Assembly (NCBI GenBank): GCA_017645245.1
Contig: JAGCPG010000061.1
Span: 1-37,998, forward strand
Origin: Bacteroidales bacterium
Lineage (GTDB): Bacteria; Bacteroidota; Bacteroidia; Bacteroidales; F082
Length of the DNA: 37,998 bases
Direction: 5' to 3'
Positions 1-37,998 of the stretch are shown here, piece by piece (position 1 is the first letter of the stretch; every line of letters begins with the position of its first letter). The position numbers and the translations under genes were made by a program. The notes beneath the pieces are model-generated. The model worked only from the letters and a program-made list of their open reading frames with translations, was not told where the DNA came from and searched no databases.

Positions 1-24
1 GAAAACGTACTTGTCTTTGTTCAT
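1..24 (-). CDS. Possible IS4-type (DUF4372-like) transposase, N-terminal eight codons only
   Basis: An ATG at 24-22 on the minus strand opens a frame reading MNKDKYVF before the window ends. Bacteroidota IS4-family transposases with an N-terminal DUF4372 domain commonly begin this way, which is the only basis for the name. A good promoter (42-74) and a perfect 6-bp stem hairpin (27-42) lie directly in front, so this is probably a real gene start. It is transcribed in the same direction as the XRE gene at 113-433 and sits about 90 bp behind it. Eight residues are too few to be sure; a HipA-like toxin or another protein remains possible. Confidence 0.35.
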
Positions 25-41
25 CTGCCGAAGGTTTTCGG

Positions 42-74
42 CAAAGATAAATTCAAATCCGTTTCACTTCAAAA
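42..74 (-). promoter_or_regulatory. Bacteroidota promoter for the left-edge gene
   Basis: On the minus strand TATCTTTG (49-42) matches the -7 consensus TAnnTTTG and TTTTG around 74-70 matches the -33 element, about 20 bp apart. The transcript would begin inside or just before the hairpin GCCGAA-GGTT-TTCGGC at 27-42, which could hide the translation start. Confidence 0.6.
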
Positions 75-112
75 TCTCTGGGATTAACTGATTTTACTAC
101 TATTTCAAAGAA

Positions 113-433
113 CTATATCGATTTTTTAGTGGACAGCAATGCCTTGTTTTTATTAATGGTATCAAGTTCTTCCATGGTGGTATATACCGGCTCGGCGAGT
201 AACGACTTCATCGCATCAGTGTAGCCCAACGCCTTTGCCAAGGCGAGGAATCCCTTCAACGAGATGCTGTGATGCTGCTCGAACTTGGCGATGGTGGGCA
301 TCGGCACCCCACTCATCATCGACAGAGCACTACGCGACAAACCTTTCTCCAACCTACGGCGTTTCACATTCGATGCCAGCCTTTGGGCAAGGTCTTCCGC
401 CGAATCCAAATTGAAATCATAAAGTAAAGGCAT
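113..433 (-). CDS. XRE-family helix-turn-helix regulator
   Basis: 106-residue DNA-binding protein. Residues about 18-70 form a Cro/CI-type helix-turn-helix: VKRRRLEKGLSRSALSMMSG, then a recognition segment containing PTIAKFEQ. About 35 polar C-terminal residues follow. The length and the extra N-terminal segment resemble HipB-like antitoxins and small autoregulators. No HipA-like gene is visible downstream; instead a probable transposase start lies 90 bp away, so a partner gene may have been displaced. The promoter is TATCTTTG at 468-461, and the near-repeat TCTTCAAT/CTTCAAAT at 443-459 between promoter and start could be its own operator. The family call is firm; the role is inferred. Confidence 0.75.
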   Translation of the reverse strand: MPLLYDFNLDSAEDLAQRLASNVKRRRLEKGLSRSALSMMSGVPMPTIAKFEQHHSISLKGFLALAKALGYTDAMKSLLAEPVYTTMEELDTINKNKALLSTKKSI

Positions 434-442
434 ATTATTGTA

Positions 443-468
443 TCTTCAATCTTCAAATTGCAAAGATA
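443..468 (-). promoter_or_regulatory. Promoter and possible operator of the XRE gene
   Basis: TATCTTTG on the minus strand (468-461) is the -7 box. Two near-identical 8-bp direct repeats (CTTCAAT-type, plus strand) lie between it and the start codon, where an autoregulating XRE protein might bind. Confidence 0.45.
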
Positions 469-472
469 ATAA

Positions 473-706
473 ATATTATTATATCTGAAAAAAAATTCCA
501 ACTTCGAGCGTCAGACGCTCATCGACCGCACAGGGTTGTCGAAGGAGCGCATCGGTGCCGCCTTCGCCCAAGCCACTGGTTACGAGAGGCTTACCATTGA
601 GCAGGTTTGCCAAGCCAGCGGCTTTGCCAACACGATTTCTTTCAACCGCAGTTTCAAGGCAATATTTGGGATGACCCCATCGGAATTCCGGAGAACGAAA
701 AAGTAA
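473..706 (+). pseudogene. AraC-family transcriptional regulator remnant (C-terminal HTH, internally deleted)
   Basis: An open frame without a start codon (after a stop at 470-472) encodes the end of an AraC/XylS regulator. The first HTH is recognisable as RQTLIDRTGLSKERIGAAFA, and the second as LTIEQVCQASGFANTISFNR followed by the family ending GMTPSEFRRTKK and stop TAA (704-706). About 25 residues normally found between the two helix-turn-helices (after ATGY, before ERLTIEQV) are missing, and the whole N-terminal half is absent. It is therefore a decayed fragment, probably left by the rearrangement that brought in the neighbouring genes. Confidence 0.7.
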
Positions 707-769
707 TACAATTAACATCTTATTCAAATCAGATTTTGATGCGAATATCATTATTTTTTACATCATCTC

Positions 770-798
770 TTGCAAATAAGAGATAATTTGTATTTTTG
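770..798 (+). promoter_or_regulatory. Promoter of the Fic gene
   Basis: TTG (770-772) and TATTTTTG (791-798) are spaced 18 bp apart, a good Bacteroidota -33/-7 pair. Transcription would start near 805, giving about a 30-nt leader. A possible in-frame TTG start at 796 lies inside the -7 box and so cannot be used. Confidence 0.65.
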
Positions 799-834
799 TG
801 GCGAAAAACAAGGTTATTTGTTTCAATTATTGAT

Positions 835-1941
835 ATGAAAACTCCGTATTGGATATGGCAATATGCCGAATGGCCCCATTTCTGCTGGAACAACGACAGC
901 ATCATTGCTTCATTGGCACAGGTTCGCGAAAAACAAGGACATCTGCTTGGCCTGATGGACGGATTGGGCTTTGACGTACAGAGCACCTCCTCGCTCGAAG
1001 TGATGACCGAGGACGTGCTACGTAACAGCGAGATAGAAGGTCTGCTCCTCAATGCCGATCATGTGCGTTCTTCGGTGGCACGTCACCTCGGACTTGACAT
1101 TGGCGGATTATCTCATTCGGACCATTATACCGAAGGTGTAGTGCAGGTAATGATGGATGCCGTACAACAAGCCGACACGCCATTGACAGAAGAACGACTA
1201 TTTAACTGGCACGCTGCTTTGTTTCCCACCGGAAGAAGCGGCATCATACCGATTACCGTGGCGGCATGGCGTACCGGCGAAGAGCCGATGCTGGTGGTGA
1301 GTGGCGCCATGGGAAAGGAGAAAATCCATTACGAAGCACCACCATCGGACGACGTGCCTCGTCAGATGCAACTGTTCTTGCAATGGTTTAACAGCGAACC
1401 CGCTACCGACCCTGTGCTGAAAGCCGCCATTGCGCATCTATGGTTCGTCAACATACATCCCTTTGACGACGGCAACGGCCGTTTGACACGCACACTCACC
1501 GATATGTTATTGGCACGAGCCGACGGCTCGCCACGGCGTTTCTACAGCATGTCGTCAGCCATTTTGCGCGACAGGAACAACTACTATGATTTGTTGGAGT
1601 ATATGGGCAAACACGGCTTGGACATCACCCGATGGCTTTTGTGGTTCTTGCAAACCATGGAAAACGCCATCGACACCGCCACCGAGAAAACCCAACGGGT
1701 GATTCGGAAATCGTTGTTTTGGCAGGAACATCACACTGTCGTGTTGAACGAAAGGCAAATCAAAGTCATCAACCGTCTTTGGGATGGATTTGAGGGCAAA
1801 CTCAACACCAGCAAATGGGCCAAGATGACCAAGACCTCCTCGGCTACCGCCTTGCGCGACATACAGGACCTTGTTGACAAAGGCATCCTTCGCCGCACCG
1901 AAGAAGGCGGGCGTAGCACAAATTACGAGTTGGTTGATTGA
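835..1941 (+). CDS. Fic family protein with N-terminal DUF4172 domain (protein AMP-transferase)
   Basis: 368 residues starting at ATG 835. The N-terminus (YWIWQYAEWPHFCW) is typical of DUF4172, which precedes the catalytic domain in many Bacteroidota Fic proteins. The Fic core motif HPFDDGNGRLTR lies at residues 208-219, with catalytic H208, the acidic D/E position and the anion-hole GNGR intact. Such enzymes transfer AMP from ATP to a hydroxyl of a target protein. The autoinhibitory motif (S/T)xxxE(G/N) is represented by NSEIEG at 64-69: the regulatory Glu is kept but the first position is Asn. The C-terminal ~80 residues look like a winged helix. It stands alone behind its own promoter; no antitoxin is seen. 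Confidence 0.9.
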   Translation: MKTPYWIWQYAEWPHFCWNNDSIIASLAQVREKQGHLLGLMDGLGFDVQSTSSLEVMTEDVLRNSEIEGLLLNADHVRSSVARHLGLDIGGLSHSDHYTEGVVQVMMDAVQQADTPLTEERLFNWHAALFPTGRSGIIPITVAAWRTGEEPMLVVSGAMGKEKIHYEAPPSDDVPRQMQLFLQWFNSEPATDPVLKAAIAHLWFVNIHPFDDGNGRLTRTLTDMLLARADGSPRRFYSMSSAILRDRNNYYDLLEYMGKHGLDITRWLLWFLQTMENAIDTATEKTQRVIRKSLFWQEHHTVVLNERQIKVINRLWDGFEGKLNTSKWAKMTKTSSATALRDIQDLVDKGILRRTEEGGRSTNYELVD

Positions 1942-2000
1942 TCTTTTTGGCAAACCATTTATCTTTTTTATCTTAAATCCTTAAATTATTTATCTGAGTC

Positions 2001-2032
2001 TTGCGAATGAATATTATTTTTTTGTAATTTTG
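2001..2032 (+). promoter_or_regulatory. Promoter of the T9SS cargo operon
   Basis: TTG (2001-2003) and TAATTTTG (2025-2032), 21 bp apart. The resulting leader of about 95 nt to the ATG at 2133 is AT-rich and shows no strong hairpin. It is the only clear promoter before 12236, so it probably drives all four genes to 12232. Confidence 0.6.
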
Positions 2033-2132
2033 CAGCCCATTTTTAGGATGCTATGTGCGGACGGAATCCTTTTTTCATCACCTTGAATTTCAAACAAATA
2101 AAGATATTAACAAAACAAAAAATTTAAACTTT

Positions 2133-4730
2133 ATGAAGAAAAAGAATTTACTTTTGACATTTTTGCTCGCCGCTCTGGCTTTCGGAGGGGTTGAGTTGTA
2201 TGCACAAAAAACACTGCCGTATTCGTACGGATTTGAGAACAACAACCTTGCAGGAGAAGGTTGGACAATATCAACTGGCAGTAATGGTACGATATATAAA
2301 GGGAACAACCCTCGTAATGGAGATTATCATTTTCGTTTTAGATCAACAGGTACAGCAGACACATATCAATATCTTTTTTCACCGGAATTGCCATCTTCTG
2401 TTGGCATAAACGTTCAGTTCTATTATTTTAGGACAGGTACAACCAATATGACTTTTAATGTTGGTTACTCAACAACAAATACAGATCCTGAATCTTTTAC
2501 ATTTTTAGAAACTGATATAACAGTATCAAATTTAAGTTATAATGATAACATATATTTTTCTCACGATTTTAATGTAGCAAACATAAAGTATATCGCCATT
2601 AAATATACAAACTTCACAGGCACGTGGGTCTATTTATACATTGATGATATTACAATATCAGAGCTTTCATCATCTTGTACAACCCCAACCGACCTTTCAG
2701 CCGAAGCCACATCTTCAACTACCGCCAATATTTCTTGGACGGCTGGCGGTAATGAAACAGCATGGCAGCTCTATTATTCAAATGTGAATTATGCCACTCC
2801 TAATAACGCTGCCCCAACTGATTTCATCACAATAAATACAACTCCTTCTTACACGATTACGGGTTTAGACCCAAATACTGAATATTTCGTTTATGTGCGT
2901 GCAAAATGCGATGAAGACAATAATAGCGATTGGACTGATGCGGTAAGTTTCAAAACTTCATATGTCCAAGCCATACCTTATAGCTATGGTTTTGAGACAA
3001 GTAGTGAATTAAATCATTGGACAGCGATAAATACAACCGGTATAATTGATGAAAACCCACACGACGGAACATATAGCTTTAAGTTATACAGTACATCCTC
3101 CACTCAATATTTGATTACACCCGAATTAAGCGGAACATCAAATGGATTATATATTAGTTTATATTACAAATGTAGTGTTCCTGGCAAAAAGTTGCAAATT
3201 GGTTATTCCACAACAGACAGATTGGTGGAATCATCATTTACTTGGGGAGATGAACTTAACTCCACTGCATCAGCACCCAAATATTATGAGCTTTATTGCC
3301 CTGTAAACACTAAATACATAGCGCTTAAATCAGAAGGCAATTATACGGCTGTATGGGTTGATGACATTATGTTATTTATTCCGACAGCAACAACAGATGG
3401 CAATTGGAATAACGCTGCCACTTGGGCAACTGGAGCAGTTCCGTCAAGCAGCGCAAATGTGGTTATTTCATCAGATGTTACTATCCCTAACGGTTACACC
3501 GCAACAGCAAACAACATCACTATTGATGGCGGCTCCCTCACCATCGAAGACGGCGGCAACCTCATCTGCAACAACAATGTTAATGCAACCATTTCCAGAA
3601 CCATCACTCCCTTTAGTAGTGCCAATGATAAAGGCCATTGGTATTTGATCGCATCGCCCATGACTGATGAATACCTCGTCAGCGAAAGCGGCCTGACCTC
3701 AACAACCCCCTCCAATTACGACCTTTACATTTTCGACCAATACTATGAAGGTCAAGAATGGAGAAACTACAAAGGAACTGGAGAAGGCCATTTCACCCAC
3801 ATCAAAAACAAAGTCGGTTATCTGTATGCCAGCGCCGAAAACACCAGCGTATCATTCACCGGCACTCTCAACAACACCGACGGTAACATCAATTTGACCA
3901 AAATTGACGGAAAGGATTTGTCGGGAATGAACTTGATTGGCAATCCTTATCCATGCCAAACCGGCATTGGCAAGTCATTCTACCGCATTGTTGACAATGA
4001 TGGCGTTTCAGAATTGATTAGTTATCCCGCAGGCACCCTTATCAACCCCATGGAAGGCATTGTCGTTGAAGCCGCTACCAATGGTGAAACAGTGGCTTTC
4101 ACCAAAGCAGCATCAGGAGGCAGTAAAGGTGCAATCAGCCTGAATCTTGGTAAAAACAACAGCACGTTGGATCGCGCCATCGTCAGCTTCGACGAAGACG
4201 GAGAATTAACCAAGTTCATGCTCAACCCCGATAACACCAAGATCTACATTCCTGGCGAAGAAAAGGATTATGCTGTGGTGAGCGCTAACGCCGAAGGCGA
4301 AATGCCTGTCAACTTCAAGGCCAATGCTGATGGTCAATACACCATCAGCGTCAACACTGAGGACGTGGAGATGAGCTACCTCCACCTCATCGACAACCTG
4401 ACTGGTGCCGACATCGACCTGATGGCCAATCCGAGCTATACCTTCAATGCCAATGCCTCAGACTACGCATCGCGCTTCCGCATCGTGTTCAGCGGCAATG
4501 GCATCGAGGAGAACCTGAACGAAAGCGACAACTTCGCCTTTATCGGCAGCAACGGACAGCTTATCGTTAACGGTACTGGCACCATCCAGATTATCGATAT
4601 CATGGGACGCGTGATCAGCACTCGCAGCACTGAAGAGCACATTAACACCAATAATATGACAGCTGGAGTTTACGTGCTCCAACTGACTACCGGTTCAGAA
4701 ACTAAGACTCAAAAAATCATTGTTAAATAA
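2133..4730 (+). CDS. T9SS cargo protein with choice-of-anchor J and fibronectin III domains
   Basis: 865 residues from ATG 2133; an upstream in-frame GTG at 2055 would place 26 polar residues before the signal peptide and is rejected. Signal peptide about 1-24 (LLLTFLLAALAF...YAQ). Two jelly-roll 'choice-of-anchor J' domains begin at about 25 (PYSYGFENN) and 279 (PYSYGFETS), with a fibronectin III domain between (about 181-278). A Thr/Asn-rich segment (about 420-500) and a ~350-residue C-terminal region follow. The end is a T9SS type A sorting domain (DIMGRVI ... MTAGVYVLQL ... TQKIIVK), so the protein should be exported and cleaved or anchored at the surface. The C-terminal ~350 residues are homologous to those of the protease at 6620. 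Probable adhesin or binding protein. Confidence 0.85.
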   Translation: MKKKNLLLTFLLAALAFGGVELYAQKTLPYSYGFENNNLAGEGWTISTGSNGTIYKGNNPRNGDYHFRFRSTGTADTYQYLFSPELPSSVGINVQFYYFRTGTTNMTFNVGYSTTNTDPESFTFLETDITVSNLSYNDNIYFSHDFNVANIKYIAIKYTNFTGTWVYLYIDDITISELSSSCTTPTDLSAEATSSTTANISWTAGGNETAWQLYYSNVNYATPNNAAPTDFITINTTPSYTITGLDPNTEYFVYVRAKCDEDNNSDWTDAVSFKTSYVQAIPYSYGFETSSELNHWTAINTTGIIDENPHDGTYSFKLYSTSSTQYLITPELSGTSNGLYISLYYKCSVPGKKLQIGYSTTDRLVESSFTWGDELNSTASAPKYYELYCPVNTKYIALKSEGNYTAVWVDDIMLFIPTATTDGNWNNAATWATGAVPSSSANVVISSDVTIPNGYTATANNITIDGGSLTIEDGGNLICNNNVNATISRTITPFSSANDKGHWYLIASPMTDEYLVSESGLTSTTPSNYDLYIFDQYYEGQEWRNYKGTGEGHFTHIKNKVGYLYASAENTSVSFTGTLNNTDGNINLTKIDGKDLSGMNLIGNPYPCQTGIGKSFYRIVDNDGVSELISYPAGTLINPMEGIVVEAATNGETVAFTKAASGGSKGAISLNLGKNNSTLDRAIVSFDEDGELTKFMLNPDNTKIYIPGEEKDYAVVSANAEGEMPVNFKANADGQYTISVNTEDVEMSYLHLIDNLTGADIDLMANPSYTFNANASDYASRFRIVFSGNGIEENLNESDNFAFIGSNGQLIVNGTGTIQIIDIMGRVISTRSTEEHINTNNMTAGVYVLQLTTGSETKTQKIIVK

Positions 4731-4748
4731 TAAAAAACAGATAAAAAA

Positions 4749-5009
4749 ATGAAAAGAATAGCATTAACACTCGCAATCGTTCTCGGAATTACTCTCGGCG
4801 CTTCAGCTCAATACAAAGGTTTGTTTGACCGCGGTCCGGAAGCCGGATATCAAAACGACAGTTACAACCGTGAGGGAGAAGGTGGCATTCTTAGTTTGCC
4901 GACTTCTCACGGAATGGATGGTGACCAGGAATCTCCTCTTGGCAGTGGCGCATTGCTGCTCATCGGCTTCGGTGCCGCATACGCCCTCCGCAAAAAGGAT
5001 AGAAATTAA
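4749..5009 (+). CDS. Small exported protein with a C-terminal membrane tail
   Basis: 86 residues, 18 bp after the previous gene and 20 bp before the next, so translated from the same mRNA. Signal peptide about 1-20 (ALTLAIVLGITLGASAQ), a short polar middle (about 21-60), then SPLGSG, a Gly/Ala/Leu membrane helix (ALLLIGFGAAYAL) and the basic end RKKDRN. This motif-helix-basic order looks like a C-terminal sorting signal (compare PEP-CTERM or LPXTG tails) but matches no signal I can name. Location between T9SS cargo genes suggests a role at the envelope beside them. No function is known to me. Confidence 0.75.
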   Translation: MKRIALTLAIVLGITLGASAQYKGLFDRGPEAGYQNDSYNREGEGGILSLPTSHGMDGDQESPLGSGALLLIGFGAAYALRKKDRN

Positions 5010-5029
5010 ACAATAACAACACGAATACC

Positions 5030-6601
5030 ATGAAGAAAACTATATTCCTCGTTGCATCACTGTTTTTGATGGTGGCTGCCCAAGCCCAGGAATGGAATTT
5101 CGTCAATTCATTCAGTTGTTCAACAGGCCGTCAGCACGCCGTGGTCTTTGACGGAGAGAACATCTATACCGCTGCATGGGGAAAGTCATCGACAGTGCTC
5201 TCCATGTTCTACAAATACGACCTCAATGGCAACCTTCTCGACGAGTTCGACGTCGCCGGTGTCGACAACTCCGACAACTATATGCGCGACATGACCTTCG
5301 ACGGCACCTATTTCTATGGCTGCGATGCTCATTCAGGTACCATCTGGTGCTATGACCTCCACAACAAGACATTGGTCACATCAAACTGCATCAGCACCTC
5401 TTTGAGCGAACTCGGCACTTGCTCCTATGACCCGGTGAACGACGCATTCTGGGTTGGCGAGAGAGCTACCGGCAGCAGCCCGAACCTCATGCTCAACCTC
5501 AAGCTCGTGAGCCGCAGCGGCCAAATCCTTCAGACAGCTACAGCTGCCAGCCTGGGTGGCCACACCGTTCATGGCACAGGTTATTTCATCGATGAGAACG
5601 GTGGCCACCACCTCCTGCTGAATGCCGTTGAAGGCTTTACAGATCATGTTTTCGATTACAACATCGACACCGACGTCATGAGCTCCAACTACATCTTCGA
5701 CTTCTCGACTACACCTGGATGGGGTATGGCTTGCTCGGCAGGCGGCGCCTACATCGGCGAAGTTGATGGTTCGCAATATTTCTTCGGTGATGTCGACAAG
5801 AGCCCCAACCTCATCGGTATTTATTCATTGGGTGAATACACCCCGGCTCCTCCCACCCCACCGGAGGGCGACATCCTCTTCGACTTCAACGATGGCATCA
5901 TGCACCTGAACACCCTCGATGGCGACGGCGACGGATACAACTGGGAGATGCGCCAAAACTGGGGCCACCCCGAAAACCCCTTCAGCGTGACCTCAGCATC
6001 GGTCGATATCTCTGAATCGCCCCTGTTCCCCGAGAATTACCTCGTGACCCCTTATAAACTCGACTGCGAGCAAGTATTGTTCAGCGCTTGCGTCCAAGAC
6101 ATTACCCATCCGAACGAACATCTCGGCGTTGCCGTGTCAACCACCGTGGGCGACGATCCAGATGCATTCACCATCGTTTGGGATGTTGACATGACCGCCA
6201 AGGAAGCCGGCAACTGGTATCAGTATAACGTTGACCTCAGAGCCTACCAAGGTCAGGATATCTACGTAGCCATCGTTCACTACAACTGCACCGACCAGTT
6301 CATGGTCAACGTCGACGACATCCTGCTCAACCGCGTTTACATCAACTACGAAGGTGTCAACGAGATTGTCGCCTACAAACTCAGTGTCTATCCTAACCCC
6401 ACCAGCGAGTCCCTCATGGTGGAAAGCAACGTCACCGTGAACCATTACGAGGTTTACAACATCATGGGCGAAATGCTGATGAGCAAGCCCGTGGACGAGA
6501 AGCGCTTCACCGTCAACGTGAGCGAGCTGCCCGCAGGCACCTACCTCATCAAGATGGTTTCAGAAGGTCTGGTCCAGACCCAACGTTTCGTGAAAAAATA
6601 A
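5030..6601 (+). CDS. T9SS cargo protein: propeller-like N-terminus plus cleaved-adhesin-type domain
   Basis: 523 residues. Signal peptide about 1-19 (LVASLFLMVAAQAQ). Residues about 20-275 contain repeated aromatic/Gly blades (for example GENIYTAAWG, MTFDGTYFYG, CSYDPVNDAFWVG) typical of a beta-propeller. From about 285 (DILFDFNDG) to about 440 lies a choice-of-anchor J / gingipain cleaved-adhesin-like jelly roll, recognisable by NYLVTPYKLD and MVNVDDILL. The end (VYPNPTSESLMVE ... LPAGTYLIKMV ... TQRFVKK) is a T9SS type A sorting domain. Probably a surface carbohydrate- or protein-binding partner of the co-transcribed protease at 6620; substrate unknown. Confidence 0.85.
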   Translation: MKKTIFLVASLFLMVAAQAQEWNFVNSFSCSTGRQHAVVFDGENIYTAAWGKSSTVLSMFYKYDLNGNLLDEFDVAGVDNSDNYMRDMTFDGTYFYGCDAHSGTIWCYDLHNKTLVTSNCISTSLSELGTCSYDPVNDAFWVGERATGSSPNLMLNLKLVSRSGQILQTATAASLGGHTVHGTGYFIDENGGHHLLLNAVEGFTDHVFDYNIDTDVMSSNYIFDFSTTPGWGMACSAGGAYIGEVDGSQYFFGDVDKSPNLIGIYSLGEYTPAPPTPPEGDILFDFNDGIMHLNTLDGDGDGYNWEMRQNWGHPENPFSVTSASVDISESPLFPENYLVTPYKLDCEQVLFSACVQDITHPNEHLGVAVSTTVGDDPDAFTIVWDVDMTAKEAGNWYQYNVDLRAYQGQDIYVAIVHYNCTDQFMVNVDDILLNRVYINYEGVNEIVAYKLSVYPNPTSESLMVESNVTVNHYEVYNIMGEMLMSKPVDEKRFTVNVSELPAGTYLIKMVSEGLVQTQRFVKK

Positions 6602-6619
6602 ACGGCTTACAATCCTACA

Positions 6620-9600
6620 ATGAAAAAGCATTTATTCGTTCTTTGTGCCATAGCATTCAGCCTGAGTGCTATGGCACAAAACAATATCAGACTGCGCACA
6701 ACCGACAAAGCAGCATGTGAAAAAAGTGATATGACGGGGCTGAAAGCCTCGTTTTCGTTCTCGGGCCTTGAGGTTCGTGAACTGCAAAGCGAGCGTGGCG
6801 TTTTCTCAACGCTCACCATGCCTAACACCGTCATCGGCGGCAATGAAGGTGAGCCTCAGATCCCTGTCGTGAACCAGCTGATCGCCATTCCTTTCGGTGC
6901 TACGCCTACTATTAGCGTGACTCATTATTCCACCACAGATTTCAACCTTGAGGAATACGGTATTCACACCTTGTCACCCCGTCAACCCGACGTTTGGAAA
7001 GACGAGAACCCCGAAAATGTTCCTTTCGCCTACAATGAAGCCGCTTATCAAACCCGCGGTCTCCGCACGGAACCCGTAGTTCGTGTCGGTGTGGAAGGCA
7101 CTTTGCGCGGTGTTCGAGTGGGACAGATGAGCATCGAACCCGTCAGTTACGACCCTGTCAGCAACACGATACGTGTGTTCAACGACATCGAAGTGGAAGT
7201 CCGTTTCGACGGTACTGATGCCAAGGCTACCGAAGCTATTTTGGAAAAGACCTACAGCCCTTATTTCACTGGCATTTACGACCAGTTGTTCAACGGTCGT
7301 GCCCTTAGGGATATCTACGATGAGCATCCCGACTTATGGTCCGCTCCAGTGAAAATGTTGGTCATTGCCAACCGCATGTTCGAGAACTGCATCCAAAATT
7401 GGGTGGCATGGAAGACCCTGAAGGGCATTTATGTGGATGTGAACTATACCGACGTCATCGGTTCTACCGCTGAGGAAATCCAAAGCTTCATCCGCGACAA
7501 GTATGCCCAAGACGCGCCCTCCTTCCTGATGATCATGGGCGACCAGGACCAAGTGGTGCCCTCTGGCATTGGAAGCAAGACAGGTTGCGTTACCGACCTT
7601 TTATACTCCAGCGTCGACGACGACCAGTTCCCCGATATGTTGCACAGCCGTTTGTCAGCTGAGACCGTTGCCCAGATGACGGCCATGCTCAACAAAGGCA
7701 TGGAATACGAACAATATGCCATGCCCGACCCGAGCTATTTGAATAATGTGCTTTTCGTTGCCGGTTACGACAATACCGGCTGGGACATTACCGTTGGTCG
7801 TCCCACCGTTTGGTATGCCACCAATTATTATTACAATGCAGAACACGGCTTCGCCAATGTCAATGAGTTCAGTCATGGCTCCTTTGACAACTGCTATACC
7901 TATTTGAATTCTGGTGTCGGTTTTGCCAACTATACAGCTCACGGCACCGAATCAAGCTGGATGAATCCGGAATTCACCGTTGACGATGTCAACAACCTTA
8001 CCAATGAGCACAAGTATTTCCTCGCCATGGGCAACTGCTGCAAGACTGGCAACTGGGGCTTTGAGACACCCTGCTTTGGCGAGACCATGACGCGTGCCGA
8101 AAACAAAGGTGCCTACGCCTATATCGGTTCCTGCCCGAGCACGACTTGGTTCAACGACTATTATTTTGGCGTGGGCGCCACAACCCATGCCGATGGCACC
8201 ATGCCGACTTACGAGGAGACCACCATGGGTTGCTACGATGCCATTTGGAGAAATGATGCCTATAACACTGTTTGCGCCATCCTTTACTCTGGTAATCTCG
8301 CTGGCAACGCAGCACGAGCCCTTGGTTATCCAGTGCATTGCAATCCGCTCTATTACTGGCAAGCCTATCACGTGTTGGGAGATGGTTCCATCATGCCTTA
8401 TCGTGTGCAACCTACGCCCAACATCGTGAGCCATTTGGATATTCTCCCTATCGGCATCGACAGCTACGAGGTGGATGCCGTTCCCGGCTCATACGTGGCC
8501 ATTAGCAAGGACGGCGTGCTTCTTGGCACGGCGCTCGTTGGAGAATCAGGAAGGGCATACGTCCCCATCACTCCTGTAACCGAAGCCTGCAATGTTACCC
8601 TCTGTGTGACCGCTCCCCAACGCATCCCCTTTATTGAAACTATTCCCGCCGCTACCATCGAAAGTGCCTATATCTCGGTTGACAGCTTCACTCCAAGCCA
8701 AGCCCATGTCGGTGATTATACCGATTTGAGCATCAGTTTCAAAAATGTGGGCACCGAAGCCACTTCAGGCATCACCACAGTCACCTTGACCTCTGAGGAT
8801 CCCAATGTCGTCATTGACAGCGATGTCAACACCTTTGGAACTTTAGTTGCTGCCGCCATTACGACAGTAAGCGGTTTTCAGTTCCACATTGTACCAGGGG
8901 TTGCCGATGGCGAACTTGTGACGATCCACTATGCCGCAGCCAATGGTGCCCAGACTTGGGAAGGCAACATTGTTGTCAATGCCAACGAGGCTGTGTTAGC
9001 CTATCATGATATGCACTGGGACGGCAGTTTCGTCCCAGGTGAAACGATTACTGTGACCACCAGGTTTAGGAACAAAGGTCATTACCAAGCCAACGAGGCC
9101 GTGGCTACCATGAGTTCCACCAGTGATTATATCACCATTTCAAATCCATCCATTTCAATTGGCACGATTGGCATGGATGAGATGGTGACCTGCCAGTTCA
9201 CAGCCACCATTGCAGCCAATTGTCCCGAAGACGAACAAATCCCTGTAACTTTCACTTTGGAAGCCAATGGAGGACTCACGGTGCAAGGCCATGAGACCTT
9301 GAAGAATTCCTGTAAAGTCGTCTTCGAACTCAGTGACTCCTACGGTGATGGTTGGAACGGAAACAAGTTGTATGTTTCGTTCGATGACGGCAGCCCAACC
9401 CAAGAACTGACCATCGAGAAAGGCGGCGGCGCTTTCTACGAATTGGAAATCGGTCATGGCGTTCATGTGACGTTGACATGGCATTCAGCGAGTATGGCCA
9501 GTGAATGTTCATTTGTCGTGAAATATGAGAATGACTTCGTAATTTATCAAACAAGTGGCACCCCCACTTCCGGTGTGCTCTATGAGTTTGACTGTAATTG

Positions 9601-12232
9601 TGCTTCGGCTTATCAGACCTATACGGTCACGGTTGCTCCCGATGTTACTGGACATGGCACGGTCACGGGTGGTGGCGTGTTCGATTATGGCCAAAGTTGC
9701 ACGGTGACTGCCACGCCTGCCGATGACTATTTCTTCATCAATTGGACCTTGAACAACAGCATTGTTTCCTATACGCCTACCTATACTTTCAATGTCACAA
9801 GCGATATGGAGCTGGTAGCCAATTTCGTGGAGGGTCGCGTGATTGGCGACGGCGGCGATGCAACGAGCGATTACCTTCCTAGTTATAGTTTGTACAAAAA
9901 CACACTTTCTGAACAAATCTATACTTCTGAAGAGTTTGGCGATGCAGGTGTCATTACTAGCATTGCTTTCTATAACGGCGGCACAGAGAAGACGCGCTAC
10001 TACGATTTCTATATGAAAAACACGTCGAAGAGTTCCTTCACTGGAAATAGAGATTGGGAAACCATTTCCACTTCTGACAAAGTCTTTAGCGGCGGTGTCA
10101 CCATGGTGGCCAATGATTGGACGGTCATCACGTTGAATCCACCATTCTTCTATGACGGCACATCCAATGTGGTTCTTGTTTCTGACGACCATACCACTAC
10201 CAATACTAGCAGTGGTTTGAAGTGCCGCGTGTTTAATGCCCAAAGCCAGGCTATACGTGTCTATAACGAAAGTACGGACTACGACCCAACAAATACTTCG
10301 ACTTACTACGGGACGATCATGAATGTAAAGAACCAACTCCGTATCACCAAAGCGGCTCCATCCACAGAACCTGTCAACATAACGGTGAGCGCTAATCCCG
10401 CTCAAGGCGGTATAGTGACGGGTGGCGGTGAATATACCTTTGGAGAAACCTGTACGGTCACGGCTACAGCCAATACGGGCTACTTTTTCATCGGTTGGAC
10501 CGAAAACGACGAGATAATCTCCAATGATTTGGAAATCAGCTTTGTAGCTCTTAACGACAGGACTCTTGTGGCCTCGTTCATCCAAGCTACGGAAATAGGC
10601 ACGGGAGAAACAACCAACAACTATTTGCCGAGTTACAGCTATTATAATTACGCCTTGTCACAGCAGATTTACACGCCACAAGAAATCGGCATGGCTGGAA
10701 CCATCTCCTGCATGGCATTCTACAATGAAGGAGCGGAGAGAACCCGCACGTATGATTTCTATTTGGCCACGACGGATAAGTCGTTTTTCAGTGACAATGT
10801 CGATTGGATTACGGTGGCAGAATCTGACAAGGTGTTCAGTGGCAGCGTCACCATGGCCGCCAATGCTTGGACCTTCATTGTTTTTGACACCCCGTTTGAT
10901 TATGACGGCACCTCTAACCTAGTCATTGTGGCTGACGACAATTCAGGGAGATACGACACATCACCTTATATGTCATGCTCAGTTTACAACACAAGTACAA
11001 GTCAAGCCATCTATTCGTATAGCTCCTATACCAATTATAACCCAATGTCTCCTCCGACTACTTCAGGCTCCACCACTTATAATCCGAATGCCAATGCTGT
11101 TTTATCAGTGAAGAACCACCTTCTTCTTGGCATCTCGACATCACAAGCCCAAACCATTACCATCAACGCCTATAGCGGAGACGGAGGCTACTATCTCATC
11201 TCAGTTCCCTTCGAAGAAGTCGATCCCGAAACTGTGGAGCACATGCTTGACAACGATTTTGACCTTTACACCTTTGACGAGAGCCAGGATTACGAATGGA
11301 TCAATTACAAGGCTAGCAGCTACAACCTCGAAGCTGGCAAGGGCTATCTTTATGCCAATAGCAACAATGTGACCCTATCGTTTACAGGAACACCTTATAG
11401 CGGCAACGGTGAGGTAGCTTTGTCTTACACGCCAAATGCCGAGTTCCCGGGTTTCAACCTCATTGGCAACCCGTATGCAAGCAATGCCACTTTGGACATG
11501 CCTTATTACAGACTGAACAATGAGGGTAGTGCTTTGAAGGCTGAGACTGAAAACACGGCAATCGCCGTTTTGGAAGGCGTATTTGTGCGTGCATCGGCAG
11601 CTTCCCAAAAGGCCACCTTCACAACTCAAAATGCGGAACAAAAAGCCATAGCTCGCACCAACATTATGGTCAGCGGCAGCCATGGCAATGTGTTGGACAA
11701 CGCCATCATCCGTTTCGACGGCGGAGCAACTCTCGGCAAGTTCCAACTCAACGCAAATAGCACCAAGGTTTATTTCTCGCAAGAGAATAAGGACTACGCC
11801 ATTGTCGGCGCTGACAACGAGGGTGAAATACCTATCTATTTCAAGGCTGAAAAGAACGACAGCTACACAATGAGCTTTACCAACGAGGAAGTTGCGTTAA
11901 GTTACCTGCATCTCATTGACAACCTCACGGGTGCCGATGTCGATTTGCTCCAAACCCCAAGCTATAGCTTCCATGCCAAAACGACCGATTATGCCAGTCG
12001 ATTCAAGTTGGTGTTCGCTACCGGGGAAAACGACGACAACTTTGCATTCGTTAGCAACGGCGAGATCATCATCAACGGCGAAGGAACCGTTCAGGTGATT
12101 GACATGCTGGGTAGAGTGATCGGCACTTGGAGCACCGAAAAGAGCATCAGCACCAATGGAATGACTTCTGGTGTATATGTTTTGATACTGATCGGTGAGC
12201 AAGTGAAGACACAAAAAATTATTGTGAAATGA
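6620..12232 (+). CDS. Gingipain-like C25 family cysteine peptidase, multidomain T9SS cargo
   Basis: 1870 residues, last gene of the operon. Signal peptide 1-20; C25-type propeptide about 25-230; caspase-like catalytic domain about 245-600. The catalytic dyad is visible: His441 in NYTAHGTESSW and Cys474 in GNCCKTGNW, followed by the conserved PCFGE. An Ig-like C25 C-terminal domain (about 610-680), two CARDB-like beta domains (about 690-890) and a DSYGDGWNG-type domain (about 904-1000) follow. Then come two copies of an InlB-like repeat plus a ~180-residue beta module (about 1000-1503). The final ~350 residues match the end of the protein at 2133 and finish in a T9SS type A signal (MTSGVYVLILI ... 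TQKIIVK). Predicted secreted endopeptidase; P1 specificity is not predictable here. Confidence 0.9.
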   Translation: MKKHLFVLCAIAFSLSAMAQNNIRLRTTDKAACEKSDMTGLKASFSFSGLEVRELQSERGVFSTLTMPNTVIGGNEGEPQIPVVNQLIAIPFGATPTISVTHYSTTDFNLEEYGIHTLSPRQPDVWKDENPENVPFAYNEAAYQTRGLRTEPVVRVGVEGTLRGVRVGQMSIEPVSYDPVSNTIRVFNDIEVEVRFDGTDAKATEAILEKTYSPYFTGIYDQLFNGRALRDIYDEHPDLWSAPVKMLVIANRMFENCIQNWVAWKTLKGIYVDVNYTDVIGSTAEEIQSFIRDKYAQDAPSFLMIMGDQDQVVPSGIGSKTGCVTDLLYSSVDDDQFPDMLHSRLSAETVAQMTAMLNKGMEYEQYAMPDPSYLNNVLFVAGYDNTGWDITVGRPTVWYATNYYYNAEHGFANVNEFSHGSFDNCYTYLNSGVGFANYTAHGTESSWMNPEFTVDDVNNLTNEHKYFLAMGNCCKTGNWGFETPCFGETMTRAENKGAYAYIGSCPSTTWFNDYYFGVGATTHADGTMPTYEETTMGCYDAIWRNDAYNTVCAILYSGNLAGNAARALGYPVHCNPLYYWQAYHVLGDGSIMPYRVQPTPNIVSHLDILPIGIDSYEVDAVPGSYVAISKDGVLLGTALVGESGRAYVPITPVTEACNVTLCVTAPQRIPFIETIPAATIESAYISVDSFTPSQAHVGDYTDLSISFKNVGTEATSGITTVTLTSEDPNVVIDSDVNTFGTLVAAAITTVSGFQFHIVPGVADGELVTIHYAAANGAQTWEGNIVVNANEAVLAYHDMHWDGSFVPGETITVTTRFRNKGHYQANEAVATMSSTSDYITISNPSISIGTIGMDEMVTCQFTATIAANCPEDEQIPVTFTLEANGGLTVQGHETLKNSCKVVFELSDSYGDGWNGNKLYVSFDDGSPTQELTIEKGGGAFYELEIGHGVHVTLTWHSASMASECSFVVKYENDFVIYQTSGTPTSGVLYEFDCNCASAYQTYTVTVAPDVTGHGTVTGGGVFDYGQSCTVTATPADDYFFINWTLNNSIVSYTPTYTFNVTSDMELVANFVEGRVIGDGGDATSDYLPSYSLYKNTLSEQIYTSEEFGDAGVITSIAFYNGGTEKTRYYDFYMKNTSKSSFTGNRDWETISTSDKVFSGGVTMVANDWTVITLNPPFFYDGTSNVVLVSDDHTTTNTSSGLKCRVFNAQSQAIRVYNESTDYDPTNTSTYYGTIMNVKNQLRITKAAPSTEPVNITVSANPAQGGIVTGGGEYTFGETCTVTATANTGYFFIGWTENDEIISNDLEISFVALNDRTLVASFIQATEIGTGETTNNYLPSYSYYNYALSQQIYTPQEIGMAGTISCMAFYNEGAERTRTYDFYLATTDKSFFSDNVDWITVAESDKVFSGSVTMAANAWTFIVFDTPFDYDGTSNLVIVADDNSGRYDTSPYMSCSVYNTSTSQAIYSYSSYTNYNPMSPPTTSGSTTYNPNANAVLSVKNHLLLGISTSQAQTITINAYSGDGGYYLISVPFEEVDPETVEHMLDNDFDLYTFDESQDYEWINYKASSYNLEAGKGYLYANSNNVTLSFTGTPYSGNGEVALSYTPNAEFPGFNLIGNPYASNATLDMPYYRLNNEGSALKAETENTAIAVLEGVFVRASAASQKATFTTQNAEQKAIARTNIMVSGSHGNVLDNAIIRFDGGATLGKFQLNANSTKVYFSQENKDYAIVGADNEGEIPIYFKAEKNDSYTMSFTNEEVALSYLHLIDNLTGADVDLLQTPSYSFHAKTTDYASRFKLVFATGENDDNFAFVSNGEIIINGEGTVQVIDMLGRVIGTWSTEKSISTNGMTSGVYVLILIGEQVKTQKIIVK
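9618..11130 (+). repeat. In-gene tandem duplication, ~758-bp unit, in the C25 protease
   Basis: Unit 1 (about 9618-10375) and unit 2 (about 10376-11130) each encode an InlB-like repeat (TVTVAP..., ITVSAN...; both with TGGG and CTVTAT) followed by a ~180-residue module. Matching landmarks in the module are YLPSYS, QQIYT or EQIYT, RTYDFY or RYYDFY, SDKVFSG and YDGTSN. The copies have diverged, so the duplication is old. The module may be a substrate- or surface-binding domain. Confidence 0.85.
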
Positions 12233-12235
12233 CGC

Positions 12236-13015
12236 TTAGTTAAACACCACTTGGATCGTTGAGCGAAGCTCGATGCCCCAGAGTGATGCCATCTTGGCAT
12301 GGTTGAGGGCGATTTCGAGATAGCCGTGGGTGCCGAAGAGCGCCACCGGATCGAGTGGATCCACGTCGTCGTAACATTCCGAGATCTCATCAATGGTATA
12401 GAGATCGCCCTTGACCTTGATGGTGAAAGCACGTCCCTTGCCCACCTGCTCGAACAGCTCCCTGGAGATGTTGGTGATGAGGTTGTCGTAGGAATCGATG
12501 TGCATGACGATGCCTTCGATGACATTGTTCTTGACGATGGCGCAGAACGAGCCGCCATCGTTGAGCTTCTCACGCTTAGCGCCTATATTTGACAGGGGTT
12601 CACCTTTGGCGATCATGACGGCCACCTTGGCGAAACGGTCGCGCGTGGCGAAAGTGAAAAAGTCCGTGTCCTGCTCCACGTCGATATACACAGCTTCCTC
12701 AAAATCACCATCGAGGATATGGCTGAAGATGCCGTTGTCGGTGGAGATGAAGTACTGCCCACGGGCCTTTACCACCACGTGTGGACACTTGTCAGACTCG
12801 ATGGCCTCGACCGCGATGATATGGATGGTGCCTTCGGGGAAGTTACGATAGCAGTTGTGCAGCGTAAAGCCCGCCTGAACGATGTTGAACGGCGCAATGT
12901 CGTGGGAGATTTCCACAATGTTGGCATTAGGAAGTTGAGACAAAATGACGCCTTTCACCGCCGCGGCATAGTAGTCGGAGGTGCCCCAATCGCTTGTCAA
13001 CGTAATGATTGCCAT
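12236..13015 (-). CDS. SAM hydroxide adenosyltransferase family protein (DUF62)
   Basis: 259 residues. The N-terminus (ITLTSDWGTSDYYAAAVKG), the TDNGIFS motif and DSYDNLITNI are hallmarks of the DUF62 / SAM hydroxide adenosyltransferase family, related to fluorinase and chlorinase, which split S-adenosylmethionine into adenosine and methionine. The usual VDPGVG...R stretch reads VEAIESDKCPH here and the usual FHGRD reads TFATRD, so residues equivalent to the Asp-Arg-His triad of characterised SAM hydrolases appear replaced. From memory this is normal for the Bacteroidota branch, whose activity is uncertain. It converges on the protease gene with a 3-bp gap and has promoter TATCTTTG at 13051-13044. 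Confidence 0.85.
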   Translation of the reverse strand: MAIITLTSDWGTSDYYAAAVKGVILSQLPNANIVEISHDIAPFNIVQAGFTLHNCYRNFPEGTIHIIAVEAIESDKCPHVVVKARGQYFISTDNGIFSHILDGDFEEAVYIDVEQDTDFFTFATRDRFAKVAVMIAKGEPLSNIGAKREKLNDGGSFCAIVKNNVIEGIVMHIDSYDNLITNISRELFEQVGKGRAFTIKVKGDLYTIDEISECYDDVDPLDPVALFGTHGYLEIALNHAKMASLWGIELRSTIQVVFN

Positions 13016-13043
13016 CTGTAACTCGAAAAAATTTTTGTGTTTG

Positions 13044-13096
13044 CAAAGATAACACTAATTATGAAAATGTGGAAAAAAAACAATTCATTACCTTTG
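13044..13096. promoter_or_regulatory. Divergent promoters between the DUF62 gene and phoH
   Basis: Minus strand TATCTTTG at 13051-13044 faces the DUF62 gene (leader about 20 nt). Plus strand TACCTTTG at 13089-13096 faces phoH. Neither has an ideal -33 TTG at the usual spacing. Confidence 0.6.
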
Positions 13097-13115
13097 CAAA
13101 AATTTACGAACAAAA

Positions 13116-14081
13116 ATGGCAGAACAGATACTCCAGATAGAAAACGTCGATCCGAAGGACCTTTACGGGCCCAACGACAAGTATTTGGACAAGGTGAAAT
13201 CGCTGTTTCCGAAGCTGAAGATCATTGCTCGCGGGGACTTCGTGAAGGTGATGGGCGACGAGGAGGAGATGGAATCGTTCATCAGCCGATTCGAGATGCT
13301 CACTGTGCAGTTGGAGCGCAAGGGCAAGATCGATGAGCGCGACATCGACGACGTGATGAAGGCCAACTCCGACTTGGAGCTGCAACAGAAGATGTCGGAG
13401 AGCGACGTGCTGGTGTTCGGTCGCGGCGGCATGGCCATCCGGGCCATCACCGCCAACCAAAAGCGGATGGTGAGCGCCTCCGAGCACAAGGATCTGGTCT
13501 TCGCCATCGGTCCGGCGGGCACCGGCAAGACCTACACTGCCGTTGCCTTGGCCGTCAGGGCGCTGAAGGCCAAGCAGGTCAGGAGGATCATCCTGACCCG
13601 TCCTGCGGTGGAGGCCGACGAGCATCTAGGGTTTTTGCCCGGCGACTTGAAAGACAAGCTCGATCCCTACCTCCAGCCTTTGTATGATGCCTTACGCGAC
13701 ATGCTGCCCTCCTCCAAACTCGAAGGCTTCATGGAGGATAAGACCATCGAGATCGCGCCATTGGCCTTCATGCGTGGCCGCACCCTGGATCACGCGTTCG
13801 TCATCTTGGACGAGGCCCAAAACGCCACCCGCAGCCAGTTGAAGATGTTCCTCACCCGCATGGGTCGCTCCGCCAAGTTCATCGTCACTGGCGACATCAC
13901 GCAGATCGACCTGCCGCCCAAGACCCCTTCGGGACTGCCCCAAGCCATGGAGGTGCTGAAAGACGTGGACGGCATCGAGTTCATCATGCTTGACGATAAG
14001 GACGTGGTGAGGCATAAACTGGTTACCGATATTGTAAATGCATACAAAAAACATCATAATGAAAGCACTGACGAAGACTGA
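13116..14081 (+). CDS. phoH: PhoH family NTPase
   Basis: 321 residues. An N-terminal region (about 1-110) with a KH-like fold precedes the PhoH ATPase core. Walker A is GPAGTGKT at about 132-139 and Walker B is VILDEAQN at about 227-234, followed by the family motifs [13 protein letters not shown] and QIDLP. PhoH/PhoL proteins are cytoplasmic RNA-associated NTPases linked to ribosome and rRNA quality control; the exact role here is inferred from the family. First gene of a three-gene operon: its last 23 bp overlap the start of purC. Confidence 0.92.
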
Positions 14082-15003
14082 ATTCAACTTCCCTGGTCAG
14101 ACCAAGGTATACCACGGCAAGGTCCGTGATTGTTATTTCATCAACAACGAGACCATGGTGATGGTCGCCACCGACCGCATTTCGGCGTTCGACGTCATCC
14201 TGCCCAAGGGCATCCCCTACAAGGGACAGGTGCTGAGCCAAATTGCCGCCATGTTCCTCGATGCCACCGCCGACATCGTTCCCAACTGGAAGCTTGCAAC
14301 GCCCGACCCAATGGTCACCGTGGGACGCCTCTGCCAGCCCTTCCCCATCGAGATGATCATCCGTGGTTATCTGACGGGAAGCTCTTGGCGCACCTACAAG
14401 AGCGGACAACATGTAATTTGCGGCGTGCAGATCCCCGATGGCATGAAGGAGCACCAAAAGTTCGCCGAACCCATCATCACCCCGACCACCAAGGCCGAAG
14501 AAGGCCACGACGAGGACATTTCCCGTGAGGAAATCATTGCCCGCGGACTGATCAGCGAGAAGGATTACACACAAATTGAAAAGATCACAAGGAAGCTCTT
14601 CCAAAGAGGCACTGAGATCGCCGCCAAGCAAGGCTTGATCTTGGTGGACACCAAATACGAGTTCGGCAAGATCGGCGACCAGATCGTGCTGATGGACGAG
14701 ATCCACACCCCCGACTCGTCGCGTTACTTCATCGCCGACCAGTATGAGGAGCGTTTCGCCAAAGGCGAGCCCCAGGTGCAGCTCTCCAAAGAGTTCGTCC
14801 GCGAATGGCTGATGGCCAACGGTTTCCAAGGCAAGGAAGGCCAGAAAGTGCCTGAGATGACCCCTGAATACGTCGAAAGCGTCTCCGAGCGCTACATTGA
14901 GCTGTATGAGAAGGTCACGGGACACAAGTTCGAGAAGGCGCCTGATTCGGAAGACCTTGCCAAACGCATCGAAACCAACGTCATGAAATATTTAAAGCAT
15001 TAA
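14059..15003 (+). CDS. purC: Phosphoribosylaminoimidazole-succinocarboxamide synthase (SAICAR synthetase)
   Basis: 314 residues from the ATG at 14059 ([14 protein letters not shown]), the usual Bacteroidales start; an in-frame ATG at 14038 would add seven residues and is less likely. The enzyme joins aspartate to CAIR using ATP in de novo purine synthesis. Family motifs are plain: [37 protein letters not shown]-type ([10 protein letters not shown]), LVDTKYEFG and [11 protein letters not shown]. Overlaps the end of phoH by 23 bp and ends 3 bp before the peptidase gene at 15007, so all three are probably co-transcribed and translationally coupled. Confidence 0.97.
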
Positions 15004-15006
15004 AAT

Positions 15007-17145
15007 ATGAAAAAGAAACTATTGATTGTGATGGCTTTGCTATCGGTGATGGTGGCCAAAGCCGACGAAGGCATGTGGTTGCCTTACGCCTTAAATGGCC
15101 AGAACCTTGCCGAGATGCAAGCCATGGGCTGCAAACTCACCGCTGAGCAGATCTTCAGCTTCAACCAGCCCAGCATCAAGGATGCCATCGTCCAATTCGG
15201 CGGCGGCTGCACCGGTGAGATCATCTCCCCCGAGGGACTGTTGCTCACCAACCACCACTGCGGCTTGAGCTATGTGCAGAAGCACTCATCCGTGGAACAT
15301 GACTACCTGACTGATGGCTTCTGGGCCCACAACAAGAGCGAGGAACTGCCCAACCCAGGTCTTTCAGTGCTCTTCTTAAACAAGGTCGAAGATGTGACTT
15401 CGGCCATTCTTGAAGGTGTCACTGCCGAGACCACCGAAGCCGAACGAGAGGACCTCGTTTACGCCAACATGGACAAGCTGACCAAGGATCGCAAGGGCGA
15501 CCGCAAGGTGCGCGTTGAGATCGTGCCTTTCTACAGCGGCAACCAATACATCCTGTTTGAATATGACGAATTCACCGACGTGCGTTTGGTATGCTGTCCG
15601 CCTTGGGGTATCGGCAAGTTCGGCGCCGACACTGACAACTGGACCTGGCCTCGCCATAAGGGCGACTTCAACATCTTCCGCGTGTATACCGCTCCCGACG
15701 GCAGTCCAGCCTCCTACTCGGCCGACAATATTCCGATGAAGAGCAAATGGTATCTGCCCATCAACCTGGATGGTGTGAAGCCTGGCGACTATGCCATGAT
15801 CTTGGGTTATCCCGGCTCGACCGACCGCTACTCCACGTCCTACACCGTGAAGAACGTCATCGAGGAAGAAGGTCCCGCCATCATCGACTGCCGCACCACC
15901 AAGCTCGACAACTACCGCAAGTACATGGACGCCGACCAAGAGGTCTTCATCATGTACGCTTCCAAGCAGGCCAGCGTGTCGAACTATTGGAAATATTACA
16001 TTGGTCAGGTGAAGCAATTGAAGCGCAATCACGTGTATGAGCGCCGTCTCGCACAAGAGCAAGACTTCAAGGACTGGGTCAACGCCAGCCCCGCCAGAAA
16101 AGCCGAATACGGCAACATCTTTGACGGCATCGAACAGAAATGGAATATCCTGGATGAAATCCAGAAATCGTTTGTGTATCATCGCGAAGCGGGCTGGAAC
16201 GGCGGCGAGGCCATCGCCTTCAGTCGCAGGTTCATGCGCATCAACAAAATGTTCGAGGATAAGGCCAACAAAGCCGACATCAAGGCAGCTGCCGAAAAGA
16301 TGCAACCTCAAGTGGATGCCTTCTTCAAGGACTACAGCATGCCGCTTGACCGCGATGTCACTGCTGCACTACTGGCTTTGTTCTACAAGAACATTCCCGT
16401 GGCTTTGATGCCGCAGCAAGTATTGAAAATTGGCATGGAAAACGAGGGGGATTTCACCGCTTGGACGGCCAAGGCCTTCGAGAAGAGCATTTTCACCGAC
16501 AAAGCCCGTCTGGAGAAGTGGATGCAAAAGCCCAAATCACTTGACAAAGACCCGCTGTTTGCCTTGTCAATGAATATCATCGATTCGTATCAAGCCTTGT
16601 ATGCCCGTTATGAAGAGGCCCAGAACCTCGGCAACAAGGGCGAGCGTCTTTACATGAAGGGTTTGATGGAGATGCAGCAGGACCGCAACTTCTACCCTGA
16701 CGCCAACTTCACCATGCGTTTGACCTACGGCACCGTGGAGCCTTACAAGGCCGCCGACGCCGTCAACTACAACTATTACACCACCATGGACGGCGTGATG
16801 GCCAAGTACGTGCCCGGCAACTGGGAGTTCGACATCCCTCAGGATGTGCGCGACCTCGTGGCCAAGAAGGACTACGGCCGTTATGCCAATGAGGACGGCG
16901 AGCTGATCGTCAACTTCATCACCACCAACGACATCACGGGCGGCAACTCCGGCAGCCCCGTCATCGACGGCGAGGGCAACCTGATCGGCCTAGCCTTCGA
17001 CGGCAACTGGGAAGCCATGAGCGGCGACCTAAGCTTTGAGAACAAGGTGCAGCGTACCATCTGCATGGATGCCCGCTACCTGCTCTGGTGCATTGAGAAG
17101 GTCGGCAAGTGCGACAATATTATTAAGGAGTTGGAAATCAAATAG
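15007..17145 (+). CDS. S46 family dipeptidyl peptidase, DPP7-like
   Basis: 712 residues, the normal S46 length. Signal peptide about 1-19, so periplasmic. The chymotrypsin-like triad is present: His84 in TNHHCG, an Asp in DNWTWPRHKGDF (about 210-221) and Ser648 in GGNSGSP. The enzyme removes dipeptides from peptide N-termini, feeding peptide uptake. Residue 666 in FDGNWEA is Gly; DPP11, which prefers Asp/Glu at P1, has Arg at the equivalent place, so a DPP7-like preference for hydrophobic P1 is inferred. This suits an organism that also secretes a C25 endopeptidase. Last gene of the phoH-purC operon, followed by a strong terminator. Confidence 0.92.
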   Translation: MKKKLLIVMALLSVMVAKADEGMWLPYALNGQNLAEMQAMGCKLTAEQIFSFNQPSIKDAIVQFGGGCTGEIISPEGLLLTNHHCGLSYVQKHSSVEHDYLTDGFWAHNKSEELPNPGLSVLFLNKVEDVTSAILEGVTAETTEAEREDLVYANMDKLTKDRKGDRKVRVEIVPFYSGNQYILFEYDEFTDVRLVCCPPWGIGKFGADTDNWTWPRHKGDFNIFRVYTAPDGSPASYSADNIPMKSKWYLPINLDGVKPGDYAMILGYPGSTDRYSTSYTVKNVIEEEGPAIIDCRTTKLDNYRKYMDADQEVFIMYASKQASVSNYWKYYIGQVKQLKRNHVYERRLAQEQDFKDWVNASPARKAEYGNIFDGIEQKWNILDEIQKSFVYHREAGWNGGEAIAFSRRFMRINKMFEDKANKADIKAAAEKMQPQVDAFFKDYSMPLDRDVTAALLALFYKNIPVALMPQQVLKIGMENEGDFTAWTAKAFEKSIFTDKARLEKWMQKPKSLDKDPLFALSMNIIDSYQALYARYEEAQNLGNKGERLYMKGLMEMQQDRNFYPDANFTMRLTYGTVEPYKAADAVNYNYYTTMDGVMAKYVPGNWEFDIPQDVRDLVAKKDYGRYANEDGELIVNFITTNDITGGNSGSPVIDGEGNLIGLAFDGNWEAMSGDLSFENKVQRTICMDARYLLWCIEKVGKCDNIIKELEIK

Positions 17146-17169
17146 AATTGTTTTCTATATTTTGAACAT

Positions 17170-17202
17170 AAGGCTGTCACAATTGTGGCAGCCTTATTTT
17201 TC
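17170..17202. terminator. Bidirectional terminator between dpp7-like gene and the PIN toxin
   Basis: Arms 17170-17180 and 17185-17195 pair over 11 bp (one T-G wobble) around an AATT loop, with a T run after it on the plus strand and A/T-rich sequence on the other side. It ends the peptidase operon and overlaps the stop of the PIN gene on the opposite strand. Confidence 0.85.
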
Positions 17203-17601
17203 TGTCAGCATCATTAATAATTCATTTGGCGTAACCACGATGGGGCTTTTCGGAAAATGTTTGAGATTACCTGTAACCAGATAGGAGCCTTTTTTTGCGA
17301 GCGCTACTTCATAGAACACAAGATCTTTAAGATCAACGAACTTTTCCTTACTTTCCGTTCGGGAAACGTTGATTCCAAGTTTAACGATAGACTTTATCGT
17401 ACTTGCGACAACTGGTTTAAGAAGATTGAATTGGGGCCGATGAAGCACCTCGTCATATTCAGCTATAATCTCTTCATTATAAACTGGAATGATCTTCTCT
17501 TGGGAAATTGCTCTCATCACCTGAACTGTTGAAGCGTTCGGGTGAGGAGTAATCATAGCTGACACAATAACGTTGGTATCAATAACAACATGCAAACTCA
17601 T
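17194..17601 (-). CDS. PIN-domain toxin of a type II toxin-antitoxin pair (COG1569-like)
   Basis: 135 residues. The N-terminus VVIDTNVIVSAM carries the first catalytic Asp (D8) of PIN ribonucleases; EEIIAEYDEVL supplies the conserved acidic residue in the middle, and DLKDLVFYEVALA with TGNLKHF is the C-terminal metal-binding half. PIN toxins are Mg-dependent RNases. The start overlaps the antitoxin stop (ATGA, 17598-17601), showing translational coupling. The antitoxin comes first, as usual. The length and TGNLKHF ending place it in the 'putative toxin component, PIN family' group. Confidence 0.85.
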   Translation of the reverse strand: MSLHVVIDTNVIVSAMITPHPNASTVQVMRAISQEKIIPVYNEEIIAEYDEVLHRPQFNLLKPVVASTIKSIVKLGINVSRTESKEKFVDLKDLVFYEVALAKKGSYLVTGNLKHFPKSPIVVTPNELLMMLTEK

Positions 17602-17888
17602 CTTTCAGCCCTGGCTTTTCTGATTTCCTCATCGATTTCCTCCATGGTAAGGTCGGGAGTACCACCGCTTTCGGCCCATCTCCTCATGGCTTTAAATGCC
17701 TCATAACTCTCAGCCAAAGCTGCTTCCCTATCCGATCTGATCTCAAAAGGAATTTTTCCACGTTGCACCACCGCTTTTGCAAAAATGTTCATAGCGGTAT
17801 TGGCACTCATGCCAAACTCGGCACAAAGTGCGTCGAAACGTTGTTTTAAAAGTGAGTCCATCCTCACCGTCATGGATACTTGAGCCAT
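17598..17888 (-). CDS. RelB/DinJ-type antitoxin
   Basis: 96 residues from ATG 17888 (MAQVSMTVRMDSLLKQRFDA); an in-frame upstream start at 17933 would lie before the promoter -7 box and is rejected. The N-terminus is a ribbon-helix-helix of the RelB/DinJ family: SMTVRMD strand, then helices with FGMSANTAMNIFAK, then GKIPFEI. The C-terminal half (EAFKAMRRWAE...) would wrap the toxin. It is expected to repress its own promoter, TATCTTTG at 17918-17911. Its partner is a PIN RNase rather than a RelE/YafQ fold. Confidence 0.85.
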   Translation of the reverse strand: MAQVSMTVRMDSLLKQRFDALCAEFGMSANTAMNIFAKAVVQRGKIPFEIRSDREAALAESYEAFKAMRRWAESGGTPDLTMEEIDEEIRKARAER

Positions 17889-17910
17889 AGTAATTGCGTT
17901 AAGATCTGCG

Positions 17911-17918
17911 CAAAGATA
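17911..17918 (-). promoter_or_regulatory. -7 box of the RelB-PIN operon
   Basis: Minus strand TATCTTTG, 23 nt before the antitoxin ATG. No clear -33 TTG. The palindromic ATCATGAT at about 17930-17937 just upstream could be an operator for the ribbon-helix-helix antitoxin. Confidence 0.5.
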
Positions 17919-18039
17919 CGAATTTTTAATCATGATGATATATTTTTAAAGCATTTTTAAATAAAACGATATCAAAAAGACGTAAATTTGTATCTCGACT
18001 GCAAAAATACTACAATTATTTAAGTTTGCAACTATTTTT

Positions 18040-18276
18040 TTATGAATTATTTTTCAACTGGAATTTTTCTTTTTGGTATTCCGAAAAGCACTTGAAGAAA
18101 TCATAGCCCAGCAGGTCGCTGATTTTGAGGAGCATGTCGGTATAGATCCATGGACGGTTGAGGATTTTATAGATGTTCTGTCTGGAGCAGCCCAATTGTT
18201 TTCCGAGCCATGTGATGGTACGGCCTTGCTGCTGGAGCACTTGTTTGATGATATGTCCGATATGGGGCTCTTCCAT
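18040..18276 (-). CDS. Small XRE-like helix-turn-helix regulator, copy 1
   Basis: 78 residues. A helix-turn-helix is plain: IIKQVLQQQGRTITWLGKQL, then GCSRQNIYKIL as turn and recognition helix, followed by YTDMLLKISDLLGYDFF. It is a close paralogue of the protein at 22810-23037, and the ~220-nt leader is duplicated as well. Proteins of this kind occur singly in Bacteroidales, often with accessory genes. No partner gene is directly downstream; 100 bp of AT-rich sequence and then the RelB-PIN pair follow. Target unknown. Confidence 0.8.
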   Translation of the reverse strand: MEEPHIGHIIKQVLQQQGRTITWLGKQLGCSRQNIYKILNRPWIYTDMLLKISDLLGYDFFKCFSEYQKEKFQLKNNS

Positions 18277-18537
18277 GATCTGTTTGCCTAGCGGAGCCTT
18301 TGCTCAAAGCAAACAAAGAGGGCGGAACCATTTGCTTGCTCGTTTGATACGGAAGGCTCGGCAAAGCCTGTAAAACCAAATAAACAACAAACAACTCACG
18401 CCCTATGACGCAAGCCATTCGCAACTTATTCTTGTTTTACTTCTAATTTGCCGATTATCCGTATAAGAACAAGAGCGTCTAGCTCATTATGATCATTTTT
18501 ATTTCTATATCTTCTTTTTTTTGTTTAAGCAAAAGTA
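18277..18537 (-). promoter_or_regulatory. Long structured leader and promoter of XRE regulator copy 1
   Basis: No gene in this stretch. The -7 box TACTTTTG (18537-18530) gives a ~245-nt leader nearly identical to that of copy 2. It contains pairing arms AAGCAAA/TTTGCTT around the conserved TGGTTCCGCCCTC segment, and CTTGTTCTT with AAGAATAAG (one G-U pair) further upstream. GGGCG near the middle can pair with CGCCC in the conserved segment. Short frames crossing it are not conserved between the copies, so it is read as untranslated. Confidence 0.6.
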
Positions 18538-18574
18538 GAGATTATTTCTTTACCTTTCGTTCTTTTTGTTAAAA

Positions 18575-18612
18575 TAAAAAATTAAGGTGCCCTAACATTT
18601 CAAAGGCACCTT
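18575..18612 (-). terminator. Terminator of the small exported-protein operon
   Basis: On the minus strand AAGGTGCC (612-605) pairs with GGCACCTT (591-584) and is followed by AATTTTTTA, a standard factor-independent terminator, 28 bp after the stop of the gene at 18640-19017. Confidence 0.85.
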
Positions 18613-18639
18613 GAAGTCAAACCCAACTATTATGAAGAT

Positions 18640-19017
18640 CTACTTTTCCTTTTTTTCTCCATAATAATCACAAACCCTATCATAAATCTCATCTACCGCA
18701 GCTCCAATAACTATCTTCCCCATGGCTCCAACTCCGCCAGTAGCGGAAGTAACAGCAGAAGTAATCGTAATAGTCAAGGCACCTTTCGTTACCTTTTTTA
18801 CAAATCTGTTATTACAGAAAACTTCATATAAATCATCGTCTGTCTTTGCAACTTTGATTTCATATGTCATCTGTGCTTTGTCATCTTCGATAACATTTAC
18901 ATTTCCATATGATACTATGGCTACATCTTTTGTAATTTGAATTCTTTGTTGAGCTGCAACTTTGTTAAAACAAGCTACAGTTCCAATCAAACAAATAAAC
19001 AATAGAAACTTTTTCAT
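18640..19017 (-). CDS. Small exported protein of unknown function (gene A of the leader family)
   Basis: 125 residues. Signal peptide about 1-22 (FLLFICLIGTVACFNKVAAQ). The mature part begins with beta-rich sequence (VAIVSYGNVNVIEDDKAQMTYEIKV), then a glycine/alanine/threonine segment (about 80-105) that could lie in or along a membrane, and a charged end. I recognise no family. It is last in a run of three minus-strand exported-protein genes (20796 to 18640) and is preceded by the shared leader hairpin (11 nt before ATG) and followed by a terminator. Confidence 0.7.
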   Translation of the reverse strand: MKKFLLFICLIGTVACFNKVAAQQRIQITKDVAIVSYGNVNVIEDDKAQMTYEIKVAKTDDDLYEVFCNNRFVKKVTKGALTITITSAVTSATGGVGAMGKIVIGAAVDEIYDRVCDYYGEKKEK

Positions 19018-19174
19018 TTTTCATTATTACCCTGTTATTCCATCGGGCCAATCGATCTTTTTTTACTTGGATTTCTACTCTTTTATTTCTTTCGTAATTC
19101 TCATAAGAGGTACTTGGCACTAAAGGTTCTGTTTCGCCCTTGCTATCAATTTCAATTCTTTCACAATTAAACAC
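18965..19174 (-). pseudogene. OmpA-like C-terminal fragment joined to the gene A leader
   Basis: The frame reads RIEIDSKGETEPLVPSTSYE then NYERNKRVEIQVKK, closely resembling the last strand-helix-strand of OmpA/MotB peptidoglycan-binding domains (GxGExxP ... N..NRRVEI). Nothing upstream encodes the rest of the domain. After QVKK, where an OmpA protein would normally stop, the frame runs straight into the shared leader element at 19029-19055 and on to a late stop. It looks like the 3' scar of a lost gene cut exactly at the repeat. The homology covers about 19058-19174 only. Confidence 0.45.
19029..19055 (-). promoter_or_regulatory. Shared leader hairpin, copy A
   Basis: On the minus strand GCCC (19048-45) can pair with GGGT (19032-29) around a 12-nt loop containing GATGGAATAAC; it ends 11 nt before the ATG at 19017. 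The mini-ORF start in the loop gives Met-Glu-stop here. See copies B, C and D. Confidence 0.6.
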
Positions 19175-19249
19175 CTTGCACCACCAAGCACATTTCGTGA
19201 TTACAAATAATACAAGATTAAGGTGGGTAATTCCGCAAATTATTGAATA

Positions 19250-19612
19250 CTATTTCACAGAGGTAATTTTAATTCTTTTCGTCTCACAGCCAGATGAACA
19301 TGAGCGGCATGCCTCTTTTTTGGAAAGTGTTTTTGTGGTTTCAGAATGATAACCTTGCGCAGAAGCACCAGGAATAGAATAGCAACCATTTCCAACCTCA
19401 CTACCTTGGTCATTGTAAACACTGACGCAGACTTCTATTGATTTTGTGGAATTGTTGTAGAATGTGATAGATGTAGATGTTTGACTGTCATCTGAAACAG
19501 AGACGAGAACCGTGTTACCAGAATCACCCGGAACATTTGCTTTGTCTTGTTGAGCATTTGCTACAAAGGCGAATCCGATTACAGCTAATCCTACTAAGAG
19601 TATATTCTTCAT
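19250..19612 (-). CDS. Small exported cysteine-containing protein (gene B of the leader family)
   Basis: 120 residues from ATG 19612 (MKNILLVGLAVIG). Longer starts at 19618 and 19639 are in frame, but the latter lies in the loop of the leader hairpin; start 19612 restores the 9-11 nt hairpin spacing of the other copies. Signal peptide about 1-20 (ends FVANAQQ). The mature part is Ser/Thr-rich beta sequence (TSITFYNNSTKSIEVCVSVY) with two Cys pairs near the end (ACRSCSSGCET), possibly disulfide-bonded. No recognised family. Only 17 bp separate its leader from the stop of the upstream gene, so it is inside an operon. Confidence 0.7.
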   Translation of the reverse strand: MKNILLVGLAVIGFAFVANAQQDKANVPGDSGNTVLVSVSDDSQTSTSITFYNNSTKSIEVCVSVYNDQGSEVGNGCYSIPGASAQGYHSETTKTLSKKEACRSCSSGCETKRIKITSVK

Positions 19613-19622
19613 TTTCATTTTT

Positions 19623-19651
19623 GCCAGGTTATATCCCATTAGGCTCGTCGG
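19623..19651 (-). promoter_or_regulatory. Shared leader hairpin, copy B
   Basis: Minus strand GCC (19644-42) and GGC (19625-23) flank the conserved loop AATGGGATATAACC, followed 10 nt later by ATG 19612. The stem is the weakest of the four. The mini-ORF start in the loop is in frame with the gene. Confidence 0.55.
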
Positions 19652-19668
19652 TGTGTTACGTTAATATT

Positions 19669-20796
19669 TTATTTGATTTTTGGGTCAATAAATTGTAATT
19701 TGATGTTTTCTATTTCTCGTGTGCTGGAGATATTGAAGAAAAGATCGGACCAATCCAAGTAATCAAAAGTGTTGGCCTGCATAATGAAAGAACAGGCATC
19801 TGTAAACGTATATTCCTGGTCGTCTCCGAAATACTTTACTTTAATATTAACTTGATTGCAACTGAGTTTGACTTTTCGATCATTATAAAGGTTGTTGTAA
19901 AACATTTTGCCGGATTCTTTGTCAATTCCTAAAGCCACAGAAATGTCTTCGTCAATAAGGAACTTAATTAAATTATTCTTTGTAAGAAGGTGAGTCTCGC
20001 TGTTGTATTCCCTAAATTCATATAGATTCGTTTCAGATGATTTCTGAATGCTCACTCTGTCTTCTTGATTTTCGGCTTTGTCAACGGCTTTTTGCCACAG
20101 CTTCTCAAATACATCTTGTTCCTCCTGATCCTCGGCTTCGTCAATGACTTTTTGCCATATTTTTTCAATTATATCTTGACACTCCTTTTCAGTTTTGGAA
20201 TCAGAGGAGGAAACGCCTATCATGTTTTCATTTCTTGATTCAGAATAATTGTCATTATAGTTGTCCACGATTGGCTGTTCTGCTTCTCTTTGTCGCCTTG
20301 CTCTTTCGGCTCTTTCTTGGGCAATTTTATCCTGTAATTCTATTGCGGATTCAGCAGCAGAGTAGCCAATAGTCGTATTCCTTTTGTTTAAAGCTTCTTG
20401 CTGGTCTATTCCGTTTGTTATGTCCTGTTTGTATTCACGATTTGCGTTGTTGATTTGGTTGGCACTATTCAAATACGTGTCATATTGATAATTGCCTGTG
20501 GCGTTCATAATAGTTTGAGCACCTTGAATTACAGCTCCCGTATAATTGCCTTGGGTTGCATCCTTAGTGGCATTTCTTGCTTTTTGGTTTGTATTAACCG
20601 AATTGTTGATTGTGTTGAGGTTGTTTTTCATTGACTCCTTTTCTTGGCTGGAATAGCTACTGGATTTATCAATGTGGTTTTCTAGCAGAGCGGAACCAAC
20701 CCCTAAGAGGATTTCTCCCCAACCCTGCGCAAAACTAACTGGCGTTGTCAACATGATAAATGTTAAAACAACCATTATAGTAATTCTTTTTCGCAT
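19669..20796 (-). CDS. Exported protein with coiled-coil region (gene C of the leader family)
   Basis: 375 residues. Signal peptide about 1-23 (TIMVVLTFIMLTTPVSFAQ). Residues about 40-170 are Asn/Gln/Ala-rich and helical, including a heptad-like charged stretch (QDKIAQERAERARRQREAEQ). Residues about 205-250 hold two 20-residue repeats (EKIWQKVIDEAEDQEEQ and EKLWQKAVDKAENQEDR), encoded by a 60-bp tandem repeat. The C-terminal ~120 residues are beta-rich. No family recognised. First gene of a probable three-gene exported-protein operon, with promoter TAACTTTG at 20864-20857 and leader copy C. Confidence 0.7.
   Translation of the reverse strand: MRKRITIMVVLTFIMLTTPVSFAQGWGEILLGVGSALLENHIDKSSSYSSQEKESMKNNLNTINNSVNTNQKARNATKDATQGNYTGAVIQGAQTIMNATGNYQYDTYLNSANQINNANREYKQDITNGIDQQEALNKRNTTIGYSAAESAIELQDKIAQERAERARRQREAEQPIVDNYNDNYSESRNENMIGVSSSDSKTEKECQDIIEKIWQKVIDEAEDQEEQDVFEKLWQKAVDKAENQEDRVSIQKSSETNLYEFREYNSETHLLTKNNLIKFLIDEDISVALGIDKESGKMFYNNLYNDRKVKLSCNQVNIKVKYFGDDQEYTFTDACSFIMQANTFDYLDWSDLFFNISSTREIENIKLQFIDPKIK
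20061..20180 (-). repeat. 60-bp tandem repeat inside gene C
   Basis: Two adjacent 60-bp units share the sequence for WQK-x-x-D-x-AE-x-QE. Most differences are third-position changes, consistent with duplication kept under protein selection. Confidence 0.75.
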
Positions 20797-20958
20797 AACA
20801 TCATTGCCTGTTATATCCCATCAGGCCCATCGGTTTTTATTATTAATAAGGTTGGTCAAAGTTAAATAAAAATTCATAATTAATTGAATATCAGCGTAAT
20901 CAATAATAAGTAAGCATTTATTATTTTTTGTTGTCGAAAATGTCAATTGTTGGTTTAC
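20797..20958 (-). promoter_or_regulatory. Promoter and upstream region of gene C
   Basis: TAACTTTG on the minus strand (20864-20857) matches the -7 consensus; the equivalent box occurs at the same distance before gene D. Beyond it, 20892-20958 is a diverged copy of the repeat at 25166-25232 (42 of 67 positions identical by eye, no gaps). The rest up to 21060 is AT-rich with nothing else recognised. Confidence 0.55.
20806..20833 (-). promoter_or_regulatory. Shared leader hairpin, copy C
   Basis: Minus strand GCCTG (20826-22) pairs perfectly with CAGGC (20810-06) around the loop ATGGGATATAA, 9 nt before ATG 20796. The mini-ORF from the loop ATG (20821) reads MGYNRQ and stops 4 nt before the gene start. 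The conserved block continues upstream to ACCGATG. Confidence 0.65.
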
Positions 20959-21060
20959 ACAATTCACATCTTGTAAAGGATGTTGTTTTACGTTGCAACC
21001 AGCTGAAAAACAGTATGTGATCAAAAATTTCGACTGGATCTCTTTTTGATAGTTTTTCCC

Positions 21061-21068
21061 TATCTTTG
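21061..21068 (+). promoter_or_regulatory. -7 box of the GreA-like/Nudix-like fusion gene
   Basis: TATCTTTG ends only 7 nt before the ATG at 21076, so the mRNA is probably leaderless or nearly so. Confidence 0.6.
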
Positions 21069-21075
21069 CAAAGCA

Positions 21076-22110
21076 ATGAGTAGAGGATTCATCAAAGAAG
21101 GCGATCAGGAAGAGATTCCGATGGTGCCACTGAGGGCCTTCCTGCCGGAGGGCGTGCCCAATTATGTCACCAAAGAAGGGCTCGCGGCGCTCAACCAAGA
21201 GCTGGAAAGCCTTCAGGAAGAGCTTGCCAAGACTGGCGACAATTACATTATGAGCAACTTCATCGAAGCGAAGATGAAGTTGCTCATCAGTCGCATTAAT
21301 AGTGCCGTTGAAGTCGATCTATCCAAGGCCAAAAAAGACAGGGTGAGCTTTGGGGCGTGGGTACGCTACAATGGGCGCGTAGTGAGAATCGTGGGTGTAG
21401 ATGAAGCCGACATTAACAAAGGTCTCATCTCATTCACCTCACCGCTAGCCAAGGCATTGACAGGGAAGAAGGCCGGAGCTGTTTTTGAAATGAAAGGGGC
21501 TCGTGGCATGGAAAGAATCACCATTGAGGAAGTGACGTTTGTGCCGATGGCGCTGACACAGATGGTGAGTGACAATTCCACACCATCCACACCTCCATCA
21601 GCACCGGCATCAACAACAGCGGCAACAACCGTCAAAAAGGGCCCCGTTCAGATTGATCAGAGTCAACTGAAGATTAGTGAAAATGCCACTGACTCACCAG
21701 CCAAGACCGACGGATCACTTCGATTCGAGCCCGAGACCAATGTCATGGAATTCCTGCCTATAGTCAACGAGCGTGGCAACATCGTTGGAAGGGCATTGTA
21801 TATGGAGTTGCACAACGGCAACAAGATGCTCCACCCTGTCGCGCACCTGCATGTTTTAAACGGCAAGGGAGAGACCATTAAGCGTTACTGGTGGCATGTG
21901 GCGTTTGGCGATACTCCAGAGAAAACGCTCAAACGGAAAATGCAGGAAATCCTTGGTTTATCGGGGGTGAAACCGTTGTTGAAGCGGCAATATATCAGGG
22001 AGACCAAAACCGAAAAAGAACTTGTTTACGTTTTCACCATTGTCTCCGAAGAAGACCTGCCACAGACTCCTGAAGGGAAAGATTACAGCGAGGTTTTTGA
22101 GAAAGATTAA
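21076..22110 (+). CDS. GreA/GreB-like protein fused to a degenerate Nudix-like domain
   Basis: 344 residues from ATG 21076 (MSRGFIKEGDQEEIP); an earlier in-frame start lies before the promoter. Residues about 1-155 match the Bacteroidota GreA/GreB-related family: coiled coil (LAALNQELESLQEELAK) then the FKBP-like end with RFGA-type strand (SFGAWVRYN), VGVDEAD and SPLAKALTGKKAG. A Ser/Thr/Pro-rich linker (about 165-190) leads to a C-terminal domain (about 225-344) resembling IPP-isomerase-type Nudix folds: ERGNIVGRALYMELHNGNKM, LHPVAHLHVLN. Its Nudix box reads GDTPEKTLKRKMQEILGL: the REUxEE metal ligands are mostly replaced, so hydrolase activity is doubtful. Possibly an RNA-polymerase-binding regulator with a ligand-sensing tail. 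Confidence 0.75.
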   Translation: MSRGFIKEGDQEEIPMVPLRAFLPEGVPNYVTKEGLAALNQELESLQEELAKTGDNYIMSNFIEAKMKLLISRINSAVEVDLSKAKKDRVSFGAWVRYNGRVVRIVGVDEADINKGLISFTSPLAKALTGKKAGAVFEMKGARGMERITIEEVTFVPMALTQMVSDNSTPSTPPSAPASTTAATTVKKGPVQIDQSQLKISENATDSPAKTDGSLRFEPETNVMEFLPIVNERGNIVGRALYMELHNGNKMLHPVAHLHVLNGKGETIKRYWWHVAFGDTPEKTLKRKMQEILGLSGVKPLLKRQYIRETKTEKELVYVFTIVSEEDLPQTPEGKDYSEVFEKD

Positions 22111-22116
22111 AAATTT

Positions 22117-22635
22117 TTAGTCATTACTATTGCGAGATTCAATATTTTGCAATAACTTTGCAACAGTTATGGAGTTGTTAGATGTTCGGGGGAGAGGATT
22201 GCTTTGGTCGTCTCCAAGTGTCCCATCTAACAGCTCTATTTCTTTTACCTCATAGCTGTAAGCCTTAGTCTTCTCATTCTCATTATTGTAACGCTTCACT
22301 GTAGTCTTCACACGGAACACCTTACAGTCAATCTCAATGGCCCCGAAAAGCCTAACAATATCCTTTAAATTCTCGTTATTGTTCTTGTCAGCGTGTATTT
22401 CACTAACAATGGATTCCTCGATTATTCTTGGAAGCACATGCAACGCCGACAAGTGGACATTCTTACTATCACTCTTCCCTACAGCTTTCTGACTTAAGTA
22501 TTTGTCAACGGCTGTCCCTGATATATTCACTTCGCCAATCTCGGGTTGTTGAACACTTCCCACAATGTTTTCCTTTGCCCATCTACGAGCTTCGGAGAAA
22601 TTCTTGAAGCCGTGGGTCTTGGGGAGCTGATACAA
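22117..22635 (-). CDS. LPD3-like (polyvalent-protein-associated) domain protein
   Basis: 172 residues, no signal peptide. The middle (HLSALHVLPRIIEESIVSE ... IVRLFGAIEIDCKVFRVKTT ... KAYSYEVKEIELL) resembles LPD3-type domains found in large phage and mobile-element polyvalent proteins, often next to nuclease or toxin domains. The N-terminus (FKNFSEARRWAKENIVG) looks like the short segment that usually precedes that domain. Found here as a single-domain gene, so it may be an immunity or toxin relic. It ends 6 bp from the convergent fusion gene. Its promoter is nearly identical to that of the toxin-antitoxin pair at 25506-25971. Confidence 0.5.
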   Translation of the reverse strand: MYQLPKTHGFKNFSEARRWAKENIVGSVQQPEIGEVNISGTAVDKYLSQKAVGKSDSKNVHLSALHVLPRIIEESIVSEIHADKNNNENLKDIVRLFGAIEIDCKVFRVKTTVKRYNNENEKTKAYSYEVKEIELLDGTLGDDQSNPLPRTSNNSITVAKLLQNIESRNSND

Positions 22636-22660
22636 TATTGATTATTCTTTCGTTTTCCAT

Positions 22661-22705
22661 GATACAGTTTTCCCTTTGTTCGGATTACCCGACGTTCACT
22701 GTATC
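22661..22705 (-). promoter_or_regulatory. Inverted repeat in the LPD3-like gene leader
   Basis: GATACAGT (22661-68) and ACTGTATC (22698-705) are perfect 8-bp inverted arms 29 nt apart, between promoter and start codon. Either an operator or an RNA hairpin. Confidence 0.5.
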
Positions 22706-22735
22706 TCGGACGCAAATGTGCTAAACTGGATTTCT

Positions 22736-22785
22736 TTTGAAATCACTCTGCAAAAATAAAGAATCTTTTAATACACCGCAAGGGG
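22736..22785 (-). promoter_or_regulatory. Promoter cassette, copy 1 (LPD3-like gene)
   Basis: A 50-bp block, 48 of 50 bases identical to 25981-26030. On the minus strand it holds TTG (22781-79), 20 bp, and TATTTTTG (22758-51), an excellent Bacteroidota promoter. The leader to ATG 22635 is about 110 nt. Confidence 0.75.
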
Positions 22786-22809
22786 ATTTTTGGTTATTTC
22801 AACAAATCA

Positions 22810-23037
22810 TCATGATTTCTTTTTGTTTTCCCGACACTCCGAAAAACACCTAAAGAAATCGTAATCCAACAAATCACTGATCTTGAGCAGCATGTCGGTG
22901 TAAATCCAATTGCGGCGGAGGATTTTGTAGATGTTCTGCCGTGAGCAGCCCAGTTGCTTGCCGACCCAAGTAATGGAGCGGCCTTGTTGATGGAGCACTT
23001 CCCTGATGAGGTTTCCGATGTGGGGTTCTTCGGTCAT
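22810..23037 (-). CDS. Small XRE-like helix-turn-helix regulator, copy 2
   Basis: 75 residues from ATG 23037 (MTEEPHIGNLIREVLHQQGR). An in-frame start at 23157 would add 40 residues, but copy 1 lacks that extension and its upstream sequence is conserved as DNA, not as protein. The HTH (GCSRQNIYKILRRNWIYTDM) is almost the same as copy 1 at 18040-18276, including the YTDMLLKISDLL tail. Downstream lies the promoter cassette of the LPD3-like gene. Target unknown; the two copies may regulate each other or the same site. Confidence 0.8.
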   Translation of the reverse strand: MTEEPHIGNLIREVLHQQGRSITWVGKQLGCSRQNIYKILRRNWIYTDMLLKISDLLDYDFFRCFSECRENKKKS

Positions 23038-23294
23038 GGCGTTTGCCTTGAGTTGTAGCCTTTCGCCCGAAGCAAACAAAGAGGGCGGAACCATTTGTTT
23101 GCTTACTTGATACAGAAGGCTCGGCAAAGCCCGTAAAAGCAAATAAACAACAAACAACTCACGCCCTAAGGACGCAAGCTATTCGCTCCTTATTCTTCTT
23201 TTACTTCAAATTGCCGATTCTCTGTATAAGAATAAGAGCTAAAGCTCGGATTACTATTTATATGACAAAATTACAATTATTTTTGCATAAACAA
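23038..23294 (-). promoter_or_regulatory. Long structured leader and promoter of XRE regulator copy 2
   Basis: No gene here. TTG (23294-92), 18 bp, TAATTTTG (23273-66) make a good promoter, giving a ~220-nt leader. Pairings on the transcript: GAGC/GCUC around UUUA, CUUAUUCUU with AAGAAUAAG, and a 9-bp AAGCAAACA/UGUUUGCUU stem (two pairs longer than in copy 1) enclosing the conserved GGUUCCGCCCUC segment. The stretch 23295-23366 is AT-rich with nothing recognised. Confidence 0.65.
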
Positions 23295-23366
23295 TCATTT
23301 ATTGAAAAAAATGGAGAGCATCATTTAGACACACCCCAATTAATGAATTTCCAAGTGAGTTCTTTT

Positions 23367-24293
23367 TTATTCTTCTTTAACCAATCTGAAAAAAGCCGAG
23401 ATCTCCTCTTGGTCCAACACCATGCGAACATCGAATTCCTTTTCTTGTGACATATAGCCGTCTTTCTCACAACGTAGTATGATGCACACATTACTAGATA
23501 CTTGATAAGTAAGTCCGCGGATGTCCAACGCTTTGGTGGCTTCATAAGGCGTGGTTTGGAGATATTTATTATTAGTGCTTTTTACTTCAGGGGTCTTACT
23601 AACCACGCGCCAGAATATGTCGGCACCTTGTGGACGTGGTTGCACATCCCAACGGACAATAGTCTGCTCCAAAGCCGTATCACCAAACCCTTGCACCTGT
23701 TTTTGAGGTTCGTCTTTAGCTAGTTGTTCCGTGCGAAGGAAAGATGCAATACGGTTCCAGTTGATTTGCTCAAGGGCTGAAGTATAAGCTTCATCAAGAA
23801 CCAAATTATATACATAGAACGGATATTTTCTTCGTCTTGAGTCATCGTTGTAAATTCCGGTTTTACTGATTGTAATACCTTTTTGCGAATACACTTCTTT
23901 GTCTTTCGAGTCCTTAAGACTTACACTGATTTCAACATTAGCTGTGTATAATGAAACAATATCAGCTTTGTTTATTGTTATATATAGATAATAGTCTGTA
24001 CTTGGGGATGATTCTGTCAAACCCATTGAACGCACATAATTAACTGTTGGTGCAATAAAAAAACTTTTATCAGATAAATGGTATAAATCTCCTGTGCTTT
24101 GACTATTGGGAGTTGTTGTAATAACATGAGTTTCAAGACCATATTTGAGATCATGAAAAGTCATCATTGGATCGCGTTTTATGATAACATCTTTACAATT
24201 TGCATTAAGAGAGTTTAGGTTTACAGTTGCACAACTCGTAATAACACAAATGGCAATCATGAACAATGCAATAATAAGTAATGTCTTTTTCAT
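23367..24293 (-). CDS. Lipoprotein with shared C-terminal module (lipoprotein 1)
   Basis: 308 residues. Signal peptide with lipobox ITSC (Cys at about 20), so lipid-anchored. The N-terminal ~190 residues are a beta-rich domain I do not recognise (for example STDYYLYITINKADIVSLYT, VEISVSLKDSKDKEVYS). The C-terminal ~115 residues, from about TIVRWDVQPRPQGADIFWRV to FFRLVKEE, are nearly the same as in lipoprotein 2 directly upstream. Starts 20 bp after lipoprotein 2 ends, so the two form an operon. Function unknown; the C-terminal module may be an envelope attachment or partner-binding domain. Confidence 0.7.
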   Translation of the reverse strand: MKKTLLIIALFMIAICVITSCATVNLNSLNANCKDVIIKRDPMMTFHDLKYGLETHVITTTPNSQSTGDLYHLSDKSFFIAPTVNYVRSMGLTESSPSTDYYLYITINKADIVSLYTANVEISVSLKDSKDKEVYSQKGITISKTGIYNDDSRRRKYPFYVYNLVLDEAYTSALEQINWNRIASFLRTEQLAKDEPQKQVQGFGDTALEQTIVRWDVQPRPQGADIFWRVVSKTPEVKSTNNKYLQTTPYEATKALDIRGLTYQVSSNVCIILRCEKDGYMSQEKEFDVRMVLDQEEISAFFRLVKEE

Positions 24294-24313
24294 TGATGTT
24301 CTATTTTTTGGTT

Positions 24314-25069
24314 TTATTCTTCTTTTACCAATCTAAAAAATGCCGAAATCTCTTCCTGATCAAGTACCATGCGCACATCAAATTCCTTTTCTTGTGGCAT
24401 ATAGCCGTCTTTCTCACAACGCAAGATGATGCGCACATTGCTCGAGGTTTGATAAGTGAGTCCTTTGATGTCCAAAGCCTTGGTGGCTTCGTAAGGAGTG
24501 GTCATTAGATACTTGTTGTTGGTACTCTTCACCTCTGGAGTCTTGCTAACCACACGCCAGGAGATATCTGCTCCTTGCGGACGAGACTGAACATCCCAAC
24601 GGACAATAGTGTTTTCCAACACAGTTGTTCCCCAACCTTCGACTTGGTTAGTCGGTTCATCTTTGGGAAGCTGTTCAACATGACTACTATTCTTTTTGGG
24701 TTTCATATAAATAGTGTAATTCTTTTTTGAGGGTTTCATAATAGCTCCGTCTGCCGCATCAATAGCCCAACCGATCACATCTGTCAAATTTAGAATCGAC
24801 ACGGCGTTGAATGTTTTATCCACAGTCACGGATCCTTCCATATCAGGATTCTCAGCTTCAATAACAGAAGGCTTAAAACCTCTTTTGACTTTAATCTTTG
24901 CAGGGAACGACACATTATTGTATTTTTCCCCATCCACAGTTAAATTTGCCCAGGACACATTGGGGCTGGTCACAGTAACTTTTGCCCTTGTGCCAGAAAA
25001 GATTGTAGCACATGAAGGGAGAAGAATTATAGCGGAAAAAACCGCTAATAATAGTAATGTTTTTTTCAT
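24314..25069 (-). CDS. PEGA-like lipoprotein with shared C-terminal module (lipoprotein 2; gene D of the leader family)
   Basis: 251 residues. Lipobox LPSC (Cys at about 20) followed by ATIFSGTRAKVTVTS. Residues about 28-85 look like a PEGA-type beta domain (ANLTVDGEKYNNVSFPAKIK, then VKRGFKPSVIEAE), then a hydrophobic Gly/Ala segment (DVIGWAIDAADGAI), a pattern known from Bacteroidales lipoproteins annotated as T4SS-like or 'SCATIF' proteins. The C-terminal ~115 residues repeat in lipoprotein 1. First gene of the pair, with promoter TAACTTTG (25137-25130) and leader copy D; the mini-ORF in that leader overlaps this start as ATGA. Confidence 0.7.
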   Translation of the reverse strand: MKKTLLLLAVFSAIILLPSCATIFSGTRAKVTVTSPNVSWANLTVDGEKYNNVSFPAKIKVKRGFKPSVIEAENPDMEGSVTVDKTFNAVSILNLTDVIGWAIDAADGAIMKPSKKNYTIYMKPKKNSSHVEQLPKDEPTNQVEGWGTTVLENTIVRWDVQSRPQGADISWRVVSKTPEVKSTNNKYLMTTPYEATKALDIKGLTYQTSSNVRIILRCEKDGYMPQEKEFDVRMVLDQEEISAFFRLVKEE

Positions 25070-25078
25070 TTATTCATT

Positions 25079-25107
25079 GCCCAGTTATATACCATCGGGC
25101 TTGTCGG
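25079..25107 (-). promoter_or_regulatory. Shared leader hairpin, copy D
   Basis: Minus strand GCCC (25100-97) pairs with GGGC (25082-79) around GATGGTATATAACT, 9 nt before ATG 25069. Compared with copy C the inner pair has changed from T-A to C-G on both sides. The mini-ORF from the loop ATG (25095) reads MVYNWAMNK and its TGA overlaps the gene ATG. Confidence 0.65.
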
Positions 25108-25129
25108 TTTTAGTTTATAATAAGTTTGT

Positions 25130-25137
25130 CAAAGTTA
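25130..25137 (-). promoter_or_regulatory. -7 box of the lipoprotein operon
   Basis: TAACTTTG on the minus strand, aligned with the box before gene C; the region between this box and the leader hairpin is also similar in the two copies. Confidence 0.55.
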
Positions 25138-25139
25138 AG

Positions 25140-25232
25140 GACAAACCTTATGGAGCACTGAAGAACAGCGTCATCGATATTGAGCCAGATAATGTGCTTA
25201 TTAATTGTCAGAAATGTAAACCAACTGTTTAC
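25140..25232. repeat. 93-bp direct repeat, copy 1
   Basis: Matches 25417-25509 without gaps at 76 of 93 positions by eye; a third, more diverged partial copy is at 20892-20958. On the plus strand both full copies stay open in the same frame (SVIDIE core), but there is no convincing start, so coding is doubtful. It lies directly upstream of the gene D promoter. Confidence 0.75.
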
Positions 25233-25258
25233 TATCTTTGATAATCAATCAAAAATAA

Positions 25259-25296
25259 GGCTAAAAGGAAAGAGCTCGGAAAATACCGAACTCTTT
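25259..25296 (-). terminator. Terminator hairpin in the repeat region
   Basis: On the minus strand AAAGAGTTCGG (25296-86) pairs with CCGAGCTCTTT (25279-69), 11 bp with one G-U pair, loop of 6, followed by CCTTTTAG. The wobble is stable only in the minus transcript, which gives the direction. It would end transcripts from the toxin operon or from the promoter at 25414. Confidence 0.65.
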
Positions 25297-25414
25297 ACCA
25301 ATGAAAACTAAATTGTTTAACCCCTCAACTTTGGAGTCACCTCGTTGAAAGGTCATACATCTTATTTAGAGCCTTTTTATTTCCCAACACATCCAATTTG
25401 GTTTGACAAAAATA
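25297..25414 (-). ncRNA. Possible small transcript between promoter-like box and terminator
   Basis: TATTTTTG (25414-25407, minus) precedes about 110 nt ending in the terminator at 25259-25296. A small hairpin TTCAAC/GTTGA lies near 25340. The only ATG frames are under ten codons. It could be a small RNA or the remnant of a leader that lost its gene. The stretch 25233-25258 holds nothing else recognised. Confidence 0.3.
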
Positions 25415-25416
25415 AA

Positions 25417-25509
25417 GACAAACCATTTAGAGCACTGAATTACAGCGTTATCGATATTGAGCGAGAAAGTATGCTTTTTAATTTTCGGAAATGTAAACTG
25501 ATAGTTTAC
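25417..25509. repeat. 93-bp direct repeat, copy 2
   Basis: Second full copy of the repeat at 25140-25232; its right end touches the stop codon of the ParE-like toxin at 25506. Confidence 0.75.
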
Positions 25510-25808
25510 CGAACACTTGAATGGAGTATTCTATCTACGAAAACCGTTTCGTCTTCAACATGAAACACAAAAGCCCATTTATGATTATGGGATACCATCC
25601 GACGAGCGTTTGGATGAATGGCTTGAATTGTTTTTGAATGGCTTTCAGAAAAACAGCTGGCGTAAACTGATAATGATTTCGCCTCCTGTCTCATGAAATC
25701 AAGATAACGATATGCTGATTCTATAGACAAATTTTCAAACAAGAAATCCGCCAACTCTTCAATGTCAATCTCGGCGGTGTCAAGGATTTTGACATTATAG
25801 GTTTTCAT
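25506..25808 (-). CDS. RelE/ParE family toxin
   Basis: 100 residues with the ParE/RelE layout: VKILDTAEIDIEELADFLFE (first strand and helix), a second helix, then the C-terminal strands IQAIHPNARRMVSHNHKWAF and VFHVEDETVFVDRILHS. ParE-type members poison DNA gyrase and RelE-type members cut ribosome-bound mRNA; the sequence fits the ParE side better, but I cannot decide. It overlaps the preceding antitoxin gene by 14 bp. The stop lies in the 93-bp repeat. Confidence 0.8.
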   Translation of the reverse strand: MKTYNVKILDTAEIDIEELADFLFENLSIESAYRYLDFMRQEAKSLSVYASCFSESHSKTIQAIHPNARRMVSHNHKWAFVFHVEDETVFVDRILHSSVR

Positions 25809-25971
25809 ACCGTTTATCTAACGCTTTTTTCACCTTGTCAAAATACTCATCAACCGTCATATAACCTTTATGGCTTTTTCTTGCCGTTTTTTGAGAAACG
25901 ATCTGATAAGCCAATGCTGTTTCACTTACTATTGGTGTAGGGTTTTCGCTTTTATATTGTTTTTTTGCCAT
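25795..25971 (-). CDS. Antitoxin paired with the RelE/ParE toxin
   Basis: 58 residues from ATG 25971 (MAKKQYKSENPTPIVSETAL); an in-frame start seven codons earlier is possible but less well placed. No classic DNA-binding fold is obvious. The C-terminal half (YMTVDEYFDKVKKALDKRYE) looks like the short helix that wraps RelE/ParE toxins. Order, size and the 14-bp overlap with the toxin support the assignment. Transcribed from promoter cassette copy 2. Confidence 0.7.
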   Translation of the reverse strand: MAKKQYKSENPTPIVSETALAYQIVSQKTARKSHKGYMTVDEYFDKVKKALDKRYENL

Positions 25972-25980
25972 AGGTTTATC

Positions 25981-26030
25981 TTTCGAAATCACTCAGCAAA
26001 AATAAAGAATCTTTTAATACACCGCAAGGG
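25981..26030 (-). promoter_or_regulatory. Promoter cassette, copy 2 (toxin-antitoxin operon)
   Basis: 48 of 50 bases identical to 22736-22785. TATTTTTG is at 26004-25997 on the minus strand with TTG 20 bp upstream. It begins 9 bp before the antitoxin start. Confidence 0.75.
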
Positions 26031-26054
26031 CTTGTTTAGCTTTTTATAAAAAAC

Positions 26055-27002
26055 TTAAAGCTGCTCTACCACAACATTGGGGAATCTATGCTTCAGTTCT
26101 GTAATCTTCTGATTTCTCTGTCGTTCGAAATTACGATAGGCTTCGCTGTCGGGGAAAAGTGGCTTGTGGTGAAGCATCTGCTTAAGTTCCATGGCGGCTT
26201 GCATGGCGGGTTTTTCAGAAGGATTGATGGCGAAATCAACGAACTTTTCCCAGATGTAGCGTACGGCTTGATCAGTGGGATGAACCATGTCCTCTTTGTA
26301 GAAACGGTAGTCGCGTAGCTCATCGAGAAGGATTTCGTAAGCTGGGAAATAGTGGGCATTGTCAAATTGACCGCAAACCTCCTCCACGGCGAGAAGCAGT
26401 GAGGCTTTACTCAACTGATTCTCGTGGAGGCCGTCCTTAAGGTGGCGAAGGGGCGACACAGTGAAGATGAACTGTTTTTCGGGGAAGGCTTCGAGCAATT
26501 CTTTCAGGATGGTCGCGGACTGGTCTGTGTTGAGAAACACACGGTCGAAACGGTTGGAGGAAAGTTTGTGGCAGTTGGAAACGATTTGATTTGAAACTTT
26601 GTTGCGGAAAGCCCAGGAAGTACCCAAGCTGAGGATGATCCATTCGGTGTTGACGAAGTGTTTGTGCGCTTCGGCGAGATGCTTGTTTACCTTATTTAAG
26701 AGAGCTTCTTCAGAAGGGCACCAGAAGTCGGTGTTGTGGCTGAAGGTGCAGAAGAACTCCTCTCCCACCTGCATTACATCGCTATTGGTAAATGGCATGC
26801 CCGCATGAAGCCGTTTGATGGATTGAGCGATACTGGCGGGATTATAAAGCGTTCCAAAGGGATTCACTTGGGCATTGAAGCCTAAGCCACGGCAGATGGT
26901 ACCCACCTCGTCGGCAAAGCAGGAGCCCAGGAAGAGGAGGGCGTTGGAGTAGACGATGGATTGGTTTAAAGATTTGATATTGAGTTCAGTACGGAATAGC
27001 AT
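26055..27002 (-). CDS. GSCFA domain protein
   Basis: 315 residues. The family name motif GSCFADEVG occurs near residue 27, followed by NPFGTLYNP, then ILSLGTSWAF and TVSPLRHLKDGL, and the C-terminal DMVHPTDQAVRYIWEKF. Together these give the Ser, and the Asp/His pair of an SGNH-hydrolase-like fold. GSCFA proteins are common in Bacteroidota; substrate unknown. No signal peptide, so cytoplasmic. It lies behind the DUF559 gene and trxB on the same strand; the palindrome at 27020-27064 is just before its start. Confidence 0.88.
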   Translation of the reverse strand: MLFRTELNIKSLNQSIVYSNALLFLGSCFADEVGTICRGLGFNAQVNPFGTLYNPASIAQSIKRLHAGMPFTNSDVMQVGEEFFCTFSHNTDFWCPSEEALLNKVNKHLAEAHKHFVNTEWIILSLGTSWAFRNKVSNQIVSNCHKLSSNRFDRVFLNTDQSATILKELLEAFPEKQFIFTVSPLRHLKDGLHENQLSKASLLLAVEEVCGQFDNAHYFPAYEILLDELRDYRFYKEDMVHPTDQAVRYIWEKFVDFAINPSEKPAMQAAMELKQMLHHKPLFPDSEAYRNFERQRNQKITELKHRFPNVVVEQL

Positions 27003-27019
27003 TTGTCCTTTTCTTCCCT

Positions 27020-27064
27020 ATAACCTCACCCCCTGGCCCCCTCTCCTCGAGGAGAGGGGGGAGG
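27020..27064. repeat. GC-rich palindromic repeat, left copy
   Basis: Core 27037-27060 is a perfect 24-bp palindrome, CCCCCTCTCCTC followed by its complement, preceded by CCTCACCCCCTGG. The same unit appears inverted at 27494-27543. It begins two bases after the DUF559 stop codon. Confidence 0.85.
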
Positions 27065-27065
27065 G

Positions 27066-27551
27066 CTAGCGCAGGCTGGTTATTATGTTTTCAATTAATT
27101 CTTTTAGATGTTGTTCGTCACAATCTTCGTTTCTTAGTCTAAAAGTTTTTATCCCTTTTTCTTCAAACACTGAAGTTCGATAAGCATCGTATTCTTTGAT
27201 TTTTTCTTTTTCGTGAATCGGGCCATCAATTTCAAGAACCACGTTGAGTTCAGCGCAATAGAAATCGGCAATAAAACCATCTATTACCTGTTGCCGACGC
27301 CATTTCAAATTATCAATCTGTCTATTCCTCAACATCTGCCAAACCGCTTCTTCGTACTCAGTTGAATGTTTCCGGAAATACTTAGCAAGGTCAAGTTTTA
27401 CGGGGCTTACCCACTGGTTACGGATAACGCCTTGTGATCCATCAAATTCGGTATGCTCCCGACCCTGCGCCAAATCATATACCTCGGTAGGCTCCTCCCC
27501 CTCTCCTCCCGGGAGAGGGGGCCGGGGAGTGAGGGCCTTAGGGTCAGTCAT
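27066..27551 (-). CDS. DUF559 family (Vsr/PD-(D/E)XK-like) endonuclease-domain protein
   Basis: 161 residues. The N-terminus TPRPPLPGGEGEE is the translation of the palindromic repeat and is not part of the enzyme fold. Residues about 55-160 are DUF559: AKYFRKHSTEYEEAVWQMLR, LKWRRQQ, then FIADFYCAELNVVLEIDGP with the Asp and E-x-D of a PD-(D/E)XK-type site, then DAYRTSVFEEKGIKTFRLRN. Related to the Vsr mismatch endonuclease fold; activity untested. Starts 8 bp after trxB ends. Inverted palindromes at both ends (27020-27064, 27494-27543) suggest that gene and repeats move or spread together. Confidence 0.85.
   Translation of the reverse strand: MTDPKALTPRPPLPGGEGEEPTEVYDLAQGREHTEFDGSQGVIRNQWVSPVKLDLAKYFRKHSTEYEEAVWQMLRNRQIDNLKWRRQQVIDGFIADFYCAELNVVLEIDGPIHEKEKIKEYDAYRTSVFEEKGIKTFRLRNEDCDEQHLKELIENIITSLR
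27494..27543. repeat. GC-rich palindromic repeat, right copy (inverted)
   Basis: CCCCCTCTCCTCCCGGGAGAGGGGG at 27497-27521 is near-palindromic (a CT insertion spoils it), followed by CCGGGGAGTGAGG, the reverse complement of the left copy's flank. The right copy is thus inverted relative to the left one and lies within the first codons of the DUF559 gene. Confidence 0.8.
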
Positions 27552-27559
27552 GGCAATCG

Positions 27560-28501
27560 TTATTTATTAGCCATCAAAAATCTTTCCACCTCGATGCCAG
27601 CCATAGCACCGGTGCCAGCTGCGACGATGGCTTGACGGTAGATGCGATCCTGGCAGTCGCCGCAGGCGAAGATACCCGGAACGTTAGTGGCGGTGGATTT
27701 CGGCTTAGTGATGATGTAGCCGTCTTCATCCATGTCGAGAAGGCCTTTGAATGGCTCAGTGTTCGGCGTGTGGCCAATGGCCTCGAAGAAGCCATCTACA
27801 TAGATGGTCCGTTCTTCTTTGGTGTCACTATGATACAACACAGCGCCTTTCAGTTTCTTCATGAAGCCTTGCTGCTCGCCGAAAAGCTCCTTGGTCTGGT
27901 GTTTCCACAACACCTCGATGTTAGGCGTATTCAGCACACGGTGCTGCATGGCCTTGGAGGCGCGCAGCACATCGCGACGGACGATGAGGTAGACCTTGTT
28001 GCAAAGTTTCGACAGATAGGTAGCGTCCTCACATGCCGTGTCGCCGCCGCCCACCACGGCCACGTCCTTGCCTTTGTAGAAGAAGCCGTCGCAAGTGGCG
28101 CAAGCTGACACGCCGCCACCCTTGAATTCCTCTTCGGAGGGGATGCCGAGGTAACGCGCTGAGGCGCCTGTGCTGACGATGATGCTGTCGGCCAACAGCT
28201 CGCCATCATATTCAGTGGTCACCTTGAAAGGTCGCTGAGATGCATCGATGGCGGTAACTTCGCCTTCGCGGATCTCGGCTCCAAAACGCAGTGCCTGTTG
28301 ACGGATTTCCTCCATCATGTCGGGTCCGTTGATGCCCTTTGGATAGCCTGGAAAGTTCTCGATTTCAGTGGTTTGTGTCAATTGTCCGCCCGGCTGCATT
28401 CCTTCATAGACGACCGTCTTGACGTCGGCGCGGCAAGTATAGATGGCTGCGGTGTAGCCCGCAGGCCCTGATCCGATGATCAAACATTCTACGTGTTCCA
28501 T
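27560..28501 (-). CDS. trxB: Thioredoxin-disulfide reductase
   Basis: 313 residues from ATG 28501 (MEHVECLIIGSGPAGYTAA); ATG 28507 is also possible. An FAD-binding GSGPAG motif at about 10-15, the redox pair C134-A-T-C137, NADPH-binding VVGGGDTACEDA, and the final FACGDCQDR with the IVAAGTGAMAG helix are all in place. The enzyme passes electrons from NADPH to thioredoxin in the cytosol. The length is normal for the low-Mr class. Promoter TATCTTTG at 28525-28518. It is the first gene of a minus-strand run with the DUF559 gene and the GSCFA gene. Confidence 0.96.
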   Translation of the reverse strand: MEHVECLIIGSGPAGYTAAIYTCRADVKTVVYEGMQPGGQLTQTTEIENFPGYPKGINGPDMMEEIRQQALRFGAEIREGEVTAIDASQRPFKVTTEYDGELLADSIIVSTGASARYLGIPSEEEFKGGGVSACATCDGFFYKGKDVAVVGGGDTACEDATYLSKLCNKVYLIVRRDVLRASKAMQHRVLNTPNIEVLWKHQTKELFGEQQGFMKKLKGAVLYHSDTKEERTIYVDGFFEAIGHTPNTEPFKGLLDMDEDGYIITKPKSTATNVPGIFACGDCQDRIYRQAIVAAGTGAMAGIEVERFLMANK

Positions 28502-28517
28502 AAACATAAATTTTTCG

Positions 28518-28525
28518 CAAAGATA
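28518..28525 (-). promoter_or_regulatory. -7 box of trxB
   Basis: TATCTTTG on the minus strand, 16 nt before the ATG; the leader is very short. Confidence 0.65.
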
Positions 28526-28568
28526 ACTTTTTTTCGCTCCAAAAGTAACATGTTTAAAAAACATTTTC

Positions 28569-28576
28569 TATCTTTG
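28569..28576 (+). promoter_or_regulatory. -7 box of tRNA-Pro
   Basis: TATCTTTG, 10 bp before the mature 5' end of the tRNA. Confidence 0.7.
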
Positions 28577-28586
28577 CAGCGCAAAT

Positions 28587-28660
28587 CGGGGCATGGTGCA
28601 GTTGGCTAGCATTCTTGCATGGGGTGCAAGCGGTCGCCCGTTCGAGTCGGGCTGCTCCGA
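28587..28660 (+). tRNA. tRNA-Pro (anticodon GGG)
   Basis: 74-nt cloverleaf: acceptor CGGGGCA pairs with TGCTCCG (one G-U), D stem GTGC/GCAT, anticodon stem CTTGC/GCAAG around ATGGGGT (anticodon GGG at 34-36), T stem GCCCG/CGGGC around TTCGAGT, discriminator A. C1 at the acceptor end is typical of bacterial tRNA-Pro. CCA is not encoded and must be added. It has its own promoter and terminator, so it is a single-gene unit. Confidence 0.95.
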
Positions 28661-28667
28661 CGGTTCA

Positions 28668-28702
28668 AAGGACATCATTTTTTTGGTGTCCTTATTTTTT
28701 TT
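28668..28702 (+). terminator. Terminator after tRNA-Pro
   Basis: AAGGACA (28668-74) pairs with TGTCCTT (28687-93), loop of 12, followed by A and eight T. Confidence 0.9.
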
Positions 28703-28735
28703 GTATCTTTACCCCAGTTTTAAAAGGCAATCGAC

Positions 28736-29059
28736 ATGAAAAACAATCTGATTCTTAGACTGGTGGATTCCTCCTCAAAGGAATGTGAGGTCACTGGCAG
28801 AATGATGGGCGGTGACGATGTGTACGAGATTCCCATTTCCGGGTTAAAACTTGGTTCCGTCAATTGGCCGCAACGGGGAGACCCTGACCATACCGTTCAC
28901 GTTTTGTCCGTCGGGAAAGACGTCGTCAAGGTCGACGTGCGCACCGTGAGCGGACACTTGGATGGTCCCTTTGAATTACACGTTGGCGACAAGAAATCGT
29001 CCCATTATTGCTTTGGCGAATGGTCCTACGGTTATACCGTTTCACTGATTAGCGAGTAA
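28736..29059 (+). CDS. Small cytoplasmic hypothetical protein
   Basis: 107 residues, no signal peptide, beta-rich with many Asp and Val (for example ISGLKLGSVNWPQRGDPDHT, VLSVGKDVVKVDVRTVSG). I do not recognise a family. TATCTTTA about 25 nt upstream of the start is one base off the -7 consensus. Its last 18 bp overlap the end of menA on the opposite strand. The codon use resembles neighbouring core genes, supporting a real gene. Confidence 0.65.
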   Translation: MKNNLILRLVDSSSKECEVTGRMMGGDDVYEIPISGLKLGSVNWPQRGDPDHTVHVLSVGKDVVKVDVRTVSGHLDGPFELHVGDKKSSHYCFGEWSYGYTVSLISE

Positions 29060-29956
29060 ATACAGCACTCCGAAAACCAACGTCAACAAAAAAGCCTGCA
29101 CCACCTGCTTGGGTAACAATCGGTCGGGACTGCCCGACTCGAACATCTTTTTGATAGTGATGAGATCCATCAAAAACAACGGAAAGAGCAGCCAAAAGGC
29201 GTAGGCGTACCAAGGTGCATGTTTCAGCCATAGGAAAGCAGAAAGACAGAAGAAAGCGCCGACGATCAACACGACATGATAGCCGAAAGCCCTCTTTAGA
29301 CCTAGCTTCACCACGAGGCTGTTCTTGCCTTTGGCCTTGTCATTCTCATAATCGCGCATGTTGTTGATGTTGAGCACGGCATTGGAAAGGAAGCCCACCG
29401 CCGTGGCGGGAAGCAATACCAAAGGATCGATTCGGTTGGCAGCTAGATAATAGGTGCCGAGAACCGCCACCCAACCAAAAAAGAGGAAACAGAACAAGTC
29501 ACCTAGACCGCGGTAGCCGTAAGGACGCTTGCCCAAGGTATAAAGCAAGGCAGCAGCAATGGCACCCAAACCCAACAAGGCAAACACAGCCAGTGCTTTC
29601 AAGCTGATATAGGACCATGCCGTCCACAGCAAGGCGGCACCCGAGAGCATAGTTAGGGTGCCAACAAGGACAATCCCGCGATGCATCTGCTTTTCTGAGA
29701 GTCCGCCGCTTTGCATCACTCGCTGGGGTCCTGTGCGATCGGCATTGTCCAAGCCTTTCTTGAAATCGCCGTAGTCGTTGGCGAGGTTCGAAAGAATTTG
29801 AAGCAAGATGGCCGTCAAAGCGGCAAGAGCCACCGTGAGAGGATAGAAAAAGCCCGTTGAGGCGGCCAAAAAACCGCCCATCATCACGCCGGATAACGAA
29901 AGCAGCACGGTCCTTGGTCGGGCAGCGCTGAGCCAAGTTTTTATTTTACCTCTCAC
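29042..29956 (-). CDS. menA: 1,4-dihydroxy-2-naphthoate polyprenyltransferase
   Basis: 304 residues starting at GTG 29956 (MRGKIKTWLSAARPRT). UbiA-superfamily integral membrane enzyme with about eight to nine hydrophobic helices. The two Asp-rich prenyl-diphosphate motifs are seen: NDYGDFKKGLD near residue 60 and NMRDYENDKAKGK near residue 200. It attaches the isoprenoid tail to DHNA to make demethylmenaquinone, the quinone used for anaerobic respiration. Lies 17 bp after the helicase gene on the same strand. The rest of the men pathway is not in this window. Confidence 0.95.
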   Translation of the reverse strand: MRGKIKTWLSAARPRTVLLSLSGVMMGGFLAASTGFFYPLTVALAALTAILLQILSNLANDYGDFKKGLDNADRTGPQRVMQSGGLSEKQMHRGIVLVGTLTMLSGAALLWTAWSYISLKALAVFALLGLGAIAAALLYTLGKRPYGYRGLGDLFCFLFFGWVAVLGTYYLAANRIDPLVLLPATAVGFLSNAVLNINNMRDYENDKAKGKNSLVVKLGLKRAFGYHVVLIVGAFFCLSAFLWLKHAPWYAYAFWLLFPLFLMDLITIKKMFESGSPDRLLPKQVVQAFLLTLVFGVLYLLANQ

Positions 29957-29973
29957 CTCTCAGTTCTCAACTC

Positions 29974-32097
29974 TCACTTTCTCCTTCCACCATGGCGTTT
30001 CGGGGAATAATAATCAGGTTCCGCATTGCGGGCGGCACCACGACGACCACGGCCGGATTCTCTTGTGGAAGAAGACCTAGAAGAAGAACTCTTGGACGAA
30101 GAGCTTCTCGAAGAGGACTTGGACGAGCTCTTAGCGGATTTCTTCGAACCGAAACCCCGCTCTTCGTTGCGTTTCTTGCGGGAAGGACGCACGTCGTCCT
30201 GATCTATGAACACATCAATGTCATCCAACTTGTTGCGCCAGTCGGGATCGAGCCACTCATGACCGTCACGGGAACGCTCCACTTTATATTTCGGCTTATC
30301 GTCATCGAAGCCTTTTGTCTTCTTCTTCGATTTTTTCTCAAACTTCTCTTCTCGGAAATCGTCACGGCGATCCTCATGGAACTTTTTCTCTTCACGAGAC
30401 TTCTTTTCGCCACGATCTTTTTTCTCACCACGATCTTTATGTTCGAACTCTTTCTTGGCTTCACGTTTGGGCTGTTCCTTGGCCACTTCCACCACGATGC
30501 CCTTGGGGTTGTTGCGAGGATCGGAGAAGCACTCGAGGATCATCGGGATGTAGGTCTCCTCCACGTCCACATACGAGAAGTCGTCGAACAGGTCAATACG
30601 GCCAATGCGGATGTCACGGGTATGGGTGACGTCGTTGATCTTGCCGATGATTTTCTGCGGAAGGATATGATCGTTCTTGCCTAAGCCGAAATAAAGGCGT
30701 TTCAGGCCCTCGTCGCGGTTGGCACGGTCTTTCTTACGCTCCAGCTTGTCCTTCTTCTCGGCTTTTTCGTCCACATTCAAATCCACCGCGTTCTTGTAAT
30801 AATCCAGGAAACGATTGAAGTTCAAGGCCACCATGCGAGTGATGAGCTCCTCACGGGTCATCCATTCCAACTTCTTGAAAATCACTGGCAAATAGTCGTC
30901 GATGTCCTCACGGTTGATGTCGACATGCTCGATGCGGTCGATGTGGTTGAAGAGCTGTTTCTCGCAGACTTCCTTGCCGGTGGGGATCATGGCACGCTCG
31001 ATGGGACGGCCCACGATCTTTTCGATCTGTTTGATCTTGTGCTTCTCACGGAGGTGCACCAAGCTAATGCAGATGCCTCGCTTGTCGGCGCGACCCGTAC
31101 GACCGCTGCGGTGTACGTAAGTCTCAATGTCGTCGGGCAGGTTGTAGTTGATGATATGGGTCAGCTCACGGACATCGATGCCACGGGCAGCCACGTCGGT
31201 AGCCACCAGCAGTTGCAAAGAACGCTTGCGGAAGTGATCCATCACATTGTCGCGCATGGCTTGCGAGAGGTCGCCATGCAGGGCAGCGGCGTTGTAACCA
31301 TCCTGGATCAAGCTGTCGGCAATCTCCTGGGTCTCCAGCTTGGTGCGGCAGAAGATGATGCCATAGATGGAAGGCGTGTAGTCGATGATGCGCTTGAGCA
31401 CCGAATAGCGGTCCTTGGCAGCCATCATGTAGTACTTGTGATCGACGTTGGCGGTGCCTGAGTTGCGTTCGCCCACGGCCACCTTCACGGGGTCGGTCAT
31501 GTACTTGTTGAGGATGGCTTCCACCTCCTTCGGCATGGTGGCTGAGAAGAGCATGGTATGGCGACCCTCCTTGGGCATGTACTCGAGGATGTCGTCGACC
31601 TCTTCTTGGAAGCCCATGTTGAGCATCTCGTCGGCCTCGTCGAGGATCATGGTCTTGACGTTGGTAAAGTCCACACGGTTACGGCGGATCATGTCGCGCA
31701 ATCGACCCGGAGTGGCCACGATGATCTGCGGCTTCTTGGCCAGGTCTTTGAATTGTAGTTCGATGCTGGCGCCGCCATACACGGGCACAACAAGGATTTC
31801 GGGGATGTACTTGGCATAATGCTGAAGGTCCTTGGTGATCTGCATGCAGAGTTCACGCGTAGGACAAAGAATAAGAGCCTGGACGCAGCGTTGGCTGGCG
31901 TCGATCTTCTGGAGCAACGGCAGACCAAAAGCGGCCGTCTTGCCCGTACCCGTCTGAGCGAGACCGACAAAGTCGACGTCTTGCTCCAGCAACACAGGAA
32001 TCGTCTGTTCCTGGATTGGCATAGGATTCTCAAAACCCAGCTCCTCTATAGCCTTCAACAGAGCCGGATTCAATCCAAAATCTGTAAATTGTGACAT
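29974..32097 (-). CDS. deaD: DEAD-box RNA helicase with DbpA-type RNA-binding domain and S/R-rich tail
   Basis: 707 residues. All helicase motifs are present: Q motif PMPIQEQTIP, AQTGTGKTAAF, PTRELCMQI, LDEADEML, SAT, ATDVAARGID and HRSGRTGRADKRG. A DbpA-like RNA-recognition domain follows (about 465-550; TRDIRIGRIDLFDDFSYVDV). The tail (about 555-707) is low complexity: Lys/Glu/Asp/Arg repeats (KKDRGEKKSREEKK) and then Ser/Arg/Lys (SSSKSSSRSSSSKSSSSR) ending GGRRK. It likely unwinds rRNA or mRNA during ribosome assembly or in the cold. Promoter TAATTTTG at 32134-32127. The subfamily name deaD/csdA is by architecture. Confidence 0.92.
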   Translation of the reverse strand: MSQFTDFGLNPALLKAIEELGFENPMPIQEQTIPVLLEQDVDFVGLAQTGTGKTAAFGLPLLQKIDASQRCVQALILCPTRELCMQITKDLQHYAKYIPEILVVPVYGGASIELQFKDLAKKPQIIVATPGRLRDMIRRNRVDFTNVKTMILDEADEMLNMGFQEEVDDILEYMPKEGRHTMLFSATMPKEVEAILNKYMTDPVKVAVGERNSGTANVDHKYYMMAAKDRYSVLKRIIDYTPSIYGIIFCRTKLETQEIADSLIQDGYNAAALHGDLSQAMRDNVMDHFRKRSLQLLVATDVAARGIDVRELTHIINYNLPDDIETYVHRSGRTGRADKRGICISLVHLREKHKIKQIEKIVGRPIERAMIPTGKEVCEKQLFNHIDRIEHVDINREDIDDYLPVIFKKLEWMTREELITRMVALNFNRFLDYYKNAVDLNVDEKAEKKDKLERKKDRANRDEGLKRLYFGLGKNDHILPQKIIGKINDVTHTRDIRIGRIDLFDDFSYVDVEETYIPMILECFSDPRNNPKGIVVEVAKEQPKREAKKEFEHKDRGEKKDRGEKKSREEKKFHEDRRDDFREEKFEKKSKKKTKGFDDDKPKYKVERSRDGHEWLDPDWRNKLDDIDVFIDQDDVRPSRKKRNEERGFGSKKSAKSSSKSSSRSSSSKSSSSRSSSTRESGRGRRGAARNAEPDYYSPKRHGGRRK

Positions 32098-32126
32098 GAA
32101 AATAACTTGATGATTGAAAAGTGCGG

Positions 32127-32155
32127 CAAAATTACAAAAAATTTCTCTATCTTTG
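32127..32155. promoter_or_regulatory. Divergent promoters: helicase gene and serine-hydrolase lipoprotein
   Basis: Minus strand TAATTTTG at 32134-32127 serves the helicase gene; plus strand TATCTTTG at 32148-32155 serves the gene at 32165 with only about a 9-nt gap to ATG. The two -7 boxes are 13 bp apart, so initiation on the two strands may compete. Confidence 0.55.
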
Positions 32156-32164
32156 CTTGTTTAA

Positions 32165-33367
32165 ATGAAGATTGTCAATCGCGCCATATTATTTGCCCTC
32201 GGGCTGACTGTTTTATTGCTCGCTTCCTGCGGAAGAAGCCACCATCACCCGGATATCGTGTTGAACGTCGACAGCCTTTTCGTCGATCTGGGCAAGGCCA
32301 AGGTCGAACAGCGCACTGCCATTGTCGACAAAGCTTTCAACGAGATGCGCAAGACCCAGGGATTGAACGGCGTGGTGCTGTACGCCGAAGGCGGCGAAGT
32401 CATCTACCGGAAAGCCTTCGGGTGGCGCAACTTGGTGAGACCGAAGGACTCGCTGCAAGTCAACGACCAGTTTCAGTTGGCTTCGGTGTCGAAGATGTTC
32501 ACCGCCGAAGCCATCATGCTGCTGCACTCGCAAGGCAAGCTCGATTATGACGATCCTATCACGAAATACATCCCTGAGTTTCCTTACGAAGGCATCACCA
32601 TTCGCAACCTGCTGAACCACCGCTCAGGCCTCTCCCGTTACGAGACCCTGGCCGACGAGCAATGGCCTGACCGAGGCGTTCCCGTCCTCAACGAAGACAT
32701 CATCAGGCTTTACGCCGAACACCGCCCCGACCCTTACAACCAGCCTGATGTCACCTTCCATTATACCAATGTGAACTACGTGTTGTTAGCCAGCATCGTC
32801 GAGCGCATCAGTGGACAGCATTTCGAGGACTTCATGCACGACAATATCTTTGTTCCTTTGGGCATGGACCATTCCTACATCTACTCGTTGCGCGATGCGG
32901 ATCGGCTGAAGACCTACGTCGAAACGGACGTCCAAGGGCATGACATGCTAGGAAAAGGCGCTCGGCGGGCGCAGGAGGATTACCTGAACGGCGTGGTGGG
33001 CGACAAGGTGATGTTCTCCACCGTCGATGACCTCTACAAATTTCATATCGCATTGAAATATAACACCTTCCTGCCCGACAGCATCCAGCAGGAAGCCTTC
33101 GTCCCCGGATCGCCAACCTGGAAACGTGGCGAGAACTATGGTTTTGGATGGCGCATGAACAACAAACACCCAGGTGTGGTGTTCCATCTCGGCTGGTGGA
33201 AAGGCTACCGCACCTATTTCGTTAGGGATCTGGACAAAGACAGGGTGCTCATCATGCTCACCAACACCGATGCGGGCATCACCAGCGAGTCGCTTTGGGA
33301 ATTCCTCAACGACACCACGGTACAGATTCCTCCGGCGTCAATCAACAAAAGCTTAGTCTTTGACTAA
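32165..33367 (+). CDS. Beta-lactamase-fold serine hydrolase lipoprotein (class C / PBP-like)
   Basis: 400 residues. Lipobox LLAS-Cys22, so periplasm-facing lipoprotein. The serine-transferase motifs are SVSK at 107-110 (nucleophile Ser107), YTN at 200-202 and HLG near 341 in place of KTG. HxG is common in DD-peptidase- and esterase-type members rather than true beta-lactamases. Other family marks: LLNHRSGL, MFSTVDDLYKF and YGFGWRM. It probably acts on peptidoglycan peptides or esters; antibiotic resistance is not implied. Its last 15 bp overlap the end of the response-regulator gene on the other strand. Confidence 0.88.
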   Translation: MKIVNRAILFALGLTVLLLASCGRSHHHPDIVLNVDSLFVDLGKAKVEQRTAIVDKAFNEMRKTQGLNGVVLYAEGGEVIYRKAFGWRNLVRPKDSLQVNDQFQLASVSKMFTAEAIMLLHSQGKLDYDDPITKYIPEFPYEGITIRNLLNHRSGLSRYETLADEQWPDRGVPVLNEDIIRLYAEHRPDPYNQPDVTFHYTNVNYVLLASIVERISGQHFEDFMHDNIFVPLGMDHSYIYSLRDADRLKTYVETDVQGHDMLGKGARRAQEDYLNGVVGDKVMFSTVDDLYKFHIALKYNTFLPDSIQQEAFVPGSPTWKRGENYGFGWRMNNKHPGVVFHLGWWKGYRTYFVRDLDKDRVLIMLTNTDAGITSESLWEFLNDTTVQIPPASINKSLVFD

Positions 33368-34042
33368 CAGCTTGAAGCCCACGCCGTGGACGTTGACCAG
33401 CTCCACATTGGGATCATCCTTGAAATACTTGCGCAACTTGGTTACGTAGACGTCCATGGAACGGGCGTTGAAATAGGAGTCCTCGTACCACACCTTACGC
33501 AATGCTACGGTACGCTCCAGCGTTTCGTTCATATTCTCACACAAAAGCAAGAGCAGATCGGCTTCCTTCGACGTCAGCTTACGGCTTTCATCACCTTTGA
33601 TGAGCAGGTGGCGGGGCGCGTCGAAGGTGAAACCGCCGAGCTTGAACATCGTTGGCGCCGGCGTGTCGAACGAAGCCCTGTTGTAGACAGCATGGATGCG
33701 CAACAGCAGCTCGTCCATGCTGAAAGGTTTGGTGATATAGTCGTCACCGCCCAGGGTAAACCCTTCAATGATGTCTTTTTGGGTCGTTTTCGCGGTAAGA
33801 AAGATGATCGGTATGCGTTTATCAAGTTTCTTGATTTCCTTGGCCAAAGTGAAACCATCCATAAGAGGCATCATTACATCAAAAATACAGAAGTTGAAGT
33901 TACCCTCGCCAAAGGCTTGCAAGGCTTCTTCGCCATTGCTGCACAAAGTGACAAGAATGTCCTTCGCTTCCAGATACTTCTTAAGAATGACGCCAAGATT
34001 TTTGTCATCTTCAGCTAAAAGAATGTTGATCTTTTGTGTCAT
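33353..34042 (-). CDS. rprY: OmpR/PhoB-family response regulator, RprY-like
   Basis: 229 residues. Receiver domain 1-120 with acidic pocket EDD (11-13), phosphoacceptor Asp55 (FDVMMP), Thr83 (FLTAKT) and Lys105 (TKPFS). A winged-helix DNA-binding domain follows (about 135-229; LTSKEADLLLLLCEN, VRALRKVWYEDSYF-like segment, DVYVTKLRKYF, VHGVGFKL). The receiver resembles Bacteroides RprY, which regulates stress and energy-related genes. It lies 30 bp after its kinase, so the pair is co-transcribed. The symbol is by resemblance and position. Confidence 0.88.
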   Translation of the reverse strand: MTQKINILLAEDDKNLGVILKKYLEAKDILVTLCSNGEEALQAFGEGNFNFCIFDVMMPLMDGFTLAKEIKKLDKRIPIIFLTAKTTQKDIIEGFTLGGDDYITKPFSMDELLLRIHAVYNRASFDTPAPTMFKLGGFTFDAPRHLLIKGDESRKLTSKEADLLLLLCENMNETLERTVALRKVWYEDSYFNARSMDVYVTKLRKYFKDDPNVELVNVHGVGFKLLVKD

Positions 34043-34072
34043 TTTAAGTAGTTTTATTTAAAATTCTTAAAA

Positions 34073-34987
34073 TCAATTTGTTTTCAAGGGCAAAGTCACC
34101 ACAAAGGTTGAGCCTTGATGCAGCTCACTTTCAACGGTAATGGTACCTTTATGATGTTTCACCACATTGTTCACGTAATCCAAGCCCAAGCCGTAGCCCT
34201 TCACGTAATGTTTGTTGTCCGTATTGAAACGTGCAAACGGCTCGAAGATCAATTGCAGGTTCGATTTCTCAATGCCCAGCCCGTTGTCAGCAAAAGCGAT
34301 CTTAATAGTGTTTCCCTCGTTTCGGGTGCTGATGGTCAACACCAAGTCGCCATCGCGGTACTTAATGGCGTTGTCAATCAGGTTAGAGAATGTGTTCGAG
34401 AGATGGGTAAGATTGCCGAAAACCACGTCTTTCTCAGCTTGCAGATCGAAATTGATCACACCATGACACTCAGCCAGTGCCAACTGGTGGATGTTGGCGA
34501 CCGTTTTCAGTAATCGGTTGATAAAAACGTCAGTTTTGTTATTGTCGGTAGGTTTTTGAGCACTGAATACCGTAAGCAACTGATCTACTAGGTCGCGGAC
34601 TGACTTTGACTCGTCGGAGATCATCCTCAGGTAGGAATCCATGGTGGCCTCGTCCTTCGGCACTGACTTGTCCTGAAGGAACTGGCTGGCCAGGTCGATG
34701 GTCGTGAGCGGAGTCTTCAGCTCGTGAACCATGTTGTGGACCATGTTTTCGCGGAACTTATTGATCTTGTACTGTCGACGGATGCCAAGATAGAACGTGA
34801 CAAAGCAAAACAGTAACATGATCACCAGCACTGCCAAAACCACATAGCTGGTCACGGTTGACCATTCCGTTTGGTTGGCAAAGACGTTGGTTGCTTGGTA
34901 AATCAAGGCGATCAACAGTATGCACCAAACGGTTCCGAGCAGCAGAGCGAACCACAGATAACTCCGATTGGTCTTGTTTTTTCCCAT
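34073..34987 (-). CDS. rprX: Sensor histidine kinase, RprX-like
   Basis: 304 residues, short for a sensor kinase. Two membrane helices (about 11-31 and 46-67) enclose only about 15 periplasmic residues, so it may sense within the membrane or through a partner. The dimerisation helix carries His88 (MVHELKTPLT). The ATP-binding domain has N box (LIDNAIKYRDG), G1 (FADNGLGIEKSN), F box (IFEPFARF) and G2 (KGYGLGLDYVNNVV). Phosphorylates the response regulator encoded 30 bp downstream. Promoter TAACTTTG at 35027-35020. Confidence 0.88.
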   Translation of the reverse strand: MGKNKTNRSYLWFALLLGTVWCILLIALIYQATNVFANQTEWSTVTSYVVLAVLVIMLLFCFVTFYLGIRRQYKINKFRENMVHNMVHELKTPLTTIDLASQFLQDKSVPKDEATMDSYLRMISDESKSVRDLVDQLLTVFSAQKPTDNNKTDVFINRLLKTVANIHQLALAECHGVINFDLQAEKDVVFGNLTHLSNTFSNLIDNAIKYRDGDLVLTISTRNEGNTIKIAFADNGLGIEKSNLQLIFEPFARFNTDNKHYVKGYGLGLDYVNNVVKHHKGTITVESELHQGSTFVVTLPLKTN

Positions 34988-35019
34988 TGATCCAAATACA
35001 GTATTTTTCTGACGAAATG

Positions 35020-35027
35020 CAAAGTTA
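35020..35027 (-). promoter_or_regulatory. -7 box of the rprX-rprY operon
   Basis: TAACTTTG on the minus strand, 33 nt before the kinase start. Confidence 0.55.
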
Positions 35028-35096
35028 AAAAAGAAGTTGATAGTGTTTATCTTTTTTTCGTTTAATAATTTTTAGGAAAAAAAATTGTTATTTCGC

Positions 35097-35125
35097 TTGC
35101 AGATTAAAAAAATGTCGTACTTTTG
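35097..35125 (+). promoter_or_regulatory. Promoter of the small RNA upstream of pgi
   Basis: TTG (35097-99), 18 bp, TACTTTTG (35118-25): among the best promoter matches in the window. Confidence 0.7.
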
Positions 35126-35131
35126 CATCGG

Positions 35132-35240
35132 TTCTTATCATTAACCTTGCAACCGTGACACGGTTGCAGATTAAAGGTTTCATAAATTTTGGTTTTTGGT
35201 TCTAGAAAATCCCTGCCTCGGTAGGGATTTTCTTGTTTTT
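35132..35240 (+). ncRNA. Probable free-standing small RNA (~110 nt) upstream of pgi
   Basis: Between a strong promoter and a strong terminator, with no ORF. Hairpin 1 is nearly perfect: TGCAACCGTG (35148-57), A, CACGGTTGCA (35159-68). An A/U-rich single-stranded stretch follows (35169-35204), and then the terminator hairpin. pgi has its own -7 box after the terminator, so this need not be a pgi leader, although read-through attenuation of pgi cannot be excluded. No known RNA family is recognised. Confidence 0.6.
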
Positions 35241-35241
35241 T
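35205..35241 (+). terminator. Terminator of the small RNA
   Basis: GAAAATCCCT (35205-14) pairs perfectly with AGGGATTTTC (35223-32), loop of 8, then TTGTTTTTT. Confidence 0.9.
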
Positions 35242-35243
35242 AT

Positions 35244-35251
35244 TATATTTG
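35244..35251 (+). promoter_or_regulatory. -7 box of pgi
   Basis: TATATTTG, 17 nt before ATG 35269 and directly after the terminator T run. Confidence 0.6.
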
Positions 35252-35268
35252 CATCAAATTCCTACGTT

Positions 35269-36603
35269 ATGAAACTAGAACTTACACACACCAATTCCTT
35301 TGTCAGCAAGGAAAAGATTCAATCCTACGAGTCACAAGTCGCATCGACTTACAACACCATTTACAACCGCACTGGAGCCGGCAACGACTTCCTCGGGTGG
35401 GTCAACCTGCCCTCGGAAATCGACGAGAGCCTGATCGCCGACATCGAGCAAACCGCTGCCATGTTGCGCAAAAAATCAGAGATCTTCGTCGTTATCGGCA
35501 TCGGCGGCTCCTATCTGGGTGCCCGTGCCGTCATCGAGGCCCTGCAAAACCACTTCGCACCGTTGACCGACGCCAAGCCTCTGGTGGTGTATGCCGGCCA
35601 CAACATGAGCGAGGACTATCTCCAGGAGCTCATGGCCATCCTCGACAAGAAGGACTATTCGCTGGCGGTGATCTCCAAATCGGGAACCACTACTGAACCG
35701 GCCATTGCCTTCCGCATCCTGAAGCAACACATTATTAATAAATACGGCGATCAGGAAGCCGCTTCGCGCATCATCGCCATCACCGATAAGGCCCGTGGCG
35801 CCTTGAAACAGCTGGCCAACGTAAAGGGCTACAAGACCTACATCGTCCCCGATGACGTAGGCGGCCGTTTCTCCGTGTTGACTCCCGTGGGCCTGCTGCC
35901 CATCGCCATGGCGGGCATCGACATCCGCAAGCTCATCGCTGGTGCCATCGAGATCGAGAAGCTGTGCAAGAACAACCCCACCTTGAACGGCAACTTCGTG
36001 TCGGAATACGCCGTGGTGCGCCACATCCTTTACGGCATGGGCAAGACCAATGAGATCATGGTAAATTATGAGCCTCGGCTGGTGTATTTCAGCGAATGGT
36101 GGAAGCAACTCTACGGCGAGAGCCACGGCAAGAACGGCAAGGGCATCTTCCCCGCCTCGGTCACCTTCAGCACCGACCTCCACTCCATGGGTCAATACAT
36201 CCAAGACGGCATCCGCAACCTGTTTGAGACGGTGATTTCGGTAGAGAACTCCGACCACGAGCTACGCATCCCCATGGAAAACGAGGACCTCGACCAACTT
36301 AATTACATCGCCGGTAAACGCATCTCCGAAGTCAACCACAAGGCTGAACTGGGAACCATGCTCGCCCACGAGGACGGCGGCGTGCCCAACATCCGCATCG
36401 TCATCCCTGAAATCTCGGCTTACGTGCTCGGCCAGCTGATCTACTTCTTCGAGATGGGTTGTGCCCTGAGCGGCTATATGCTCGAGGTGAACCCCTTCGA
36501 CCAACCCGGTGTGGAGGCTTATAAGAAGAACATGTTCGCCCTGCTCGGCAAGAAAGGCTACGAGGCTCAGACCGAGGCGCTGAACAAGAGATTGGAAAAA
36601 TAA
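35269..36603 (+). CDS. pgi: Glucose-6-phosphate isomerase
   Basis: 444 residues from ATG 35269 (MKLELTHTNSFVSKEKI); an upstream in-frame start would overlap the promoter. The enzyme interconverts glucose-6-phosphate and fructose-6-phosphate in glycolysis and gluconeogenesis. Signature regions are visible: GIGGSYLGARA near 92-102, SKSGTTTEPA near 145, GGRFSVLTPVGLLPIA near 200, and the catalytic Glu/His regions (SEWWKQLYGESHGKNGKGIF and the Gln/Lys end). The shorter bacterial form of about 445 residues is normal for Bacteroidota. Ends 26 bp before the next gene. Confidence 0.97.
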   Translation: MKLELTHTNSFVSKEKIQSYESQVASTYNTIYNRTGAGNDFLGWVNLPSEIDESLIADIEQTAAMLRKKSEIFVVIGIGGSYLGARAVIEALQNHFAPLTDAKPLVVYAGHNMSEDYLQELMAILDKKDYSLAVISKSGTTTEPAIAFRILKQHIINKYGDQEAASRIIAITDKARGALKQLANVKGYKTYIVPDDVGGRFSVLTPVGLLPIAMAGIDIRKLIAGAIEIEKLCKNNPTLNGNFVSEYAVVRHILYGMGKTNEIMVNYEPRLVYFSEWWKQLYGESHGKNGKGIFPASVTFSTDLHSMGQYIQDGIRNLFETVISVENSDHELRIPMENEDLDQLNYIAGKRISEVNHKAELGTMLAHEDGGVPNIRIVIPEISAYVLGQLIYFFEMGCALSGYMLEVNPFDQPGVEAYKKNMFALLGKKGYEAQTEALNKRLEK

Positions 36604-36629
36604 ATGTTCAACAACTAACAATATTCACC

Positions 36630-37916
36630 ATGAAAAAGACTTTACTTTTCGCAGCCTTGATTTGCTGCATGATGCCTGTGATGGCACAGAAGAACAATGA
36701 ACCGACAACCTTTGACATGCTTAAGGAAAAAGCAAAAAAAGTCGAACAACTCAACCGCGATGCTTTATGGTATACCGAGAAGCTTGACAGCGTGGTGTAT
36801 TCCTATGGGCAAAAGCAAGAACTTACCTATGACAACCTGCTTAACTGCACTCAGTTCAAGGAGTATAACATGAACGAAGGCTGGTACCTCTCCAGAATCA
36901 CTGACTATGGTTACGATGCCCAAAACCGTATTATTTCTATTATTGGAACCGAAGTCGGGTTTGAGGAATATGGAAGCAAAATGACCATTGACTATGACTC
37001 CGAAGGACGCATCACTGCGGAACACATATTCTCAAAAGTCGATAATGACTGGGTGGAAATCCACAAGATGACCTACTTCTATAATAACGATGGCGTAAGT
37101 GACATCCATATGTACGGTTGGGATGACGAAACCAACAGCTGGTATGAAATGCAAAAAGAAGAATACACCTATTTTGATGGCCTTCCCACGCTTTGCCTGT
37201 TTTACAATTGGGATTACTGGACCCAAGAAATGGAACTTGATGCTCAGAGCACATGGGAATACAACGACCAACGCCTTTGCACCAAGACGGAATACTCCTA
37301 CTGGGACGATTACAGCAAAGGCTGGATTCCCGCCAACATGACCGAGTACATCTATTTCGACAATGGCAATGTCAAAGAAGAAATCCAAAGCGATATCTAT
37401 AACGAATTCGACGAGATGCAGTATAGTTGGAGAACACAGTATGAATACGACGACCACGACAATGTGATCAAAATGACCGATTACAACTATGAAACCGAAT
37501 GGCAACTTGATGAAGTAACGGATCTCGAATACGACGTCACCGTTCCTATTGGAAATGTTGCAGGAATAACATTATTATATGATGTTGAAAACTACTACAA
37601 CAAAATATTGAAGATGACCGTTACTAATACTTACAATGAACAAGAGACCTCGGATTACTATTACTCCGCCAACACTAGCGTAAATGAGCTCAGCAACCAT
37701 TCCGTTGCAATTTGGCCCAATCCCGTCAGCGAGACCCTAAACCTCAACGGCGACATGACCCAGGTGGAGATCTATAGCATCGACGGCCGTCTGGTGATGA
37801 GCATCGACAATGGTTTTGAATCCATCAACGTTAGCAATCTCGCCAAGGGCAGCTACCTGCTGAAAGCCACCATGAAGGACGGTCGCGTCGCCACACAGAA
37901 ATTCTTGAAGAAATAA
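36630..37916 (+). CDS. T9SS cargo protein with YD-like repeats
   Basis: 428 residues. Signal peptide about 1-19 (FAALICCMMPVMAQ). Residues about 60-320 contain many short Tyr/Asp/Glu/Trp repeats (ITDYGYDAQNRI, MTIDYDSEGRI, TWEYNDQRL, QYEYDDHDNVIKM) similar to YD/RHS-type beta-hairpin repeats and to DUF3836-like Bacteroidales proteins. The C-terminus (IWPNPVSETLNLN ... IDGRLVM ... LAKGSYLLKAT ... TQKFLKK) is a T9SS type A sorting domain. Likely a surface or secreted structural/binding protein, possibly co-transcribed with pgi. Function unknown. Confidence 0.82.
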   Translation: MKKTLLFAALICCMMPVMAQKNNEPTTFDMLKEKAKKVEQLNRDALWYTEKLDSVVYSYGQKQELTYDNLLNCTQFKEYNMNEGWYLSRITDYGYDAQNRIISIIGTEVGFEEYGSKMTIDYDSEGRITAEHIFSKVDNDWVEIHKMTYFYNNDGVSDIHMYGWDDETNSWYEMQKEEYTYFDGLPTLCLFYNWDYWTQEMELDAQSTWEYNDQRLCTKTEYSYWDDYSKGWIPANMTEYIYFDNGNVKEEIQSDIYNEFDEMQYSWRTQYEYDDHDNVIKMTDYNYETEWQLDEVTDLEYDVTVPIGNVAGITLLYDVENYYNKILKMTVTNTYNEQETSDYYYSANTSVNELSNHSVAIWPNPVSETLNLNGDMTQVEIYSIDGRLVMSIDNGFESINVSNLAKGSYLLKATMKDGRVATQKFLKK

Positions 37917-37919
37917 GCA

Positions 37920-37998
37920 TTGAAGAAAAACATTGAGATTATGGCTCCCGTGGGCTCTTACGAAGCCCTGGCAGCCGCCATACAAGCCGGTGCCGGAA
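37920..37998 (+). CDS. U32 family peptidase, N-terminal fragment
   Basis: Open to the window end. With a TTG start at 37920 the protein reads KKNIEIMAPVGSYEALAAAI then QAGAG, the standard N-terminus of U32 (collagenase-like) peptidases (xExxAPxGsxeaLxAAixxGAd). An ATG at 37941 would remove the first strand of the domain, so TTG is preferred. 26 codons are visible; it starts 3 bp after the previous stop, suggesting co-transcription. Confidence 0.75.
   Translation, partial: MKKNIEIMAPVGSYEALAAAIQAGAG

Follow-up and report, generated by a model that had tools for sequence, protein, structure and literature searches.

The window, that is, the whole 37,998-nt stretch of Bacteroidales bacterium DNA analyzed here (contig JAGCPG010000061.1), carries four copies (A to D) of a short leader element, the genes that they precede and two genes encoding small Cro/C1-type HTH proteins, all on the minus strand:

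18043..18276, minus strand: second small Cro/C1-type HTH gene, a candidate partner; encodes 78 aa and lies downstream of genes C-B-A; E=2.3e-36 to profile A10, which includes it
18640..19017, minus strand: copy A target (125 aa), signal-peptide-like N-terminus, no family above cut-off
19024..19062, minus strand: copy A, 10-nt-loop variant with UCGA box; loop ends 16 nt before ATG 19017
19250..19612, minus strand: copy B target, signal-peptide-like N-terminus, no family above cut-off
19618..19658, minus strand: copy B; CCGA box 17 nt past the upstream gene's stop codon
19669..20796, minus strand: copy C target (375 aa), signal-peptide-like N-terminus, no family match
20801..20840, minus strand: copy C; loop ends 13 nt before ATG 20796; promoter-like TAACTTTG upstream
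22813..23037, minus strand: small Cro/C1-type HTH gene, a candidate partner; encodes 75 aa and lies downstream of the copy D genes; E=1.2e-36 to profile A10, which includes it
24314..25069, minus strand: copy D target (251 aa), lipoprotein-like N-terminus, no family above cut-off
25074..25114, minus strand: copy D; loop ends 14 nt before ATG 25069; promoter-like TAACTTTG upstream

The four copies, which the original prediction had described on this strand, were all located there and belong to a leader RNA of ~40 nt with the consensus AAAACCGA-n-stem-RAUGGnAUAUAACn-stem, in which the A-rich tract, CCGA and AUGGnAUAUAAC are invariant and loop positions 24 and 28 are variable. Conservation of the loop, also predicted, held overall but not for copy A, whose loop is 2 nt shorter (AUGGAAUAAC) and which has UCGA where the others have CCGA; the fourth stem pair of copy B is U-U, and the stem of copy C lacks one base. 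The start codon served by copy B is likely ATG 19612 (15 nt from the loop end), with ATG 19618 (9 nt) as the alternative. Covariance model R1, run on the whole source genome, recovered copies C (E=3.5e-11) and A (E=0.0016), neither of which is in the R1 seed, as well as copies B (E=4.2e-11) and D (E=7.3e-13), both of which are; with model R2, whose seed includes it, copy A reached E=3.5e-6. Since ATGGNATATAAC with up to 2 mismatches gave 12 matches in the window vs 8.7 expected by chance, a mismatch-tolerant search proves little. Exact matches to ATGGGATATAAC numbered 4 in the 2.44-Mb source genome, all within element copies, while the reversed control gave 0.

The observation is borne out and is larger than first described. 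The source genome has 7 element copies, the three beyond the window lying at C128:9648-9687, C121:75068-75108 and C144:2196-2234, and further copies were found in relatives. Among same-genus genomes, 84 of 99 have the element; no match was found in the near-complete genomes G015, G087, G099, G102 and G120 of this genus. Across the order, strong matches (E<1e-5) were obtained in 16 of 393 genomes, and a phylum sample of 395 genomes outside the order added just 3 hits, all weak. Within family f82 (31 genomes), 13 genomes have 6-12 copies and 18 have at most one, as expected of a regulon whose factor was gained or lost; against this picture, the genus and families f2 and f80 show graded rather than bimodal copy numbers. 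A phage-borne element was rejected within the scope of the viral contigs searched, which had 0 exact matches.

The 411 matches collected comprised 335 distinct ones; 17 were rejected for their box or loop, including four (L031, L021, L040 and L307) that resemble genuine copies whose spacer is shorter, and 318 were kept, a few of which look like chance. A further 24 rows with no start within 6-25 nt or with fewer than 3 stem pairs were dropped, among them window copy C, the stem of which was mis-anchored and one base short. The remaining set of 294 is therefore selected for stem pairs and a nearby start, and the spacing claim was based instead on 311 of the 318 rows, with neither start nor stem filter (7 had too little sequence). 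In these 311 testable copies, the first ATG frame of at least 40 codons starts 12-17 nt past the loop in 278, compared to 5/309, 2/309, 11/304 and 5/233 at shifted control points, so that the placement before start codons seen in the window holds generally, as does the consistent leader position on the coding strand that characterizes a cis-regulatory leader RNA. The predicted accessibility of the start codon gave no guidance (median 0.53 unpaired, 120 leaders).

The view that the element is not part of a promoter also stood. Copy B is operon-internal, given that its box lies 17 nt past the upstream stop codon, and among 194 testable copies, 29 have the end of a same-strand ORF no more than 45 nt from the box, too close for a promoter to fit in between. 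A promoter-like TAnnTTTG was found up to 60 nt upstream of CCGA in 112/289 copies vs 16/289 control segments, most commonly at a spacing of 32 nt. An upstream ORF or leader peptide starting at the loop AUG was rejected; loop-to-start distances of 14 and 15 nt are about equally common, so that the frame from this AUG differs and is not conserved, and an in-frame UAG is present, the loop codon being this stop in 11/167.

Four copies on their own are weak evidence for covariation, and the compensating stem changes described in the original prediction gained their weight from the larger alignments, in which the stem pairs covary. When copies were anchored on the loop without a stem filter and counted once per protein cluster (76 representatives), stem pairs 2-5 were canonical in 62, 73, 71 and 59 of 76 vs 46.5, 62.8, 46.8 and 44.2 in shuffles, and sliding the right stem side by one base reduced canonical cells from 317 to 166 or 147 of 380. 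The stem claims rest on such unfiltered sets and on three model-fitted alignments, which lean towards structure. In these alignments, 0/500 shuffles reached the observed pairing or covariation score; against this, some shuffles equalled the observed number of doubly changed pairs, 3/500 and 58/500 in two of the alignments and 1/500 in the third. Among stem mismatches in the 76 unfiltered representatives, G.U outnumbers A.C by 22 to 4 (p=0.0003), indicating that pairing is in the RNA; on the strength of this bias and the covariation, a DNA palindrome was rejected. An RNA structure under selection, backed by covariation as in other cis-regulatory leader RNAs, is supported here. The R19-N32 pair adjoining the loop showed no covariation and was left out of the stem, while pair G13-C31 gave p about 0.005, unadjusted and from two copies. 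The bare stem-loop is weak (median -2.2 kcal/mol, from the 294 copies after removal of any with a position that could not pair), consistent with a fold needing a tertiary contact or a ligand.

The upstream CCG probably pairs with the loop UGG to form an H-type pseudoknot, a reading of the sequences that is partly borne out computationally. In copies with 12-nt loops, the three CCG/UGG pairs are canonical in 286, 288 and 287 of 290; double compensations to A-U (L188), G-C (L326) and U-A (L287) support the pairing, mismatched copies (L350 and L366) count against it, and pairs 8-23 and 9-22 gave p about 0.001 and about 0.008, both unadjusted. Among copies with 10-nt loops, pairs 9-22 and 10-21 are kept in 26/26 and one double compensation to G-C (L360) was found; pair 8-23 is canonical in 14/26 and fails in 12/26, partly contradicting the pseudoknot.

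The genes downstream of the element fall into 124 clusters. A crude predictor assigned signal- or membrane-like N-termini to 104 of these clusters and to the targets of 267/294 copies vs 114/329 background ORFs. Predicted export of the target proteins, noted for all four genes in the window, therefore extends to most clusters and fails for about one in six. No shared pathway was apparent in the 71 cluster representatives compared to Pfam, where 23 families (E<=0.001) were each found in one representative, and no transporter or biosynthesis theme emerged.

Judging from these sequences, the element looks like an unrecognised switch deciding the translation of tagged messages in gut Bacteroidales. 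We consider the chances about even that it is a cis-acting RNA operator read by a trans factor, which would control translation of a dispersed, mostly exported regulon; translational control, its direction and a protein binder are what we infer. The leader would fold into a 4-bp hairpin with a 14-nt loop, and the probable pairing of loop UGG with upstream CCG would make the whole a compact H-type pseudoknot, the end of which lies ~10 nt upstream of the start codon. A trans factor, most likely an RNA-binding protein, would recognize the A-rich tract, CCGA and AUGGnAUAUAAC, and the fold, held or released at the landing place of the 30S subunit, would set translation of the regulon. The ligand may also be something other than a protein.

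A candidate trans factor suggested by the gene neighborhood is the small Cro-type HTH protein. Its gene lies within 1.3 kb in 28 of 120 testable copies, always on the same strand, and in families f82, f2 and f80, 20 of 115 HTH genes are within 3 kb of a listed element vs 1.6 expected. One survey found the HTH (E<=1e-8) in 34/41 element genomes vs 14/39 without the element, another in 63/65 vs 12/15 (one-sided p 2e-5 and 0.04, uncorrected for kinship). The association is not strict, as neither survey found it in every element genome, and no gene was found whose presence coincides exactly with that of the element. The element stays the same although the HTH recognition helices vary. It is doubtful, if conceivable, that paralogous small Cro-type HTHs act as RNA-binding repressors or activators that recognize one shared mRNA pseudoknot in trans, thereby controlling the surface and secreted proteome through translation initiation.

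The loose tracking of this sole candidate protein family would suit a very small riboswitch, in which direct binding of a metabolite or second messenger to the pseudoknot would hide or expose the start region. The size, H-type pseudoknot and A/U-rich third loop are as in the smallest translational riboswitches and the invariant unpaired bases resemble a binding pocket; the targets, however, share no pathway, with each of the 23 Pfam families confined to a single representative, and we regard this possibility as rather unlikely. A structured ribosome-recruiting site, which would dock on the 30S platform and boost initiation without an extra factor in Bacteroidia, where the anti-Shine-Dalgarno is hidden, is consistent with the fixed start-codon spacing, the operon-internal copies and the failure of Bacteroidia ribosomes to recognize Shine-Dalgarno sequences reported in PMC9976891. 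A general enhancer should, however, not be missing from the near-complete genomes of the same genus named above, nor should it split genus-level relatives as in f82, making such a site unlikely.

A small RNA pairing with the loop, which the original prediction offered alongside a protein, appears quite improbable. The long conserved loop close to the start codon is suited to such pairing, and two f82 genomes (G282 and G370) have an exact loop complement at the base of a hairpin resembling a terminator (z -3.5); it follows directly on an OmpA-like ORF in G370, possibly representing a 3'-end-derived RNA. However, no exact antisense RNA is present in the source genome, where every exact loop copy is an element, and the 50 exact loop copies in 16 genomes consist of 44 elements, 4 copies in long open frames and the 2 terminator copies, hence no antisense copy is common to element genomes; moreover, loop positions 24 and 28 vary, and pure antisense pairing would not require a covarying stem. 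A DNA operator of the neighboring Cro-type HTH that is merely hairpin-like could account for the nearby same-strand HTH genes, but the covarying stem with G.U rather than A.C mismatches, an asymmetric spacer more conserved than the arms, the fixed distance to the start codon and the differing recognition helices make it very improbable. Equally improbable is a 5' stabiliser or mRNA processing site with no role in initiation, for which the TAnnTTTG box and its preferred spacing speak and against which the operon-internal copies and tight start-codon spacing stand.

If true, the RNA operator read in trans would define an abundant regulon acting post-transcriptionally in gut and rumen Bacteroidales, bacteria in which ribosomes work without Shine-Dalgarno pairing and little is known of translational control. 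The ~40-nt element tags more than 100 unrelated gene clusters, mostly encoding exported proteins of unknown function, and this shared tag thus provides a common regulatory label and a direct handle on the factor that reads it.

Comparison to the 4227 families of Rfam 15 gave 0 matches in the whole window at the gathering cut-off, and permissive scans of parts (window positions 18950-25300, L009, L011, L012 and L046:1490-1555) found nothing near the cut-off, so that a known Rfam family was rejected within this scope. Flavo-1, Bacteroidales-1, Bacteroides-1 and GUCCY-hairpin are described as candidate structured RNA motifs of Bacteroidetes (PMC2864571); the table in that paper gives no Rfam number for GUCCY-hairpin and Bacteroides-2, and the comparison made here covers motifs with an Rfam family. 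The element is likewise a candidate structured RNA of Bacteroidetes, but the window has no Rfam match.

The riboswitches preQ1-I and SAM-II are among the smallest that act on translation. SAM-V is described as an H-type pseudoknot (PMC6061858). The element resembles these types in its predicted small H-type pseudoknot just before the start codon and its A/U-rich third loop, and differs in sequence, in the lack of a metabolic theme and in its many copies before unrelated genes. The phage coat-protein operator hairpin and the S15 leader pseudoknot are translational operators bound by proteins; they share with the element a short stem and an invariant loop over the initiation region, and a protein reader is likely here as well, but each serves one autoregulated gene whereas the element serves more than 100 unrelated gene clusters. 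The Cro-type HTH protein Aca2 reportedly binds operator DNA as well as stem-loops in its own mRNA. The likeness lies in a Cro-type HTH gene beside RNA stem-loops that precede start codons; unlike in Aca2, the recognition helices of the HTH, here a putative RNA binder, vary while the element is constant, and the regulon is dispersed.

The four minus-strand copies (A to D) that precede genes A to D sit where the original prediction had placed them, as was seen when the window sequence was read again. The element is longer than noted: an A-rich tract and a CCGA box are followed, usually after 2-4 nt, by a 4-bp stem enclosing the loop R-AUGGnAUAUAAC-n, and the start codon lies approximately 10 nt past the closing arm of the stem. 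Copy A is degenerate, having a UCGA box and a loop two bases shorter. A covariance model search of the genome to which the window belongs (2.44 Mb, 145 contigs) identified 7 copies, including three beyond copies A to D:

Contig C128, 9648-9687: element copy preceding an ATG frame
Contig C121, 75068-75108: element copy preceding an ATG frame
Contig C144, 2196-2234: element copy preceding an ATG frame

The exact loop occurs 4 times in this genome, always within an element, and the reversed control does not occur.

Further analysis of the stem showed changes on one side compensated on the other, as originally claimed. Among 167 distinct copies anchored on the loop alone and reduced to one per downstream-protein cluster (76 copies), stem pairs 2-5 were canonical in 62, 73, 71 and 59 copies, compared to shuffled means of 46.5, 62.8, 46.8 and 44.2 (p<=0.0005 each), and a one-base shift of the right strand lowered the canonical cells from 317/380 to 166 or 147. 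Because no covariation was seen at the loop-proximal pair, the loop was counted as 14 nt. In three model-fitted alignments, which contained 59, 81 and 48 cells changed on both sides, 0/500 shuffles equaled the observed pairing percentage or covariation score; a coarser tally, the number of pairs with changes in both partners, was equaled by 3, 58 and 1 of 500 shuffles. Mismatches were more often G.U than A.C (22 vs 4 in unfiltered cluster representatives, 42 vs 6 in all 167 copies), which rules against a DNA palindrome, and the stem fits a base-paired RNA. The bare 4-bp stem with its 14-nt loop is weak (median -2.2 kcal/mol). Two variants were also seen. In copies L265, L286, L288, L300, L328, L359 and L364 the loop is 10 nt long (mostly AUGnGAUAAC) and its position 23 is free; these copies may represent a separate element type. 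An irregular stem, e.g., GCCCC with GCGGC, was found in copies L018, L028, L029, L039, L040 and L044 from several species; these precede similar lipoprotein genes, one representative of which matches DUF2807.

The near-invariant upstream CCG is able to pair with the loop UGG (pairs 8-23, 9-22 and 10-21). Of the 290 copies whose core loop is 12 nt long, 286, 288 and 287 have canonical bases at these respective pairs. Double compensations were found at 8-23 (A-U in L188 and G-C in L326; shuffle p ~0.001, unadjusted) and at 9-22 (U-A in L287; shuffle p ~0.008, unadjusted), and the short-loop copy L360 has G-C at 8-23. The idea arose from the first copies, and L287, L326 and L360 were found afterwards. 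Counter-examples are L350 and L366, and pair 8-23 is canonical in just 14 of the 26 short-loop copies, all of which retain 9-22 and 10-21. Comparison of the copies makes a CCG/UGG pseudoknot likely, not proven. In two copies, L274 and L297, G13-C31 is replaced by A-U, hinting at an additional tertiary pair crossing both helices.

Placement is tied to the start codon. Without a stem or start filter, the first ATG frame of at least 40 codons opens 12-17 nt past the loop in 278 of the 311 copies with enough sequence, compared to 5/309, 2/309, 11/304 and 5/233 at points shifted by -150, -100, +300 and +500 nt. A promoter-like TAnnTTTG box lies within 60 nt upstream of 112/289 copies (16/289 in a control segment). 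A same-strand ORF ends no more than 45 nt before the element in 29/194 testable copies, including window copy B, leaving no room for a promoter there; the element is therefore not a promoter element, in agreement with the original prediction. The claim that the targets are exported largely held. The genes downstream of 294 filtered copies form 124 protein clusters, and a crude predictor called 104 of these clusters (267/294 copies) signal- or membrane-like, against a background of 114/329 ORFs of at least 100 aa; some targets, however, are small non-exported proteins, and export is a tendency, not a rule. Pfam scans of 71 cluster representatives identified 23 families (E<=0.001), none in more than one protein; these include SPFH, DUF2807, FGE-sulfatase and thioredoxin. 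NCBIfam models of radical-SAM target peptides also gave matches within this set of proteins. Some element genes encode Cys-rich peptides (L053:2053-2466, L060 and L079:1544-1780).

A covariance model built from 19 copies (R1) matched 84/99 genomes of the same genus at E<=0.1, with a maximum of 10 copies. Across the order, 40/393 genomes matched at E<=0.01 and 16/393 had E<1e-5; many weaker matches without the loop look like chance. A second model (R2) matched 18/31 genomes in family f82 (13 with 6-12 copies, 5 with one), 30/59 in f2 and 20/61 in f80; copy numbers are graded in the last two families and in the genus. Among 395 genomes sampled from the phylum, only the window's own genome and three weak matches (E 6e-4 to 9e-4) were found, and viral contigs contained no exact loop match. 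Named records contributed 62 stretches, with titles of Bacteroidales or Bacteroidia; many come from ruminants and horses, and one is Candidatus Limimorpha caballi. Five near-complete genomes of the same genus (G015, G087, G099, G102 and G120) had no covariance-model match, the sole exact loop in G099 falling inside a long open frame; these are useful negatives for finding a trans factor.

Among ORFs in 63 loci, the top recurrent non-target neighbor was a small Cro/C1-type helix-turn-helix (HTH) protein of ~70-90 aa (9 loci; others <=4), which makes it a candidate partner of the element; its closest solved relative is the putative DNA-binding protein 3bs3 (E=8.1e-7). The window contains two such genes:

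22813-23037: HTH gene
18043-18276: HTH gene

For all 45 distinct HTH proteins that have a listed element, gene and element share a strand, and 29/45 genes end 65-180 nt upstream of the element; this set, which includes a fragment and a more distant HTH (L059, L027), is biased because the family was found via such loci. The HTH gene is present, always on the same strand, at 28/120 copies with 1.3 kb on each side. In f82, f2 and f80, 20/115 HTH genes have a listed element no more than 3 kb away (1.6 expected; 19/20 same strand), but just 22/191 elements are linked to an HTH gene over that distance. By genome, the HTH gene was found in 34/41 with elements vs 14/39 without (one-sided p 2e-5), and within the genus in 63/65 vs 12/15 (one-sided p 0.04); the two are associated across genomes, not strictly. 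The recognition helices of HTH proteins encoded beside elements with identical invariant bases differ widely, which counts against a direct HTH role. Aca2 is reportedly a precedent for a Cro-type HTH protein binding mRNA stem-loops. The small HTH family is strongly expanded in same-genus genomes G071, G022 and G018 (20, 15 and 13 matches; elements only 8, 8 and 4). Other window ORFs include a 354-aa ORF with a GreA/GreB C-terminal domain (21046-22110, plus strand; E=7.7e-17), divergent from copy C, and, near the element operons, an ORF with an LPD3 polyvalent-protein-associated domain (22117-22635, minus strand; E=5.9e-14) and one with a sub-threshold ParE-toxin match (25506-25808, minus strand), the latter two perhaps mobile-element remnants.

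The near-invariant bases of the loop and the CCGA box point to a reader. Taken with the weak stem and an end where the 30S subunit would have to land, they lead us to propose a translational operator; a trans factor, most likely a protein, would set its fold. An influence on translation, the direction of that influence and the binder are what we infer. The main rivals are a small riboswitch and a ribosome-docking enhancer. According to PMC9976891, Shine-Dalgarno pairing is blocked in Bacteroidia, and a structured signal for initiation is therefore plausible there. A small RNA is a possible lead. Across 16 genomes, exact matches to the loop number 50: 44 are elements, 4 fall in long open frames and 2 (relatives G282 and G370) belong to one terminator-like hairpin, where the exact complement of the loop lies at the hairpin's foot on the opposite strand (L413:345-410, minus strand, and the matching L414 site). 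The hairpin at L413 in G370 (z -3.5) follows an OmpA-like ORF; no exact match to a hairpin with the loop complement was found in the window's own genome.

Rfam 15 gave no match for the whole window, nor in permissive scans of parts. No description of the element was recognized among the papers turned up by literature searches, including passages of PMC9723704, PMC8040213, PMC2864571, PMC11697453 and PMC13131331, whose supplements could hold it as an unnamed motif. RbpB of Bacteroides, according to PMC11697453, favors single-stranded regions when it binds noncoding RNAs, a preference that does not describe this element.
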